Shown here: one piece after another, positions 1 to 64,000 of the stretch
How the letters are laid out: each line of letters opens with the position of its first letter
How positions within the stretch are numbered: the first letter of the stretch is position 1
From: Burkholderia sp. lig30
GTDB taxonomy: Bacteria > Pseudomonadota > Gammaproteobacteria > Burkholderiales > Burkholderiaceae
Reading direction: 5' to 3'
Length of the DNA stretch: 64,000 bases
NCBI RefSeq assembly: GCF_000687455.2
Contig: NZ_JGVW01000057.1
Location: 1 to 64,000, forward strand
Notes under the pieces: generated by a model
Database searches by the model: none
Told to the model about the DNA's origin: nothing
What the model saw: the letters and a program-made list of their open reading frames with translations, nothing else
Translations under genes and position numbers: made by a program

Positions 1-1
1 G

Positions 2-172
2 CACGACAGCCGCTGCTGGTTCCGCGTGCCGCACTTCCACGAATACACGCCCGGCGGGTACGGCTGGCCGCGCGTGGTGTTCGTCGGCAAGAAACGGGTG
101 TCGTGGCTGGGAGTCGATCCGCTGTCGGTCGCGCTCCATATGTTCGATGCGCCACGGACGGCCGTGGCCTGA
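2..172 (+). CDS. C-terminal end of an unidentified protein (partial)
   Basis: An open frame enters from the window edge and stops at TGA 170-172, giving the last 56 residues. The sequence is rich in aromatic residues (RCWFRVPHFHEYTPGGYGWP) and ends in APRTAVA. I do not recognise the family. It lies about 60 bases upstream of a DUF4123 adaptor and a PAAR gene, so a role in T6SS cargo or the puncturing tip is a reasonable guess, but that is from context only. Confidence 0.55.
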   Translation, partial: HDSRCWFRVPHFHEYTPGGYGWPRVVFVGKKRVSWLGVDPLSVALHMFDAPRTAVA

Positions 173-230
173 CGCGGCTTGGCGGCCGTGTTGTCCGCGG
201 CTGCCCAACGCAACGCTATGAGCGGGATAC

Positions 231-1115
231 ATGGAATCGCATTTCAACCAGACACACAACGGCCTGTTCGCGCTGATCGATGGCGCGGCGGCCCCCGAGC
301 AACTGGAGGCGCTGCGCGAGCGCGCCGGCATCGAATTCAGGAACGTATACGAAGGGCTGCCCGAGGCGGAATCGGGGCTGGCGTCGCTTTTTCTCGCGCC
401 GGTGCCGGACCCGAGCGCGGACTGGGTGACCGAGCTCGATCGCATCGATCGTCACTCGCCTTGCCTGTCGCTCGTCTGGTCGCGCGTGCCGATCGCTCAA
501 CTGGCGGCGCACCTTCGCGCATTCCTGTTCGCGGATATCGGGGATGGCGTGCTGGTGATGGTCCGGTATTTCGATCCCCGCAGTACCGGAGCAGTGTTTC
601 GCGTATGGGGCGATCAGATTCTCGACGTCTTCATGGGGCCGATCGAGCGGTGGATGTATCGCGGCCGACATGCCGTCTGGCAGCGCGTCGAGAACGACAC
701 ATTGCATGGCGCCAGGGTCTGCCGGTCGATCATGGTGGAACTGGAGCAAGCGGACGTCGATGCGCTGAGCGCGCATACCGAGCCCGACGAATTGCTGGCC
801 GTGATGATCGATGCCGGACTGGCTGATGGCGCGCGTCCCTATCTCGACCGGTTCGCCGACTTCATGCCGCGTTATGCACGAGCGTCGCATTGGGATTTGA
901 CCGAGCCGGGCGACAAACTGGGTTTCTGTCGGCAAACGTATCTGTACGGCACGGAATTCGACCGTCATCCCGCGATAGCGGAGGCGCTCGATGCACGCAG
1001 GCGCTCCGGCATGACGTTCCGTGCCGCGATCGAAGGCGTGCCTTCCCATGTGTGGCGTGATCTTTCCCGGGCGCGCAGCGCACAGTCCCGATCCCCTGGC
1101 AACACATTCGCGTGA
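231..1115 (+). CDS. DUF4123 domain T6SS effector adaptor/chaperone
   Basis: The 294-residue protein has the features of DUF4123 (Tap/TEC) proteins: an N-terminal half starting FALIDGAAAPEQLEAL, a central LFADIGDGVLVMVRYFDPR segment and the following aromatic-rich GPIERWMYRGRH stretch. Such proteins load an effector onto VgrG or PAAR and are encoded beside them. A PAAR gene follows 11 bases downstream, which fits that job. The ATG at 231 is preceded by a weak GAGCGGG Shine-Dalgarno. It is cytoplasmic, with no signal or membrane segment. The family call is good; the partner effector is unknown and may be the partial gene upstream. Confidence 0.8.
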   Translation: MESHFNQTHNGLFALIDGAAAPEQLEALRERAGIEFRNVYEGLPEAESGLASLFLAPVPDPSADWVTELDRIDRHSPCLSLVWSRVPIAQLAAHLRAFLFADIGDGVLVMVRYFDPRSTGAVFRVWGDQILDVFMGPIERWMYRGRHAVWQRVENDTLHGARVCRSIMVELEQADVDALSAHTEPDELLAVMIDAGLADGARPYLDRFADFMPRYARASHWDLTEPGDKLGFCRQTYLYGTEFDRHPAIAEALDARRRSGMTFRAAIEGVPSHVWRDLSRARSAQSRSPGNTFA

Positions 1116-1126
1116 GAGAGAACAAC

Positions 1127-1408
1127 ATGGCACTGCAAATCATCGTCGTCGGCGACCGTACATCCCACGGCGGCCGCGTCATCAGCGGCTCCGAGACACA
1201 CATGGTGGGAGGCAAGGGCATCGCGCGATTGTTCGACCTGGTCGATTGTCCTCAAACGTACCCGGACGGGCGCCCGCACGGCATCAACAAGATCATCGAA
1301 GCCCATCCGACCTTCACGATCGGTGGCCAACGGGTCGCTCTTCATGGTCACCATACCGAATGCGGCTGCACGCTGATCGGTAGCGGCACGGCAAGCATCG
1401 GAGACTGA
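1127..1408 (+). CDS. PAAR-domain T6SS spike tip protein
   Basis: This 93-residue protein starts at ATG 1127, preceded by a GAGAGAG ribosome site. An upstream in-frame GTG at 1112 would overlap the previous stop and lacks such a site. The fold features are those of stand-alone PAAR proteins: a Gly-rich start (GDRTSHGGRV), SGSETHMVGGKGIARLFD, and late metal-ligand candidates His-His-x-x-Cys-x-Cys (HHTECGC). PAAR proteins form the metal-stabilised cone that caps the VgrG spike. It has no C-terminal toxin extension, so it is a bare tip. It is followed 3 bases later by TssL, indicating one operon. Confidence 0.88.
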   Translation: MALQIIVVGDRTSHGGRVISGSETHMVGGKGIARLFDLVDCPQTYPDGRPHGINKIIEAHPTFTIGGQRVALHGHHTECGCTLIGSGTASIGD

Positions 1409-1411
1409 CGC

Positions 1412-2731
1412 ATGGCAAAGGTAAATGGACGCGTCGAGTCCGGCGAGTTGAACGAGGTATCGGGCGACGTTGTCGAGCCCGCTTCTCCCAATGCCGTCGA
1501 GGCGGCGATCGAGGCCGCGGCGACACGCCCGGAGCCGCTGGGGGAGGTGCCGCCGCCGGAACCGTTCGACCGTCGGCTTGCCGCGGTGAATCAGGCGCAG
1601 AATCCTTTGCTCGAGGCCGCACGCGTGCTGTTGCGGGTACAGGCCGACATACCCGACGCGCCCGTGTCGAAAGACAACATCGCCATGTTGCGCGTGCTGC
1701 TTGAAGAGGAGATGCGGACATTCGAACGGCTATGCGAGCAGGCAAACATTCGGCGCGACCACATGATCGGCGCCCGGTATTGCCTGTGCACGGCGCTCGA
1801 CGAAGCGGTCACGCAAACCGCATGGGGCAAGCGGGGCTCATCGGGGATCGAGTGGATCAAGGACGGTCTCGCAATCACCTTCCACGGAGACCGCGATGGC
1901 GGCGACAAGGTCTATCTGCTGATCGGCCGGTTGCTGGAGGACCCTCGCGAGCACGTGGATTTGCTGGAGGTGATCTACCGGATTCTCAGTTTCGGCTTCG
2001 AGGGCCGTTACCGGGGCAGCGCAGGCGGCAAGCGCAAGCACGATGCGATTCGGCAGCGGATTTACAACGAAATCACGTTGCAACGCGAACCCGTGCCGTT
2101 GGCGCTGTCTCCCAACTGGCAATCGGACGTGAAGGGCAAGCGCCCGTCGTTCTACGATTTCCCGGTATGGATCACCGTCACCGTCCTGTCGGTGATCCTG
2201 CTGGGGATGTTCGGATGGTTCAAGTACCAGCTGTCGAGCCGTGCCGCCGAGATCCAGAAGCAGATCGCCGAAATCGCGCGCATGACGCCGCCGCCCGCGC
2301 CGCCGCAATTGCACCTCAAGCAGTTGCTCAAGGACGAGATCGCTGCGGGCACCGTCAGCGTCGACGAGGATGCGCGCCACAGTAAGGTGACGTTCCGCGG
2401 CGACGCAATGTTCCAGCCCGGCGGCGCGTCTGTTCAGGCAGCGATGAATCCGCTGATCTCGAAGATCGCGGGCGAGATCGCCAGGGTTCCGGGCAAGGTG
2501 ACGGTTCTCGGCTATACGGACAACGTGCCGATCCGCAGCCGTCAATTCGCGTCGAATCAGGCGCTGTCGGAAGAGCGGGCCGCGCAGGTCATGCAGATGC
2601 TGCAAGCCGCGGGCGTGCCGGCGAGCCGTCTCGAAGCCGCCGGCAACGGCGATGCCGAGCCGGTCGGCGACAACCGTACCGCGCAGGGGCGCGCGCAGAA
2701 CCGGCGCGTCGAGATCGTCGTCGCGCGATAA
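1412..2731 (+). CDS. tssL: T6SS inner-membrane protein TssL (IcmH/DotU) with OmpA-like domain
   Basis: The protein has 439 residues. After a variable, acidic N-terminus of about 60 residues comes the DotU/TssL cytoplasmic domain (about 65-220; RYCLCTALDEAVTQTAWG). A single transmembrane helix follows (about 249-271, VWITVTVLSVILLGMFGWF), then a periplasmic OmpA/MotB-type peptidoglycan-binding domain (about 310-435; SNQALSEERA and GRAQNRRVEIV are its hallmarks). TssL forms the T6SS trans-envelope complex with TssM and TssJ; the OmpA module anchors it to the wall. It starts 3 bases after the PAAR stop and is followed 25 bases later by TssM. A second copy of the same architecture follows TssM. 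Confidence 0.93.
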   Translation: MAKVNGRVESGELNEVSGDVVEPASPNAVEAAIEAAATRPEPLGEVPPPEPFDRRLAAVNQAQNPLLEAARVLLRVQADIPDAPVSKDNIAMLRVLLEEEMRTFERLCEQANIRRDHMIGARYCLCTALDEAVTQTAWGKRGSSGIEWIKDGLAITFHGDRDGGDKVYLLIGRLLEDPREHVDLLEVIYRILSFGFEGRYRGSAGGKRKHDAIRQRIYNEITLQREPVPLALSPNWQSDVKGKRPSFYDFPVWITVTVLSVILLGMFGWFKYQLSSRAAEIQKQIAEIARMTPPPAPPQLHLKQLLKDEIAAGTVSVDEDARHSKVTFRGDAMFQPGGASVQAAMNPLISKIAGEIARVPGKVTVLGYTDNVPIRSRQFASNQALSEERAAQVMQMLQAAGVPASRLEAAGNGDAEPVGDNRTAQGRAQNRRVEIVVAR

Positions 2732-2756
2732 GCCAGATCCGTTTTCGGAATAACAC

Positions 2757-5700
2757 ATGAAGAAGTTCCAATTCCTGTCGTTTCTGGCCTCGCGCCAGTT
2801 CCTCGCGTTCCTCGCGCTGATTGTCGTCGCACTCGTGATCTGGTTCGTCGGGCCGTTCTTTGCGTTCGGCGGGCTCAAGCCGCTCGCCGGAACCGGCATG
2901 CGCGTGCTGCTGATCGCGCTGTTGCTCGCCGGGGTGCTGCTCTGGCTCGTGGGCCGCTCGATGAGCATTGTGTTCGTCGCGTTGCTGTGCCTGCTGATCT
3001 GGTACGTGGCGCCGCTGCTTTCGTTCGGCCGTACGGCGCCGTTCGAGCCGGCATCGGTCCGACTCGCCGCGATCGCGCTGGTGGTGGCCGTCTTCGTCGT
3101 CTTCCAGATGTTCCGTCTGTGGCAGAAAATGCGCGCAGACGACGCGTTCCTGAGGAAGATGCTGCGCATGGATCGCCGGAAGGACGATTCTCCTGCCGCG
3201 CCGCGTTTGCGGAACGTCGAAAAGATCGTGACGAGCGCGATCGGGCGCCTGAAATCGATGCGTACCGGCGCGCGGGGGCTTGGCAAGCTGTTCCAGGGCA
3301 AGCGCTACTTGTACGAACTGCCCTGGTACATCACGCTCGGCTCGCAAGGCTCCGGCAAGACCAGCGTATTGATGAACGGTGGACTGGCGTTTCCCGTTGC
3401 CGAACAGATGCAGCGCGCAGCCGGGGCGCTCGCCGATGATGCCGCCGCAGTGGACTGGTGGTTGACCAATGACGCCGTGTTGATCGACACGAGCGGCTAT
3501 TACACGCGGCACGGCACCTCGACAGACACGGACATCGATGTACCGATTGCTGAATCGGGCAAGCCGGCAGCCGGCACGCCGGGCAAGAATGCCGACGACG
3601 CCCAGCCGAATGCGAAAGGCGCCGAAGACGGTGTGGAGCAGGATGGGGCGTCGAAATCGAAGGCGGCCGCCGCATCGAAATCGAGCGACCATGTCGTTCC
3701 GCCCGGCCCGGATGCGGGCGAGCGCCGGCAGGAGGTCGATCGTGCAGAATGGCTCGGATTTCTTGGCATGCTGCGCCGGCATCGGCCCCGCGCGCCGATC
3801 AACGGCGCATTGCTGGCGGTCGATCTTGCCACGCTCGCAGGCGTTGACGAGCAGGCACGCGTCGCCGAGGCCGCCGCATTGCGCGCGCGGCTGGCCGAGC
3901 TGAGACAGGAACTGGGCATCCGCTTCCCCGTCTATGTGCTGGTCACGAAGATGGATGGCCTGACGGGCTTTGCCGAGCATTTCGGGGCACTCACGGCCGA
4001 AGGGCGGGCGCAGACATGGGGCTTCACGCTTCCATACGGCAAGGAAACGGTCGCGAAGGAAGGGCTGCGCGCGCGTTGTCACACGGAGCTCGACCGGCTT
4101 GCCGGACGGCTCGCCGGTTCGCTTAATTCGCATTTGCAGGACGAGCACGATCCGGACAAGCGCCGATCGCTTGCCGCGTTGCCCGAGGAGTTTTCCGCGC
4201 TGCACGGACCGCTGCTCGACCTGATGGATCGGGTGTTTCTCGATTCGCGCTTCGACGATACCCAGCTCCATTCGACGTTGCGCGGCGTGTACTTCACGAG
4301 CGCGCGGCAACAGGGCAGCGAGATCGTTGCGGAGCGCGCTACGATCGTTCGGCGCCTTGTGTCGAATCAGGAGCATCCCCCCGTTTCGCCGGCACGCGCC
4401 GACGGAAATCGGGGTTTCTTCCTGCACGACCTCCTGACCCGTGTCGTGTTCCCGGAAGCGCATCTGGTGAGTCCCAACCTGCGCTGGGAATATCGCTACC
4501 GGCTGCTGCGCCTGATCGGCCACACGCTGGCCCTGCTGCTGTTCGTGTGGCTGGCGATCGGCCTGCGCGCGAGCTTCGGCAACAACAGCGACTATCTCGA
4601 CATGATCGGCCGCAAGGTGCAAGCGCTGGCGGCCCGCGTCACCCAGCTGTACAAGGCGCCAAAACCGGAAGCCGTGCCGGACACGCTGACCGAAGCGCGC
4701 CATCTGCCGACCTTCCCGGGACTCGACCTGTCCGCCCCGAGCTGCACGTGGCGTTACGGACTCTATACGCCGCCGAGCATTGAAGCCGACAGCCGCCGTG
4801 CCTACGATGCGCTCGAGGACAACCTGCTGTTGCCGCAGATCGTGCGCCGGATGGAGGACGTCATGTCCGGGGCGATCGCCGGCAACGACCCGAAGGCCGC
4901 CTACGACGCGTTGCGCGTGTACCTGATGCTGCATGACAACGCGAAGTTCAACGCGGACGACGTCAAGGCATGGGTGCTCGACGACTGGGCGAAGACCGAT
5001 AGCGCGGCGGTCTTCGGCGGACGCGCGTCGATGATCGACCACGTGCAGCAGCTCTTCTCCGGCGCGCGCGTGGTGCAGTCGCCGCTGATCCGCAACGACG
5101 CGCTGGTGCAGCAGGCGCGCGCGTTTCTCGACGGCAGCAACGCTACCGACCGCCTTTACCAGCGCGCGAAGGCCGCCATGCTCAAGGAAGGCCCCGACGA
5201 GTTTACGCTGCTGCGTGCGGTCGGCCCGCAGGCCGGCACGGTGTTCACGCGCGCGAGCGGCGCGCCGTTGTCGCGCGGCGTGGCGGGGCTTTTTACGCTC
5301 GATGGCTACCGGAACCTGTTCGACAAGCGATTGCCCGAATTCATGCAGATCGCGCGCAACGATGACGCGTGGGTAATGGGGCGCTCATATCCAGGCGAGG
5401 CTCAAAAAAAAACGGCTGAAATCGTGAGCAACGCGGCCGGCATGGACGATGCGCTGACGGACGCCGTGCGCCGCGAATACCTGATGGAATATGCGCAGCA
5501 GTGGGACGCGTTTCTCAACGACATCCGGACCGTGAGCGGCACGAGCCTCGCGTTCAATCTGCGGGTGCTGCGCAGCTTCGCGGCGCCCGATTCGCCGCTC
5601 GCGCGTCTTGCCCGCGCAGCCATGCACGAAACGACGCTCACGCAGCCGATTGCGTCCGCGGACGGTTCGCTTCTGCAGAAGGCCGCTGACCAGCTCAATC

Positions 5701-6854
5701 AGAAGGCGGACAAGGCGTTGGGCATCCGCGCATCGGAGCGCATCGAACGCGAGCTCGTCGACAATCGTTTCGCGGCGCTGCGCGAAGTCGTCACCGGGAA
5801 TGCGGATGCGCAGTCCGGTGCACAACCCGTCGGCGCCCAGACCGACAAGACGGGGCTGGACGGCGTCTCCAACCTGCTGAACGACTATTACACGGCGCTC
5901 ACCGTCGCCGACAACGCGCTATCGAACAACAGCATGCCGCCGGCGAGCGATACGGCCGCGAAGCTCAAGATGACCGCCGACACGATGCCTGCGCCATTCC
6001 GCGCGGTATTGCTTCAGCTCGCGGCCGATGGTTCGCGCGAGGTCAATCAGGGCATCGGCCAGTTGCTGTCGCGCCAGATGCAGGCGCTGGTCGGCGATAC
6101 TTGCCGGCTGACGGTCGAGGGCAACTATCCGTTCTCGCCTGACAGCAAGCGCGACGTCGGCATCGACGACTTTACGCGCGTGTTCGCACAGGGCGGCGTG
6201 ATTGACGACTTCTTTACGAAAACGCTGGCACCGTTCGTCGATACGTCCGCGAAGCCGTGGCGCTACCGCACGCTGCCCGGTGCGACGGAGCCCGTGCACG
6301 GGCCGGACCTCGAGCCGTTCGAGCATGCGAAGGCGATCCGCGACGTCTTCTTCAACGATCCCGGCCACAAGCAGCTGACGTGGAAGGCCGACATCCGGAT
6401 TCCCGAACTCGATCCGACGATCACGAGCCTGTCGCTCGACATCGACGGACAGACGACGCTCTACCAGCATGGTCCGGTCTCGCCTTTCATGGCCACCTGG
6501 CCGGGACCGCGCGGCGGGGTCCACGCGGAAATCACGGCAAGCCCGCGCATCCGGCCGGACACGTCGACGCTTGCAGCGGATGGCCCGTGGGCGTTGATGC
6601 GATTGCTTCAGAAAGGTCGCGTGGTCGGGACGGCCATCCCCGGTCGCACACGCGTCGTGTTCGATTTTGATGGTCGTGAGGCGGCGCTCGATATCGCAAG
6701 CGCCGGGAGTGTCGCGAATCCGCTGACGAGCGACGTGCTGAAGACGTTCCGGTGTCCCAGCACGATGCCGGTGTTCAACCTGCCGGATAGCGGTCCGCCG
6801 CCGGGATTGCCGCAAGGCATGTTGCCGGCAAACGCGGGAAGCGTTTCCCGCTGA
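2757..6854 (+). CDS. tssM: T6SS membrane subunit TssM (IcmF family)
   Basis: At 1365 residues this is a long TssM. The N-terminal 125 residues carry three or more hydrophobic helices. A Walker A motif GSQGSGKT lies near residue 196, so the cytoplasmic NTPase-like domain is of the P-loop-bearing type. A further membrane helix near residue 585 (LIGHTLALLLFVWLAIGL) leads to the large periplasmic domain with the IcmF-related and C-terminal beta-rich regions. Between about 259 and 324 the P-loop domain holds a low-complexity Ala/Lys/Pro insertion. TssM bridges TssL to the outer-membrane lipoprotein TssJ. A run of nine adenines around 5404-5412 (encoding QKK) is unusual for this GC content. It is flanked on both sides by tssL-type genes. 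Confidence 0.95.
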   Translation: MKKFQFLSFLASRQFLAFLALIVVALVIWFVGPFFAFGGLKPLAGTGMRVLLIALLLAGVLLWLVGRSMSIVFVALLCLLIWYVAPLLSFGRTAPFEPASVRLAAIALVVAVFVVFQMFRLWQKMRADDAFLRKMLRMDRRKDDSPAAPRLRNVEKIVTSAIGRLKSMRTGARGLGKLFQGKRYLYELPWYITLGSQGSGKTSVLMNGGLAFPVAEQMQRAAGALADDAAAVDWWLTNDAVLIDTSGYYTRHGTSTDTDIDVPIAESGKPAAGTPGKNADDAQPNAKGAEDGVEQDGASKSKAAAASKSSDHVVPPGPDAGERRQEVDRAEWLGFLGMLRRHRPRAPINGALLAVDLATLAGVDEQARVAEAAALRARLAELRQELGIRFPVYVLVTKMDGLTGFAEHFGALTAEGRAQTWGFTLPYGKETVAKEGLRARCHTELDRLAGRLAGSLNSHLQDEHDPDKRRSLAALPEEFSALHGPLLDLMDRVFLDSRFDDTQLHSTLRGVYFTSARQQGSEIVAERATIVRRLVSNQEHPPVSPARADGNRGFFLHDLLTRVVFPEAHLVSPNLRWEYRYRLLRLIGHTLALLLFVWLAIGLRASFGNNSDYLDMIGRKVQALAARVTQLYKAPKPEAVPDTLTEARHLPTFPGLDLSAPSCTWRYGLYTPPSIEADSRRAYDALEDNLLLPQIVRRMEDVMSGAIAGNDPKAAYDALRVYLMLHDNAKFNADDVKAWVLDDWAKTDSAAVFGGRASMIDHVQQLFSGARVVQSPLIRNDALVQQARAFLDGSNATDRLYQRAKAAMLKEGPDEFTLLRAVGPQAGTVFTRASGAPLSRGVAGLFTLDGYRNLFDKRLPEFMQIARNDDAWVMGRSYPGEAQKKTAEIVSNAAGMDDALTDAVRREYLMEYAQQWDAFLNDIRTVSGTSLAFNLRVLRSFAAPDSPLARLARAAMHETTLTQPIASADGSLLQKAADQLNQKADKALGIRASERIERELVDNRFAALREVVTGNADAQSGAQPVGAQTDKTGLDGVSNLLNDYYTALTVADNALSNNSMPPASDTAAKLKMTADTMPAPFRAVLLQLAADGSREVNQGIGQLLSRQMQALVGDTCRLTVEGNYPFSPDSKRDVGIDDFTRVFAQGGVIDDFFTKTLAPFVDTSAKPWRYRTLPGATEPVHGPDLEPFEHAKAIRDVFFNDPGHKQLTWKADIRIPELDPTITSLSLDIDGQTTLYQHGPVSPFMATWPGPRGGVHAEITASPRIRPDTSTLAADGPWALMRLLQKGRVVGTAIPGRTRVVFDFDGREAALDIASAGSVANPLTSDVLKTFRCPSTMPVFNLPDSGPPPGLPQGMLPANAGSVSR

Positions 6855-6874
6855 ACCGGGCGGGATCGTTCAAG

Positions 6875-8089
6875 ATGACTCTCTCGACAACCGATCCGCA
6901 GAACCATGCCGGAGCCGGGGCGTCGCCGTCCGTCGCGGCACGGCTCAAGGCCGCGGAGCAGGCGATCAACCCGCTGCTCGAAGCTTCGCGCGTCCTGTTG
7001 CGCGCATTGGCCGATACGCCCGACATACTCGACGCCGATTCGGTTGCGCGGCGGCGCCGGTTGCTGGAGCAAGAAATCCGGCTCTTTACCCGGGTCTGCA
7101 GTGAACTCCGTCTCCGGCCCGAGCATGTCCGGACAGCAAGCTATTGTCTTTGCTCGGCGCTCGACGAGGCCGCCATGCAGACGAGTTGGGGGAAAGGCAA
7201 CGCAACCGGTGTCGAATGGCAGCTTGACGGCCTGGCGGGCGCGTTGGGGCACGATCGTCAGGGCGGCGACCGCGTTTTCCAGTTGATCGACGAAGCGATG
7301 CGCAATCCGCGCGAGAGTCTCGATTTGATCGAGCTGTACCAGAACCTCCTCGATCTTGGTTTTCGCGGGCGTTACCGATTCGAGCGCGAAGGCCAGAAGC
7401 GCTTGCAGGTCGTTCGCGAACGCGTACACGACGCGGTCGTGGCAGGCGGGCAGCGCGTGAATCGCGTAAGCGGGCCTGCGAAACGGCCGGGCCAGGCGGT
7501 CGATCCGTGGGTACGTCCCGCGGTGGTGCGCCGGTCGCGGACGTGGTTCGTCGGCGGTCTTGCCATTGCATTGCTGCTGGGAGCAGGGGGCTACGCCGCC
7601 GTAGACCGTTGGGTTCGCGTGAAAGAGATGCGCCGGGCGCCGCCGCTCGATGTGCTGGCCCGAAACCTGGAGCAGCGGCTTCGAGACGAGGTTGCCGCGG
7701 GGAATGTCGAACTGATCCGCGACGCCGGGCGCAACGCGTTGATGCTCCGGTTCGGCGGCATGTTCGCGTCCGGAGAGGCGACGGTGGCGCCGTGGGGGGC
7801 GCCCGTGGTGGCGTCGGTTGGACGGGAAATCGCGGCGCTGACCGACGACGCGACGGTTCGCGTCGCGGGATACGCGGACAGCATGCCGGCCAATATGGCG
7901 CGTCAGGCGTCCAACCAGGCGCTTTCCGAAGCGCGCGCCCGGCACGTTGCCCAAATTCTCGTTGCGGCCGGCGTATCGGCGCCGCGCATCGGCGTGGAGG
8001 GAAACGGAGATGCCGATTCGCTGGCGGACAACGGTACCGCGTCGGGAAGGTCGAGAAATCGTCGCGTCGAAGTGACCGTGTCGAATTGA
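6875..8089 (+). CDS. Second TssL (DotU)-OmpA paralogue of the T6SS operon
   Basis: The 404-residue product repeats the domain order of the TssL encoded at 1412-2731. The DotU domain spans about 28-190 (SYCLCSALDEAAMQTSWG), one transmembrane helix about 223-243 (GGLAIALLLGAGGYAAV), and a C-terminal OmpA-like domain carries SNQALSEARA and GRSRNRRVEV. The N-terminus is shorter and the linker after the DotU domain longer. It starts 20 bases after tssM and clearly belongs to the same transcript. Two TssL proteins in one operon could mean a mixed dimer, or a specialised wall anchor. Which of the two is the canonical TssL cannot be decided here. Confidence 0.9.
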   Translation: MTLSTTDPQNHAGAGASPSVAARLKAAEQAINPLLEASRVLLRALADTPDILDADSVARRRRLLEQEIRLFTRVCSELRLRPEHVRTASYCLCSALDEAAMQTSWGKGNATGVEWQLDGLAGALGHDRQGGDRVFQLIDEAMRNPRESLDLIELYQNLLDLGFRGRYRFEREGQKRLQVVRERVHDAVVAGGQRVNRVSGPAKRPGQAVDPWVRPAVVRRSRTWFVGGLAIALLLGAGGYAAVDRWVRVKEMRRAPPLDVLARNLEQRLRDEVAAGNVELIRDAGRNALMLRFGGMFASGEATVAPWGAPVVASVGREIAALTDDATVRVAGYADSMPANMARQASNQALSEARARHVAQILVAAGVSAPRIGVEGNGDADSLADNGTASGRSRNRRVEVTVSN

Positions 8090-8120
8090 TGCCGGAAGCC
8101 GTCGTCATGGCGGTCGACTC

Positions 8121-8288
8121 GTGAACCTCCGTTTAACTCATTTCGCGGCAGCTTTCTGGATCGTTTGCGCGCCGGTCGTCGACCTGTACTCATGTTTCGT
8201 GTTTAGGGTCGAATGGAAAACGCATCAGGTTGCATGGCTGACGCAGATGGATTGGTCGCACCGCTTGGCGGAACTGGCGTTCCAGTAA
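8121..8288 (+). CDS. Possible small hydrophobic protein (55 aa)
   Basis: A 55-codon frame starts with GTG 31 bases after the second TssL gene and ends with TAA. Its N-terminal half is hydrophobic (HFAAAFWIVCAPVVDLYSC) and the rest is rich in Trp, Gln and His. No clear ribosome site precedes it and I recognise no family. It lies in an otherwise gene-free stretch before a long hairpin, so it may be a small membrane protein at the end of the T6SS transcript, or chance. Confidence 0.25.
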   Translation: MNLRLTHFAAAFWIVCAPVVDLYSCFVFRVEWKTHQVAWLTQMDWSHRLAELAFQ

Positions 8289-8305
8289 TCCGCCGCCCGC
8301 AAATA

Positions 8306-8349
8306 CGACAAGGCCGCCCGCGCGCGAAGCGCGCCGGGCGGCCTTGTCG
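8306..8349. terminator. Long GC-rich hairpin between convergent genes
   Basis: The arms CGACAAGGCCGCCCG and CGGGCGGCCTTGTCG are perfectly complementary, with further CGCGC/GCGCG pairing towards a GAA loop. It sits between the end of the T6SS operon (+) and the end of the LOG gene (-). There is no T-run on either side, so it may end transcription poorly or act as a bidirectional 3'-end stabiliser. Confidence 0.6.
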
Positions 8350-8476
8350 CATGTTACAAAGCGGCGCGCGCAGGCATTGCGCGATGATGCGCCGCACGGA
8401 ATCGCGGCCGGGGCGGGAAACATGGCAACGCAGGCGCGGCACGTCGCGTGCCGCGCCTGCCGTCCGCGCGGAAGGA

Positions 8477-9229
8477 TTACAGGTAAAACATCCGGTCTTC
8501 TTCCGGACGCGGCGGCTGCGATTCCTCGCCTTCCTCCTCGCCCTGGTCTTCATAGAACGCCATCACGGCGTCGAGCACCTGGTCGGGATCGTCGATCACC
8601 TGCATCAGGTCCATGTCTTCCGGATTGATGAGGCCCATCGGGATCATCTGGTCGCGGAACCATTGCAGCAGCCCCTGCCAGAACGTGCTGCCGACGAGGA
8701 TGATCGGCACGAGGCGCGACTTCTTCGTCTGGATCAGCGTGAGCACCTCGGACAGCTCGTCGAGCGTGCCGAAGCCGCCCGGCATCACGATCACCGCGTC
8801 GGAGTTCTTCACGAACGTGACCTTGCGCGTGAAGAAATGGCGGAAGCGCAGCGAGATGTCCTGGTAGTGATTGCCTGCCTGTTCGTGCGGCAGCTCGATG
8901 TTGAGGCCGACCGACGGCGCCTTGCCCGCATGCGCGCCCTTGTTGGCCGCTTCCATGATGCCGGGGCCGCCGCCGGAGATGACGGCGAAGCCGGCGTCGG
9001 ACAGTTTGCGCGCGATCTGGACCGCGAGTTTGTAGGGCTGGGATTCCGGTTTGAGACGGGCCGAACCATAAATGCTGACGGCCGGGCGGATCTCCGACAG
9101 GTATTCGGTCGCCTCGATAAACTCTGCCATAATCGTGAACATCTGCCACGATGCGCGCGCCTTTTTGGCGGTCGCGCGTTCTTGATCTGCGAGCGAACGC
9201 AGACTCGGAATCACTTTTCTCTTATTCAT
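8477..9229 (-). CDS. LOG-family (TIGR00730) nucleoside 5'-monophosphate phosphoribohydrolase
   Basis: The 250-residue protein contains the family signatures SGGGPGIMEAANKGA (about 85-100) and PGGFGTLDE (about 150-158), which form the nucleotide-binding and catalytic pocket of lysine-decarboxylase-fold LOG proteins. These release a free base and ribose 5-phosphate from nucleoside monophosphates. In plants and some bacteria this makes cytokinins; in most bacteria the role is nucleotide salvage. About 45 extra N-terminal residues precede the SIYGSAR segment that begins the Rossmann fold. Its ATG lies one base from the polA ATG on the other strand, so each gene's promoter must lie inside the other or a start is further in (Met30 is an alternative). 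Confidence 0.88.
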   Translation of the reverse strand: MNKRKVIPSLRSLADQERATAKKARASWQMFTIMAEFIEATEYLSEIRPAVSIYGSARLKPESQPYKLAVQIARKLSDAGFAVISGGGPGIMEAANKGAHAGKAPSVGLNIELPHEQAGNHYQDISLRFRHFFTRKVTFVKNSDAVIVMPGGFGTLDELSEVLTLIQTKKSRLVPIILVGSTFWQGLLQWFRDQMIPMGLINPEDMDLMQVIDDPDQVLDAVMAFYEDQGEEEGEESQPPRPEEDRMFYL

Positions 9230-9230
9230 A

Positions 9231-11981
9231 ATGCCTGACGAACGAAATCTGGAAGGTAAGACCCTGCTATTGGTTGACGGTTCAAGCTATCTGTATCGGG
9301 CTTACCATGCGATGCCTGATCTGCGCGGCCCTGGCGGGGAGCCGACCGGAGCGCTCTACGGAATCATCAACATGCTGCGCCGTATGCGCAAGGAAGTCAG
9401 TGCAGAGTATAGCGCGTGCGTGTTCGATGCAAAGGGCAAGACTTTTCGTGACGACCTGTATCCCGAGTATAAGGCGCAGCGCCCGTCGATGCCGGCCGAC
9501 CTCGCGTTGCAGATCGAGCCGATCCACGCGGCGGTGCGTGCGCTCGGCTGGCCGCTTCTGATGGTCGAAGGCGTCGAGGCCGACGACGTGATCGGCACGC
9601 TCGCGCGCGAGGGCGAGCGGCGCGGCATGAAGGTGATCGTGTCGACCGGCGACAAGGATCTCGCGCAGCTCGTTACCGGCCACGTCACGCTGATCAACAC
9701 GATGACCAACGAGACGCTCGATCGCGACGGCGTGATCGCGAAGTTCGGCGTGCCGCCGGAGCTGATCGTCGATTACCTGACGCTGATCGGCGACACGGTC
9801 GACAACGTGCCGGGCGTCGAGAAGTGCGGGCCGAAGACGGCGGTCAAGTGGCTCGGCCAATACGAGAATCTCGACGGCGTCGTCGCCCATGCGGGCGAGA
9901 TCAAGGGCGTGGTCGGCGACAACCTGCGCCGCGCGCTCGACTTCCTGCCGCTCGGCCGCACGCTCGTGACCGTCGAGACCGCCTGTGATCTGTCGTCCCA
10001 TCTGGCATCGATCGACGCGTCGCTCGCGAGCGACGGCGAAGCCCGCGACGCGCTGCGCGACATCTTCGCCCGCTACGGTTTCAAGACCTGGCTGCGCGAG
10101 ATCGACAGCGCACCGGCCGACATCGCCGTCGCGGAGCAGGGCGCCGACCCGGCGCCGGCCGTTGCGCCGGCTGTCGACCGCGAATACGAGACGATCCAGA
10201 CCTGGCCGCACTTCGACGCGTGGATGAAGCGCATCGAGGGGGCGTCGCTGACGGCATTCGATACCGAGACCACGTCGCTCGATCCGATGGTCGCACGGCT
10301 CGTCGGCCTGTCGTTCTCGGTGGAGCCGGGGCGCGCCGCGTACCTGCCGGTCGCCCATCGCGGCCCCGACCTGCCCGAGCAGCTGCCGCTCGACGAGGTG
10401 CTCGCGCGGCTCAGGCCGTGGCTCGAATCGGCCGCGCACAAGAAGGTCGGCCAGCACCTGAAATACGACGCGCAGGTGCTCGCGAACCACGGCATCGAGC
10501 TGAACGGCATCGAGCACGACACGCTGCTCGAATCGTACGTGCTGGAATCGCATCGCTCGCACGACATGGACAGCCTCGCGCTGCGTCATCTGGGCATCAA
10601 GACGATCACGTACGAAGAGGTCGCGGGCAAGGGCGCGCAGCAGATCGGCTTCGATCAGGTGGCGCTCGCGCAAGCCGCCGAATACTCGGCGGAGGACGCC
10701 GACATCACGCTGCAGCTGCACCACGCGCTGTATCCGCAGATCGCGCGCGAGCCGGGCCTCGAGCGCGTGTACCGCGAGATCGAGATGCCGGTGTCGATCG
10801 TGCTGCGCAAGATGGAGCGCACCGGCGTGCTGATCGACAGCGCGCGCCTGCAGGCGCAGAGCAGCGAGATCGGGACGCGGCTGGTCGAGCTGGAGACGCA
10901 GGCGTACGAGCTGGCGGGCGGCGAGTTCAATCTCGGCTCGCCGAAGCAGATCGGGCAGATCTTCTTCGAGAAGCTGCAGTTGCCGGTCGTGAAGAAGACG
11001 CCGAGCGGCGCGCCGTCGACCGACGAAGAGGTGCTGCAGAAGCTCGCGGAGGACTATCCGCTGCCGAAGCTGCTGCTCGAGCATCGCGGGCTGTCGAAGC
11101 TCAAGTCGACCTATACCGACAAGCTGCCGCGGATGGTCAACCCGGAGACGGGGCGCGTGCACACGAACTACGCGCAGGCCGTCGCCGTGACCGGGCGGCT
11201 CGCGTCGAACGAGCCGAATCTTCAGAACATTCCGGTGCGCACGGCGGAAGGCCGCCGGATTCGCGAGGCATTCATCGCGCCGCCGGGCTGCAAGATCGTG
11301 TCGGCCGACTACTCGCAGATCGAGCTGCGCATCATGGCGCACATCTCGGGCGACGCGTCGCTGCTGCGCGCGTTCGCGCACGGCGAGGACATCCACCGCG
11401 CGACGGCGGCCGAAGTGTTCGGCGTGACGCCGCTCGAAGTGACGTCGGATCAGCGCCGGATCGCGAAGGTCATCAACTTCGGGCTGATCTACGGGATGAG
11501 CGCGTTCGGGCTCGCGTCGAACCTGGGCATCACGCGCGATGCGGCGAAGCTCTACATCGACCGCTATTTCGCCCGCTATCCCGGCGTGGCGGCGTACATG
11601 GAAGACACCCGCGCGGTCGCGAAGGAAAAGGGTTACGTCGAGACGGTGTTTGGCCGGCGCCTGTGGCTGCCGGAGATCAATGGCGGCAACGGCCCGCGCC
11701 GCCAGGCGGCCGAGCGCGCGGCGATCAACGCGCCGATGCAGGGCACGGCCGCGGACCTGATCAAGCTGTCGATGATCGCCGTGGACGGCTGGCTCGCGCG
11801 CGAAGGCCTGGCGTCGCGGATGATCATGCAGGTGCACGATGAACTGGTGCTCGAGGTGCCCGACGACGAGCTGCCGCGCGTGCGCGAGAAGCTGCCGGAA
11901 ATGATGTGCGGCGTCGCGAAGCTCAAGGTGCCGCTCGTCGCCGAAGTCGGCGCCGGCGCGAACTGGGAAGAGGCGCACTGA
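9231..11981 (+). CDS. polA: DNA polymerase I
   Basis: The 916-residue protein has all three PolA domains. A 5'-3' exonuclease covers about 1-300 (LLVDGSSYLYRAYHAMP). A 3'-5' exonuclease has its metal-binding residues present (DTETTS near 344, YSAEDAD near 483), so proofreading looks intact. The polymerase has motif A DYSQIELR (about 693), motif B RRIAKVINFGLIYG (about 743) and motif C VHDEL (about 867). It fills gaps in Okazaki fragment maturation and excision repair. The start fits the usual PolA N-terminus, with VDGSSYLYRAYH beginning near residue 15. Divergent from the LOG gene with 1 bp between start codons. Confidence 0.97.
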   Translation: MPDERNLEGKTLLLVDGSSYLYRAYHAMPDLRGPGGEPTGALYGIINMLRRMRKEVSAEYSACVFDAKGKTFRDDLYPEYKAQRPSMPADLALQIEPIHAAVRALGWPLLMVEGVEADDVIGTLAREGERRGMKVIVSTGDKDLAQLVTGHVTLINTMTNETLDRDGVIAKFGVPPELIVDYLTLIGDTVDNVPGVEKCGPKTAVKWLGQYENLDGVVAHAGEIKGVVGDNLRRALDFLPLGRTLVTVETACDLSSHLASIDASLASDGEARDALRDIFARYGFKTWLREIDSAPADIAVAEQGADPAPAVAPAVDREYETIQTWPHFDAWMKRIEGASLTAFDTETTSLDPMVARLVGLSFSVEPGRAAYLPVAHRGPDLPEQLPLDEVLARLRPWLESAAHKKVGQHLKYDAQVLANHGIELNGIEHDTLLESYVLESHRSHDMDSLALRHLGIKTITYEEVAGKGAQQIGFDQVALAQAAEYSAEDADITLQLHHALYPQIAREPGLERVYREIEMPVSIVLRKMERTGVLIDSARLQAQSSEIGTRLVELETQAYELAGGEFNLGSPKQIGQIFFEKLQLPVVKKTPSGAPSTDEEVLQKLAEDYPLPKLLLEHRGLSKLKSTYTDKLPRMVNPETGRVHTNYAQAVAVTGRLASNEPNLQNIPVRTAEGRRIREAFIAPPGCKIVSADYSQIELRIMAHISGDASLLRAFAHGEDIHRATAAEVFGVTPLEVTSDQRRIAKVINFGLIYGMSAFGLASNLGITRDAAKLYIDRYFARYPGVAAYMEDTRAVAKEKGYVETVFGRRLWLPEINGGNGPRRQAAERAAINAPMQGTAADLIKLSMIAVDGWLAREGLASRMIMQVHDELVLEVPDDELPRVREKLPEMMCGVAKLKVPLVAEVGAGANWEEAH

Positions 11982-12267
11982 GCGGCGCGTCACTGGCATT
12001 CCCCTGACCGTCGGCCTCCGGCATAGTGTTGCAGACGCGTCATATCTCGTGGCCGGTTGCTTGTCGTCAACGCGCAAGTGGCCGGACAATGCCGTCAAGC
12101 ATGTCGTCATGGCGGGGCGCGTCGTGCTCCACGTTCCGTGCTGCGCGCATCGACGAAGTTCGAACTGCAAATCGTTGATGTTCGAACCCGTTCGCCACGG
12201 GGTGGCGCGGCTCGATGCGGTCGCCATTGCGGGCCGCTGCCGGTCTTGAATCGCAAAGGGGAATCGG

Positions 12268-13614
12268 ATGCATCGCTTCATCATCGTAGGCGGAGGCGCG
12301 GGCGGCCTCGAACTGGCGACGCGGCTCGGCGATCGCTATGGCGCGCGCGGCAGCCGTCCGGCGCGCGCGCTCGTCACGCTCGTCGACCGTTATCCGACGC
12401 ATATCTGGAAGCCGTTGCTGCACGAAGTCGCGGCGGGCAGCATGGACCCGTTCACCCAGGAGCTGGAATACGCGGCGCAGGCGCGCTGGCACGGCTTCGA
12501 GTTCCAGCAGGGGGCGCTGGTCGCGCTCGACCGCGGCGCGAAGCGCATCACGCTGTCGGCGGTCAACGACAGCGACGGCGCGGCGTTGCTGCCGCAACGC
12601 ACGCTCGAGTACGACACGCTCGTGATCGCGATCGGCAGCACGACGCATTTCTTCGGCGTGCAGGGCGCGCAGGAGCACGCGATCGCGCTCGACACGGTCG
12701 CCGAGGCGGAGCGCTTCCGCAAGCGCCTCATCGCGGCGTGCATGCGCGCCGAGCATCAGAACCACGAGCCGGTGGAGTCGCCCGCCGATCCGTCGGCGCC
12801 GGTCGAGCCGCGCATCCAGGTCGCGATCGTCGGCGGCGGCGCGACCGGCGTGGAGCTGTCGGCGGAATTGCGCAACACTGCGCAGGTGCTGTCCGCCTAT
12901 GGCCTGCACAAGCTCGACCCGCGGCACGACGTGGGCATCGTGCTGATCGAGTCCGGCCCACGCATCCTGCCCGCGTTGCGGGAGCGGGTGTCCACCGCGA
13001 CGGCCGAGCTGCTCGAGAAGCTCGGCGTGCGCCTGATGATGGCCGAACGGGTGACCGAGGTCGCGCCGGGGCTCGTACGCACCGCGAGCGGCAAGACGGT
13101 GCGGGCCGACCTCACCGTGTGGGCCGCGGGCATCAAGGCGCCGCCCGTGATGGCACAGCTCGACGGGCTGGAAGTCAACAAGATCGGCCAGTTGAGCGTG
13201 CGGCGCACGCTGCAGACCGTCACTGACGACAACGTGTTCGCGCTCGGCGATTGCGCGGCCTGCGCGTGGCCAGGCAACGAGCGGAACGTGCCGCCGCGCG
13301 CGCAGGCGGCGCATCAGCAGGCGAGCTTTCTGTTGAAGGCGCTGTCGTGCCGGCTGGAGGGCCGGCCGCTGCCCGAGTTCACCTATCGCGATTTTGGCTC
13401 GCTGGTGTCGCTTGGGCATTTCAGCGCGGTGGGCAACCTGATGGGCGGCCTGATTGGCGGCAACATGCTGGTCGAGGGGCTGTTCGCGCGCTTCATGTAC
13501 ATGTCGCTGTACCGGCTGCACGTCGCCGCGCTGCACGGCTATCCACGGATGATGCTCGACACGGTCGCCCACTGGTTGCGTCGCACGACGCTGCCGCGCG
13601 TCAAGCTGCACTGA
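12268..13614 (+). CDS. ndh: Type II NADH:quinone oxidoreductase (NDH-2)
   Basis: The 448-residue flavoprotein has an N-terminal FAD-binding Rossmann motif (FIIVGGGAGGLELATRLG), a second dinucleotide fold for NADH (VAIVGGGATGVELSAEL, about 187-203) and the FAD-closing segment VFALGDCAAC near residue 325. The C-terminus holds an amphipathic region (MYMSLYRLHVAALHG) of the kind that attaches NDH-2 to the inner membrane. It oxidises NADH without pumping protons. It stands alone, about 290 bases after polA, and is followed by a strong terminator. Confidence 0.9.
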   Translation: MHRFIIVGGGAGGLELATRLGDRYGARGSRPARALVTLVDRYPTHIWKPLLHEVAAGSMDPFTQELEYAAQARWHGFEFQQGALVALDRGAKRITLSAVNDSDGAALLPQRTLEYDTLVIAIGSTTHFFGVQGAQEHAIALDTVAEAERFRKRLIAACMRAEHQNHEPVESPADPSAPVEPRIQVAIVGGGATGVELSAELRNTAQVLSAYGLHKLDPRHDVGIVLIESGPRILPALRERVSTATAELLEKLGVRLMMAERVTEVAPGLVRTASGKTVRADLTVWAAGIKAPPVMAQLDGLEVNKIGQLSVRRTLQTVTDDNVFALGDCAACAWPGNERNVPPRAQAAHQQASFLLKALSCRLEGRPLPEFTYRDFGSLVSLGHFSAVGNLMGGLIGGNMLVEGLFARFMYMSLYRLHVAALHGYPRMMLDTVAHWLRRTTLPRVKLH

Positions 13615-13633
13615 CGTCCGCTCGACGCGGCCG

Positions 13634-13684
13634 GAACGGGCGGCGCATGCGCGATCGGGCGCTTGCGCCGCCCGTTCGTTTTTC
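13634..13684 (+). terminator. Rho-independent terminator after ndh
   Basis: A 14-bp perfect stem (GAACGGGCGGCGCA with TGCGCCGCCCGTTC) is followed at once by GTTTTTC. It lies 20 bases past the ndh stop and just before the convergent end of the response regulator gene. Confidence 0.85.
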
Positions 13685-13713
13685 GGTCCGTGCGTGTTGG
13701 CGCCGGGCCGCGC

Positions 13714-14418
13714 TCAATTCTCCTCGAGCAGCTTGCGCGACGCGAACAGCTCGACGTCGTTGCGGATGCCCAGCTTGCGGAACGCGGACTGCTTTTGCGC
13801 GCTGATCGTCTTGCGGCTGCGCGAGAACTTCAGCGCGATGTCGGACACGGTCATGCCCGCCAGATAGCAGCGCAGCACCTCGTGCTCGCGCGGGCTGAGT
13901 CGCAGGTCCGCCGACAGGCCGGAGGCCGGTGCCGCGGCGCCTCCCGCGTCCGCCTTCTGCTCGGCGGCGCGCGGTTCGGCCACCGTGCCCGCCGCCATCC
14001 GGCCGGCCAGCTCGACACTGATGTACGGACGCCCGCTCGCGATGACATGGATCGCGTGCGACAGCTCCCGAAGGTTCTCGCTCTTGCCGAAGAAGCCGAG
14101 CGCGCCGGCGCGCATCGTCATGTTCACGGTGGCGGGCGTGTCGCTGCTCGACGTCATCAGGATCCGGCATGCCGGGAAGCGCGTGTTGACCAGCTTGATG
14201 AGATTGAGACCGTCGATTTCGTCGGGGCCGAGCGTGTAGTCGAGCAGCACGACGTCTGCGTGGTTGCCTTCGAGCCAGCGGATCAGATCCCGCGATCTCG
14301 TGAAACTCGCGGCGACCTGGATCCCGGTCTTCTCGGTCAGGTAGGTGGCGATCCCGTGCTGGACGACGGCGTGGTCATCCAGAATCACGACACGGATCGG
14401 CTTGTGGTCTGGCCTCAT
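13714..14418 (-). CDS. NarL/FixJ-type response regulator (BvgA/EvgA-like)
   Basis: The 234-residue protein has a receiver domain (about 8-125) with the acidic pair ILDDH and phospho-acceptor Asp near 60 (VVLLDYTLG), then a LuxR-type helix-turn-helix (about 165-230; LSPREHEVLRCYLAGMTVSD). That is the layout of BvgA/EvgA/RcsB-type regulators, which receive phosphate from an HPt domain. The hybrid sensor and the REC-HPt protein encoded just downstream on the chromosome are obvious partners. An Ala/Gly-rich linker of about 30 residues joins the two domains. Target genes are not evident. Confidence 0.88.
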   Translation of the reverse strand: MRPDHKPIRVVILDDHAVVQHGIATYLTEKTGIQVAASFTRSRDLIRWLEGNHADVVLLDYTLGPDEIDGLNLIKLVNTRFPACRILMTSSSDTPATVNMTMRAGALGFFGKSENLRELSHAIHVIASGRPYISVELAGRMAAGTVAEPRAAEQKADAGGAAAPASGLSADLRLSPREHEVLRCYLAGMTVSDIALKFSRSRKTISAQKQSAFRKLGIRNDVELFASRKLLEEN

Positions 14419-14905
14419 GGCATACCCCTGGGTTCTTGCGATACGGCAGGCAGGCGGAGGCGGCGCTCCGGGTTCTCACGCGCTGGTATCTTTGACGGTG
14501 CTAGCTTACTGGGTTTCGGGATACTTTTTAACCCGGCTGGATAAGGTTCTGAAAGTGACGTGCGGCGGCGGCAGGAATCGATACATCCGGTATTGAAGGG
14601 GTAATGGCCAGCGCAAGCGGGCGCGAAGTGTCAGGCTGAGCCGCTATTGTAAGAGACGGCTCAGTGGCGAGACGAATCACACATCAGTTTGCGGGGTTGT
14701 CGCGCCGGGTGCCGCGCAATGCGTTTCGGCGTGCCGTGCCGCCGGGGATGACGAGAGACATGCCGCTGTCGGCCCGTCCGTCGCGGGCGGTTCCCTGCCT
14801 GTCGCGCGAATGCGTTGTGATATGGTGTGCGGGCCGTGCGGTCGCCGGCCGGCTTCGATCCTGACAGAGGCTCCTGGTCGCAAGTACCGCCGACCGGCAT
14901 TCCCG
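14419..14905. other. Divergent intergenic region of the phosphorelay genes
   Basis: About 490 bases without a supported gene separate the response regulator (-) from the REC-HPt gene (+). An 8-bp inverted repeat (CTGAGCCG at 14636-14643, CGGCTCAG at 14657-14664) could be an operator or the stem of a weak hairpin. The stretch near 14500-14545 is locally AT-richer and probably holds the promoter of the regulator gene. No clear -35/-10 pair stands out. Confidence 0.4.
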
Positions 14906-15733
14906 ATGAACACGAGGAGAACCGCCATAGAGCGCCGTACCTTCCGTCCGCCTCGCATGAGCGAGCCGACGCCGCCGACGGACGCGCCGCCACACGGAAA
15001 CGGCGGCCCGCGGGTCCTGATCGTCGACGATCACGAGGTCGTTCAGTACGTGATCCAGCAGCAGCTCGATGCGCTGGCGTGCCGATCGGTGATCGCTGAC
15101 ACGGGCGAGGCCGCGATCGCGCAATTCGCACGGACGCGCTTCGATATGGTGCTGCTCGATTGCGGTCTGCCGGATCTCGACGGCTATACGATCGCCGGAC
15201 GGATGCGCGACGCCGAACGCATGCGGCACGCGACGCGCACGCCGATCATCGCGATTTCGGCGGCGACGGACGACGCGCATCGCGCGCGCTGTTTCGACAG
15301 CGGCATGGACGGCGTGCTCGGCAAGCCGCTGCGCGTCGAAGCACTCCGCCAGATGATCAGCCTGTGGTGCGCGTACGACGAGTCGGCTTCGTCGACGTCA
15401 GTTCCCGTCAGCGCCGGGCCGGCGCAGGCCGGCTCCGATGCCGTCTACGCACACAGTGTTGGCGACGATCTGGACGGGCTGGCGCAGGCCTTGTCGAACC
15501 GGGATACCGCGCGCGCACGCCATGCGGCGCACCGGATCAAGGGCGCGGCCGCGATTGCCGGGCATGTCGCGACGCGGGATCTGGCCGCCGCGATCGAACG
15601 CGCATTGCTGGCGTCGAGCGACGGCATCGATGCGCATGCTGACGAACTGCTCACGCAGTTGCTGCGCGCGTATCGTGACGACCTCGCGTTGCCGGACGGC
15701 GATTCCGGCCGTTCGGCCGATCCCCATGCGTGA
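14906..15733 (+). CDS. Free-standing receiver-HPt phosphotransfer protein
   Basis: With the ATG at 14906 the product has 275 residues; ATG 14957 is a plausible later start. A receiver domain (about 36-155; RVLIVDDHEVVQ, MVLLDCGLPDLDGY, SGMDGVLGKPLR) is followed by an HPt domain with the phospho-acceptor His in HRIKGAAAIAGH near 208. No DNA-binding or kinase domain is present. Both domains closely resemble the REC-HPt end of the hybrid kinase encoded tail-to-tail at 15788-18268. It probably works as an extra phosphate shuttle or sink in that relay. Upstream in-frame codons from 14810 are less likely to be translated. Confidence 0.82.
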   Translation: MNTRRTAIERRTFRPPRMSEPTPPTDAPPHGNGGPRVLIVDDHEVVQYVIQQQLDALACRSVIADTGEAAIAQFARTRFDMVLLDCGLPDLDGYTIAGRMRDAERMRHATRTPIIAISAATDDAHRARCFDSGMDGVLGKPLRVEALRQMISLWCAYDESASSTSVPVSAGPAQAGSDAVYAHSVGDDLDGLAQALSNRDTARARHAAHRIKGAAAIAGHVATRDLAAAIERALLASSDGIDAHADELLTQLLRAYRDDLALPDGDSGRSADPHA

Positions 15734-15787
15734 CGTCGCGCCGCGCGCGGATCGCGTCGCTCGCTCTGTGGGGCCGGCGTGCGCCGA

Positions 15788-18268
15788 TCACTCGGGCGCT
15801 TCGATGCACGCGGCGCCACCGTGCATGCCGCCTGCGCGCCCGGCGCCCGCATCCGGGGTGCCGTCGCGTTCGTCGCCGATTTCGCGCAGCCGCGCTTCGA
15901 GACGCTCCGCCATCTCGGCGATGTCCTTGAATCCGGCGATGTGCGATGCGCCCTTGATTCGATGGATCGTGTGCAGCGCAGCCGGAATGTCGCGCGATAT
16001 CAGCGTCGTCGCCAGCGCATCGAGATCCTCGCCGAGCGTGCGCAGGTAGACTGCCCTGAGCGCGGCGGCCATGTCGACAGTGTCGTCGCGGGGCGCCCCC
16101 GCGGGCTCGTCGAGCGCCGCGTTCGTGCGGGCGGGACACCACATCTCGATCATCTGCCGCAATGTGTCCAGCCGCAACGGCTTGCCGAGTACGCCGTCCA
16201 TGCCGCTTTCGAAGCAGCGCACCTTGTGCGCGTCGTCGGCGGACGCCGAGACCGCGATGATCGGCACGTGCTCCATCTGGCCCGCCGCCTCACCCTGGCG
16301 GATCAGTCTCGCGATCGCATAGCCGTCGAGATCGGGCAGGTTGCAATCGAGCAGCACCATGTCGAAGCGGCCGGCAGAGAGCTGCTGCAACGCATCCTTG
16401 CCGGTGCTCGCGGTCACCGCTTCGCAGCCCAGTTCGTCGCATTGCTGACGCAGCGAGAACTGCACGGTCTCGTGATCGTCGACGACCAGAATGCGAGGGG
16501 CAGCGCCGCGCACGAGCGGCGTGATGCCGGCCGGCACGACTCTGGCCGGCGCGAGGCCGGTGGCGGCATGCGTATCCCGGAGCGCGGCGGGCGCGTGCGC
16601 GATCGTCGCTGTCGCGGGCAGCCGGACCGTCATCGTGGTGTCGACGTGCGGCGTGCTGTCGACCGCGATCGTGCCGCGCATCAGCTCGACGAGCTCGCGG
16701 CAGATCGCGAGCCCCAGCCCGCTGCCGTTCGCGCCGTAGCGGGGAGAATGCTCGGCCTGCCAGTACGCATTGAAGATGTGTTCGCGCCGTTCGGGCGAAA
16801 TGCCGATGCCGGTGTCCCGCACCTGGAGCATCAGCGTGCCGCTTCGGCCGTGCCGGCCCGCCAGGTAGTCGATACGCAGCGTGACCGACCCTTCCGACGT
16901 GAACTTGATCGCGTTGACGAGCAGATTGAGGACGATCTGGCGTACGCGCACCGGATCGATCACGACGGTCAGCGACGGCGGGCACGCGACGTCGAGCACG
17001 AGCGCGAGGCCTTTTTCGTCGGCGCGCCAGCGCACCATGTCGACGCTTTGCCGCGCCCACGGCGACAATTCCACCGGCTGCGGCGCGAGCGTCACCTTGC
17101 GCGATTCGAGACGCGAATAGTCGAGGATGTCGTCGAGCAGTGTCAGCAGCGTTTCCGAGGCGGAGATCGCGGCGCCGGCGCGGCTCGCCTGCTGCCCGCT
17201 GAGCCGCGAGCGCTGCAGCAGTTCGAGCGATGACAGCACGGTATGCATCGGCGTGCGGATCTCGTGGCTGATGAACGCGAGGAACATCGCCTTGTCGCGC
17301 TCGCTGCGGATCGCCGCCGAGCGGGATTTCCACGACAGGTAAGCGAGCACCGCGAACGCGAGCAGCACGACGCCGATCGCGAGCACCTGCGGCGCCCGGT
17401 AATGCAGGATCGAGCGGATCGTCGGCTTTCCGTAGTCGGCCAGCTCGACCCAGTTGCGGGTCATCGCCGCGGTTTCGCTCACCGGAATGGCGGCCAGCGA
17501 CTTGTTGATGATCGACGCGAGGAGCGGCATGTCCGCGCGGGTGGCCATCGCGAGCGACACGGGCCGGTCGGCGAGCATGCCGGACATGTACAGCTGCCCC
17601 CTGAACTGCCGGCTCAGGATCGGCAGGATCGTGACGTCGACACCCAGCGCGGCGTCGGCCTCGCCGTTGGCGACGGCGGCGAGTGCAAGCGCTTCGGTGT
17701 CGAAGGTCAGCACGTCGAGATCCACGCCGCTTCGGCGCGTGAAGTATTCGACCGCGCCGTGCCCCTTGATGGCCACGCGCTTGCCGGCGAGCCGCTGCAG
17801 GCTGAAGGTCATCGCGGCATTGTTGCGCGTCACGGCGGTCAGCCGGCCGACCAGATAGGGCGTGCTGATGAGCACCTCGTCGCCGAGGCGTTCGCTCGCC
17901 AGTTCGCGCCACACTGCCGGCATCAGGTCGACCTTGTGTGACTGGAGCGCCTGAAACGCCTGCCCCCATTGCGTGCCCGGCACGGTCTTGAAGGTCAGGC
18001 CGCTCACGCGGGAGATTGCGTTCAGGTAGCCGGCGACCAGGCCCGCATGCTCGCCGTGGCGCATGTATTCGATCGGATGCCAGTTGGGCTCGGCCGCGAC
18101 GTGGACGACCGGATGCGCGCTGATCCAGCGCCGTTCCTCGTCGGTGAAGAGCGGATTCGGGCTCGTGACCGCGCCTGCCGCGTGCGGTGACGCGACGAGC
18201 AGGGTGGCGAGCAGTACGCGGCAAAGCAGGCGACAGATCGCGCCGTGCGCAGTTGACCGTGCTTCCAT
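15788..18268 (-). CDS. BvgS/EvgS-like hybrid sensor histidine kinase
   Basis: The 826-residue protein begins with a signal peptide (RLLCRVLLATLLVASPHAAG) and one periplasmic bacterial solute-binding (Venus flytrap) domain (about 45-275). A transmembrane helix follows (about 291-311), then HisKA with the phospho-His in FISHEIRTPMH (about 335), HATPase (about 400-560; GSGLGLAICRELVELM), a receiver domain from about 590 (MVLLDCNLPDLDGY) and an HPt domain (HRIKGASHIAGF, about 768). This is an unorthodox His-Asp-His relay sensor. BvgS and EvgS usually carry two flytrap domains and BvgS also a PAS domain; here there is one flytrap and no recognisable PAS. The ligand is unknown. The likely output is the NarL-type regulator next door. 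Confidence 0.92.
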   Translation of the reverse strand: MEARSTAHGAICRLLCRVLLATLLVASPHAAGAVTSPNPLFTDEERRWISAHPVVHVAAEPNWHPIEYMRHGEHAGLVAGYLNAISRVSGLTFKTVPGTQWGQAFQALQSHKVDLMPAVWRELASERLGDEVLISTPYLVGRLTAVTRNNAAMTFSLQRLAGKRVAIKGHGAVEYFTRRSGVDLDVLTFDTEALALAAVANGEADAALGVDVTILPILSRQFRGQLYMSGMLADRPVSLAMATRADMPLLASIINKSLAAIPVSETAAMTRNWVELADYGKPTIRSILHYRAPQVLAIGVVLLAFAVLAYLSWKSRSAAIRSERDKAMFLAFISHEIRTPMHTVLSSLELLQRSRLSGQQASRAGAAISASETLLTLLDDILDYSRLESRKVTLAPQPVELSPWARQSVDMVRWRADEKGLALVLDVACPPSLTVVIDPVRVRQIVLNLLVNAIKFTSEGSVTLRIDYLAGRHGRSGTLMLQVRDTGIGISPERREHIFNAYWQAEHSPRYGANGSGLGLAICRELVELMRGTIAVDSTPHVDTTMTVRLPATATIAHAPAALRDTHAATGLAPARVVPAGITPLVRGAAPRILVVDDHETVQFSLRQQCDELGCEAVTASTGKDALQQLSAGRFDMVLLDCNLPDLDGYAIARLIRQGEAAGQMEHVPIIAVSASADDAHKVRCFESGMDGVLGKPLRLDTLRQMIEMWCPARTNAALDEPAGAPRDDTVDMAAALRAVYLRTLGEDLDALATTLISRDIPAALHTIHRIKGASHIAGFKDIAEMAERLEARLREIGDERDGTPDAGAGRAGGMHGGAACIEAPE

Positions 18269-18445
18269 GATCTGTGTGGCCAGGACGATGCAAACGCGTC
18301 CGGGGACGTGCGTTTCGATCCTTTGCTGATGAATTGAGAATCGGAAACTCTAACCGTCGACTGCCACAATTCTCATTCGGGCGCCGAGATTTCAGACAGC
18401 GCGTATAGGACTATTCTTAAATGCGACCGGGCGTCGTCGCTGCAG

Positions 18446-18685
18446 GTGTGGGTGCCGGGCCTGTACGGCGGCAAGGACGTGGACATCCCGCAGGCATCGC
18501 TCGCGCATATGCGCGCACGCATTGCGGCGAGCGCGTCGACGCATGCGGGGGAATCGCAGATCGCCGTTCATGGCGACGCGGGGCATGCTTTCCGGGCCGA
18601 CTATCGCCCGAGCTATGTGAAGGCAGATGCCGAGGATGGCTGGCAGCGCGCGATCGCGTGGTTCCGCCGCGACGGCGCGATGTGA
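18446..18685 (+). pseudogene. 3' remnant of a dienelactone hydrolase gene
   Basis: The frame encodes about 79 residues that match only the C-terminal third of dienelactone hydrolase-family proteins: VPGLYGGKDVDIPQ, HGDAGHAFRADYRPSY (with the catalytic-triad His) and EDGWQRAIAWFRRDG. The nucleophile elbow and N-terminal two thirds are absent. Upstream lies the promoter region of the divergent sensor kinase, and the frame there stays open but loses all similarity. It is most simply a deletion remnant. It is not expected to be active. Confidence 0.7.
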
Positions 18686-18752
18686 GCGGCGGCGCGTGAC
18701 GTGAGCGGCGCGCCGGCGGCTTGCGGTGCCGCCGGCGCGCCGGCATGCGGAG

Positions 18753-19622
18753 TTACGGCGTCGGGCCGGTCGCGACCGGCCGCGCCGGGTCCGCGCTCCA
18801 TTCGCTCCACGAGCCGGGATACAGCGCGGCGCCGTGCAGGCCCGCAATCTCCATCGCCAGCGCGTTGTGGCAAGCGGTCACCCCGGAGCCGCATTGCAGG
18901 ATCACCCGGTTCGGCTCGGTGCCGTCGAGGAGCGCGGAAAACGTCTCGCGCAGCTCGTGGCCGGACTTGAAGCGGCCATCGGCGGTCAGGTTGTCCTTGA
19001 AGAAACGGTTGAGCGCGCCGGGGATATGCCCGCCGACGCGGTCGAGCGTTTCGTTTTCGCCGCGATAGCGGTCGGGCGAGCGCGCGTCGATGACGATGCG
19101 TGCGCGCGACGTGAGATTCGCGAGCACGGCCTGCGCGTCGACGGTGACTTCGAGCGGCGGCTGCGCGCGGAAATTGCCGACGGGGATGCGCGACACGTCG
19201 GTCGTCATCGGCTCGCAGGCCGCTTCCCAGGCCTGCATGCCGCCGTCGAGCACCGCGACCGAATTGTGGCCGAGCCAGCGCAGCAACCACCACAGACGTG
19301 CGGCATACATCCCGCCCTGCGCGTCATAGACGACAACCTGCTGGCCGTGCTTCAGCCCGCGATCGACGAGCGCGGCGACCAGCGCATCGCGCGAAGGCAG
19401 CGGATGGCGGCCGTTCTTGCCGGTCTTCCGGCCTGACAGGTCGCGGTCGAGGTGGAGATACTGGGCGCCCGGGAGATGGCCTGCCGCATACGCGGCCTCG
19501 CCCGCGCCGGTGTCCGCGAGGTCGAAGCGGCAGTCGAACACGGCGACGCTGTCGGCCGACGCGGCGAGCAGCTCGGCAAGATTGGCCGCGGAGATGAGCG
19601 TGGTGTAATGGGTGTGTGGCAT
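18753..19622 (-). CDS. sseA: Sulfurtransferase, 3-mercaptopyruvate/thiosulfate type
   Basis: The 289-residue protein holds two rhodanese domains in tandem. The C-terminal one carries the active-site loop CGSGVTACHNALAM, with catalytic Cys near residue 242; a CG(S/T)GVTA loop is typical of 3-mercaptopyruvate sulfurtransferases. The N-terminal domain (about 1-150) is the inactive copy. It transfers sulfane sulfur from 3-mercaptopyruvate or thiosulfate to acceptors such as cyanide or thiols, in the cytoplasm. The gene is monocistronic, separated from the upstream Rieske gene on the same strand by a strong terminator. Exact substrate preference is inferred from the loop only. Confidence 0.88.
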   Translation of the reverse strand: MPHTHYTTLISAANLAELLAASADSVAVFDCRFDLADTGAGEAAYAAGHLPGAQYLHLDRDLSGRKTGKNGRHPLPSRDALVAALVDRGLKHGQQVVVYDAQGGMYAARLWWLLRWLGHNSVAVLDGGMQAWEAACEPMTTDVSRIPVGNFRAQPPLEVTVDAQAVLANLTSRARIVIDARSPDRYRGENETLDRVGGHIPGALNRFFKDNLTADGRFKSGHELRETFSALLDGTEPNRVILQCGSGVTACHNALAMEIAGLHGAALYPGSWSEWSADPARPVATGPTP

Positions 19623-19667
19623 GACGGCTCCTGATTGAGCAAACGGCCTGATGTTCTAAGTCTAAAC

Positions 19668-19695
19668 AAAAAAAGACGGGCCGCAGCCCGTCTTT
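19668..19695 (-). terminator. Rho-independent terminator of the Rieske oxygenase gene
   Basis: Read on the minus strand, a 7-bp GACGGGC/GCCCGTC stem, extended by A-T pairs, is followed by seven T. It lies about 40 bases after the stop of the Rieske gene. Confidence 0.85.
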
Positions 19696-19734
19696 CGTCA
19701 TGCCTTCCGGCCGAAGCCGCCTGCCGGCCGCGCG

Positions 19735-20841
19735 TCAGATCGCGCCGAGCTGCCGCCGCAGGAACTCGTGGAAGTGCTGCATGCCGTCTTCCATCGGGCT
19801 CTGGTACGGACCGACCTCGGATTCGCCGCGCTCCATCAGCGCCCGGCGCCCGGCATCCATCCGCATCGCGATCTCGTCGTCCTCGATCGCGGTTTCCATG
19901 TACGCGGCGCGTTCCGCCTCGACGAACTCACGCTCGAACAGCGCGATTTCCTCGGGATAATAGAACTCGACGATGTTGGTGGTCTTCTGCGTGCCGCGCG
20001 GGATCAGCCACGACACGACGAGCACGTGCGGATACCACTCGATCATCAGGCCCGGGTAGTAGACCATCCAGATTGCGCCGAACTCCGGCGGCACGCCGTT
20101 GCGGAACTTCAGCACCTGCTCGTGCCACTTCTGGTACGTCGGGCTGCCCGGCTTGGCGAGCGCGTTGTGCACGCCGACCGTCTGCACGCTGTACCACTCG
20201 CCGAACTCCCACTTCAGGTCGTCGCACGACACGAAGCTGCCGAGGCCCGGGTGGAACGGAACGACGTGGTAATCCTCGAGATAGACCTCGATGAACGTCT
20301 TCCAGTTGTAGTCGCACTCGTGCACTTCGACGTGATCGAACCGGTAGCTCGAGAAATCGAAGTGATGCTGCGTGCCGAGCTTCGCCAGATCGTGCGCGAC
20401 GTCCCGGCCCTCGGCCTCGAACAGCAGCCCCTGCCAGTTCTGCAGCGGCGTGGCGTTCAGGTTCAGGCAGGGTTTGTCGGGGAAATGCGGCGCGCCGAGC
20501 AACTGGCCTTCGAGATCGTAGGTCCAGCGGTGCAGCGGGCACACGATGTTCTGCGTGTGGCCGCGCCCGTTCAGCATGACCGCCTGGCGGTGACGGCAGA
20601 CGTTGGACAGCAGCTCGATCTGGTCGGTCTGGTTGCGTACCAGCACGCGGCCCTCGTTCTCCGAGGGCAGCGCGAAATAATCCCCCGCCTCGGGCACCAT
20701 CAAATCGTGCCCGACGTAGCGAGGTCCTTTCTTGAAAAGGGTTTCGATTTCGCGCGCAAGGAGCGCTTCATCGAAATAAGCCGTGACTGGAAGCTGGCTG
20801 TGAGCCGACTTCAACTGAAGCGCATCGCTCAGATTGGACAT
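19735..20841 (-). CDS. Rieske-type aromatic ring-hydroxylating oxygenase alpha subunit
   Basis: With the ATG at 20841, which has a GGGAG ribosome site, the protein has 368 residues; an upstream ATG at 20886 has no such site. The Rieske [2Fe-2S] ligands are seen as CRHR near residue 80 and CPLHRW near 98. The catalytic domain supplies mononuclear iron ligands in EDYHVVPFHPG (about 185-195). No beta subunit, ferredoxin or reductase gene is adjacent, so it is an orphan alpha subunit that must borrow electrons. Substrate is unknown. It is divergent from xseB across about 270 bases that hold a perfect palindrome. Confidence 0.85.
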   Translation of the reverse strand: MSNLSDALQLKSAHSQLPVTAYFDEALLAREIETLFKKGPRYVGHDLMVPEAGDYFALPSENEGRVLVRNQTDQIELLSNVCRHRQAVMLNGRGHTQNIVCPLHRWTYDLEGQLLGAPHFPDKPCLNLNATPLQNWQGLLFEAEGRDVAHDLAKLGTQHHFDFSSYRFDHVEVHECDYNWKTFIEVYLEDYHVVPFHPGLGSFVSCDDLKWEFGEWYSVQTVGVHNALAKPGSPTYQKWHEQVLKFRNGVPPEFGAIWMVYYPGLMIEWYPHVLVVSWLIPRGTQKTTNIVEFYYPEEIALFEREFVEAERAAYMETAIEDDEIAMRMDAGRRALMERGESEVGPYQSPMEDGMQHFHEFLRRQLGAI

Positions 20842-21109
20842 TCCCACTCCCGGTGAAAGCGTGAAAGCAGTGAACAACCCAACCATCGAAAATTCGATTT
20901 AGGGGAAACGGGGCATTATACCCGGATCGCTTTTCTCGGGGGCTTTAAGTGACTGATTTGTGTCAAATTTTCGGAAAGTGGCTGCCGGCGGATAGGCGAT
21001 TCGACCCGGGTCGAAGGAGGAATGTGGGGCCGCAAGGCATGTCGGCAGGTCGGAAAATTCTCTTTTGCCGTAGAATGTCCGACTTGTTTTGAAATTTGAC
21101 ACCTCGTCC
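20842..21109. promoter_or_regulatory. Divergent promoter region of the Rieske gene and xseB
   Basis: The region holds a perfect 16-bp palindrome TTCGACCCGGGTCGAA at 21000-21015, a possible operator. A distant 10-bp inverted pair TGTCAAATTT (20971-20980) and AAATTTGACA (21092-21101) brackets it. A TATAAT hexamer on the minus strand (20915-20920) is a good -10 for the Rieske gene although its -35 is weak; TAGAAT at 21071-21076 may serve xseB. Which protein binds is unknown. Confidence 0.45.
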
Positions 21110-21403
21110 ATGGCGAAAACCGCATCTCCAGGCGCCGCGCCGCCCGGCAACGGCTCCGAACCCTTGCCGGAGAACTACGAAGCGGCGCTGACGGAGCTCG
21201 AGACGCTGGTCGCCCGGATGGAAGGCGGCAGCCTGAGTCTCGAAGATTCGCTTGCGGCGTACCGCCGCGGTGCGGCACTTGTTGCGTTTTGCCAACAGCA
21301 ACTCGAGAAAGTGGAACAACAGGTGCGCGTGCTGGACGGCGCGACCCTGAAGCCGCTTTCGGCCGGATCGGCCGCCACGGACAGCGACGACGACGATCTA
21401 TGA
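21110..21403 (+). CDS. xseB: Exodeoxyribonuclease VII small subunit
   Basis: The 97-residue protein shows the XseB pattern: YEAALTELETLVARMEGGSLSLEDSLAAYRRG (split here as two blocks around the central GG) followed by a coiled region with CQQQLEKVEQQV. It complexes with XseA to degrade single-stranded DNA. The ATG at 21110 is preferred over an in-frame TTG at 21089. Its stop overlaps the ispA start (ATGA), the usual xseB-ispA coupling. The acidic tail DSDDDDL is typical of the family. Confidence 0.93.
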   Translation: MAKTASPGAAPPGNGSEPLPENYEAALTELETLVARMEGGSLSLEDSLAAYRRGAALVAFCQQQLEKVEQQVRVLDGATLKPLSAGSAATDSDDDDL

Positions 21404-22284
21404 CATTCGAACAATGGATGCGGTCCGTGCTTGACCGCGTCGAGGACGCGCTCGGCCACTATCTGCCGGCTGACACTGTGGTGCCCGCGCAGCTCCACGA
21501 AGCGATGCGCTATGCGGTCCTCGGGGGCGGCAAGCGCGTGCGCCCGCTGCTGTGCCACGCAGCGGGCGAACTGACCGGCGCGTCCGAGGCGGCGCGCAAC
21601 GCGGCGGCGGCGGCGCTGGAGATGATCCACGTCTATTCGCTCGTGCACGACGACATGCCGTGCATGGACGACGACGCGCTGCGGCGCGGCAAGCCGACCG
21701 TGCACGTGCAGTACGACGAGCCGACTGCGCTGCTGGTCGGCGATGCGCTGCAATCGCAGGCATTCGTCGCGCTGACGGATGCGGACGCGCTCGCGCCGGC
21801 CCAGCAGGCCGCGCTCGTGCGCGAGCTGGCGCTCGCGAGCGGCTCGATCGGCATGGCCGGGGGGCAGGCGATCGATCTGGCGAGCGTTGGCCACAAGCTG
21901 ACGCGCGAGCAACTGGAAACCATGCACCGGATGAAGACGGGCGCGCTGCTGCGCGCGTCGGTCCGGATGGGTGCGCTGGCTGGCGAAACGCCGTCCGCGG
22001 ACATGATGGCGGCGCTCGACGCCTACGCGGCCGCGGTCGGTCTGGCGTTCCAGGTCGTCGACGACATCCTCGATGTCACGACGGATTCCGCGACGCTCGG
22101 CAAGACGGCCGGCAAGGACGCGGCGAACGACAAGCCGACCTATGTATCGATTCTCGGCCTCGACGCGTCGCGCGACCTGGCCGCGCAGCTGCGCGCCGAC
22201 GCGCATGCCGCGCTGAAACCCTTCGGCGCGCGCGCCCAGCGTCTTGCCGAACTTGCCGACCTGGTGGTGAACCGGGTCAGCTGA
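21400..22284 (+). CDS. ispA: Farnesyl diphosphate synthase
   Basis: The 294-residue polyprenyl synthase carries the first aspartate-rich motif DDMPCMDDD (about 83-91) and the second DDILDVTTD (about 221). GGGKRVRP near 43 binds isopentenyl diphosphate. It condenses isopentenyl and dimethylallyl diphosphate to C15 farnesyl diphosphate for quinones and undecaprenyl phosphate. Translation is coupled to xseB by an ATGA overlap, and dxs follows 82 bases downstream, so the operon joins the first step of the MEP pathway with chain elongation. Confidence 0.95.
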
Positions 22285-22366
22285 CGCGAAAGCCCGCCGC
22301 CGCGCACACACTTCGGGTGCGTGCCAAAGAGTGCGGGCGCGTTTGTTTTCCTACAATGGAACGACG

Positions 22367-24271
22367 ATGTACGACTTGCTGAAAACTATCGACGATCCGG
22401 CCGATCTGCGCCGTCTTGATCGCCGCCAACTGCAACCGCTCGCCGACGAGTTGCGCGCGTTCGTGCTCGACAGCGTGTCGAAGACGGGCGGCCATTTGTC
22501 GTCCAACCTCGGCACGGTCGAACTGACGATTGCGCTGCACTACGTGTTCGACACGCCGGACGACCGTATCGTCTGGGACGTGGGGCACCAGACCTATCCG
22601 CACAAGATCCTGACGGGCCGCCGCGACCAGATGCACTCGCTGCGCCAGTACGACGGCATCTCGGGGTTCCCGCGCCGCGCCGAATCGGAGTACGACACGT
22701 TCGGCACCGCGCACTCGAGCACGTCGATCTCGGCCGCGCTCGGCATGGCGATCGGCAGCAAGCTGCAGGGTGACGACCGCTTCTCGATCGCGGTGATCGG
22801 CGACGGCGCGATGACGGCCGGCATGGCGTTCGAGGCGATGAACAACGCCGGCGTGTGCGAGGACGCGAAGCTGCTCGTGATCCTGAACGACAACGACATG
22901 TCGATCTCGCCGCCCGTCGGCGCGCTGAACCGCCACCTCGCCCGCCTGATGTCGGGCCGCTTCTACGCGGCCGCGCGCGCGGGCGTCGAGCGCGTGCTGA
23001 GCGTCGCGCCGCCGATGCTCGAGCTGGCGCGCAAGCTGGAAGAGCATGCGAAGGGCATGGTCGTGCCGGCGACGCTGTTCGAGGAATTCGGCTTCAACTA
23101 CATCGGCCCGATCGACGGTCACGATCTCGATTCGCTGATCCCGACGCTGCAGAACATCAAGGAGCTGCGCGGCCCGCAGTTCCTGCACGTCGTCACGAAG
23201 AAGGGGCAGGGCTACAAGCTGGCCGAGGCCGATCCGGTTCTCTACCACGGCCCGGGCAAGTTCAACCCGGCCGAGGGCATCAAGCCGTCGGCGACGCCGT
23301 CCAAGAAGACCTACACGCAAGTGTTCGGCGAATGGCTGTGCGACGCGGCGGAAAGCGATTCGCGCGTCGTCGGCATCACGCCCGCAATGCGCGAAGGCTC
23401 CGGCATGGTCGAGTTCGAGAAGCGCTTCCCGGATCGCTACTACGACGTCGGCATCGCCGAGCAGCACGCGGTGACGTTCGCGGGCGGTCTCGCGGCCGAG
23501 GGGATGAAGCCCGTCGTCGCGATCTACTCGACGTTCCTGCAACGCGCGTATGACCAGCTGATCCACGACGTCGCGCTGCAGAACCTGCCGGTCGTGTTCG
23601 CGATCGACCGCGCGGGCCTCGTCGGCGCGGACGGCGCGACGCACGCGGGCGCGTACGATCTCGCGTTCATGCGCTGCATCCCGAACATGACGATCATGGC
23701 CGCATCCGACGAAAACGAATGCCGCCAGATGCTGCACACCGCGCTGCAGCAGCCGAACCCGACCGCAGTGCGCTATGCGCGCGGCGCGGGCACCGGTACG
23801 CCGACGATCAAGGAATTCACCGAGCTGCCGATCGGCAAGGGCGAGGTGCGCCGCCGCTCGTCGCAGCCGCAGGGCAAGCGCGTCGCGATCCTCGCGTTCG
23901 GCACGATGGTCGCGCCGTCGCTGGTCGCCGCCGAGGAACTCGATGCGACCGTCGCGAACATGCGTTTCGTGAAGCCGATCGATGCGGATCTGGTGCGCGA
24001 GCTGGCGGAAACGCACGATGCGATCGTCACGGTCGAGGAAGGCTGCCTGATGGGCGGCGCGGGTTCCGCATGCGTGGAAGCCCTGATGGAGAGTGGGGTT
24101 ATCCGTCCCGTACTACAATTGGGCCTCCCTGACCGCTTCATCGATCACGGCGAACCCGCGAAGCTGCTGTCGCAATGCGGCCTCGACGCCGCGGGCATCG
24201 CGAAATCGATTCGCGAGCGCTTCCTGAGCCCGGCGGCCGACGTCGCCGGCCAGGCCAAGCGCGTGGCGTAA
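22367..24271 (+). CDS. dxs: 1-deoxy-D-xylulose-5-phosphate synthase
   Basis: The 634-residue thiamine diphosphate enzyme has the DXS hallmarks: [18 protein letters not shown] with the catalytic His region (about 41-58), [17 protein letters not shown], the thiamine-binding [13 protein letters not shown] (about 150) with the ligand N in LNDNDMSIS, and the transketolase-like pyrimidine domain ([19 protein letters not shown], about 370). It condenses pyruvate and glyceraldehyde 3-phosphate, the first and controlling step of the MEP pathway. The start MYDLLKTI at 22367 matches the family N-terminus. A terminator follows the stop. Confidence 0.97.
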
Positions 24272-24312
24272 CCTGCGCCGCCGCGCGACGCGGTTTTTCT
24301 GTTGTTGCGGAA

Positions 24313-24342
24313 AACATGGGCCTTCGGGCCCATGTTGTTTTT
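24313..24342 (+). terminator. Rho-independent terminator after dxs
   Basis: A 10-bp stem AACATGGGCC/GGCCCATGTT with a TTCG tetraloop is followed by GTTTTT, about 40 bases past the dxs stop. Confidence 0.9.
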
Positions 24343-24406
24343 CCGGCATGCCGCTCTGTGGCGGCGCGCGCGAAGAAGAACGCGCGGCTTACAAGGATTG
24401 AACAAG

Positions 24407-25216
24407 ATGAACCAGATGAACCCCGCCTTCGTGATGCCCGACGTGCAGAGCACGGTGGATACCCGCCAGATCCCGATTCAGCGCGTGGGCGTGAAGGCGG
24501 TGCGGCATCCGTTGACGGTGCGCACGGAAAGCGGCGACGTGCAGCCGACCGTCGGCCTCTGGAACCTGGACGTCCACCTGCCGGCCGAGCAGAAGGGCAC
24601 GCACATGTCGCGCTTCGTCGCGTTGCTCGAAGAGCATCGCGCGCCGCTCACGACCGAGCGATTCCGCGCAATGCTCGCTTCGATGCTGGAGAAGCTCGAG
24701 GCCGAGGCCGGCCGCATCGAGGTGACGTTTCCGTATTTCGTGAACAAGACCGCGCCGGTGTCGGGCGTGCAGAGTCTGCTGGACTACGAAGTGACGCTCG
24801 CGGGCGAAAGCCGCGGCGGCGCGACGCGCCTGTTCATGAAGGTGCTGGTGCCGGTGACGAGCCTGTGCCCGTGCTCGAAGAAAATTTCGCAGTACGGCGC
24901 GCATAACCAGCGCTCGCACGTGACGATCGACGCGGAGCTGGCCGAGGACCTGCCGGTCGAGGCATTGATCCGGATGGCCGAGGAAGAGGCGTCGTGCGAG
25001 CTGTGGGGGCTGCTGAAGCGTCCGGACGAGAAGTTCGTCACCGAGCGCGCGTACGAGAACCCGAAGTTCGTCGAGGATCTGGTGCGTGACGTCGCGCAGC
25101 GCCTCGACCGGGACGAGCGCATCGTCGCGTATGTGCTCGAAGCCGAGAATTTCGAGTCGATCCACAATCACAGCGCGTATGCGCTGATCGAGCGCGACAA
25201 GCGGCACGCCGCGTAA
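24407..25216 (+). CDS. folE2: GTP cyclohydrolase FolE2 (type IB)
   Basis: The 269-residue protein has the FolE2/COG1469 signature, including the metal-binding Cys region [20 protein letters not shown] (about 145-165), [16 protein letters not shown] and the closing [10 protein letters not shown]. It converts GTP to dihydroneopterin triphosphate, the first step of folate synthesis, and unlike zinc-dependent FolE it can use other metals. The ATG at 24407 follows AACAAG with no strong ribosome site, but matches the conserved [14 protein letters not shown] start. I saw no Zur-like operator upstream. It stands alone between two terminators. Confidence 0.94.
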
Positions 25217-25240
25217 CGCGATCGCCGCCGGCACCCAGGA

Positions 25241-25276
25241 AAACGGCCGCTCGATTCGAGCGGCCGTTTCGTTTTC
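25241..25276. terminator. Terminator between convergent folE2 and tsaD
   Basis: A perfect stem AAACGGCCGCTCG/CGAGCGGCCGTTT with a minimal loop is followed by CGTTTTC on the + strand. It can end folE2 transcription and, given A-rich flanks, possibly tsaD as well. Confidence 0.85.
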
Positions 25277-25311
25277 GGTGTCGCGCGCGGCGTCGGGCGT
25301 CGCGCGGCGGG

Positions 25312-26352
25312 TCAGCGCGCGAGCGACGCGAGATCCCAGCGTGGCTTCACGGTGAACGCGTAATCGCTGCTTGCCTGTCCCGGCCAGCGCGCCAGGCGCA
25401 ACGCGCCCGCGAGCGCGATCATGGCGCCGTTGTCGGTGCACAGCGCGAGATCGGGGTAGTGCACGGCGAAGCCGCGCTTCGCGGCTGCCGCCGACAGCGC
25501 GGCGCGCAGCTGGCGGTTCGCGCCGACGCCGCCCGCCACCACGAGGCGCTTGAGCTTCGTCTTCTTGAGCGCCGCCAGCGACTTGGCGACGAGCACGTCC
25601 ACCGCTGCGTCGACGAATCCGCGCGCCAGATCCGCCTTGGCCCGCTCCAGCGCTTCGCCGGACAGCCCGGCCGCTTCGAATTTCTTCATTTGCGTCAGCA
25701 CGGCGGTTTTCAGGCCGCTGAAGCTGAAGTCGAGGTCGCCGGAGTGCAGCATCGGGCGTGGCAGCACGACGGCGCCCGGCGTGCCGGTCTCCGCGAGCTT
25801 CGAGACTTCCGGGCCGCCCGGGTAGCCGAGGCCGATCAGCTTCGCCGTCTTGTCGAACGCCTCGCCGGCGGCGTCGTCGAGCGTTTCGCCGAGCGTCTCG
25901 TACACGCCGACATCGGTGACGCGCATCAGCTGCGTATGGCCGCCCGACACGAGCAGCGCGACGAACGGAAACGGCGGCGGCTCGGCCACGAGCAGCGGCG
26001 ACAGCAGGTGCCCTTCGAGATGGTGGATGCCGACCGTCGGCTTGTCCCATGCCATCGCGAGCGCGTTGGCGATGCTCGCGCCGACGAGCAGCGCGCCGGC
26101 GAGGCCGGGGCCCTGCGTGAACGCGATCGCGTCGATGTCCGCAGCCGTCGCACCGCTGCGCGCCATCACGTCTTCGAGCAGCGGCAGCGCGCGGCGGATG
26201 TGGTCGCGCGATGCCAGTTCCGGCACGACGCCGCCGTATTCACGATGCATCGCGATCTGCGAGTGCAGCGCGTGCGCGAGCAGCCCGCGTTGCGTGTCGT
26301 AGAGCGCAAGGCCGGTTTCGTCGCAGGAACTTTCGATGCCGAGAACGAGCAT
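25312..26352 (-). CDS. tsaD: tRNA N6-threonylcarbamoyladenosine transferase TsaD
   Basis: The 346-residue protein begins [19 protein letters not shown], the universal Kae1/TsaD start, and holds the iron/zinc ligands in HHLEGH (about 111-116) plus LVSGGHTQL and [19 protein letters not shown]. It transfers the threonylcarbamoyl group made by TsaC onto A37 of ANN-decoding tRNAs, working with TsaB and TsaE. The true start is 26352; the frame stays open far upstream but that part is antisense to the next gene. Adjacent to the rpsU cluster, a common neighbourhood for tsaD. Confidence 0.96.
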
Positions 26353-26469
26353 GGTAGGAGGCGGAGCGCGCCGCAACGACGCGGCGCGGAAATGTAGACG
26401 TAACAGAAAAGTATACCAGCCGGCGGCCGTGCGCTGCCGGCGCGCCGGGCGGAGGGTACAATCCGCGCC

Positions 26470-27687
26470 ATGGAAACTTTCGATATCGCCGTCATTGGCG
26501 CGGGCGCGGCCGGCATGATGAGCGCCGCGGTGGCCGGGCAACTCGGCCGGCGCGTGGTGCTGATCGACCATGCGCCGCGTCTCGCCGAGAAGATCAGGAT
26601 TTCCGGCGGCGGCCGGTGCAACTTCACGAACCTGTACGCCGGGCCGGACAATTACCTGTCGGCCAATCCGCATTACTGCCGCTCGGCGCTTGCCCGCTAC
26701 ACGCCGCGCGATTTCATGGGGCTGCTCAAGCGCCATCGCGTGACCTGGCATGAAAAGCACAAGGGGCAGCTGTTCTGCGATCACGGCAGCGAAGCGATCA
26801 TCGACGTGCTGAAGCACGAATGCGACGCGGGCGGGATCGCGTGGCGCCGGCCGGTCGCGGTCGACGCGGTGCGCCATGCGCCGGACGCCGGCTTCACGCT
26901 TGACACGCAGGCCGGCACGATCGGCGCGCGCGCGCTGATCGTCGCGACGGGCGGCCTGTCGATCCCGAAGATCGGCGCGACCGACTTCGGCTACCGGCTC
27001 GCCAAGCAGTTCGGCCACAAGCTCGTCGATACGCGGCCGGCGCTCGTGCCGCTGACGTTCGCCGAGCAGGACTGGGCGCCTTTTTCCGCATTGTCCGGCG
27101 TGTCGCTCGAAGTGCGCGTGTCGACCGGCGACAGGAAGCGCGGGGGCGAATTCGTCGAGGATCTGCTGCTGACGCACCGCGGCCTGTCCGGGCCGGGCAT
27201 CCTGCAGATTTCCAGCTACTGGCAGCCGGGCGAGCCGATTCGCATCGATCTGCTGCCGCAGCGCGACGTCGTCGCCGAGCTGCTGGAGGCCAAGCACAGC
27301 TCGAAGCGGCAGATCGGCTCGCTGCTCGCCGACTGGGTGCCGTCCCGTCTCGCGCATGTGTGGCTGGATGCGCAGCGGGTCGCCGTGGACGCGCGGCTGG
27401 CCGACCTGCCGGACAAGGCGCTGCGCCAGGTCGGCGACGCGCTCGGCGGCTGGACGCTGACGCCGAGCGGCACCGAGGGCTATCGCAAGGCCGAGGTGAC
27501 GAAGGGCGGCGTGGATACGCGCGAGCTGTCGTCGACGACGATGATGAGCGCGCGGGTGCCGGGCCTGTTCTTCGTCGGCGAGGCGGTGGACGTGACCGGC
27601 TGGCTCGGCGGCTACAACTTCCAGTGGGCGTGGGCGTCGGGGGCGGCGGCCGGGCAGGCGGCGGCCGAGCATGCACGTGGTGCTTGA
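26470..27687 (+). CDS. BaiN/YhiN (HI0933)-family FAD-dependent oxidoreductase
   Basis: The 405-residue flavoprotein has an N-terminal FAD site ([19 protein letters not shown]) and the family block [14 protein letters not shown] (about 46-59). It also has [20 protein letters not shown] (about 157) and a C-terminal [19 protein letters not shown] that closes over FAD. Members of this family are abundant but mostly of unproven substrate; clostridial BaiN reduces bile acid intermediates, which is unlikely to be the role here. It is divergent from tsaD and its 3' end lies 73 bases before rpsU, whose promoter probably overlaps it. Confidence 0.9.
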
Positions 27688-27717
27688 CGGAATAGTGCCT
27701 TTGTGTAAAGGGTCTGC

Positions 27718-27723
27718 TATACT
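27718..27723 (+). promoter_or_regulatory. Candidate -10 of the rpsU operon
   Basis: TATACT lies 38 bases upstream of the rpsU ATG, in the only AT-richer part of the gap. No convincing -35 is found at 16-18 bases; TTGTGT is too close and TTGACG too far. The assignment is tentative. Confidence 0.35.
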
Positions 27724-27760
27724 CCAAACCCTTTCCCTGCAATCTTTCTACGTGACGGTC

Positions 27761-27973
27761 ATGACGATCATCCGCGTTAAAGAGAACGAGCCGTTCGAAG
27801 TTGCAATGCGTCGCTTCAAGCGCACGATCGAAAAGAACGGTCTGCTGACCGAACTGCGTGCGCGGGAGTTCTTCGAGAAGCCGACGGCCGAGCGCAAGCG
27901 TAAGAAGGCTGCTGCAGTGAAGCGCCACTACAAGCGCATTCGCGGCCAGATGCTGCCGAAAAAGCTTTATTGA
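27761..27973 (+). CDS. rpsU: 30S ribosomal protein bS21
   Basis: This 70-residue, very basic protein ([20 protein letters not shown] at its start, ending [10 protein letters not shown]) is a textbook bS21. It binds near the 3' end of 16S rRNA and helps initiation. It heads the macromolecular synthesis cluster rpsU-yqeY-dnaG-rpoD. The strong hairpin directly after it should limit readthrough, so the downstream genes are expected to be expressed at a lower level. Confidence 0.97.
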
Positions 27974-28049
27974 ACAATGTACGCGCCGCGCGGTTCGCTG
28001 GGCGGCGCACCGGCGGTTTCCGTGCGAATCGCCGATGCCGGAATCGAGC

Positions 28050-28085
28050 AACCCGCTTGAGACACTGTCCCAAGCGGGTTTTTGT
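28050..28085 (+). terminator. Attenuating terminator after rpsU
   Basis: A 10-bp perfect stem AACCCGCTTG/CAAGCGGGTT with an 11-base loop runs straight into TTTTTG. It lies between rpsU and yqeY, the position where the E. coli rpsU-dnaG-rpoD operon also has an internal terminator that lowers dnaG expression. Confidence 0.88.
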
Positions 28086-28137
28086 GTTGACGTCCGCTGG
28101 CGGGCGTCGCATTCACATATCCATCCTCGGGTGAAAG

Positions 28138-28584
28138 ATGAGTTTGAAAGACCAGATCAGCGAAGACATGAAAGCCGCGATGCGCGCGAAGGAAACCGAG
28201 CGTCTCGCAACGGTTCGCCTGCTGCTCGCCGCGATCAAGCAGCGTGAAGTCGACGAGCGGATCACGCTCGACGACGCCGGCATCACGGCGGTGATCGACA
28301 AGATGATCAAGCAGCGCAAGGATTCGATCAGCCAGTTCCAGGCCGCGGGCCGGGACGATCTGGTGGCGAAGGAGCAGGCCGAGCTGACCGTGCTGGCCGC
28401 CTACATGCCGGCGCAGCTGTCGGAGGCCGAGGTGGCCGCCGAAGTGCAGGCCGCCGTCGCGCAGACGGGTGCGGCCGGCCCGCAGGACATGGGCAAGGTG
28501 ATGGGCGTGCTCAAGGGCACGCTCGCCGGCCGCGCCGACATGACCGCCGTTTCCGCACTCGTCAAGGCAGCGCTGTCGAAGTAA
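28138..28584 (+). CDS. yqeY: GatB/YqeY domain protein
   Basis: The 148-residue protein starts SLKDQISEDMKAAMRAKE and has the YqeY pattern: TVRLLLAAIKQREVDERI, the helical IDKMIKQRKDSISQFQAAGR and the terminal tail domain with GKVMGVLKG. The C-terminal helical domain is shared with the tRNA-binding tail of GatB, so a role with tRNA is supposed, but not proven. It sits between rpsU and dnaG, its conserved location in proteobacteria. Confidence 0.93.
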   Translation: MSLKDQISEDMKAAMRAKETERLATVRLLLAAIKQREVDERITLDDAGITAVIDKMIKQRKDSISQFQAAGRDDLVAKEQAELTVLAAYMPAQLSEAEVAAEVQAAVAQTGAAGPQDMGKVMGVLKGTLAGRADMTAVSALVKAALSK

Positions 28585-28651
28585 CCCCGAATGCCCGGCC
28601 GCGCCTGCGCGGCGCGCCGGGCTGTCGCAACGTTCTCAAGCCGATCCCACG

Positions 28652-30529
28652 GTGATTCCGCATTCGTTCCTGCAGGATTTGCTGAACCGCGTCGATATCG
28701 TCGACGTGGTGGGCCGGTACGTGCAGCTCAAGAAGGGCGGCGCGAACTTCATGGGCCTGTGCCCGTTCCACAACGAGAAGAGCCCGTCGTTTACCGTCAG
28801 TCCGACGAAGCAGTTCTATCACTGCTTCGGTTGCGGCGCGCACGGCACGGCGATCGGCTTTCTGATGGAGCATGCCGGGCTGAGCTTTCCCGAGGCGGTG
28901 CAGGAGCTCGCGCAGTCGGTCGGGCTGAGGGTGCCGCACGAGCCGTCGCCGATGCGCGGCGGTGGCGCGGGCGGCGCCGACGGCCATGCGCCGTCCCCGG
29001 TCTCGAAATCGGTCGCCACCGCGCTGTCCGACGTAATGCAGACCGCGTGCGACTACTACCGCAAGCAGCTGCGCGGCGCGCCGGTCGCGATCGAGTATCT
29101 GAAAAAACGGGGGCTGACCGGCGAAATCGCCGCCCGGTTCGGGCTCGGCTATGCGCCGGACGGCTGGCAGAATCTCGAATCGGCATTCGCGGACTATCGT
29201 GACGATGCGCTGGTCGAGGCCGGGCTCGTGATCGTCAGCGAGAAGACCGACGCGCAGGGCGTGGCCCGGCGCTACGACCGGTTCCGCGAGCGGATCATGT
29301 TCCCGATCCGCAACGTGAAGGGGCAGGTGATCGGCTTTGGCGGCCGGGTGCTCGGCAGCGGCGAGCCCAAGTATCTGAACTCCCCCGAAACCCCGCTGTT
29401 CAACAAGGGCAGCGAACTGTACGGCCTGTTCGAGGCGCGGCTTGCGATCCGCGAGCAGAAGTACGTGCTCGTCGTCGAAGGGTACATGGACGTCGTCGCG
29501 CTCGCGCAGCTCGGTTTCCCGAACGCGGTCGCGACGCTCGGCACCGCGTGCACGCCGATCCACGTCCAGAAGCTGCTGCGGCAGACCGACACCGTGATCT
29601 TCAGCTTCGACGGCGACTCGGCCGGCCGCCGTGCCGCGCGGCGCGCGCTCGATGCGTGCCTGCCGCACGCGGCGGACAACCGGACGATCCGGTTTCTTTT
29701 CCTGCCGTCCGAGCACGATCCGGACAGCTTCGTGCGCGAATTCGGGGCGGATGCGTTTTCGGAGCAGGTCCAGCGGGCGATGCCGCTGTCGCAGTTCCTG
29801 CTGAACGAGGCGGTCGCGGGCAAGGCGCTCGACCAGCCGGAAGGGCGGGCGAAGGCGCTGTTCGACGCGAAGCCGCTGTTGCAGGCGCTGCCCGCGAACG
29901 CGCTGCGCGCGCAGATCATGCACATGTTCGCGGACCGGCTCGACATCCCGTTCGAGGAAGTCGCGGCGCTCACCGACGTGGACACGCGGCTCGCCGCGCC
30001 GCCGCGCCAGGGGCCTGCGCGTACCGAGCGGCGGCGCGTGACCGATAACGAGAAGCGCGCGCTGCGCAACCTGGTGATGCATCCGCGGCTCGCCGCGCAG
30101 CTCGACGACGAGCAGCTGGCGACGCTGCGGGCGCTGCCGCGCAACGGGGAGCTGTTTGCCGAAGTCGTCGATCACGCGCGCGCGCTGGGCGAGGGGGCGG
30201 AGTTCCGGCTCCTGTCCGACGTGCTGCGAACGTCCGTGAACGCGGCGACCTACGAGGAAATTTTCCGCGAAATTCTGGACTATGATGAAAACGTCCGGGA
30301 TCTGCTGTTACAGGATCCGGAAGGTGGGGCGATGCTCGAACGGCAGCGTGAACAGGAACGGATCGCGGGGGAGGAGCTTCAGGCGGCGGTGTTCAAGATG
30401 CGCTACGACGTGTGCTGCGACCGGCTCGACCGGCTGTCGCGCCAATCGACCTTTACGCCGGAGGAGCTGGCGGAACTGACCGAATTGAATCAGCAGCGAG
30501 CCGAGATGAAGCGGCGGCTCGGGCTGTAA
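28652..30529 (+). CDS. dnaG: DNA primase DnaG
   Basis: The 625-residue protein starts with GTG at 28652 (MIPHSFLQDLLNRVDIVDVV). It has the CHC2 zinc ribbon (CPFHNEKSPSF with CFGCGAHG, about 39-66). The TOPRIM catalytic core carries LVVEGYMDVVALAQ (about 270) and IFSFDGDSAGR (about 318). The C-terminal helicase-interaction domain from about 450 includes TLRALPRNGELF. It makes the RNA primers at replication forks and binds DnaB through the C-terminal domain. GTG start and the upstream hairpin fit its need for low expression. Confidence 0.97.
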   Translation: MIPHSFLQDLLNRVDIVDVVGRYVQLKKGGANFMGLCPFHNEKSPSFTVSPTKQFYHCFGCGAHGTAIGFLMEHAGLSFPEAVQELAQSVGLRVPHEPSPMRGGGAGGADGHAPSPVSKSVATALSDVMQTACDYYRKQLRGAPVAIEYLKKRGLTGEIAARFGLGYAPDGWQNLESAFADYRDDALVEAGLVIVSEKTDAQGVARRYDRFRERIMFPIRNVKGQVIGFGGRVLGSGEPKYLNSPETPLFNKGSELYGLFEARLAIREQKYVLVVEGYMDVVALAQLGFPNAVATLGTACTPIHVQKLLRQTDTVIFSFDGDSAGRRAARRALDACLPHAADNRTIRFLFLPSEHDPDSFVREFGADAFSEQVQRAMPLSQFLLNEAVAGKALDQPEGRAKALFDAKPLLQALPANALRAQIMHMFADRLDIPFEEVAALTDVDTRLAAPPRQGPARTERRRVTDNEKRALRNLVMHPRLAAQLDDEQLATLRALPRNGELFAEVVDHARALGEGAEFRLLSDVLRTSVNAATYEEIFREILDYDENVRDLLLQDPEGGAMLERQREQERIAGEELQAAVFKMRYDVCCDRLDRLSRQSTFTPEELAELTELNQQRAEMKRRLGL

Positions 30530-30572
30530 GCGCCAGGCGGGCAGGAGGAAAGAGACGGCTACCCCAGCGTGC

Positions 30573-30578
30573 TATAAT
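30573..30578 (+). promoter_or_regulatory. Candidate -10 of an rpoD promoter
   Basis: A perfect TATAAT lies 47 bases upstream of the rpoD ATG, in the dnaG-rpoD gap. The -35 region at about 17 bases upstream (around AGAGAC) is weak. An independent promoter here would let rpoD be made in excess of dnaG. Confidence 0.45.
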
Positions 30579-30624
30579 ACAAGGTTTTCAGCGGTTTGTT
30601 TTCTAGGCAGAGGCGAGAATCGCA

Positions 30625-33036
30625 ATGGCAAAGACGACAGGCGGAGAGAATGCAACGGGCAACGGCTCGACGGAGCCGACCACCACGGTCACAGCGGCCA
30701 AGTCTGCTTCTTCCGCAAGGACAGAGTCTTCCGCCGTAACAGTTGCTGCAAGAAAAAAAACCGCGGCCGGCACTGCTCAGGCTGCGCCGGCGCAGGCAGC
30801 CAGGGCTGCCGTCATGCCCGAACCCGGGCCGGCGAAGCCGGCGGCGAGGCGGGCGAGTGCGAAAAGCGCAAGGGACGCGGCTGCCGCGGCGGACGAAACG
30901 GCAGTACGTACAACTCATGCACCCACGGTTCAACCGGCTGTCGTCCAGCAGCCGCGAGTCGATATAGCCGGTACGGCGAACTCCATGACGAAAAAGCTGA
31001 ACGAAGTATCCGTCGATGACGACGCAAACCAGAGCGGCGAGCAGCCTGCCGCTGCCGCTGCTGCTGCCCCTGGTAAATCCAAGGTGCGCGATCGCCGCGC
31101 CAAGGAAAAGGCGCTGCTGAAGGAAGCGTTCGCGACGAGCACGCCCGGCACGGCCGAGGAGCTCGAAGAGCGCCGCGTGAAGCTGCGTGCGCTGATCAAG
31201 CTCGGCAAGGAGCGCGGCTTCCTCACGTATGCCGAAATCAACGACCACCTGCCGGACAACTTCACCGAGACCGAGGCGCTCGAGGGGATCATCGGCACGT
31301 TCAACGACATGGGCGTGGCGGTTTACGAGCAGGCGCCGGACGCGGAAACGCTGCTCCTGAACGACAACGCGCCGGCGGCTTCGTCGGACGACGAGGTCGA
31401 GGAAGAGGCCGAAGTCGCGCTGTCGACGGTCGACTCGGAATTCGGCCGCACGACCGATCCGGTGCGGATGTACATGCGCGAGATGGGCACGGTCGAGCTG
31501 CTCACGCGTGAAGGCGAAATCGAGATCGCGAAGCGGATCGAAGACGGCCTGCGCCACATGGTGATGGCGATTTCGGCATGCCCGACGACGATCGCCGACA
31601 TCCTCGCGATGGCCGAGCGCGTCGCGAACGAGGAGAGCCGTGTCGACGAGCTCGTCGACGGCCTGAACGATCCGAACGCGCAGGACACCGACACCGACGG
31701 CTTCTCCGCGAAGGAAGCGGAAGCGATCGAGAACGAGGACGAAGAAGCCGAGGAAGAGGAAGAAGAGGAACAGGAAGAAGACGACGGCGCGGCGCAGGCA
31801 ACGGCCAACGCCGCGCAGCTCGAGGCGCTCAAGCGTGCGTCGCTCGAGAAGTTCGCGCTCATCGGCGAGTGGTTCGAGAAGATGCGCCGCTCGTTCGAGA
31901 AGGAGGGCTACAAGTCGAAGTCCTACCTGAAGGCGCAGGAAACGATCCAGAACGAGCTGATGACGATCCGCTTCACGGCCCGCACCGTCGAGCGTCTGTG
32001 CGACACGCTGCGCGCGCAGGTGGACGAAGTGCGCCAGGTCGAGCGTCAGATTCTGCACATCGTCGTCGACAAGTGCGGCATGCCGCGCTCGGAATTCATC
32101 GCGCGCTTCCCGGGCAGCGAGACGGATCTCGAATGGACCGCGAAGATCGCGGCCGAAGGCCATTCGTACAGCGCGGTGCTGTCGCGCAACATCCCGGCGA
32201 TCCACGAACAGCAGCAGCGTCTGCTGGATCTGCAGGCGCGCGTCGTGCTGCCGCTGAAGGACCTGAAGGAAACCAACCGCCAGATGGCGGCGGGCGAACT
32301 GAAGGCGCGCCAGGCGAAGCGTGAAATGACCGAGGCGAACCTGCGTCTCGTGATCTCGATCGCGAAGAAGTACACGAACCGCGGCCTGCAGTTCCTGGAC
32401 CTGATCCAGGAAGGCAACATCGGCCTGATGAAGGCGGTGGACAAGTTCGAATACCGTCGCGGCTACAAGTTCTCGACGTACGCGACGTGGTGGATCCGTC
32501 AGGCCATCACGCGTTCGATCGCGGACCAGGCGCGCACGATCCGGATTCCGGTTCACATGATCGAGACGATCAACAAGATGAACCGCATCTCGCGGCAGAT
32601 CCTGCAGGAAACCGGTCTCGAGCCGGATCCGGCGACGCTTGCCGAGAAGATGGAGATGCCGGAAGACAAGATCCGCAAGATCATGAAGATCGCGAAGGAG
32701 CCGATCTCGATGGAAACGCCGATCGGTGACGACGACGATTCCCATCTCGGCGATTTCATCGAGGACAACAACACGGTCGCGCCGGCCGATGCCGCGTTGC
32801 ACGCGAGCATGCGCGACGTCGTGAAGGACGTGCTCGATTCGCTGACGCCGCGCGAGGCGAAGGTGCTGCGGATGCGTTTCGGTATCGAGATGAGCACCGA
32901 TCACACGCTCGAGGAAGTCGGCAAGCAGTTCGACGTCACGCGTGAGCGGATCCGTCAGATCGAGGCGAAGGCGCTGCGCAAGCTGCGTCACCCGAGCCGT
33001 TCCGACAAGCTGAAGTCGTTCCTCGAAGGGAACTGA
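30625..33036 (+). CDS. rpoD: RNA polymerase primary sigma factor RpoD (sigma-70)
   Basis: The 803-residue protein is much longer than E. coli RpoD (613). Residues 1-120 are a low-complexity Ala/Lys/Thr-rich extension, after which [13 protein letters not shown] begins the more usual sequence; this could be a second start. Then come region 1.1, region 1.2 ([20 protein letters not shown]), and a non-conserved region with an acidic tract of about 20 Glu/Asp. Region 2 ([34 protein letters not shown]), region 3, and region 4 with its helix-turn-helix ([20 protein letters not shown]) follow. It directs most transcription. A run of eight adenines lies in the extension near 30753. A terminator follows. 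Confidence 0.97.
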
Positions 33037-33059
33037 TTTCCGGCGAATTCCGTCGGGCC

Positions 33060-33093
33060 GCCACCGGTGTCTTCATGATGCCGGTGGCGTTTC
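33060..33093 (+). terminator. Terminator after rpoD
   Basis: An 8-bp stem GCCACCGG/CCGGTGGC with a 13-base loop is followed by GTTTCTC, about 25 bases past the rpoD stop. The T-run is imperfect. Confidence 0.7.
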
Positions 33094-33196
33094 TCTCCAG
33101 TGTTGTTACAATGCCGGCCCGGCGTGTCATGTCGGACGGCATGTCATGTATCCGTGCATCGGATAGGGCCGGATGCAGTAGAATGATCGGTTTTCA

Positions 33197-33523
33197 GGGC
33201 CTCTAGCTCATGCCTGGTTAGAGCAGCGGACTTAGCAAGTGTCGTCCTGTAGCTCGCAAGAGTATGGACTGCACGGAATGGGTTGCCTTGGAGCAAGTTC
33301 GCTCTGCTCCTTGGTAGAACTGCTCAAATTCGGGGAAACCTCTGCTGCCGTGGCAGCGTGGCAATCCCGAGCGAAGCTCTCTTTGAGAGAACGTGTAGAG
33401 ACTGTACGGGCAGGTCGTAAAGACAAGAGACAGTCCAGACCACAAACCCGAAAGGGGTGGCGAAAGCCATAGCTGGTAAGCATAATCCGTTGGTGCCGGG
33501 TTCGACTCCCGGGGGGCCCACCA
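33197..33523 (+). tRNA. tRNA-Ile(CAU), split by an intron in the anticodon loop
   Basis: Joining 33197-33232 to 33481-33523 gives a complete tRNA. The acceptor stem is GGGCCTC/GGGGCCC with discriminator A and encoded CCA. D stem is GCTC/GAGC with a GG-containing loop, anticodon stem GCGGA/TCCGT, loop CTCATAA, a 5-base variable loop, and T stem CCGGG/CCCGG with loop TTCGACT. The anticodon is CAU. The initiator is excluded by a paired 1:72 and no GGG/CCC anticodon stem. The anticodon stem and TTGGT variable region resemble the minor isoleucine tRNA (lysidine-modified, reads AUA) rather than elongator methionine. All three anticodon bases lie in the 3' exon. Confidence 0.88.
33233..33480 (+). 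ncRNA. Group I intron (tRNA type, IC3-like), about 248 nt
   Basis: The insert has the core of a self-splicing group I intron. A J3/4-P4 segment AAATTCGGGGAAACC is nearly that of the Azoarcus tRNA-Ile intron. P3 is CTGCTC/GGGCAG, P5 contains GCTGC-CGTG-GCAGC, P7 is GACTGT/ACAGTC around the guanosine site, and P8 is GTC/GAC between the P3 and P7 strands. P9 contains CCC-GAAA-GGG, and the intron ends in G. There is no open frame for a homing endonuclease, so it is a minimal ribozyme. The 5' boundary after U33 is set by the need to rebuild the anticodon loop; P1 pairing there (GGAC with GTCC) leaves the splice-site U without its usual G partner, so the exact junction needs RNA evidence. Confidence 0.87.
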
Positions 33524-33535
33524 AAATTCACTCAG

Positions 33536-33557
33536 AAAGCTCCTTCGGGGGCTTTTT
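33536..33557 (+). terminator. Terminator after the split tRNA gene
   Basis: An 8-bp stem AAAGCTCC/GGGGCTTT with a TTCG loop leads into TT, then GC and TTTT. It lies 13 bases past the tRNA CCA. Confidence 0.85.
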
Positions 33558-33955
33558 GCTTTTGGGGCGCTTGAAAAGCCGGGGCAGGTCATACATTTCT
33601 GGCGTTGATTTCTCGCATACGGCCCTTAGAGCACATCGCTGTCAACCTCCCGCCACGATCCGTCGAGCCAGGCTGAATTCCGATGATATCGACCAGAGAC
33701 TCTCTGCCGGATTGGTTGAAAAATTCCGCCTCAGGTCAGTCGGCCAGAGAAGGAAGTGCAATTAAAGCAACAGTGACTGCCGTAATTTTATTTACGTGCA
33801 GTACCCTTCTCGCAAGCTTCGAATAACTGCAAGTCCCCACCCCTGCAGCCCAGCGCAAATACGTCGACGCATAAACGGTTCCTCAACCCTAAAAAATTTC
33901 CAACTTTCAGCCGTTAACTCCGTGGTCGCTTTCTCAAACAACTACGAGAGGTAGC
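33558..33955. other. Gene-free, lower-GC stretch downstream of the tRNA
   Basis: Nearly 400 bases without a supported gene. Base composition drops below that of the flanks, notably 33760-33950. One frame overlaps the tRNA 3' end and is not credible. No repeat of the tRNA 3' end, integrase or transposase remnant is recognised here. The last 60 bases before 33956 probably hold the promoter of the small lipoprotein gene, with AACTACGAGAGGTAGC as its ribosome site region. Confidence 0.4.
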
Positions 33956-34513
33956 ATGAGCATTAGTCTTCGGCTGGCAACTGTAACGACGGCATTGACG
34001 CTGACGGCTTGTACGACCGCCGCACTGCAAAGCTTCAACAGCGGCTTGGCGCAGATGAATCAAGCACTGGCGCCAACCTCCAACGGAACGCCAGCCATTT
34101 TCGGGCCGTCTCTATCCGCCGAGCAGCAACAGCAGATGCGTAATGCCGTGTCGGCATCGCTCGCCTCGCGGGACGCAGCGTTTCGTAACATGGTGAACTC
34201 AGCGCAGCCGGTGCTAGTTGCTGTGATGTCCAAGGCAGCCTGTTACCAAGACTGGAACGACTCCCGGGTGCTGAGCATGTACACCTCGGCGCAGCTCGGT
34301 AACGGATGGATTCCGTCGCCATGGAGCAATATGAAATACGCCCCTAAGAGCCGTTGCCTGACGGTCCTCCGAACAGACTCGTGGACGCAGAAGTCTTTGA
34401 ACTCTTTCCGGCTTCGAACCGTTTACTACAGCCCCGAAAGTGGAGAGAGCCAAGCACTGACCTACGAGTTCATCAATCAGGACGGAAACTGGCTGCTAAA
34501 CGCAGTGCTCTGA
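33956..34513 (+). CDS. Small predicted lipoprotein of unknown function
   Basis: The 185-residue protein has a short signal peptide with a lipobox (LTLTACTT, Cys about 19), so it should be lipid-anchored. The mature part has a Gln/Asn-rich segment (about 25-75) and a C-terminal half rich in Trp, Tyr and Ser, ending in a strand-like QDGNWLLNAVL as in small beta-sheet (DUF-type) domains. I recognise no family. A GAGAGGT ribosome site precedes the ATG. GC content is below that of the neighbours, and it follows the tRNA gene, which suggests horizontal gain. Confidence 0.75.
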   Translation: MSISLRLATVTTALTLTACTTAALQSFNSGLAQMNQALAPTSNGTPAIFGPSLSAEQQQQMRNAVSASLASRDAAFRNMVNSAQPVLVAVMSKAACYQDWNDSRVLSMYTSAQLGNGWIPSPWSNMKYAPKSRCLTVLRTDSWTQKSLNSFRLRTVYYSPESGESQALTYEFINQDGNWLLNAVL

Positions 34514-34532
34514 CGGTAATCTCCCGAGAAAG

Positions 34533-34554
34533 AAAGCCGCCCCAAGGTGGCTTT
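34533..34554. terminator. Hairpin between convergent lipoprotein and hypothetical genes
   Basis: The arms AAAGCCGCC and GGTGGCTTT pair around CCAA, nested inside a longer CTCCCGAG/CTCGGGAG pairing. It can serve both converging genes. Confidence 0.65.
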
Positions 34555-34578
34555 GTGAGACCCTGCTCGGGAGCCTGG

Positions 34579-34866
34579 CTAGTCTGCGGGAGGATCGGGA
34601 TGCTTGATCGCATCCGGGTGTGGCGTAACGCTGACATATTGCTTCAGTTCCGGCTGGTGAGTCGCCAACAGCCCGAATACCAAGCCGCCGATCCTCCGGG
34701 CGAATTCATCGTCCAGCTTGAAATTCTCATCAGCCAAAGGCCACGGAACTACCATCGCGGCCTCCATTCTTCGAGCCAGAGATTCACGAGACATCGTGCA
34801 TATTTGCAGAGACTGCGCTTCCTCGTCGTAACCAATCACGACACAGCGCGGCGGAAGTTTATCCAT
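34579..34866 (-). CDS. Hypothetical protein (95 aa)
   Basis: The ATG at 34866 has a GAGAGGA site upstream; a GTG at 34875 lies too close to it. The 95-residue protein is acidic and soluble-looking: it starts MDKLPPRCVVIGYDEEAQ, has SRESLARRMEAAM, and ends in a Pro/Asp-rich tail. No family is recognised. The Cys-Val-Val-Ile-Gly-Tyr start resembles small phage- or island-borne proteins, but this is weak. It lies in the lower-GC patch between the tRNA gene and the phenol regulators. Confidence 0.55.
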   Translation of the reverse strand: MDKLPPRCVVIGYDEEAQSLQICTMSRESLARRMEAAMVVPWPLADENFKLDDEFARRIGGLVFGLLATHQPELKQYVSVTPHPDAIKHPDPPAD

Positions 34867-34914
34867 TTGCGCCACGTCCTCTCAAACAGTTTACGTATTG
34901 TGCGCATTGCATGC

Positions 34915-35715
34915 TCACGAAAACGGCAACGTCCCCGCCGGCGCATTCCTGACGAGCGCGAGTGTCGTGCTGATGTGATCCTCGAGCGCGAGCGCCGCAC
35001 GCACATCCGCGCGCCGCATCGCCGCATCGAAAATACACGCATGCTCCGCATGCACATCGCGCCGCGCGTCCTCGAGCCCGATGCACAGGCGCCGGTAGCG
35101 TTCGCCCTGCTGCGACAGGATGCGCAGGATCAGATACGTCCACGGCGACGCTGCCGCCGAGATCAACGCTTCATGGAACCGGCGATTGCATGCCTCCCAC
35201 GCGGCCCGGTTCTCGACCGAGATCGGGCGTTCCCACGCGGAGAGCATCTCGAAGCTCTGCCGCACACGCTGTTCCCATGCCGCATCCCCATGCCGGACCG
35301 ATTCGCGCAGCGCATCGACCTCGATGTGGAGGCGCAGTCGCGTGATCGCCTCCAGATCGGCGATCGACATCGGCGTGACCCGGAACCCACGCTGCCCTTC
35401 GGCAACGACCAGTGCGTCGCTCACCAGCCGCGTCAGCGCCTCGCGCAGCGTGCCCGCGCCGACGCCATAGACGTCCTTCAAATGCTCGACGCGCAGCTTG
35501 GCGCCCGGCGGATAGTGTCCTTCGATGATGTGTTGCCGCAACTGGTGATACGCGTGCTCGCCGAGCGTGCGGGCATGGGGCTCGGCCAGTTCGTCGGCTG
35601 CCGCATCGTGCGCATCGTGCGTGGCATGTGTGGCATGCGTGGCATGCGTGGCATGTGTGGCGGCGCCCGACAGGTCGTCGTGCGCCGGCGGATCATCCGG
35701 CAGGAACGTGTTCAC
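34915..35715 (-). CDS. GntR-family regulator with FCD effector domain
   Basis: The 266-residue protein starts at GTG 35715, one base after the stop of the sigma-54 activator gene, with AGGAGG inside the end of that gene; the two are co-transcribed. A winged helix lies at about 52-118 (LRQHIIEGHYPPGAKLRVEHL, YGVGAGTLREALTRLV) and an FCD all-helical ligand domain from about 125 to 250 with metal-ligand-type His residues (NRRFHEALISA, EDHISTT). The N-terminal 45 residues contain a His/Thr/Ala repeat encoded by a 9-bp tandem. FCD regulators sense small carboxylates, so it may tune the phenol cluster in response to a pathway acid; that is inference. Confidence 0.86.
   Translation of the reverse strand: MNTFLPDDPPAHDDLSGAATHATHATHATHATHDAHDAAADELAEPHARTLGEHAYHQLRQHIIEGHYPPGAKLRVEHLKDVYGVGAGTLREALTRLVSDALVVAEGQRGFRVTPMSIADLEAITRLRLHIEVDALRESVRHGDAAWEQRVRQSFEMLSAWERPISVENRAAWEACNRRFHEALISAAASPWTYLILRILSQQGERYRRLCIGLEDARRDVHAEHACIFDAAMRRADVRAALALEDHISTTLALVRNAPAGTLPFS
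35621..35656. repeat. 9-bp tandem repeat in the GntR gene
   Basis: Four back-to-back copies of GTGGCATGY (Y = C or T), preceded by two copies of GCATCGTGC at 35603-35620. On the coding strand they give repeated Ala-Thr-His. Unit length is a multiple of three, so copy-number change would lengthen or shorten the N-terminus without a frameshift. Confidence 0.85.
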
Positions 35716-35716
35716 G

Positions 35717-37408
35717 TCAGGTGTCCTCCTGGTCCTGTTTGCGGGTGAGGCGGTAGCTGAGCTGCGCGCGCGTCAGGCCGAGCAGCCGCGCGGCGGCCGA
35801 CAGGTTGCCTTTCGCGCGGTCGACCGCTTCATGCAGCAGCGCCCGTTCGAGCCCCTCGAGCCCGCCGCCGCATCCCTGCAGCCGATCGAGGAGGGTTCCG
35901 CAGTCGATCGACAGCGCGGACGATTCCCGGATCTGGCCGGCGCGATCCACCGTGGCGCCGCCGGGCAGGCCGAGGCCGGGAAACAGGTCCTTCGCGTCGA
36001 CCGCACGATCAGGGCGCGCAAGGATCACCGCGCGCTCGATCAGGTTCTCGAGTTCGCGCACGTTGCCCGGCCAGCGGTAATGACGCAGCGAGTCGTATGC
36101 GTAGTCCGTCAGCGTCGGCGCGGGCTTGCCGTGCAGCGACGCAAAGCGTTCGAGCATCGCGCGGGCGAGCAGTTCGATATCGTCCTGCCGGTCGCGCAGC
36201 GGCGGGATCACGACAGGGTAGACGTTGATCCGGTAATAGAGGTCGGCACGAAAGGTGCCGTCCTGCACGGCCTGGGCCAGATCGCGATTGGTCGCGGCGA
36301 CGAGGCGCACGTCGACCTTCCGGCTCTCGGCCGAGCCGAGCCGTTCCACTTCGCCTTCCTGGATGACGCGCAGCAGCTTGGCCTGCACGTCGAGCGGCAA
36401 TTCGCCGATTTCGTCGAGAAACAGCGTCCCTCCGTCGGCACGCTCGAACCGGCCGGCCCGCGCCGCCTGCGAGCCGGTATACGCGCCTTTCTCGGCGCCG
36501 AACAGCTCGGATTCGATGAGCGCATGCGGAATGGCCGCGCAGTTGATCGCCACGAACGGCTTGGCGGCGCGCGGGCTCAGGCTGTGCAGCGCGCGCGCGA
36601 AGCGCTCCTTGCCGACGCCGGTCTCGCCGGTAAGCAGGACGGTGACCTTGGTCGGGGCGGCGGTTTCGAGCATCTCGTAGGCGCTGCTGAACGCGTCGGA
36701 GCGGCCGACGAGCTGGGTCCGGTCCGTGTCGGGCGCGATTTCGAGGCGCAGCGATTCGACTTCGGTCTGGAGATCGCGAATCGTGTTGATCAGCGAATCG
36801 GCCTTGAACCACGACGAGATCTCTTCCGCGTCGGGCCATGCTTCGGCGGGTTTGCCGACGATCGTGCAATGCGGGTCGTTCTTGCCGGCGCACGTCGTCT
36901 CCTTGAACAGGATGGTGCGCCCCATGAACGCGCTGGTGTAGCCGGTCGCGTAGCCGATCAGCATCCAGCACACGGGCTCCGCCTGCGGGCCGTACGCGCG
37001 GCGGTGCACCTCGGCCTCCCACGAATGCTCCCACCGGTATTCGGCCTCGAACGCCCCGGTGGCCGCATCCGCCTCGAAACGAATCGGTGTGACCTGCACC
37101 GCGCCTTCGAGCATGTGCAGCTGCGGGCCGATGTGGAACATGTCGTAGAACGACCCCTTCGCGCGGATCTCGCGGGCGAGCGCGGCGTCCCGCTCGCCCG
37201 ACGCGAAGCCGACGCGGGTAAACAGGCGGCGCGTCTGCGCGGGCCCGACGCTCTCCATCAGCTCCTGGCGCAGCGTGCCGAGCGCCGCCGCGTGCAGCAG
37301 CACCATCCGCTGGCCGGCAAGCCAGATGCGGCCGTCGGCGGCCGAAAAATGAATCAGCCGCCGCAGGTCGGCGTCCGTCGGTAACGGGGGCAGGCTCGGC
37401 TGCGTCAT
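35717..37408 (-). CDS. Phenol-responsive sigma-54 activator (MopR/DmpR/PoxR-like)
   Basis: The 563-residue protein has the three-part layout of aromatic-sensing NtrC-family activators. The XylR_N/V4R sensory domain (about 20-215) has a QLHMLEG pocket segment and the zinc-site Cys residues CAGKNDPHC. A B-linker follows, then an AAA+ domain (about 240-480) with Walker A TGETGVGKE, GAEKGAYTGS and Walker B GGTLFLDEIGEL, and a Fis-type helix-turn-helix at the end (LSAAARLLGLTRAQLSYRL). The sigma-54 contact loop reads GAYTGS in place of the usual GAFTGA. It is divergent from the phenol hydroxylase operon, whose -24/-12 promoter it should activate on binding phenol. Confidence 0.94.
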   Translation of the reverse strand: MTQPSLPPLPTDADLRRLIHFSAADGRIWLAGQRMVLLHAAALGTLRQELMESVGPAQTRRLFTRVGFASGERDAALAREIRAKGSFYDMFHIGPQLHMLEGAVQVTPIRFEADAATGAFEAEYRWEHSWEAEVHRRAYGPQAEPVCWMLIGYATGYTSAFMGRTILFKETTCAGKNDPHCTIVGKPAEAWPDAEEISSWFKADSLINTIRDLQTEVESLRLEIAPDTDRTQLVGRSDAFSSAYEMLETAAPTKVTVLLTGETGVGKERFARALHSLSPRAAKPFVAINCAAIPHALIESELFGAEKGAYTGSQAARAGRFERADGGTLFLDEIGELPLDVQAKLLRVIQEGEVERLGSAESRKVDVRLVAATNRDLAQAVQDGTFRADLYYRINVYPVVIPPLRDRQDDIELLARAMLERFASLHGKPAPTLTDYAYDSLRHYRWPGNVRELENLIERAVILARPDRAVDAKDLFPGLGLPGGATVDRAGQIRESSALSIDCGTLLDRLQGCGGGLEGLERALLHEAVDRAKGNLSAAARLLGLTRAQLSYRLTRKQDQEDT

Positions 37409-37477
37409 GTCTCCTCCATCGAGATTTTATGTGTTTACCGGATATTTCTTCGCTGCGTGACCGGCGAGTCCACCGCC

Positions 37478-37524
37478 TTGATCATTTCATCAAATCCGCG
37501 AAAACGCGTTGCTCAGATGATGAA
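37478..37524 (+). promoter_or_regulatory. Upstream activator sites for the sigma-54 activator
   Basis: TTGATCATTTCATCAA (37478-37493) is an imperfect inverted repeat with TTGAT/ATCAA ends. A related TTGCTCAGATGATGAA lies at 37509-37524, matching it at 11 of 16 positions. Their centres are 31 bp apart (three helical turns), and they lie about 145-190 bp upstream of the -24 element, the usual geometry for paired DmpR/XylR sites. Confidence 0.6.
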
Positions 37525-37666
37525 AAGCCAAGGCAGATCAAGGATTTGTTCCGCTCGATCAGGCGCGATTTCCGTTCTGGTTAACCTCCGTTGTGCGGAC
37601 TGGACGCGAACTTTGTCTCAGTGCTTTCCCTGAATTATCGAGATTTTTTCGGAGATCGATCCGGCG

Positions 37667-37682
37667 TGGCACGGTTGGTGCA
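37667..37682 (+). promoter_or_regulatory. Sigma-54 (-24/-12) promoter of the phenol operon
   Basis: TGGCACGGTTGGTGCA matches the RpoN consensus TGGCACGnnnnTTGCW at all but one position, with GG and GC ten bases apart. Transcription should begin about 12 bases downstream, just before the ribosome site of the first phenol hydroxylase gene. Confidence 0.88.
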
Positions 37683-37713
37683 TTGAAGTGCGGGCATGGA
37701 GGAGACATCGATC

Positions 37714-37944
37714 ATGTGCCGACAGACAACAGGCATTCACCCGTTCGATCCGAACCGCAAGTTCGTCAGAGTGACCGGCGTCAACAGTCGAGGATTCGTC
37801 GAATTCGAATTTTCGGTCGGCGTGCCGGACATGTTCGTCGAACTGGCGCTGCCCGCCGTCGCGTTCGACGCGTTCTGCATCGCGCAGGACGTCGTGCGGC
37901 TGGAGGGCGAAACCGAACCCACGACCATCAGGAGCAAGCAGTGA
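37714..37944 (+). CDS. dmpK: Phenol hydroxylase assembly subunit (DmpK/PhK)
   Basis: The start at ATG 37714 is chosen because GGAGGAG, which an upstream ATG (37696) would translate, is the ribosome site. The 76-residue protein (FDPNRKFVRVTGVNSRGFVEFEF) matches the small DmpK/PoxA-type subunit. It is not needed for catalysis but helps insert iron into the oxygenase. First gene of the operon, and its stop overlaps the start of the next gene (GTGA). Confidence 0.88.
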   Translation: MCRQTTGIHPFDPNRKFVRVTGVNSRGFVEFEFSVGVPDMFVELALPAVAFDAFCIAQDVVRLEGETEPTTIRSKQ

Positions 37945-38936
37945 CCATCGATCTGAAGACAGTCGACATCAAGCCCCTGCGGCATACCTATGCGCAGGTC
38001 GCGAAGCACATCGGCGGCGACAAGACGGCTTCGCGGTATCAGGAAGGCATGATGGGCGGGCAACCCGAAGCGAACTTCCACTACCGTCCGACCTGGGACC
38101 CGGATCACCAGATCTTCGACACGTCGCGCACGGCGATCCGCATGGCGAGCTGGTACGCGTTGAAGGACCCGCGCCAGTTCTACTACGCGTCGTGGACGAC
38201 GGCCCGAGCACGCCAGCAGGACACGATGGAATCGAATTTCGATTTCGTCGAATCGCGCCGGATGATCGACCTGATGCCGGAGAACGTCGCGAAGCACGCG
38301 CTCGACGTGCTGGTGCCGCTGCGCCACGCCGCGTGGGGCGCGAACATGAACAACGCGCAGATCTGCTCGCTCGGCTACGGCACGGCGTTCACCGGGCCCG
38401 CGATGTTCCACGCGATGGACAACCTCGGCGTCGCGCAATACCTGACGCGCCTCGCGCTGTCCATGGCCGGCCCCGACGCGCTCGACGACGCCAAGGCCGC
38501 TTGGCTGTCGGACCCGGCATGGCAGCCGCTGCGCCACTATGTGGAGGACGCGCTGGTCGTCGACGATCCGGTCGAGCTGTTCGTCGCGCAGAACCTCGCG
38601 CTCGACGGCCTGCTGTATCCGCTCGTCTACGACCGCTTCGTCGACGAACGGATCGCGATCGGCGGCGGCTCCGCCGTCGCGATGCTCACCGCCTTCATGC
38701 CCGAGTGGCACGACGAGTCGAATCGCTGGGTCGACGCCGTCGTGAAGACGATGGCGGCCGAATCCGACGACAACCGCGCGCTGCTCGTGCGCTGGACGCA
38801 CGACTGGGCGGCGCGCGCGGACGCGGCGCTGCGGCCGGTGGCGGACCTCGCGTTCCCGGACGCCGCACATGCGGTGCTCGACGAAGTGCGCGAACAGTTC
38901 CACGCGCGACTCGCGAAGCTCGGCATCGCGATCTGA
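37941..38936 (+). CDS. dmpL: Phenol hydroxylase oxygenase beta subunit (DmpL)
   Basis: The 331-residue protein starts at a GTG that overlaps the dmpK stop, behind AGGAGCAAGC. It belongs to the ferritin-like beta subunits of bacterial multicomponent monooxygenases (RRMIDLMPENVAKHALDV, RHAAWGANMNNAQ). The fold resembles that of the alpha subunit but the iron-binding E-x-x-H pairs are missing, as is usual. It forms the (alpha-beta-gamma)2 hydroxylase with DmpN and DmpO. Confidence 0.92.
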   Translation: MTIDLKTVDIKPLRHTYAQVAKHIGGDKTASRYQEGMMGGQPEANFHYRPTWDPDHQIFDTSRTAIRMASWYALKDPRQFYYASWTTARARQQDTMESNFDFVESRRMIDLMPENVAKHALDVLVPLRHAAWGANMNNAQICSLGYGTAFTGPAMFHAMDNLGVAQYLTRLALSMAGPDALDDAKAAWLSDPAWQPLRHYVEDALVVDDPVELFVAQNLALDGLLYPLVYDRFVDERIAIGGGSAVAMLTAFMPEWHDESNRWVDAVVKTMAAESDDNRALLVRWTHDWAARADAALRPVADLAFPDAAHAVLDEVREQFHARLAKLGIAI

Positions 38937-38970
38937 CGCCGGACCTCCACCCTTAACCGAAGGAAACCGC

Positions 38971-39240
38971 ATGTCCAACGTATTCATCGCCTTTCAGGCC
39001 AATGAGGAGTCCAGACCAATCGTCGAGGCCATTCTCGCCGACAACCCGGACGCGGTGGCCGTCGAGTCGCCCGGCATGGTCAAGATCGACGCGCCGGGGC
39101 AGCTGACGATCCGCCGCCAGACGATCGAGGAACTGACCGGCGCGCGCTTCGACCTGCAGCAGCTGCATGTGACCCTGATCACGCTGTCGGGCCACATCGA
39201 CGAAGACGACGATCAGTTCACGCTGAGCTGGAAGCACTGA
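38971..39240 (+). CDS. dmpM: Phenol hydroxylase effector/coupling protein (DmpM)
   Basis: The 89-residue protein (MSNVFIAFQANEESRPIVEA start, RFDLQQLHVTLITLSGHID) is a MmoB/DmpM-family regulator without cofactor. It binds the hydroxylase and couples electron transfer to substrate turnover. An AAGGAAA ribosome site lies just before the ATG. Gaps of 34 and 39 bases separate it from dmpL and dmpN. Confidence 0.94.
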   Translation: MSNVFIAFQANEESRPIVEAILADNPDAVAVESPGMVKIDAPGQLTIRRQTIEELTGARFDLQQLHVTLITLSGHIDEDDDQFTLSWKH

Positions 39241-39279
39241 ACGCGGCGCATCGCGCACCCAACAAGACAGGAGACACGC

Positions 39280-40830
39280 ATGGACACGCCAACGCTGAAG
39301 AAAAAGCTCGGCCTGAAGGAGCGCTACGCCGCGATGACGCGCGGCCTGGGCTGGGAGACGACCTACCAGCCGATGGACAAGGTCTTTCCGTACGACCGCT
39401 ACGAAGGCATCAAGATTCACGACTGGGACAAGTGGGTGGACCCGTTCCGCCTGACGATGGATGCGTACTGGAAATACCAGGGCGAGAAGGAGAAAAAACT
39501 CTACGCGGTGATCGACGCGTTCACGCAGAACAACGCGTTCCTCGGCGTGACGGACGCGCGCTACATCAACGCGCTCAAGCTGTTCCTGCAGGGCGTGACG
39601 CCGCTCGAATACCTGGCGCACCGCGGCTTCGCGCACGTCGGCCGGCACTTCACCGGCGAAGGCGCGCGCGTGGCGTGCCAGATGCAGTCGATCGACGAGC
39701 TGCGGCATTACCAGACCGAAACGCATGCGCTGTCGACGTACAACAAGTTCTTCAACGGACTGCATCATTCGAACCACTGGTTCGACCGCGTCTGGTATCT
39801 GTCGGTGCCGAAATCCTTCTTCGAGGATGCGTACTCGTCCGGTCCGTTCGAATTCCTCACCGCGGTGAGCTTCTCGTTCGAATACGTGCTGACGAACCTG
39901 CTGTTCGTGCCGTTCATGTCGGGCGCCGCGTACAACGGCGACATGTCGACGGTCACGTTCGGCTTTTCCGCGCAGTCGGACGAATCGCGCCACATGACGC
40001 TCGGCATCGAGTGCATCAAGTTCATGCTCGAGCAGGACCCGGGCAACGTGCCGATCGTGCAGGGCTGGATCGACAAGTGGTTCTGGCGCGGCTACCGCCT
40101 GCTGACGCTCGTCGCGATGATGATGGACTACATGCAGCCGAAGCGCGTGATGAGCTGGCGCGAAGCGTGGGAGATGTACGCCGAGCAGAACGGCGGCGCG
40201 CTCTTCAAGGATCTGGCGCGCTACGGCATTCGCGAGCCGAAGGGCTGGAAGGACGCGTGCGAAGGCAAGGACCACATCAGCCATCAGGCATGGGCCACCT
40301 TCTACAGCTTCAATGCCGCCGCGCCGTTCCATACCTGGATGCCGCAGGACGACGAGATGGCCTGGCTGTCCGCGAAGTATCCGGAGTCGTTCGACACGCT
40401 CTACCGTCCGCGCTTCGAATACTGGCGCGAGCAGGCTGACAAGGGCAATCGCTTCTACGTGAAGACGCTGCCGATGCTGTGCCAGACCTGCCAGGTCCCG
40501 ATGCTGTTCACCGAGCCAGGCGACGCGACGAAGATCGGCGCGCGCGAATCGACGTATCTCGGCAACAAGTTCCACTTCTGCAGCGATCACTGCAAGGGCA
40601 TTTTCGACCACGAGCCGCAGAAGTACGTACAGGCGTGGCTGCCGGTCCATCAGATCTACCAGGGCAACTGCTTCAAACCTGGTGTCGATCCGACGGCCGA
40701 AGGCTTCGATCCGCTCGCCGCGGTGCTCGATTACTACGAGGTGGAACCCGGCCGCGACGCGATGGACTTCGAAGGCTCGGAAGACCAGAAGAACTTCGCG
40801 GCGTGGCGCGGCCAGGCCACCCGAAACTGA
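39280..40830 (+). CDS. dmpN: Phenol hydroxylase oxygenase alpha subunit, di-iron (DmpN)
   Basis: The 516-residue catalytic subunit carries both D-E-x-R-H iron motifs of soluble di-iron monooxygenases: SIDELRHYQ (about 140) and QSDESRHMTLG (about 235). A C-terminal YHS zinc domain supplies CQTCQ and HFCSDHC (about 400-445). It inserts one oxygen atom of O2 into phenol and methylphenols to give catechols. Length agrees with DmpN/TomA3-type proteins. The three 49-bp palindromic repeats begin 5 bases after its stop, before the gene for the gamma subunit. Confidence 0.96.
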   Translation: MDTPTLKKKLGLKERYAAMTRGLGWETTYQPMDKVFPYDRYEGIKIHDWDKWVDPFRLTMDAYWKYQGEKEKKLYAVIDAFTQNNAFLGVTDARYINALKLFLQGVTPLEYLAHRGFAHVGRHFTGEGARVACQMQSIDELRHYQTETHALSTYNKFFNGLHHSNHWFDRVWYLSVPKSFFEDAYSSGPFEFLTAVSFSFEYVLTNLLFVPFMSGAAYNGDMSTVTFGFSAQSDESRHMTLGIECIKFMLEQDPGNVPIVQGWIDKWFWRGYRLLTLVAMMMDYMQPKRVMSWREAWEMYAEQNGGALFKDLARYGIREPKGWKDACEGKDHISHQAWATFYSFNAAAPFHTWMPQDDEMAWLSAKYPESFDTLYRPRFEYWREQADKGNRFYVKTLPMLCQTCQVPMLFTEPGDATKIGARESTYLGNKFHFCSDHCKGIFDHEPQKYVQAWLPVHQIYQGNCFKPGVDPTAEGFDPLAAVLDYYEVEPGRDAMDFEGSEDQKNFAAWRGQATRN

Positions 40831-40834
40831 TTCG

Positions 40835-40981
40835 CAACCTTGTATGGGGCCGGTGTGAGCGCTAAAGCATCAACGCCGGCCGACAACTTTGTATGGAGCC
40901 CGCGTAAGCGCTAAAGCGCTAACGCAGGCCGACAACCTTGTATGGGGCTGGCGTAAGCGCTAAAGCGCTAACGCCAGTCGA
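40835..40981. repeat. Three tandem 49-bp palindromic repeats inside the phenol operon
   Basis: Units run 40835-40883, 40884-40932 and 40933-40981 with an exact 49-bp period. Each has a TTGTATGG segment followed by an inverted repeat around AGCGCTAAAGC; in unit 3 the arms CTGGCGT and ACGCCAG enclose the nested AAGCGCTAAAGCGCTA core. Arm changes are often compensated: unit 3 CTGGC pairs with GCCAG, unit 1 CCGG with CCGG. Transcribed, they would form three strong hairpins between dmpN and dmpO. They resemble REP/BOX-type intergenic palindromes. There are no spacers, so this is not a CRISPR array. Confidence 0.93.
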
Positions 40982-40993
40982 CAGGAGACAACC

Positions 40994-41350
40994 ATGACCG
41001 TCGTCGCGCTCAAACCCTACGACTTTCCGCTGATGGACACGGTGGAGAAATTCCCCGCGCCGCTGCTCTATGTGCTCTGGGAAGGCCACCTGATGTTTCC
41101 GGCGCCGTTTTGCCTGCCGCTGCCGCCGGACACGCCGTTCGGCGCGCTGGCCGCGCAGATTCTGCCGCCGATCTACGGCTATCACCCGGACTTCGCGAAG
41201 ATCGACTGGGATCGCGTGCAGTGGTTCAAGAGCGGCGAGCCCTGGACGCCCGACGCCACGAAGTCCCTCGCGGAAAACGGCCTGGGGCACAAGGACCTGA
41301 TCAGCTTCCGGACGCCGGGCCTCGACGGCATCGCCGGCTCGCGAAGCTGA
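40994..41350 (+). CDS. dmpO: Phenol hydroxylase oxygenase gamma subunit (DmpO)
   Basis: The 118-residue protein (TVVALKPYDFPLMDTVEKFP start, HPDFAKIDWDRVQW) matches the small DmpO/TomA4 subunit that caps the hydroxylase. Its GGAGACAACC ribosome site lies directly after the third palindromic repeat, so ribosome loading here may depend on how those hairpins fold. Confidence 0.93.
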   Translation: MTVVALKPYDFPLMDTVEKFPAPLLYVLWEGHLMFPAPFCLPLPPDTPFGALAAQILPPIYGYHPDFAKIDWDRVQWFKSGEPWTPDATKSLAENGLGHKDLISFRTPGLDGIAGSRS

Positions 41351-41417
41351 ACGACATGCGTGCGGCCCCCGGCTGCCTGCGTGCAGCCGGGGATTGCGGA
41401 AAGACGAGCGAACCATC

Positions 41418-42482
41418 ATGAGCCATCAACTTACCATCGAGCCGCTCGGCGCGACGATCGAGGTCGAGGAAGGGCAGACCGTTCTCGACGCGGCGCTGCG
41501 CCAGGGCATCTACATTCCTCACGCGTGCGGCCACGGCCTGTGCGGAACCTGCAAGGTCGCGATTGTCGACGGCGAAGTCGACCTGGGCGACGCCAATCCG
41601 TTCGCGCTGATGGACTTCGAGCGCGAAGAAGGCAAGGCGCTCGCGTGCTGCGCAACCTTGCTCGCGGACACCACGCTCGAGGCCGACGTCGACGAGGACC
41701 CGGACGCTGAGATCATCCCGGTCAAGGATTTCGACGCGGAGGTCACGCGTATCGAACAGCTGACGCCGACCATCAAGTCGATCCGCCTGCGGCTCGCGCA
41801 GCCGCTGCATTTCCAGGCGGGCCAGTACGTGCAGGTCGGGATTCCCGAACTGGGACAGACGCGCGCGTTCTCGATCGCGAACGCGCCGGGCGACGTCGCG
41901 GCCGCGAACGAGATCGAGCTCAACGTCCGCCAGGTGCCGGGCGGCGCCGGCACGGGCTATCTGCACGAGAAGCTCGCGGTCGGCGACCGCCTGCATGTGT
42001 CGGGGCCGTACGGACGCTTCTTCGTGCGCCGCTCGGCCGGCCTGCCGATGATCTTCATGGCCGGCGGCTCGGGGTTGTCGAGCCCACGCTCGATGATCCT
42101 CGACCTGCTGGAAAGCGGCGTCACCACGCCGATCACGCTGGTCTACGGGCAGCGCAACGCGAAGGAGCTTTACTACGACGACGAATTCCGCGCGCTGAGC
42201 GAGCGCCATCCGAATTTCACGTACGTGCCGGCACTGTCGGAAGGTGCGGCCGAATCGGATCGCGCGGTCGCGCAAGGGTTCGTCCACGACGTCGCGAAAG
42301 CGCATTTCGACAACGACTTCTCGGGGCATCAGGCGTATCTGTGCGGGCCGCCGGCAATGATCGACGCGTGCATCACGGCACTGATGCAAGGCCGCCTGTT
42401 CGAGCGCGACATCTACCACGAGAAGTTCATCTCGGCAGCGGACGTGCAGCAGGTCCGCAGCCCGTTGTTCCGGCGGGTGTGA
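41418..42482 (+). CDS. dmpP: Phenol hydroxylase reductase (DmpP)
   Basis: The 354-residue protein has an N-terminal plant-type [2Fe-2S] ferredoxin domain (Cys ligands in CGHGLCGTCK, the fourth in LACCATL), then an FAD domain (RAFSIANAPG) and an NAD domain (IFMAGGSGLSSPRSMI, CGPPAMIDA). It passes electrons from NADH to the di-iron centre of DmpN. Start ATG 41418 is chosen over an in-frame upstream ATG (41394) because MSHQLTIEPLG is the family N-terminus. Confidence 0.95.
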   Translation: MSHQLTIEPLGATIEVEEGQTVLDAALRQGIYIPHACGHGLCGTCKVAIVDGEVDLGDANPFALMDFEREEGKALACCATLLADTTLEADVDEDPDAEIIPVKDFDAEVTRIEQLTPTIKSIRLRLAQPLHFQAGQYVQVGIPELGQTRAFSIANAPGDVAAANEIELNVRQVPGGAGTGYLHEKLAVGDRLHVSGPYGRFFVRRSAGLPMIFMAGGSGLSSPRSMILDLLESGVTTPITLVYGQRNAKELYYDDEFRALSERHPNFTYVPALSEGAAESDRAVAQGFVHDVAKAHFDNDFSGHQAYLCGPPAMIDACITALMQGRLFERDIYHEKFISAADVQQVRSPLFRRV

Positions 42483-42483
42483 C

Positions 42484-42840
42484 ATGGGATCGGCCGGGGG
42501 GAAGGTCACGGTGACGATCGTGCAGACCGACGAGCGCTTTTCGTGCGCGGCCGGCGAATCGCTGCTCGCCGGGATGGCGAAGCTCGGCCGGCGCGGCATT
42601 CCGGTCGGCTGCCTGAACGGCGGGTGCGGCGTCTGCAAGGTTCGCGTGCTGCGCGGCGAGATCCGCAAGCTCGGCCCCGTCAGCCGCGCACACGTGAGCG
42701 CCGACGAGGAGTGCGCGGGCTACTCGCTCGCGTGCCGTGTCGCGCCGGAGGGCGACGTCGAACTGGAGGTGGCCGGCAAGCTGCAAAAGCCGTTTCTTTG
42801 CGGGGCGGCCCACGGGGCGGCACCGCTTTTCAAAAAGTAA
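42484..42840 (+). CDS. dmpQ: Chloroplast-type ferredoxin (DmpQ/XylT-like)
   Basis: This 118-residue protein carries the plant-type [2Fe-2S] ligands [10 protein letters not shown] (three Cys) and a late Cys in SLACRV. DmpQ and XylT ferredoxins re-reduce the iron of catechol 2,3-dioxygenase after it is oxidised by substituted catechols. Its place one base after dmpP and 17 bases before the dioxygenase gene is exactly that of dmpQ. A C-terminal Ala/Gly tail with one extra Cys follows. Confidence 0.9.
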
Positions 42841-42857
42841 CCAGGAGGAGACACATC

Positions 42858-43802
42858 ATGGGTGTGATGCGGATAGGGCACGCCAGCCTGAAAGTGATGG
42901 ACATGGAGGCGGCGCTTCGACATTACCAGCGCGTGCTCGGCATGCAGGAGACGATGCGCGACGCGGAGGGCAACGTCTACCTGAAGTGCTGGGACGAGTG
43001 GGACAAGTATTCGCTGATCCTGAGCCAGTCCGATCAGGCGGGCCTGAAGCACGTCGCGTACAAGGTGGAAAGCGACGCCGATCTCGACGCGCTGCAAAAG
43101 CGTATCGAGGCATACGGCATCGCGACCACGATGTTGCCGGAAGGCGCATTGCCCGCGGTGGGGCGCCAGCTGCGATTCGCGTTGCCGAGCGGGCACGAGA
43201 TGCGCCTTTACGCGAAGAAGGAACTGGTCGGCACGGCGGTCGGCTCGCTGAACCCGGACCCGTGGCCGGACGACGTCCCGGGCTCGGCGGTGCACTGGCT
43301 CGATCATTGCCTGCTGATGTGCGAGCTGAATCCGGAGGCGGGCGTGAACCGCGTCGAGGAGAACACCCGCTTCATGGCCGAATGCCTCGATTTCCATCTG
43401 GCCGAGCAGGTGATGGTCGGACCGGACAACACGGTCCAGGCGGCGACCTGGATGTTCCGCAGCACGACGCCGCACGACATCGCGTTCGTCGGCGGCCCGA
43501 CCAACGGTCTTCATCACATCGCGTTCTTCCTCGACGACTGGGCCGACGTGCTGAAGTCGGCCGACGTGATGGCGAAGAACAAGGTGAAGATCGACGTCGC
43601 GCCGACGCGGCACGGCATCACGCGCGGCACGACGATCTATTTCTTCGATCCGAGCGGCAACCGCAACGAGACGTTTGCGGGCCTCGGCTATCTCGCGCAG
43701 CCCGACCGCCCCGTCACGACATGGACCGAGGAGGAGCTGGGGCGCGGCATCTTCTTCCACTCCGGTGAGCTCAACGAGGCCTTCACCACGGTGTACACCT
43801 GA
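42858..43802 (+). CDS. dmpB: Catechol 2,3-dioxygenase
   Basis: The 314-residue extradiol dioxygenase has two glyoxalase-fold halves. Fe(II) ligands are the His in VHWLDHCL (about 150), the His in GLHHIAFF (about 215) and the Glu in GNRNETF (about 267). It opens catechol next to the diol to give yellow 2-hydroxymuconic semialdehyde. An AGGAGGAG ribosome site lies just before the ATG. The frame is open far upstream but that overlaps the ferredoxin gene. Confidence 0.96.
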
Positions 43803-43822
43803 TCGAAAAGGAGCAAGAGGTC

Positions 43823-44272
43823 ATGACACGGAACGACGGCGCGATGAGCGTCGAGACCCGCGTGATCGACTGGCCCGCGGCCTCCCGTCTCGCGCAGGCC
43901 GCGGCACGGGAGGCCGAGCGGCTCGGCGTGCGCGTGAACGTCGCGGTGGTCGACGCGTCGGGCGTGCTGGCGGCGTTCGTCCGGATGCCCGGCGCACCGC
44001 TGCATTCGATCGACATCGCGATCGACAAGGCGTACACGGCGGCGAGCTTCGGCTTGCCGACCGGACGCTGGCACGAGGTGCTGGCCGGTCATTCGGACGC
44101 GGTGCGGCAGGGCCTGGTGCTGCGTCCACGCTTCGTCGCGTTCGGCGGCGGCCTGCCGATCGTCGAGGGTGGCCGGGTAATCGGCGCCGTCGGCGTGTCG
44201 GGCGGCAGCGAAGCCGAGGACGAAGCGTGCGCGCGCGCAGGACTCGACGCGACCGGTCTCGCGGGGCCGTGA
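43823..44272 (+). CDS. GlcG/HbpS (DUF336) family protein
   Basis: The 149-residue protein starts near a GGAGCAAGAGG site and has the GlcG/HbpS pattern NVAVVDASGVLAAFVRMPGA, KAYTAASFG, and GGLPIVEGGRVIGAVGVSGG. Related proteins bind haem or cob(al)amin-like ligands, and relatives recur in aromatic catabolic operons with no proven role. It is placed between the ring-cleavage gene and the semialdehyde dehydrogenase gene. P. putida CF600 dmp has no such gene at this place. Function here is unknown; a redox or iron protective role for the dioxygenase is a guess. Confidence 0.83.
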   Translation: MTRNDGAMSVETRVIDWPAASRLAQAAAREAERLGVRVNVAVVDASGVLAAFVRMPGAPLHSIDIAIDKAYTAASFGLPTGRWHEVLAGHSDAVRQGLVLRPRFVAFGGGLPIVEGGRVIGAVGVSGGSEAEDEACARAGLDATGLAGP

Positions 44273-44326
44273 GCGGCGCGGGCCAACTTCTTCAATTCAG
44301 GAACACGACAACCGGTTGAAACCATC

Positions 44327-45838
44327 ATGTACGACACAGAACCGAACGCCGCGGCACGCGGCCCATCCGGCGCCGAGCCGGGCATGCGGCACATCCTCAA
44401 TTTCATCGACGGCGCATACCGGGCCGGCGAGCGCTGGTTCGACAAGCGCTCGCCGCTCGACAACGCGCTGATCGCCCGCGTCGCCGAGGCCGGGCGCGCC
44501 GAGGTCGACGCGGCCGTGCAGGCGGCGCGCGCGGCGCTGTCCGGACCGTGGGGCGGCCTGACGGTCGCGCAGCGCACCGAGATCCTCTACGCGGTGGCCG
44601 ACGGGATCGATCGCCGCTTCGACGACTTTCTCGAAGCGGAAGTCGCCGATACCGGCAAGCCGGTGAGTCTCGCGCGACACATCGACATCCCGCGCGGCGC
44701 GGCGAACTTCAAGGTCTTCGCGGACGTCGTGAAGAACGTGCCCGGCGAAACCTTCGAAATGGCGACGCCGGACGGCGCGGGCGCGATCAACTATTCGATT
44801 CGCCGCCCGATCGGCGTCGTCGGCGTGATCTGTCCGTGGAACCTGCCGCTGCTGCTGATGACGTGGAAGGTCGGCCCGGCGCTCGCGTGTGGCAACACGG
44901 TGGTCGTGAAGCCGTCCGAGGAGACGCCGCAAACCGCCGCGCTACTCGGCGAAGTGATGAACGCGGCCGGCGTGCCGCGCGGCGTCTACAACGTGGTCCA
45001 CGGCTTCGGGCCGGCGTCCGCGGGCGAATTCCTGACCACCCATCCGGGCGTGAACGCGATCACTTTCACCGGCGAAACCCGCACCGGCGCGGCGATCATG
45101 AAGGCGGCGGCCGACGGCGCACGCCCCGTCAGCCTGGAGATGGGCGGCAAGAACGCGGCCATCGTGTTCGCCGATTGCGATTTCGACGCGGCGATCGAAG
45201 GTACGTTGCGCTCGTGCTTCGCGAATGCGGGGCAGGTCTGTCTCGGCACCGAGCGCGTCTACGTCGAGCGGCCGCTGTTCGAGCGCTTCGTCGCCGCGCT
45301 GAAGGAAGGCGCCGAACGCCTGCAGCCGGGCCGGCCGGAGGACGCCGGTACGGGGATCGGGCCGCTCATCAGCCAGGAGCATCGCCACAAGGTGCTGTCG
45401 TACTACCGCAAGGCGGCCGAGCTGGGCGCGACCGTCGTCACGGGCGGCGGCGTGCCGGACATGCCGGGCGGGTTGCGCGACGGCGCGTGGGTCCAGCCGA
45501 CGATCTGGACCGGGCTCGGCGACGATTCGCCGATCGCCCGCGAGGAGATTTTCGGGCCGTGCGCGCTCGTGATGCCGTTCGATTCGGAAACGGAGGTGAT
45601 TCGGCGCGCGAATGCGAACGAGTACGGCCTCGCGACCGCGATCTGGACCACCAACCTGGCGCGCGCGCATCGCGTCGCCGGCGCGATCGAGGTCGGCATC
45701 GCGTGGGTCAACTCGTGGTTTCTGCGCGACCTGCGCACCGCGTTCGGCGGCGCGAAGCAATCGGGCATCGGGCGCGAGGGCGGCGTGCATTCGCTCGAGT
45801 TCTATACCGAGCAGAAAAACGTCTGCATCAAGCTCTGA
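44327..45838 (+). CDS. dmpC: 2-hydroxymuconic semialdehyde dehydrogenase
   Basis: The 503-residue aldehyde dehydrogenase shows the general-base Glu in LEMGGKNAAIVF (about 268), the catalytic Cys in NAGQVCLGTERVYVE (about 303) and the cofactor-binding PWNLPLLLMTWK. It oxidises the ring-fission product to 4-oxalocrotonate with NAD+, opening the branch that continues through DmpI and DmpH. The placement within the meta-pathway cluster sets the substrate. Confidence 0.94.
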   Translation: MYDTEPNAAARGPSGAEPGMRHILNFIDGAYRAGERWFDKRSPLDNALIARVAEAGRAEVDAAVQAARAALSGPWGGLTVAQRTEILYAVADGIDRRFDDFLEAEVADTGKPVSLARHIDIPRGAANFKVFADVVKNVPGETFEMATPDGAGAINYSIRRPIGVVGVICPWNLPLLLMTWKVGPALACGNTVVVKPSEETPQTAALLGEVMNAAGVPRGVYNVVHGFGPASAGEFLTTHPGVNAITFTGETRTGAAIMKAAADGARPVSLEMGGKNAAIVFADCDFDAAIEGTLRSCFANAGQVCLGTERVYVERPLFERFVAALKEGAERLQPGRPEDAGTGIGPLISQEHRHKVLSYYRKAAELGATVVTGGGVPDMPGGLRDGAWVQPTIWTGLGDDSPIAREEIFGPCALVMPFDSETEVIRRANANEYGLATAIWTTNLARAHRVAGAIEVGIAWVNSWFLRDLRTAFGGAKQSGIGREGGVHSLEFYTEQKNVCIKL

Positions 45839-45864
45839 CAATCCGCTATTCATTTGGATGACTT

Positions 45865-46647
45865 ATGGACTCTACGTTGATCAATACGCTCGGCGACAGG
45901 CTGTACGACGCGATGGTGTCGCGCGAGACCATCGCGCCGCTGACGTCGCAACACGAAGACCTGTCGGTCGAGGACGCGTACCGGATCCAGCAGCGCTTCG
46001 TCGCGCGCCGTCTCGACGCGGGTGAAATCGTGATCGGCAAGAAAATCGGCGTGACGTCGAAGGCCGTGATGGACATGCTCGGCGTCTACCAGCCGGACTT
46101 CGGCTACCTGCTGTCGGGGATGGTGTACGGCGAAGGCGAATGCATTCCGCTCGACACGCTGATCCAGCCGAAGGCGGAAGGCGAGATCGCGTTCGTGCTG
46201 AAGCGCGACCTGATGGGGCCGGGCGTCACCAACGCGATGGTGCTCGCGGCGACCGAATGCGTGATGCCGTGCTTCGAGATCGTCGATTCGCGGATTCGCG
46301 ACTGGAAGATCCGGATCGGCGACACCGTCGCGGACAACGCGTCGTGCGGCGTGTTCGTGCTCGGCGACAAGGCGGTGAGCACCCGCAGCGTCGACCTGGC
46401 GACGTGCGGGATGGTGTTCGAGAAGAACGGCGACGTGATCGGCACGGGCGCGGGCGCGGCTGCCCTCGGCTCGCCGGTGAACGCGGTCGCGTGGCTCGCC
46501 AATACGCTCGGCCGGCTCGGCATTCCGCTCAAGGCGGGCGAGGTGGTGCTCTCCGGCGCACTGGCCGCGATGGCGCCGATCCGCGCGGGCGACAGCTTCC
46601 GCGTGTCGATCGGCGGGATCGGCGCGTGCTCGGTGCGGTTTGCGTAG
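45865..46647 (+). CDS. dmpE: 2-hydroxypenta-2,4-dienoate hydratase (2-keto-4-pentenoate hydratase)
   Basis: The 260-residue protein belongs to the hydratase/decarboxylase family shared by DmpE and DmpH. Metal-binding acidic residues are seen in LIQPKAEGEIAFVLKRDL (about 95-112) and CFEIVDSRIRDW (about 135). It hydrates 2-hydroxypenta-2,4-dienoate to 4-hydroxy-2-oxovalerate. It resembles the decarboxylase encoded at 48820-49608, from which it is told apart by closer agreement with MhpD/DmpE and by gene order (directly before dmpF). Confidence 0.9.
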   Translation: MDSTLINTLGDRLYDAMVSRETIAPLTSQHEDLSVEDAYRIQQRFVARRLDAGEIVIGKKIGVTSKAVMDMLGVYQPDFGYLLSGMVYGEGECIPLDTLIQPKAEGEIAFVLKRDLMGPGVTNAMVLAATECVMPCFEIVDSRIRDWKIRIGDTVADNASCGVFVLGDKAVSTRSVDLATCGMVFEKNGDVIGTGAGAAALGSPVNAVAWLANTLGRLGIPLKAGEVVLSGALAAMAPIRAGDSFRVSIGGIGACSVRFA

Positions 46648-46785
46648 GCGACGCGCGCATGGATCGCCGGCTTGCGGCAAGCGCGCGCCGGCGACCGGAC
46701 CGGCGGCCGGCTTCGGCCAGTGTGCCCGGCAGCACCGGGCAGTTTCATCGTTACGCCTGTCGCTGACAGGCAAAAGGACATTTCC

Positions 46786-47709
46786 ATGACACAGAAAATC
46801 CGTTGCGCGCTGATCGGACCCGGCAACATCGGCACCGACCTGCTCGCCAAGCTCATGCGCAGCCCCGTGCTCGAACCCGTGTGGATGGTGGGCATCGATC
46901 CCGAATCCGACGGCCTGAAGCGCGCGCGGGAGCTGGGCCTGAAGACCACCGCCGACGGCGTGGACGGCCTGTTGCCGCATGTGCTGGCCGACAACGTGCA
47001 GATCGCGTTCGACGCCACCAGCGCCTACGTCCATCCGGAAAACAGCCGCAAGCTCAACGCGCTCGGCGTGATGATGATCGACCTGACGCCGGCCGCGATC
47101 GGGCCGTATTGCGTGCCGCCCGTCAACCTGAAGGAGCATATCGGCAAGGGCGAGATGAACGTCAACATGGTGACGTGCGGTGGCCAGGCGACGATCCCGA
47201 TGGTGCGCGCGATTTCCCGCGTGCAGCCGGTCGCATACGGCGAGATCGTCGCGACCGTGTCGTCCCGCTCGGTCGGCCCCGGCACGCGCAAGAACATCGA
47301 CGAGTTCACGCGCACCACGGCGGCGGCCGTCGCGAAGGTCGGCGGCGCGAAGGAGGGCAAGGCGATCATCATCATCAATCCGGCCGATCCGCCGCTGATC
47401 ATGCGCGACACGGTGCATTGCCTGACCGAAGGCGAGCCCGACGAGGCGCGCATCGTCGAATCCGTGCACGCGATGATCGCGGACGTGCAGCGCTACGTGC
47501 CGGGCTACAAGCTCGTCAACGGCCCGGTGTTCGACGGCCGCCGCGTGTCGGTCTATCTGGAGGTCGAGGGGCTCGGCGATTACCTGCCGAAGTACGCGGG
47601 CAACCTGGACATCATGACGGCCGCCGCCGCGCGCACCGCCGAGATGTTCGCCGAGGAGCTGCTGGCCGGCCGCCTCGCGCTGTCGCCGGCCGCGGAGCCG
47701 GCGGCCTGA
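46786..47709 (+). CDS. dmpF: Acetaldehyde dehydrogenase (acylating)
   Basis: The 307-residue protein has the N-terminal NAD-binding [13 protein letters not shown] and the catalytic Cys in [12 protein letters not shown] (about 131). The C-terminal half holds [14 protein letters not shown]. It turns acetaldehyde, CoA and NAD+ into acetyl-CoA. It forms a channelling complex with the aldolase encoded next, so acetaldehyde is not released. The ATG at 46786 sits behind an AAAAGGACA site; the frame is open upstream but unlike the family. Confidence 0.96.
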
Positions 47710-47770
47710 TGCCGGCGAACGCGATGGCCGAGGCAGGCATGCCTCATCTCAACGATCGGACGAACAAGGA

Positions 47771-48823
47771 ATGGCAATGAATCTCAAAGGCAAGCGAATC
47801 ACCGTCCACGACATGACGCTGCGTGACGGCATGCACCCGAAGCGTCACCAGATGACGCTCGACCAGATGCGCACGATCGCCAGCGGGCTCGACGACGCGG
47901 GCGTGCCGCTGATCGAAGTGACGCACGGCGACGGTCTCGGCGGCTCGTCGGTCAACTACGGCTTTCCGGCGCATACCGACGAGGCGTACCTCGGCGCCGT
48001 GATCCCGCTGCTCAAGCAGGCGAAAGTGTCGGCGCTGCTGCTGCCGGGCATCGGCACCGTCGATCACCTGAAGATGGCGCACGCGCTCGGGGTGCACACG
48101 ATCCGGGTTGCGACGCATTGCACGGAGGCCGACGTGTCGGAGCAGCACATCACGGCCGCGCGCACGCTCGGCATGGATACCGTGGGCTTCCTGATGATGA
48201 GCCACATGAACAGCCCCGAAGGGCTCGTCAAGCAGGCGAAGCTGATGGAAGGCTACGGCGCGAACTGCATCTACGTGACCGATTCGGCCGGCTACATGCT
48301 GCCCGACGACGTGAAGGCGCGCCTCGGCGCGGTGCGGCAGGCGCTGAAGCCCGAGACCGAACTCGGCTTCCACGGGCACCACAACCTGGCGATGGGCGTC
48401 GCGAATTCGATCGCCGCGATCGAGGCCGGCGCGAACCGGATCGACGGCGCGGCGGCCGGCCTCGGCGCCGGCGCGGGCAACACGCCGCTCGAGGTGTTCG
48501 TCGCGGTCTGCGACCGGATGGGCATCGAGACCGGCGTGGACGTCTGGAAGATCCAGGACGTGGCCGAAGACCTCGTCGTGCCGATGATGGATTTCCCGAT
48601 CCGGATCGACCGCGATGCGCTCACGCTGGGCTATGCGGGCGTCTACGGCTCGTTCCTGCTGTTCGCGAAGCGCGCGGGCGAGAAGTACGGCGTGCCGGCG
48701 CGCGACATTCTCGTCGAGCTCGGCCGGCGCGGCATGGTGGGCGGCCAGGAAGACATGATCGAGGACACCGCGCTGACGCTCGCCCGGCAGCGTCAGGGCA
48801 AGGCCAACCAGGAGGCGGCATGA
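47771..48823 (+). CDS. dmpG: 4-hydroxy-2-oxovalerate aldolase
   Basis: The 350-residue TIM-barrel aldolase starts with the HMG-CoA-lyase-like block [17 protein letters not shown] (metal Asp and catalytic Arg-Asp) and carries the metal His pair in [12 protein letters not shown] (about 198). A C-terminal helical region contacts DmpF. It splits 4-hydroxy-2-oxovalerate to pyruvate and acetaldehyde. Its TGA overlaps the ATG of the next gene. Confidence 0.96.
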
Positions 48824-49608
48824 AACTGACGAACGATCTCATCGACTCGCTGGCGCTGCATCTCGACGACTGCGCGCGCGAGGCGCGCGACACGCCGAAG
48901 ATCACCGACGCCCACCCGGACATGGATTGGGACGATGCGTACGCGATCCAGGACGTGATCCGCGCGCGGCACCTGGCGCGCGGCGCGCGCGTCGTCGGCT
49001 ACAAGGCGGGCCTGACGTCGCACGCGAAGATGCGCCAGATGGGCGTCGATACGCCCGTGTTCGGCTTTCTCGTCGATACCTATTCGGTGCCGGACGGCGG
49101 CGAATGCAAGGTGGCCGGGCTGATCCATCCGAAGGTCGAGCCCGAGATCGCCTTTGTCACGAAGGCCGAGCTGAAGGGGCCGGGCTGCCACATCGGCGCG
49201 GTGCTGGCCGCGACCGATTTCGTGATCCCGGGCATCGAGGTGATCGACAGCCGCTACCGCGACTTCAAGTTCGATCTCAAGAGCGTCGTCGCCGACAACA
49301 CGTCGGCCGCGCGCTTCGTCGTCGGCGGGCAGCCGCTCGCGGTGGACGGCGTCGATCTGCGCACGCTCGGCATCGTGCTCGAGAAGAACGGCCAGCCGGT
49401 GGCGTTCGGCGCGGGCGCGGCGGTGCTCGGACATCCGGCCGCGGCGATCGCGATGCTCGCGAACCACCTGGGCGCGCGCGGCGAATCGATCCCGGCCGGC
49501 AGCCTGATCCTGTCCGGCGGCATCACCGAGGCCGTGGCCGTCGAGGCCGGCGACAGCGTGACGCTGCGCGCGCAGGGTATGGGCTCGACCGGCCTGCGCT
49601 TCATCTGA
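48820..49608 (+). CDS. dmpH: 4-oxalocrotonate decarboxylase
   Basis: The 262-residue protein is the second member of the hydratase/decarboxylase family here ([49 protein letters not shown]). It removes CO2 from 2-oxo-3-hexenedioate to give 2-hydroxypenta-2,4-dienoate and works as a complex with the hydratase DmpE. The ATGA overlap couples it to the aldolase gene. Identity as decarboxylase rather than hydratase rests on order (before the tautomerase) and sequence style. Confidence 0.92.
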
Positions 49609-49621
49609 CAAGGAGGACATC

Positions 49622-49813
49622 GTGCCCATTGCACATCTTTACATTCTCGAAGGCCGCGACGACGAAAAGAAGGAGCGGCTGATCGCCGAAGTCACCGAGG
49701 CCATTCATCGGGCGATCGATGCGCCGGTCGATTCGGTGCGGGTGATCCTCACCGAGATGCCGAAGGCGCATTTCGGCATCGGCGGGCAGAGCGCGAAAAA
49801 GCGCGGGCGTTGA
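49622..49813 (+). CDS. dmpI: 4-oxalocrotonate tautomerase
   Basis: The 63-residue protein starts at GTG behind AAGGAGG. After removal of Met it exposes the catalytic Pro1 ([17 protein letters not shown]), and the second key Arg is in the [17 protein letters not shown] segment. It isomerises the enol 4-oxalocrotonate to its keto form for the decarboxylase. It forms hexamers in the family. Confidence 0.94.
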
Positions 49814-49846
49814 TGCGCGACGTCAATTCACACACTGGATAACGCG

Positions 49847-50668
49847 ATGCAAACCAATCCGGAAATCGGCCGGCGGATCTCGGCCAACGGTATCGAGACG
49901 AACTATCACGATCTGGGCGACGGTCAGCCGGTGCTGCTGATCCACGGTTCGGGGCCGGGCGTGACCGCCTACGCGAACTGGCGGCTCACGATGCCGGCGC
50001 TGGCGACGCAGTTTCGCGTGATCGCGCCCGACATGGCGGGATTCGGCGAGACGGAGCGTCCGGCCGGGTATCGCTACTCGATGGACAACTGGGTCGATCA
50101 CGCGCTCGGCCTGCTCGATGCGCTCGGCATCGAGCGGGCACACGTGGTCGGCAATTCGTTCGGCGGCGCGCTGGCGATCGCGCTGGCGATCAAGGCGCCG
50201 GAACGCGTGGGCCGGCTCGTGCTGATGGGCGCCGCGGGCACGCGGTTCACGTTGACCGAGGGGCTCGACGCGGTGTGGGGGTATACGCCGTCGATCGAGC
50301 ACATGCGCGCGCTGCTCGATATCTTCGCGTTCGATCGCGCGCTCGTGAACGACGACCTCGCGAAGCTGCGCTACGAGGCCAGCGTGAGGCCCGGCTACCA
50401 GCAGGCGTTCTCCGACATGTTTCCCGCGCCGCGGCAGCGTTGGGTCGATGCGCTCGCGAGCGACGAGGCCAGGATCCGTGCGCTGACGCACGAGACGCTC
50501 ATCGTGCATGGCCGTGAAGATCGCGTGATTCCGCTCGCCAGTTCGCTCAGGCTGCTCGAGCTGATTCCGAAGGCCCAGCTGCACGTGTTCGGCGAGTGCG
50601 GGCACTGGACGCAGATCGAGCATGCCGAGCGCTTCAACCGGCTGCTCATCGATCATTTCCGCGAGTAG
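49847..50668 (+). CDS. dmpD: 2-hydroxymuconic semialdehyde hydrolase
   Basis: The 273-residue alpha/beta hydrolase has the oxyanion-hole LLIHGSGPGVTAYANW, the nucleophile elbow VVGNSFGGALA (Ser about 106), and the triad acid and His in VHGREDRVI and GECGHWTQIEH. It cleaves the ring-fission product (chiefly ketone forms from 3-methylcatechol) directly to 2-hydroxypentadienoate and a carboxylate. In P. putida CF600 dmpD follows dmpC; here it has moved to the end of the catabolic genes. Confidence 0.93.
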   Translation: MQTNPEIGRRISANGIETNYHDLGDGQPVLLIHGSGPGVTAYANWRLTMPALATQFRVIAPDMAGFGETERPAGYRYSMDNWVDHALGLLDALGIERAHVVGNSFGGALAIALAIKAPERVGRLVLMGAAGTRFTLTEGLDAVWGYTPSIEHMRALLDIFAFDRALVNDDLAKLRYEASVRPGYQQAFSDMFPAPRQRWVDALASDEARIRALTHETLIVHGREDRVIPLASSLRLLELIPKAQLHVFGECGHWTQIEHAERFNRLLIDHFRE

Positions 50669-50788
50669 CGCGCCGGGACAGCGCGCCGTCGCCATGTGCC
50701 GTCAGGTTCGGCGCATGGCGATCGTGCCAGACGATCATGCGGAAAAATACAATCATTTAAATCAGTACAACGAAAAATGGAGACAAGG

Positions 50789-51691
50789 ATGAAACGGAAG
50801 GCGACACTCGGCGCAATCTCGCTGTTGGCGTGCGCAGGCATGGCGTTTAGTTCCGGCGCGCTTGCCACGGAAGGCGGGAGCGACACGATCGGCGAAGGCG
50901 CCGAGGCGTTTTTCGCGGGCGCGCTGCCGCCGCCGGGCCTGTACGGCCTGTTCTATTACACCCATTACCACGCGTCCCGGTTCAACGACTCGCACGGCAA
51001 CGGATCGGTCCCGGATTTCAGGCTCGATGCCGACGTGTTGATTGCGCGCCCCGTCTTCATGACGAACCTGTCGTTGCTGGGCGGGCGCTTCGGCGGCTAT
51101 GCGGTGCTGCCGGCCGAGCGGCTTGCGCTGAGCGCGGGCGGCGCATCGTTCGACCGGGCCAATCTCGGCGACCTGATCGTCAGCCCGTTTCTGATCGCGT
51201 GGGGCAGCGGGGCGCTGCGGACCGCGGCGGCCGTCGAATTCGTGTTTCCGACCGGCCAGTACGATCCGCGTGCCGCGCTGAATACGGGCCACAACTACTA
51301 TACGGCGCGACCGGTATTCGCGGTGTCGTGGCTGCCGAACGACAAGGTCGAGGTGTCGGCGAAGATGACGTACAGCTTCAACGCGCCGAACAGGGACACG
51401 CATTACCACTCCGGGAACGTGTTTCACATCGATTATTCCGCGAGCTACGCGGTCGCGCCGAAGGCGCACGTGGGGGTTTCCGGGTATTTCGTGAAGCAGA
51501 CGACCGACGACATGCTGAACGGGCAGCCGGTCGCGGGCGACGGCTTCCGCGGTCAGGTGTTCGCGATCGGCCCGGGCATTCGCTATCAGTTCAGCAAGGT
51601 CAGCCTCGAAGCGCGCGTGGTGAAGGAACTGTTCGTACGAAACCGGCCGGCCGGCGAGGCGGTCTGGGCGAAGATGGTCGTGGCTTTCTGA
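50789..51691 (+). CDS. MetA-pathway phenol degradation outer-membrane protein
   Basis: The start ATG 50789 has a GGAGACAAGG site, which an upstream ATG would translate. The 300-residue protein opens with a cleavable signal peptide (LGAISLLACAGMAFSSGALA). It continues as amphipathic beta strands ending in a C-terminal Phe (VWAKMVVAF), as expected for an outer-membrane barrel. It fits the phenol MetA-degradation family, thought to help uptake of hydrophobic aromatics, like TbuX/FadL-type partners in other clusters. It closes the cluster. Confidence 0.85.
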   Translation: MKRKATLGAISLLACAGMAFSSGALATEGGSDTIGEGAEAFFAGALPPPGLYGLFYYTHYHASRFNDSHGNGSVPDFRLDADVLIARPVFMTNLSLLGGRFGGYAVLPAERLALSAGGASFDRANLGDLIVSPFLIAWGSGALRTAAAVEFVFPTGQYDPRAALNTGHNYYTARPVFAVSWLPNDKVEVSAKMTYSFNAPNRDTHYHSGNVFHIDYSASYAVAPKAHVGVSGYFVKQTTDDMLNGQPVAGDGFRGQVFAIGPGIRYQFSKVSLEARVVKELFVRNRPAGEAVWAKMVVAF

Positions 51692-51698
51692 TCGGGAT

Positions 51699-51740
51699 GG
51701 TCGAGCGGCACACGGCGTTGGGGGCGTGTGCCGCTCGACC
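51699..51740 (+). terminator. Long hairpin at the end of the phenol cluster
   Basis: A perfect 16-bp stem GGTCGAGCGGCACACG/CGTGTGCCGCTCGACC encloses a 10-base GC-rich loop, 8 bases past the last gene of the cluster. No T-run follows, so it may mainly protect the 3' end of the long mRNA. Confidence 0.7.
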
Positions 51741-51897
51741 CGCCGGCGCGGCCACCCGGTGCAGCGCACCGCCAGACGGTGTGGGATAATCGTTCGGTCT
51801 GCCCAGAGCGCGGCTCAAGAGGTTGTTCGCACGGGCGCGCAGGGGCCCTTATTCCCGTGGCCCGCTTCCCTTTTCCGATATTTCTTCAGCAACCACG

Positions 51898-53757
51898 ATG
51901 CCCGCATACCGTTCCAAAACCTCCACCGCCGGCCGCAACATGGCGGGGGCGCGCTCCCTGTGGCGCGCCACCGGCATGAAAGACGAAGACTTTTCCAAGC
52001 CGATCATCGCGGTGGTCAATTCGTTCACCCAGTTCGTGCCCGGTCACGTGCATCTGAAGGACCTGGGCCAGCTCGTCGCGCGCGAGATCGAGGCTGCCGG
52101 CGGCGTGGCCAAGGAATTCAACACCATCGCGGTCGACGACGGTATCGCGATGGGCCACGACGGCATGCTGTACTCGCTGCCCAGCCGCGACATCATCGCG
52201 GACTCGGTGGAGTACATGGTCAACGCGCACTGTGCCGATGCGATGGTGTGCATCTCCAACTGCGACAAGATCACGCCCGGCATGCTGATGGCCGCCATGC
52301 GGCTCAACATCCCGGTGATCTTCGTGTCCGGCGGCCCGATGGAAGCGGGCAAGACGCGCCTCGCCAATCCCGTTACCCACGCGCTCGAGTTCAAGAAGCT
52401 CGACCTGGTGGACGCGATGGTGATCGCGGCCGACCCGGCCTATTCCGATGCCGACGTGGCCGAGGTCGAGCGCTCCGCCTGCCCCACCTGCGGCTCGTGC
52501 TCGGGGATGTTCACGGCCAACTCGATGAACTGCCTCACCGAGGCGCTGGGCCTGTCGCTGCCCGGCAACGGCACGGTGGTGGCCACCCATGCGGACCGCG
52601 AGCAGCTCTTCAAGCGCGCCGGCCGCCGCATCGTCGAGCTGGCCCGCGACTACTACGAGGAGGAAAACGAGCGCGTGCTGCCGCGCGCGGTGGGCTTCAA
52701 GGCGTTCGAGAATGCGATGACGCTGGACATCGCGATGGGCGGCTCGACCAACACGATCCTGCACCTGCTGGCGATCGCGCGCGAGGCGGGCATCGACTTC
52801 ACGATGACCGACATCGACCGCCTGTCGCGCATTGTGCCGCAGCTGTGCAAGGTGGCGCCGAACACCAACAAGTACCACATCGAGGACGTGCATCGCGCGG
52901 GCGGCATCATGGCGATCCTCGGTGAGCTGGAGCGCGCCGGCAAGCTGCATACCGACGTGCCCACGGTGCACGCGCACACGCTCAAGGACGCGCTGGATCA
53001 TTGGGACATTACCCGCACGCAGGACGAGGCGGTCAGGACGTTCTACCAGGCCGGCCCGGCGGGCATTCCCACGCAGGTCGCGTTCAGCCAGAACACGCGC
53101 TGGCCGAGCCTGGACCTGGACCGCGCCGAGGGCTGCATCCGCTCGTACGAGCATGCGTTCTCCAAGGAAGGCGGGCTGGCGGTGCTGACGGGCAATATCG
53201 CGCTCGACGGCTGCGTGGTGAAGACGGCCGGCGTCGACGAGAGCATCCTCGTGTTCGAGGGCACGGCCCACGTCACCGAATCGCAGGACGAGGCGGTCGA
53301 GAACATCCTCAACGACAAGGTCAAGGCCGGCGACGTGGTGATCGTGCGCTACGAAGGCCCGAAGGGCGGCCCCGGCATGCAGGAGATGCTCTATCCGACC
53401 AGCTATATCAAGTCGAAGGGCCTGGGCAAGGCCTGCGCGTTGCTGACGGACGGCCGTTTCTCGGGCGGTACCTCGGGCCTGTCCATCGGCCACTGCTCGC
53501 CGGAGGCGGCAGCCGGCGGCGCGATCGGCCTCGTGCGCGATGGCGACCGGATCCGCATCGACATTCCGAACCGCACGATCGACGTGCTGCTGTCCGACGA
53601 GGAACTGGCGCGCCGCCGCGACGAGCAGAACGCGAAGGGCTGGAAGCCCGCCAAGCCGCGTCCGCGCAAGGTGTCGGCCGCGCTCAAGGCCTATGCCAAG
53701 CTGGTCATGTCGGCCGACAAGGGCGCGGTGCGCGACCTGTCGCTGCTGGACGATTGA
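51898..53757 (+). CDS. ilvD: Dihydroxy-acid dehydratase
   Basis: The 619-residue enzyme is of the longer, E. coli-like IlvD type. Fe-S ligand Cys are in [12 protein letters not shown] (about 123) and [19 protein letters not shown] (about 195). Other conserved blocks are [35 protein letters not shown] and a C-terminal SLLDD. It makes the 2-oxo acids of valine and isoleucine synthesis, in the cytoplasm. It stands alone between the phenol cluster and the toxin-antitoxin pair, with its own strong terminator; its codon choice looks slightly different from neighbours. Confidence 0.95.
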
Positions 53758-53790
53758 GGCAGCGACGGGCTTCGTGCCCGTCCGTCTCGC

Positions 53791-53820
53791 AGGCCGCTCC
53801 GCGTGAGCGGCCTTTTTTTT
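53791..53820 (+). terminator. Rho-independent terminator after ilvD
   Basis: A 9-bp stem AGGCCGCTC/GAGCGGCCT with a short loop is followed by eight T, about 35 bases past the ilvD stop. Confidence 0.95.
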
Positions 53821-53920
53821 GTAGGCGTTTCAGGTGCCCCTTCGACCGCTCTGGCCGAAGACCTGGCCGTCGTTCGTGCGGTTCAAGTGCTGAGACCTAT
53901 CAAGTACCTGTCGTCCCATG

Positions 53921-53975
53921 GATCCGGCAATTTTCCGTACGCTTCTTGATCGACCCGGCGATTTTCCGTACACTT
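53921..53975 (+). promoter_or_regulatory. Promoter and twin direct-repeat operator of the toxin-antitoxin operon
   Basis: Two 24-bp direct repeats (53921-53944 and 53952-53975, core ATTTTCCGTAC) match at 21 of 24 positions and are offset by 31 bp, so they face the same side of the helix. A sigma-70 promoter is embedded: TTGATC at 53946-53951, a 17-bp spacer and TACACT at 53969-53974. The second repeat covers the -10 and the first lies just upstream of the -35, as expected for an autorepressor. Confidence 0.75.
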
Positions 53976-53997
53976 GTCTGTCAGGAGGTAAATGGTT

Positions 53998-54267
53998 ATG
54001 GCTACCACTCGATTTGAAGCTCGCATTGAGGCAGACGTGCATGCGGTGATCCGGCGAGCCGCCGAGATTCAGGGGCGCACCATGTCGGATTTCGTTGTCT
54101 CGGCTGCCCGCGAAGCGGCGCAACGCGCGATCGCGGAGGCCGAGGTGATCCGCTTGTCGCTGGCGGATTCGCAGCGCTTTGCCGACTCGATTTTGTCGCC
54201 ACCGGAGCCGGTCGATGCGCTGAAGCGCGCGATCGATCGTCACGACCAACTGCTGCGTAACGAATGA
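53998..54267 (+). CDS. DUF1778 (TacA-type, ribbon-helix-helix) antitoxin
   Basis: The ATG at 53998 is nine bases after AGGAGG; an ATG two codons earlier is too close to it. The 89-residue protein begins with a ribbon-helix-helix fold (TTRFEARIEADVHAVIRRAA, MSDFVVSAAREAA). Its C-terminal helix and tail (about 60-89, LSPPEPVDALKRAIDR) would wrap the toxin active site. It should neutralise the GNAT toxin encoded next and repress the operon at the twin repeats upstream. Its stop overlaps the toxin ATG. Confidence 0.92.
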   Translation: MATTRFEARIEADVHAVIRRAAEIQGRTMSDFVVSAAREAAQRAIAEAEVIRLSLADSQRFADSILSPPEPVDALKRAIDRHDQLLRNE

Positions 54268-54752
54268 GCGGGGGGCAGTTGATTGTCGCCGCACTTGGCG
54301 CGGCTCATGATCGGTCCCGGTTTGCATGTGGAACGCCCGCACTTGATCGTTATCTGCTGGAACGGGTCACGCAGGATATCCGGCGACGGGTTGCCGCGTG
54401 CTTCGTCATGCTCGACGGTGACATCGTCGCTGGCTATTACACTCTGTCGGCGGCCAGCGTTGCGCTCGAGGAGCTACCGCACGAGGTCGCGCGCAAGCTG
54501 CCCCGATATCCTTCGATCCCGGCGGTGCGGATGGGGCGACTGGCTGTCGACCTGAAATACCGGGGCAAGGGGCTGGGCGCAGCATTGCTCGTCAACGCGC
54601 TGCAGCGCGCCGCGAAATCGGAGATTCCGGCGGTGGCCTTGACGGTCGACGCAAAGGACGAAACGGCCGCTGCGTTCTACCGGCATTTCGGATTCATGCA
54701 ACTGACGAATGACCCGTTGGCGTTGTTTTTGCCTTTGGCCGCAGTGAAATAG
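54264..54752 (+). CDS. GNAT-family acetyltransferase toxin (TacT-type)
   Basis: The 162-residue protein has the acetyl-CoA pyrophosphate loop RGKGLGAALLVNAL (about 99-112), the TacT-like start with FACGTPALDRYLLERVTQD, and the catalytic Tyr in AAFYRHFGF (about 147). TacT/AtaT toxins acetylate the amino group of charged tRNAs and stop translation. The ATGA overlap with the DUF1778 gene ensures co-translation with its antitoxin. All family residues that I can check are present, so it is probably active. Confidence 0.92.
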   Translation: MSGGQLIVAALGAAHDRSRFACGTPALDRYLLERVTQDIRRRVAACFVMLDGDIVAGYYTLSAASVALEELPHEVARKLPRYPSIPAVRMGRLAVDLKYRGKGLGAALLVNALQRAAKSEIPAVALTVDAKDETAAAFYRHFGFMQLTNDPLALFLPLAAVK

Positions 54753-54817
54753 GAATGCTTGCCTACGCCGTCACGGAGACGCATCACGTACCGAAGCGTG
54801 TGCCTCAAGGAGGACGG

Positions 54818-54922
54818 ATGGCAGATTTGCCGGACCTGCCGGCCGTCGAGCTGACCGGTAACCCGGCCGCCGACCGCGCTGATGCCGCATTGCCGCGACC
54901 GGGTCAATCCGGGCTGGCTTGA
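54818..54922 (+). CDS. Possible short protein (34 aa) with strong ribosome site
   Basis: AAGGAGGACGG precedes an ATG and 34 codons (MADLPDLPAVELTGNPAADR at the start) that end in TGA. The composition is Ala/Pro/Asp-rich with no known family. It follows the toxin gene by about 65 bases. It may be a real small gene, or the surviving start of a longer lost one, since the following 100 bases still have coding-like composition. Confidence 0.3.
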   Translation: MADLPDLPAVELTGNPAADRADAALPRPGQSGLA

Positions 54923-55697
54923 CCGGTGGGCCGGAATCGCGAGCGCCGTCCGCTTGGTCTGGGACCTGCACCGCTGACTCGTCAACCACTGGCCAATAAA
55001 TGAGGTTCGTCGCCGGACGTCGGCAATGCCGCGCGGATATCGACGAAGCGCGCGACCCCATCAGGCTGTGCCGTCTCGAATCGACTACCGTCGAAAGGCT
55101 TTGCGCCATTTCATTGGCTTCGCGAAAAGCCAGATTGGAAATGCATTAAATCGTCGGCGTGGCTCGGACGGCGAGCAGCGACAAAAGGGAATCTCGCAAC
55201 AATGCACGCGTGCGACCGGGGCGGTCGAAAACGAACGCGAACCCGCCATCGCATGCAATTGAGCACATCTGTCTTCGTCTGGCGCGAACTTCACCTGCGA
55301 TTGTCCGGCGAAGGACAATTCCGGCAACAGAACGCTTGCATTTCATATACGTATACATAAATCAAATCAAAATCATTTATTAGATAGATAATTTAAATTA
55401 AGTAAAACGTTTTCGGCATGATTTTCAACACGATGCCTGCCTATTTATCTTCATAAAGATGTCGTTAAATGCCATGTGGCGGCCCGTGGCGCAGAATTGG
55501 ACATTTCCCGAATGCGCGCCCGGCTGCCGGAGGCAAGCAAGCGTATTTTTTTGCCCGGACACCGTTCGTCGAAGCCGAGCGGAATGGCGGTGGTCAATTG
55601 AATCGTGTGGCGTGCCGTTGTCGTGAGCTTGCCGGACGTGCCATCGCGCCCAATCGATGCCGGCGGCCAATTGGCTCTTAGCCCGGGGTTTGCAAAC
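54923..55697. other. Gene-free region with an AT-rich leader before the c-di-GMP gene
   Basis: No gene is supported in these 775 bases. From about 55335 to 55460 the sequence becomes strongly AT-rich, standing out in a GC-rich genome. It contains the palindromes TATACGTATA (near 55347) and AAAACGTTTT (near 55402). This is a likely promoter and a possible binding stretch for an H-NS-like silencer. Small frames here lack ribosome sites. Confidence 0.45.
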
Positions 55698-57485
55698 GTG
55701 AACGTATCGATTTCCGAGTGCATCAAAGGACAGCTCCTGCGACCGGTGTTCCAGCCCATTGGAGCGCTCGCTTCAGGTGACGTCGTCGCATTCGAGGCGC
55801 TGATCCGCGGTCCCGCCCAATCGCCGCTGGAGAGTCCTGCGGCATTGTTCGGCCTGGCCGAGCTGGAAGGCAGCAGGGTTCGCCTGGAACGGTTTGCCGC
55901 GCACGTGTCGCTGACGGCGTTCAGCCAGGCCGGCGTGCCGGGAAAGCTGTTCGTGAACTTGAGCGCCGACGCGATTCGCGAAATCGCTGCCGGCCGGGAC
56001 GAAATGCTGGGCTGTCTGCACGCGCTGCAACTCGACCCGGAGCGCATCGTCATCGAGCTCACGGAGCAGGCCGACGCGGGCGACCTCAGCACGCTCGTAT
56101 CGGCGGTCAGCTTCCTGCGGGAGTCCGGGATGCAGCTGGCGCTCGACGACTACGGCTCGGGAAACGCGAACCTGAGCCTGTGGATCGGCCTGATGCCGGA
56201 CTACGTGAAGATCGACCGATCGATCATCAATGGCGCGGGAAAGTCGCCGTTTCGTTTCGAGGTGCTGCGCTACTTGGGTCAGCTCGCGGAATCCAGCGGC
56301 GCGCAACTGGTCGCGGAGGGCCTCGAAAACATCGAGGACCTGATGGTGTGCCGCGATCTGGGGATCGACTACGGGCAGGGATTCCTGCTCGGAAAACCGC
56401 ATCGCGTGCTGGCCGGGCGCCTCGAGGAAACCGCGCTCGCCGCGATCCACGACAAGGCGATCACGGTGTTTCCCGACGCCGCGCAAGGGGCGCCGCGTGC
56501 CTTTTCGGCCAGCAAGCTCGTCGTGCACGCGCCGACGCTGCCGGCCGCCGCGACCAGCAACGATGCGCTCGAGGTGCTGACGCAATGCCCGGACCTGCAC
56601 GCTGTTGCGATTGTCGATGCCGGAACGCCGGTCGGATTGCTCAATCGCCGCACCTTCCTGAATGCGTACGCGCGCCCGTTTCACAGGGAGATCTTCGGCA
56701 GGAAGCGCTGCATGATGTTCGCCAACATGACGCCCGTGCTCATCGAGAAAAGCGCGACGATGGACGAGCTGGCCGAGCTGTTGACCAACGACGACCAGCG
56801 TTATCTGGCGGAAGGCGTGGTCGTCGTCGAAAACGGCCAGTATGTCGGCCTGGCGACCGGGGAGGCGCTGGTGCGGACCGTGACGGAGGTCCGCATCGAG
56901 GCGGCGCGCTATGCGAACCCGCTGACGTCGCTGCCCGGCAACATTCCGATCGACATGCACATCAAGCGCCTGGTCGAGCGCGCCGCGCCGTTTCACGCAT
57001 GCTATTGCGACCTGAACCACTTCAAGCCGTTCAACGACCAGTACGGGTACTGGAAGGGCGATGAAATGCTGAAGTTCGCCGCAACCGTGCTCAGGGACGC
57101 GTGCGACCCGCGCAGGGATTTCCTCGGCCACGTCGGCGGCGACGACTTCCTCGTTTTCTACCAGAGCGAGGACTGGGAGCCGCGGATTCGCGCGGCGATG
57201 CAGCGCTTCAACGACGGCGCGCGGCAGCTTTATACGCCCGGCGACATCGAAGCGGGCGGCATTCATGCCGAAGACCGTCACGGCAATCTGCGCTTCTATT
57301 CGTTCGTCACGATAGCCGTCGGCGTCGTGTCGGTCGCCCCCGGTCTCGACGTCGACGGCGATGCCATCGCCTCGCTTGCCGCGACGGCCAAGCGCGAGGC
57401 CAAGAAATCGGCGGACAGTTTCCATATCACCGGTTACGCGGGTGCCCCGGTCTGCTGCGTGACGCCGATCAGCGGTTGCAACTGA
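55698..57485 (+). CDS. EAL-CBS-GGDEF cyclic-di-GMP signalling protein
   Basis: The start is uncertain: GTG 55698 gives 595 residues, with the EAL domain beginning right after; an in-frame GTG 55605 adds 31 unlikely residues. The EAL domain (about 10-240) keeps FEALIRG, NLSADAI, ELTEQ, LDDYGSGNAN, KIDRSI and VAEGLEN, so phosphodiesterase activity is plausible. A CBS pair follows (about 285-410). The GGDEF-like domain (about 425-580) reads GGDDF with CDLNHFKPFNDQYGY, so cyclase activity is uncertain. No membrane segment is seen; it is cytoplasmic. CBS domains suggest adenine nucleotide sensing. Confidence 0.87.
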   Translation: MNVSISECIKGQLLRPVFQPIGALASGDVVAFEALIRGPAQSPLESPAALFGLAELEGSRVRLERFAAHVSLTAFSQAGVPGKLFVNLSADAIREIAAGRDEMLGCLHALQLDPERIVIELTEQADAGDLSTLVSAVSFLRESGMQLALDDYGSGNANLSLWIGLMPDYVKIDRSIINGAGKSPFRFEVLRYLGQLAESSGAQLVAEGLENIEDLMVCRDLGIDYGQGFLLGKPHRVLAGRLEETALAAIHDKAITVFPDAAQGAPRAFSASKLVVHAPTLPAAATSNDALEVLTQCPDLHAVAIVDAGTPVGLLNRRTFLNAYARPFHREIFGRKRCMMFANMTPVLIEKSATMDELAELLTNDDQRYLAEGVVVVENGQYVGLATGEALVRTVTEVRIEAARYANPLTSLPGNIPIDMHIKRLVERAAPFHACYCDLNHFKPFNDQYGYWKGDEMLKFAATVLRDACDPRRDFLGHVGGDDFLVFYQSEDWEPRIRAAMQRFNDGARQLYTPGDIEAGGIHAEDRHGNLRFYSFVTIAVGVVSVAPGLDVDGDAIASLAATAKREAKKSADSFHITGYAGAPVCCVTPISGCN

Positions 57486-57836
57486 AGACGCACGCCGGTC
57501 CGCAAACGTATCGAAAGCCGTTCAAGCCCGCCACGCCCGCGCGCTCGTGTGGGGGCGGATCACGCCGCTCGCGCAAGCCAACGTCCGCGCGTCAGCCCGA
57601 CGATGAACGCGCGTGAAAACTGTCGTACATTTCAGCTTTCCGCCGCGCGGCCAGGCGTGACCCGCACGCCCGGCCGGTGGAGCCGCGAACGTGCGATGTG
57701 CGCCGTCGCGGATACACACCGTCGTCGTCCCCCTTCAGGATTGCGCGTTCCTTTCACAACGCGCGGCAGGCAGGGACGACGAGCGGAACGCGGCATTCGG
57801 GTCACGAGACAACGTTGCCGGCAGAGGGCCACCGGA
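57486..57836. other. Intergenic gap, nothing recognised
   Basis: About 350 GC-rich bases between the c-di-GMP gene and the nuclease gene. I see no convincing terminator, gene or repeat. The frame of the nuclease is open through most of it but without similarity to the family. The nuclease-ATPase promoter should be within its last part; CCGGAATGA is the start context. Confidence 0.4.
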
Positions 57837-58952
57837 ATGAAATTACTGCATACAGCAGACTGGCAGATTGGAACGCAGTTCGGACAATTCACCCCGGAGG
57901 AGGCCGCGCATCTGACGGAGGCGCGCTTCGAAACGGTGCGGCGCATCGCGGGCATCGCGACGGAGCGGGGCGCGGACGCGGTGCTGGTCGCCGGCGATGT
58001 GTTCGACCAGCAAACCGTGTCCGACACGGTGATCCGCAAGCTTTTCGCGGCGCTCGCGGGCTTCGCGGGGCCGTGGTTCATGTTGCCCGGCAACCACGAC
58101 GCCGCGCTGGCGGAGAGCGTGTGGACGCGCGCGGCGCGTCTCGGGTGCGTGCCGTCGAACGTGCATCTGCTGCTCGAGCCGGGCGTCACGACGTTCGACG
58201 CGCTGAAGCTCTCGCTGCTCCACGCGCCGCTCACGCAGCGCAACACCTACGACGACACGACCGCGTTCTTCGACCGGATGGAGACGCCGGACGGCTACTT
58301 CCGCATCGGCATCGCGCACGGCAGCGTGACCGGCATCCTGCAGGAAGGCATCGACTCCGCGAACCCGATCGCAGCGACGCGAGCGGACACCGCGCGGCTT
58401 GATTACCTGGCGCTCGGCGACTGGCATGGCGTGTTCGAGGCCAACCCGCGCATCTGGTATTCGGGAACGCCGGAGCAGGACCGGTTTCGCGCGAACGAGC
58501 CCGGCTACGTGCTCGACGTGGATATTCCGGCGCCGCATGCGGCACCGGCGGTCAGCCGGGTGCGGGTCGGCAAGTATCGATGGCGATACTGGCAGGCCGA
58601 CATCGCGGTGCCGAGCGATGTCGAATCGCTCAGGCAGCAGCTTCGGGAACTGGGCGACGCGGATGTGCTGCGCATCGAAGTCGCCGGTACCGCGGCGCTC
58701 GCGGACGCCGAGGCCGTCAACGTGGCCGTGGAAGAGACACGCGCACGCGTGCGCGCGCTGCGGTCCTCCACGACGGGGCTGAAAGTGCAGCCGACCGAGG
58801 AAGACCTCGCGGCGCTCGGCGCGCGCAGCGGGTATCTGGCAAACGTGGTGGGCCGGCTGCGCGAACTGCAGGCCGATCCGGCGCGCTCGGCGGCTGCGTC
58901 GGAAGCGTTGCTGCTGCTGGCGGGCTTTCAACGTGACACGGGGGCAGCGTGA
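57837..58952 (+). CDS. Mre11/SbcD-like DNA exonuclease, calcineurin-type phosphoesterase
   Basis: The 371-residue protein starts MKLLHTADWQIG and carries the phosphoesterase motifs in order: motif I HTADWQ, motif II GDVFD (about 55), motif III GNHD (about 82), then AHGS (about 161) and GDWHG (about 198). In SbcD/Mre11 motif I is D-x-H; here the His is Gln, a change found in a subfamily annotated as DNA repair exonucleases. The C-terminal part (about 260-371) is helical and should bind the ATPase. Its stop overlaps the start of the ATPase gene (GTGA), a strictly coupled pair. Confidence 0.85.
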   Translation: MKLLHTADWQIGTQFGQFTPEEAAHLTEARFETVRRIAGIATERGADAVLVAGDVFDQQTVSDTVIRKLFAALAGFAGPWFMLPGNHDAALAESVWTRAARLGCVPSNVHLLLEPGVTTFDALKLSLLHAPLTQRNTYDDTTAFFDRMETPDGYFRIGIAHGSVTGILQEGIDSANPIAATRADTARLDYLALGDWHGVFEANPRIWYSGTPEQDRFRANEPGYVLDVDIPAPHAAPAVSRVRVGKYRWRYWQADIAVPSDVESLRQQLRELGDADVLRIEVAGTAALADAEAVNVAVEETRARVRALRSSTTGLKVQPTEEDLAALGARSGYLANVVGRLRELQADPARSAAASEALLLLAGFQRDTGAA

Positions 58953-61582
58953 TTCTCGAAAGCATTGCGATCCAGGATTTCCGGAAAATCGCGGACCGGC
59001 TCGTCATCGACGGGCTCGAGCCGGGGCTGAACCTGATCACCGGGCCGAACGAGACGGGCAAGAGCACGATCGCCGAGGCGATCCGGACGGTCTTTCTCGA
59101 GCGCTACAAGGTGTCCAGCCTGGGCGGCATCGTGCCGCGCGAGCGCCCGGACGGGCAGCCCACTGTCGAGGTGGCCTTCACGATCGGCGGCGTGCCGCAT
59201 CTGCTGAAGAAGCAGTTCGTCAGGAAAAGCCGGTGCGAGCTGCGGATCGGCCATCAGACGCTCACCGAAGACGAGGCCGAGCAAAAGCTCTCCGAGCTGC
59301 TGGGTTTCTCGCGCGCCGAGCGCGGCGCGAGCAAGCCGGAACATGCGGGCATTCCCGGTCTGCTGTGGGTCCGGCAGGGGCAGACCGGCGACGTCCGGGA
59401 TTCGGGCGAGCATGCGGCGAACTACGTCCGCGATGCGCTGGCGCAGCTTTCCGGCGGTGAAGTGTCCGGCGGCAACGACGTGCTGATCGACGCCGTCCAG
59501 CGCGAGCTATGGAAGCTGCTGACCGAACGGAAGCGAAGCCCCACCGGCGCGTTGGCCGATGCCGAAAGCCGGCTGTCGGCGCTGCAGCAACAGCAACGCG
59601 AACTCGATGCGCAAAAGCGCCAGTTCGACGACGACCTGACGCGGCTGACCGTCCTGCAGGCGGAGTTCGACGACGCGCAGCGAAAGAAGCCGTGGGAAGC
59701 CATGCAGCAGAAGGCGGACGAAGCCACGAAGCGGGCCGTCGCGTTCGCCGAGCTGGAACGACGCCACAAGGAGCTGGCGCAGCTGATCGAGCTGGCGCAT
59801 GCGGAGCACAAGGGCTTGCTGCAGCAGGAGCAGGCGGCCGTCGATCTCGATGTGTCGATCAGCAGCGATCGTCAGTCGCTGGCGGCGGCGCAGGCCGCCG
59901 TCGCCGACGCGATCGGCGGCCACCAGCTCGCGGCTGCGGCGGCGGCGAGCGCCCAGAAGGCCTGCGACGAGGCGGGCGCGGCTTTCGAGCTGGCCAATGC
60001 CGCGGTGATGGCCGCCGACCTCAAAGGGCAGGCGGCGCTGCATGGAAACGAGATCGCGCGTCTGGCGTCGGCCGTCGAAAAAGCCGAGGCCGCGAGCGCG
60101 GCCGTGCGCGCGCTTGCCGGCGAGGCCGCGCAGGTGGAAATCGACGCGGCGAAGCTGCAGCGCCTGCAGGCCGTTTCAGACCAGATCGTGCCGCTGCAGG
60201 CGCGCAAGGATGCCGCGCTCACGCGCATCGAATATCGGCTGACCGGCCCGATCACGATCGACGGCGCGACGGTCGACGGGCAGGGCGTCGTGCTGCTCGA
60301 CCGCGAGAAGACGATCAGCCTGCCCGGCCTGGGCGACCTGATCGTCGTACCGGGCGTCTCCGACGTGTCGGCGCTCATCGACGCGTTGCAGGCCCTTGAA
60401 GCCGAACGCGCGCGGCTGCTTCTCGAGATGGGCGTGCCGAGCGTGGCGGAGGCGGTGAGCCGCCGCGACCGGTGGAAGGCGCTGAGCGCCGAAAAGGCCG
60501 GCCAGGCCGGCATCCTCGCGCTGCACGCGCCCAACGGCATCGACGCGCTGCGGGACGAGCTTGCGCAGGCGCGCGGCCGCCTGGGCGCCGCCGAAGCGCG
60601 CCTTGCCGGGCTGCCCGACGTATCGGGCGCGCTGCCGGTGTCGGACGCGAAGAGCGCGTTCGACAACGCGCGCGTGCAGCTCGAAAGCGCGCGGGTCGCG
60701 CAGATGAGCGCGTCGGAGCGGAAGGCCCAGGCCGGTGCGCACGCGGACGGCATTCGTGCGCGGCTCGACATGAACGAGGCACGCGTCAGCGACCCTGAGT
60801 ATGTGCAGAGGCGCGAGGAGCGGCAGGCGAAGCTCGTCGAGAAGGACGCACACGTCAAGGCGCGCACGCGAGAGCTGGATACGTGCGCGCAGGCACTCGA
60901 GGCCGCGAGGCTGGACGATCCGGCGATGGAGGCGCAGCGCTTTGCCCGCTCCGCCGACATCGCGCGCGGCGAGCAGCTTGAGCGCCAGACGAAAATCACC
61001 CAGCTCAGGGCGCAGCTCGAGGCGGTCGGGGCATCGGGCATCGGCGAGCGCCTCGCGCAGGCGGCCGCGTCCATCGAGCAGACGGAAAGCCGCCATGCCG
61101 AGCTGCGTCTTCGCGCGGATGCGCTGGGCCTGCTGGAGTCGATTCTCGTCGAGGAGCGCGATTCCGCGGTCGCCAGCCTTCGCTCGCCGCTGACGAGCCG
61201 CATCGGCCATTACCTGAAGCGCGTGTTCCCGGCGGGCGAGATGGCGGTCGACGACGCGCTGACGCCGGTCGCGCTGCAGCGGGGCGACCGGCGAGAGACG
61301 CTGGAATCGCTCAGTTACGGCACGCAGGAGCAACTCGGGATTCTTTCCCGGCTGGCCTACGCGGACCTGCTGCAGGCCGCCGGCCGTCCGACGCTGCTGC
61401 TGTTCGACGATGCGGTGGTCCACACGGACGACATGCGGCGGGATGGCATCAAGCGTGCGCTGCTCGACGCGGCCACGCGGCACCAGATCCTGGTGTTCAC
61501 GTGTCACCCGGGGCTGTGGGATGACCTCGGCGTGAAGCAGCGCCATCTGCCCGACCTGATGGCCGCATCGCAACAGGCTTGA
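58949..61582 (+). CDS. Rad50/SbcC- or YhaN-like coiled-coil ATPase
   Basis: The 877-residue protein starts at a GTG that overlaps the stop of the nuclease gene. Walker A is GPNETGKST (about 32-40) and the Q-loop region is WVRQGQTGD (about 140). Long Ala/Gln/Glu coiled coils fill about 190-390 and 500-760, the ABC signature is LSYGTQEQLG (about 789), and Walker B is LLLFDDAVVHTDD (about 815). Between the coils there is no Cys-x-x-Cys zinc hook; instead a beta-rich, Gly-rich insert sits at about 430-475. Only four scattered Cys exist. Together with the nuclease it probably processes DNA ends; a role in defence against foreign DNA is possible but unproven. Confidence 0.85.
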   Translation: MILESIAIQDFRKIADRLVIDGLEPGLNLITGPNETGKSTIAEAIRTVFLERYKVSSLGGIVPRERPDGQPTVEVAFTIGGVPHLLKKQFVRKSRCELRIGHQTLTEDEAEQKLSELLGFSRAERGASKPEHAGIPGLLWVRQGQTGDVRDSGEHAANYVRDALAQLSGGEVSGGNDVLIDAVQRELWKLLTERKRSPTGALADAESRLSALQQQQRELDAQKRQFDDDLTRLTVLQAEFDDAQRKKPWEAMQQKADEATKRAVAFAELERRHKELAQLIELAHAEHKGLLQQEQAAVDLDVSISSDRQSLAAAQAAVADAIGGHQLAAAAAASAQKACDEAGAAFELANAAVMAADLKGQAALHGNEIARLASAVEKAEAASAAVRALAGEAAQVEIDAAKLQRLQAVSDQIVPLQARKDAALTRIEYRLTGPITIDGATVDGQGVVLLDREKTISLPGLGDLIVVPGVSDVSALIDALQALEAERARLLLEMGVPSVAEAVSRRDRWKALSAEKAGQAGILALHAPNGIDALRDELAQARGRLGAAEARLAGLPDVSGALPVSDAKSAFDNARVQLESARVAQMSASERKAQAGAHADGIRARLDMNEARVSDPEYVQRREERQAKLVEKDAHVKARTRELDTCAQALEAARLDDPAMEAQRFARSADIARGEQLERQTKITQLRAQLEAVGASGIGERLAQAAASIEQTESRHAELRLRADALGLLESILVEERDSAVASLRSPLTSRIGHYLKRVFPAGEMAVDDALTPVALQRGDRRETLESLSYGTQEQLGILSRLAYADLLQAAGRPTLLLFDDAVVHTDDMRRDGIKRALLDAATRHQILVFTCHPGLWDDLGVKQRHLPDLMAASQQA

Positions 61583-62499
61583 CGACGCCGGCATCCGGAA
61601 GGCGGCCGGCAGCGCCGAGCCGCCCGGATGCCGGGGCCGCCCGTCACGCGACGGGTATCGCGCATCCCCGACACACTGTCCCCGACCCCGCGTTTCATTC
61701 CTGAAACATTCGCGGCGGCGAACCATTGCAGATCCGACTCGTCATCCGCCGATGGCCCGCCTGGCGTGCCTTTCCGGGCGATGGTGCGTTCCTTGCATGT
61801 ATCTGATCGCCGCCAGCCAGAACATCGGCGCAGACTTCTCGACGAGCGATGGCCGGCAGCCGAACAGCACTTCAATCGGGGATAAGACAATGAAAAACGA
61901 TCGAGCCGCAACGCGCCATGTTGCAACGATGAATCGCCGAAGGCCGCGAGAGCCGGCGCCAGCCATGCATGAGGTGACTTGATCACGCTCTGCACCGAAA
62001 CCCGTCCCGCGTTCAACGTTCACTCCGTCTTCCTGCCGTCGACTGCCCGCCGCGATCGTGACCGGTGGGGCGAGCATGCGTTGCCGTCGAATGGACAACG
62101 ATAGCCGTGAGTGCCGAACCCTGGACGGCCACGAAGACAATGTGATACGTCGTCCTGATTAACTGGATGTGATTCGTCAGTCCGCCGTGCGCGACCGACA
62201 GGTTCGCTCACGGCACGGCTGACTCGAGCGGGCGTGAACCTGCCGACGGTTTCAAATCCGAAACCGAACGTATTTGCCGAAGGGATGCGTCGATGTGCCG
62301 CATCGGCAAAGGGCAGGCAGGGCGCACCAGGCCGCGCGCTGCGCGTGGCGGCCGCACGCGAATGGAGGCAGGCAGATGATGGGCATGACATAAAGCGATT
62401 GGCGTCGGCCGGGGATCGTCCGCCGGGCATGGCCCGTGTCGTGAACGTCGCAACGCCACCCTATCAGTTGGTCCACAACCCCGATGGATCAATTGTTCA
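61583..62499. other. Gene-poor stretch of about 900 bases
   Basis: No gene is well supported. A 30-codon frame at 61890-61982 (MKNDRAATRHVATMNRRRPR) has a GGGGA site seven bases upstream and could be a short peptide, at low confidence. Other frames have no ribosome site and odd composition. The stretch ends with an orphan + strand terminator, which suggests that at least one transcript crosses it. Confidence 0.4.
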
Positions 62500-62501
62500 A
62501 G

Positions 62502-62536
62502 CGCCCGTCGCCCTTGGCAGATGGGCGTCTTTTTTT
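62502..62536 (+). terminator. Orphan Rho-independent terminator
   Basis: CGCCCGTC and GATGGGCG pair (one G-T) around a 10-base loop and are followed by a T-rich run (TCTTTTTTTG). The T-run lies on the + strand, so it ends a rightward transcript, yet the nearest + gene stops 920 bases upstream. The convergent MarR gene lies just beyond. Confidence 0.8.
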
Positions 62537-62564
62537 GTGTTTGCCGCGGATCGGGCGCGCAGCG

Positions 62565-63098
62565 CTACGCCGCCCGCAGGTTGCGCACGCACGCATGCAG
62601 CAGCGTGCGCAGCGTATCGGCGACATCCGCGTCCAGTTCGTCGAGCATCGCATGCTCGACCCGGTCGGCGGCTTCGTTGCATCGTTCGAGCAGCGCGGTG
62701 CCGGCGTCCGTCAGCTGCAGCAGCACGATCCTGCGATTGGTCGGATCGGCTTCGCGCATCACCCAGCCGTTCGCTTCCATCGTCTTCACCACTTCATTGG
62801 CGGACTGCGGCGTGATGAACGAGCGCTCGGCCAGCTGGGCATTCGACGAGCGCCCGCGCGCGCCCAGCACCGACAGCGCGGTGAATTGCGGAAGCGTCAG
62901 CCCGTGTTCGACCAGCGCTTCCGTCAGCCGTTTCGACACGATCCGGTCGAGCTGTCCGATGAGATAGGTCAGCCGCAGACGCGGCGCGGCATGGGCCGCG
63001 CGTGCATCGGACGACGCGGATAGGGAGGCGGACGCGCGGACCGGGGATTTCGAGGTCATCAGTCGGGACATGATTGGTGTTTGTACTGACACGATCAT
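62565..63098 (-). CDS. MarR-family repressor, probably of the hydroxycinnamate genes
   Basis: The 177-residue protein has a MarR winged helix: LIGQLDRIVSKRLTEALVEH, LTLPQFTALSVLGARG, the recognition region AERSFITPQSANEVVKTME and the wing READPTNRRIVLLQLT. Start is unclear: ATG 63098 or ATG 63071 (MSRLMTSK), neither with a clear ribosome site. It is divergent from the hydroxycinnamoyl-CoA hydratase-lyase gene across 79 bases, the same arrangement as HcaR/FerR-type repressors, which release DNA on binding hydroxycinnamoyl-CoA. Confidence 0.86.
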   Translation of the reverse strand: MIVSVQTPIMSRLMTSKSPVRASASLSASSDARAAHAAPRLRLTYLIGQLDRIVSKRLTEALVEHGLTLPQFTALSVLGARGRSSNAQLAERSFITPQSANEVVKTMEANGWVMREADPTNRRIVLLQLTDAGTALLERCNEAADRVEHAMLDELDADVADTLRTLLHACVRNLRAA

Positions 63099-63113
63099 AT
63101 TCTAGTTTACTTA

Positions 63114-63141
63114 TCAGGTAGCCTGACATTAAATTGATGTC
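63114..63141. promoter_or_regulatory. Candidate MarR operators in the divergent gap
   Basis: Two overlapping inverted repeats lie midway between the genes: TCAGGTAGCCTGA (63114-63126) and GACATTAAATTGATGTC (63125-63141). Either has the dyad form that MarR dimers bind, and both would cover the promoter of the + strand gene. Confidence 0.55.
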
Positions 63142-63177
63142 GTGCCGCGGCTGCGGCAATGTCTACGGAGAGTGAGC

Positions 63178-64000
63178 ATGAGTTACGAAGGTCGCTGGAA
63201 AACGGTCAAGGTTGCGGTGGAGGGCGGTATCGCCTGGGTGACGCTCAATCGCCCGGAGAAGCGCAACGCGATGAGCCCGACGCTCAACAAGGAAATGATC
63301 GATGTGCTCGAAACCATCGAGCTCGATCCTGAAGCACAGGTGCTCGTGCTGACCGGCGAAGGCTCTGCGTGGACTGCCGGCATGGATCTGAAGGAGTACT
63401 TCCGTGAAGTCGACGCAGGTCCGGATGTGCTGCAGGAGCGCATTCGTCGCGACGCGAGCCGCTGGCAATGGCAGTTGCTGCGCATGTATTCGAAGCCGAC
63501 CATCGCGATGGTCAATGGCTGGTGCTTCGGTGGCGGGTTCTCGCCGCTCGTCGCGTGCGATCTCGCGATCGCGGCCGACGAAGCCGTGTTCGGCCTGTCG
63601 GAAATCAACTGGGGCATTCCGCCGGGCAACCTGGTGAGCAAGGCGATGGCGGATACGGTCGGCCATCGCGAGGCGCTTTACTACATCATGACGGGCGACA
63701 CGTTCACGGGCCAGCAGGCTGCGAAGATGGGCCTCGTCAACAAGAGCGTGCCGCTCGCGCAACTGCGCGAGGAGACGATCGCGCTCTGCGCGAAGCTGCT
63801 CGACAAGAACCCGGTCGTGCTGCGCAACGCGAAGCACGGTTTCAAGCGTTCGCGGGAACTCACGTGGGAGCAGAACGAAGACTACCTCTACGCGAAGCTT
63901 GACCAGGCCAACCATCGCGACAAGGAAGGCGGCCGCGAACAGGGCCTCAAGCAGTTCCTTGACGACAAGAGCATCAAGCCGGGCCTGCAGGCCTACAAGC
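63178..64000 (+). CDS. ech: Feruloyl/p-hydroxycinnamoyl-CoA hydratase-lyase (partial)
   Basis: The gene starts at ATG 63178 behind GGAGAGTGAGC and runs off the window end, with 274 codons seen; family members have about 276, so almost all is present. It is a crotonase-fold protein (VTLNRPEKRNAMSPTLNKEM, AGMDLKEYFRE, NGWCFGGGFSPLVACDLAIA). The family Glu lies in FGLSEINWGIPPG (about 143), and the Trp/Tyr-rich middle is typical of HCHL rather than generic enoyl-CoA hydratases. It turns feruloyl-CoA into vanillin and acetyl-CoA. Vanillin dehydrogenase and a CoA ligase are expected downstream. Confidence 0.92.
   Translation, partial: MSYEGRWKTVKVAVEGGIAWVTLNRPEKRNAMSPTLNKEMIDVLETIELDPEAQVLVLTGEGSAWTAGMDLKEYFREVDAGPDVLQERIRRDASRWQWQLLRMYSKPTIAMVNGWCFGGGFSPLVACDLAIAADEAVFGLSEINWGIPPGNLVSKAMADTVGHREALYYIMTGDTFTGQQAAKMGLVNKSVPLAQLREETIALCAKLLDKNPVVLRNAKHGFKRSRELTWEQNEDYLYAKLDQANHRDKEGGREQGLKQFLDDKSIKPGLQAYK

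Follow-up and report, generated by a model that had tools for sequence, protein, structure and literature searches.

How can a tRNA gene that is broken inside its anticodon loop serve the cell, and how might such a break have arisen? The question is raised by positions 33197-33523 of a 64,000-nt stretch of Burkholderia sp. lig30 DNA (hereafter the window), where ARAGORN, run on the native sequence with introns allowed, reports a tRNA-Ile(CAU) gene in which GGACT and CATAA are separated by an intron of 248 nt. Run in its default mode, without introns, the same program reports zero tRNAs across the window. The gene and its neighbour are laid out as follows.

30625-33036, + strand: rpoD, neighbour of the tRNA-Ile(CAU) gene, likewise in intronless sisters (open reading frame)
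33197-33232, + strand: 5' exon of tRNA-Ile(CAU), to U33, ending ..GCGGACU (ARAGORN with introns; contiguous with the 3' exon in intronless relatives)
33233-33480, + strand: group I intron, 248 nt, final nucleotide G (RF00028 match; ARAGORN with introns)
33481-33523, + strand: 3' exon, starting with the anticodon CAU and ending CCA (ARAGORN with introns)

A tRNA-Ile(CAU) gene split between U33 and C34

The exons adjoin at query positions 43 and 292 in intronless relatives, which thus represent empty sites. Because the intron has a U directly after U33 and a G directly before C34, no alternative junction rebuilds the sequence of these relatives. The original prediction had placed the break between U33 and C34, with the anticodon entirely in the 3' exon, and both the ARAGORN junction and the abutting exons of the relatives bear this out. 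At the 3' splice site of related introns, a G precedes CATAAT[CT]C in all 119 occurrences found after the core, although no G was demanded in the search; the motif was not found at four locus ends, nor after an extra core at locus L135.

The Rfam covariance check gave a mixed outcome. RF00028 matches 33262-33460 with 29 bits (E 1.7e-5 in 551 bases), but this lies under the gathering score of 50, an outcome named beforehand as counting against the intron, and no Rfam match reaches gathering threshold in the window. The gathering score is a curation cut-off rather than a structural feature, and the covariation described below outweighs it. Taken with the ARAGORN gene and the RF00028 match, this covariation confirms the proposed insert of about 248 bases: 33197-33523 holds a gene for tRNA-Ile(CAU) that a group I intron of 248 nt interrupts between U33 and C34. 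The intron probably splices itself out.

Structure and covariation of the intron

A single core-motif scan of public genomes yielded 110 public loci. From these, 13 further loci and the window we cut 113 introns, demanding GGACT before and G-CATAAT[CT]C after the intron; 11 loci were incomplete, the extra core at L135 was omitted, and a few records are duplicated. The alignment set consists of 63 introns of 225-285 nt that are less than 93% alike (3 of the 113 lie outside this length range). It supports the following elements.

33229-33232, + strand: P1 exon strand GACU (positions 30-33), unchanged in 63/63
33233-33277, + strand: P1 extension, 45 nt, with helix 33239-33247 x 33266-33274; 7/8 pairs compensated, 82% of cells paired
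33278-33280, + strand: P10 strand AUG, pairing with CAU 33481-33483 of the 3' exon (alignment of 63)
33281-33284, + strand: P1 internal guide strand GGUU, with U33·G at the splice site, unchanged in 63/63
33286-33314, + strand: P2 hairpin with bulged C and UUNR loop; main helix 6/8 pairs compensated, loop motif in 99 of 112 evaluated
33320-33325, + strand: P3 5' strand, pairing with 3' strand 33408-33413; 100% of cells paired
33330-33370, + strand: P4-P5 region (P4 33330-33335 x 33365-33370; alignment of 63)
33372-33393, + strand: P6/P6a (alignment of 63)
33400-33405, + strand: P7 5' strand, pairing with 3' strand 33430-33435, guanosine site (alignment of 63)
33414-33424, + strand: P8, 3 bp; its loop is GUAAA here and GAAA in other members; U-A/C-G in 19/63
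33439-33477, + strand: P9.0 (33439-33442 x 33474-33477) around P9 33447-33456 and P9.1 33458-33469 (alignment of 63)

Of the 4306 cells that the named structure covers in the 63 introns, 95.5% are paired; shuffles reach 81.7% and slid-partner controls 32.4-42.5%. Both sides are changed in 37 of the 69 pairs, and 0 of 500 shuffles score as high; the structure was drawn from the window sequence and a reading of the alignment, which favours the cells-paired figure and the compensations less so. A P3 pair (G-C/U-A/A-U) is altered on both sides in 36/63 introns and a P7 pair (G-C/C-G) in 19/63, the outermost P7 pair being missing in 21/63. The P3-P7-P8 pseudoknotted core and P4-P6 are thus present, and the P3, P7, P8 and P4 elements that had been read from the letters all find support from covariation in the aligned relatives.

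P1 is where the original prediction erred. It had called this helix non-canonical at the splice site; GACU pairs with GGUU, with U33·G at the splice site, in 63/63. This canonical P1 had been overlooked because the 45-nt extension hid the guide. As both strands are invariant, P1 is supported by invariance only. An earlier candidate, exon GCGGACU against intronic GGACUGC, was rejected: the alignment puts that stretch in the conserved hairpin of the P1 extension, and the guide is GGUU. The sequence GGGTTG occurs in 112 of the 113 introns. The sole exception, L083, resembles in its 5' part the introns that lie between positions 36 and 37 (see below) and in its 3' part those between 33 and 34; it looks like a chimera, whether by recombination or by misassembly. 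In P10, C34-G is found in 63/63 aligned introns, A35-U in 51/63 and U36-A or -G in 43/63.

CCUGUAG (33246-33252) and UAUGG (33263-33267) of the P1 extension resemble an 11-nt GAAA-tetraloop receptor. In the family, CCUAA[AG] is present in 71 and NA[UC]GG in 105 of the 112 introns evaluated, and GAAA loops are found at L9 and L9.1 across the 63 aligned introns. One of these two loops may dock in the receptor-like motif.

RNAalifold favours a competing pairing, possible in 63/63, of exon GGACU (33228-33232) with AGUCC on the 3' side of P7 (33432-33436), a possible misfold or switch. It is the one observation that could be quoted for inefficient, host-protein-dependent splicing by which the intron would slow the reading of AUA codons. 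Nothing specific favours that explanation, and the full core and conserved loops all through the aligned set speak against it; we consider it improbable.

Search for other AUA-reading tRNAs

The draft genome (5.5 Mb, 139 contigs, completeness 100) gave a single match to the tRNA-Ile(CAU) gene as query. A pattern for tRNAs with anticodon CAU hit 20 places including the gene itself, and ARAGORN accepts five others as tRNAs, which we take to be four identical initiator tRNAs (tRNA-fMet) and one elongator tRNA-Met. Gene query, CAU pattern and ARAGORN thus found no second tRNA-Ile(CAU) in the draft genome, and the corresponding pattern for anticodon UAU gave 3 places and 0 tRNAs, hence no tRNA-Ile(UAU). 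The suggestion that this is the only AUA-reading tRNA is upheld within the draft genome. Since no other was found, AUA decoding probably depends on the gene at 33197-33523, and hence on the ribozyme.

Distribution and kinship of the intron

We surveyed 399 Burkholderiales genomes, evenly drawn from a larger number, with a core model trained on introns of the window's type (33/34). The model matches in 62 of the 399. The 33/34 type is present in 19 genomes (18 matches of at least 184 bits, and G246 at 152.7), and at all of the loci L178-L196, the window's among them, the reading is GGACT before the intron, a final G, and CATAATCC after it (19/19). A second type, between U36 and A37 (36/37), was found in at least 11 of the 399 genomes, a minimum given that the model had been built from 33/34 introns; the 36/37 genes read GGACTCAT before the intron, a final G, and AATCC after it (11/11). 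The remaining matches lie in tRNA-Leu, -Ser, -Arg and other genes, or could not be resolved. For several of the intron genes ARAGORN gives the labels tRNA-Leu, -Ser, -Val, -Pro or -Gln, which were discarded since the exons read as tRNA-Ile(CAU).

In a tree of 152 core columns the 33/34 introns form one clade (support 86, or 80 without long branches), adjoined by L169, the intron of another tRNA (support 87). This clade falls near introns of the tRNA-Leu(UAA) type, which have a similar core but lie in another tRNA and at another site, between U34 and A35. The 36/37 introns form a separate clade with support 100 without long branches. An AU test did not reject a tree in which the two Ile clades were forced together (p = 0.2).

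The original prediction had named the Azoarcus tRNA-Ile(CAU) intron as the known relative. The intron of Azoarcus BH72 lies between U36 and A37. It shares with the window intron the tRNA gene, a similar catalytic core and a small size, and to this extent the relationship stands; but its site is three nucleotides further on, the two types fall in separate clades, and the AU test permits, at p = 0.2, that these are sisters. The 33/34 introns also differ from that of BH72 in a P8 of 3 bp, a mostly UUNR L2 and the receptor-like motif in the P1 extension. That the window intron is simply of the Azoarcus type with a misread boundary has next to no probability, and is already refuted as to site: the same tRNA and the permitted sister clades would suit it, but the 36/37 genes read GGACTCAT and AATCC around the intron in 11/11 whereas the window and 18 loci read GGACT and CATAATCC, and the clades are separate (support 100 for 36/37 and 80 for 33/34). 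The window intron resembles the Azoarcus and Anabaena introns and is a candidate for subgroup IC3.

Several further introns were noted. Elsewhere in the lig30 genome, a tRNA-Leu(UAA) gene holds another group I intron, of 259 nt, between U34 and A35 (L002, G000:C130:17722-17952, minus strand). Two genomes of about 0.46 Mb (G077 and G097) keep a 36/37 intron in tRNA-Ile(CAU) despite extreme reduction (L165, L166), the gene lying downstream of an apparent rpoD end. By ARAGORN, and not all exon-checked, group I introns are also found in tRNA-Ser (L203, L205, L222), tRNA-Leu(CAA) (L220, L229, L232), tRNA-Arg(CCU) (L204, L206, L207, L246), tRNA-Asn (L235, L238) and tRNA-Thr (L239, L240). L109 and L208 are truncated copies, with the 3' part of the intron and the 3' exon following unrelated sequence, and L135 has, near 3950, a second core-motif match with no tRNA-Ile 3' exon after it.

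The window locus

The gene adjoins rpoD, as had been stated, and rpoD is also near the intronless sister gene. Over 31714-33123, rpoD and the stretch downstream of it are 93.5% identical to an intronless sister; therefore the gene sits at its ancestral locus. No remnant of an integrative element was seen at the window: there is no 5' half of a tRNA-Ile within 800 bases upstream of the core, and the single genome match to the gene leaves no displaced 3' half. In a plasmid search, none of 20 records covered 80% of the query.

The pair 30:40 of the anticodon stem is A-U (GAACTCATAATTC) in 9 of 9 intronless loci of the same genus (L023-L028, L030, L031, L033), unlike in the window gene; adding an intron to the sister's gene would therefore not by itself yield the window gene. 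From this difference it is plausible that the entire gene was replaced, and the window copy may have arrived by way of an element of the kind found in relatives.

Integrative elements in relatives

Upstream of the intron gene, 23 of the 110 public loci carry the 5' half of a different tRNA-Ile that has no intron; it reads ..GGACTCATAA and diverges from there on. Of these halves, 22 were found by a strict motif, at 173-269 bp exon to exon, and one (L107) is mutated. The other 87 loci are without a split half; of the 110, 7 have less than 450 nt upstream. L013 has two split halves.

We looked for tRNA-Ile 3' parts in 14 genomes, all picked for a 5' half at the locus. Such a part was found in 29 places: 14 are the intron-bearing genes, 14 are displaced 3' halves after CT, and the last is a degenerate intronless copy in G512. 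The 3'-part pattern revealed no intact intronless tRNA-Ile copy in these 14 genomes. The two element junctions have only CTCATAA in common, the anticodon loop that the intron splits.

Both halves and the intron gene are on one contig in six cases (L071, G161, G510, G511, G517, G519). The 5' half pairs in its acceptor stem at 7 positions with the far 3' half against 4 with the intron gene in L071, 7 against 6 in G517, and 7 against 6 and 5 in G161; where the halves are on separate contigs, the figures are 7 against 6 in G516 and 7 against 5 in G521 (by eye), and in G376 (two contigs) the far half has the advantage in Watson-Crick pairs alone (7 against 6). Acceptor stems are uninformative for copy assignment in G510, G511, G515 and G519. 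Wherever the stems discriminate between the copies, then, the far 3' half is the full match (7/7) of the 5' half and the intron gene a poorer one, which means that a single resident gene was divided by the insertion as a whole. The element thus brings a replacement tRNA-Ile gene, perhaps one shielded from re-insertion.

The spans vary widely: about 3 kb in G517 (ScaI-type restriction-modification), 3.6 kb in L071, 6.5 kb in G510 (ABC-3C type genes), about 26 kb in G519, with an integrase adjoining the right end, and about 35 kb in G161, where a protein with a SAM-like integrase domain adjoins the intron gene and has homologues at other loci. No integrase was recognised in L071, L281 or L282. 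A home-made tyrosine-recombinase motif gave zero matches, and a family search then found integrases. The protein starting MPVKND downstream of L236 had been suspected as an element integrase and is not one. Among the cargo of L281, L282 and L286 are an ABC-3C type module, a pair of ScaI-type restriction-modification genes and large genes resembling type I restriction-modification (the last by eye). In the left segment, a tandem repeat of at least 8 nt, mostly with 11-nt spacing, is present in 25 of 31 cases, a set that also includes 36/37 and intronless replacements, against 3% in shuffles, as expected for integrase arm sites. G511 (C1:881851-914535) and G515 (C6) contain several displaced tRNA-Ile 3' halves; together with L013, these rows of halves suggest serial insertions at one site.

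Intron enrichment in replacement genes

The 399 genomes were also searched for split 5' halves regardless of introns, with two patterns that are blind to halves followed by TCC. True 5' halves were found in 10 genomes; three further matches are 36/37 introns starting with A. The replacement gene can be read in eight of the ten: G161 and G376 with a 33/34 intron, G505, G075 and G424 with a 36/37 intron, and G480, G463 and G387 without an intron. The remaining two are G402, at a contig end, and G393, where an integrase-like open frame adjoins the half.

Two explanations may be weighed for the intron in these genes. In one, selection favoured it for interrupting the integrase core CTCATAA (CT^CATAA in the 33/34 type, CTCAT^AA in the 36/37 type), so that the replacement tRNA is no target while the sole AUA-reading tRNA stays functional. 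In the other, it has no role for the element and spreads with a horizontally carried replacement tRNA gene. We regard the first as a tentative explanation, somewhat short of an even chance, and give the second the same standing.

That two intron types split one 7-nt core, and that both are found in element-borne copies, speaks for selection. So does the enrichment: an intron is present in 5 of the 8 resolved replacements against 25 of the 389 other genomes (one-sided Fisher p = 8e-5, uncorrected for kinship; p = 3e-4, likewise uncorrected, taking 5/10 instead), where two of the 25 comparison genomes, G246 and G303, have halves of the kind that the patterns miss and the count of 36/37 introns is only a lower bound. 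A changed anticodon-stem pair is seen in two of the three intronless replacements, L302 (G387) and L293 (G463), and the changed stem GAACTCATAATTC in 9/9 of the same-genus intronless loci checked. But the third replacement, L292 in G480, is intronless with an unchanged stem, and the intron is therefore not required; moreover, 87 of the 110 intron loci have no split half (7 of the 110 with less than 450 nt upstream).

For spread without a role speaks the length of the introns, 225-285 nt in 110 of 113 and thus too short to accommodate a homing endonuclease, with the elements as the vehicle. This leaves the enrichment of two different introns in element-borne copies unexplained. The enrichment itself fits a protective role and also fits carriage along with the gene. 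It may be, though we put it somewhat below an even chance, that two distinct group I introns were recruited as splitters of CTCATAA by elements that destroy the only AUA-reading tRNA, give the host a shielded copy, and so enforce dependence and block re-insertion.

Discussion

We propose the following route. In the precursor, exon GACU would pair with the guide GGUU to form P1; an exogenous guanosine bound in P7 would attack after U33; P10 (AUG x CAU) would align the 3' exon, and ligation would follow after the terminal G. The predicted product is an intact CU-CAUAA anticodon loop, a substrate on which TilS could form lysidine, and AUA decoding would thus depend on the ribozyme. As to origin, intron-bearing tRNA-Ile genes of this family may travel on integrative elements whose target is the 7-nt core CTCATAA of tRNA-Ile(CAU); insertion there would split the resident gene and supply a complete one in its stead. 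At its ancestral place beside rpoD, the window copy would be a resident or domesticated descendant. We are confident, short of certainty, of the reading as a whole: the sole tRNA-Ile2 gene found, carrying a U33/C34 group I ribozyme, with this splicing route and a family origin linked to elements.

The tRNAscan-SE 2.0 paper (PMC8450103) reports that tRNA-Ile2 genes of Acidovorax and Burkholderia contain group I introns, very probably of the same kind as the window intron; in its accessible text that account is without site, structure, distribution or a link to elements. The paper adds that such genes escape tRNAscan-SE (PMC8450103). In the literature searched, which most subscription papers lie outside, we found no published account of the 33/34 site or of group I introns on elements. 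The site and the element link are thus new within that literature, while Burkholderia tRNA-Ile2 group I introns are already published.

Elements at tRNA genes have precedents, described here from the accessible parts of the papers. Islander tDNA islands have an anticodon-loop crossover, split tDNA fragments at the island ends and tandem arrays (PMC4383910). The relatives' elements likewise have the anticodon-loop crossover, a tDNA split between their ends and tandem arrays, but in Islander attP restores the gene from a fragment (PMC4383910), whereas here neither half is repaired and the element carries a complete tRNA gene. In a tRNA-Thr of Caldiarchaeum, described in 2012, a 5' fragment lies upstream of a copy with one extra intron, which was proposed to protect the integrated element (PMC3293823); that case concerns archaeal introns at one locus, ours bacterial group I introns at two sites in many genera. 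Tycheposons, cargo elements with a tyrosine recombinase at tRNA genes of aquatic bacteria, are alike in carrying cargo at tRNA genes but differ in tRNA and arrangement (PMC10872708), and the word 'intron' is absent from the main text of that paper.

Intron-split tRNA genes are missed by tRNA finders, by ARAGORN in its default mode here and by tRNAscan-SE according to PMC8450103. If the proposed reading is true, the decoding of one sense codon depends on one ribozyme. The comparative data make integrative elements a plausible vehicle for endonuclease-free tRNA introns, and the splitting of the attachment core a plausible reason for their persistence; both vehicle and reason are testable. If the vehicle is as proposed, it would explain the spread of bacterial tRNA introns that have no endonucleases, and if the introns do protect the replacement gene from re-insertion, self-splicing introns would be immunity devices of mobile elements.
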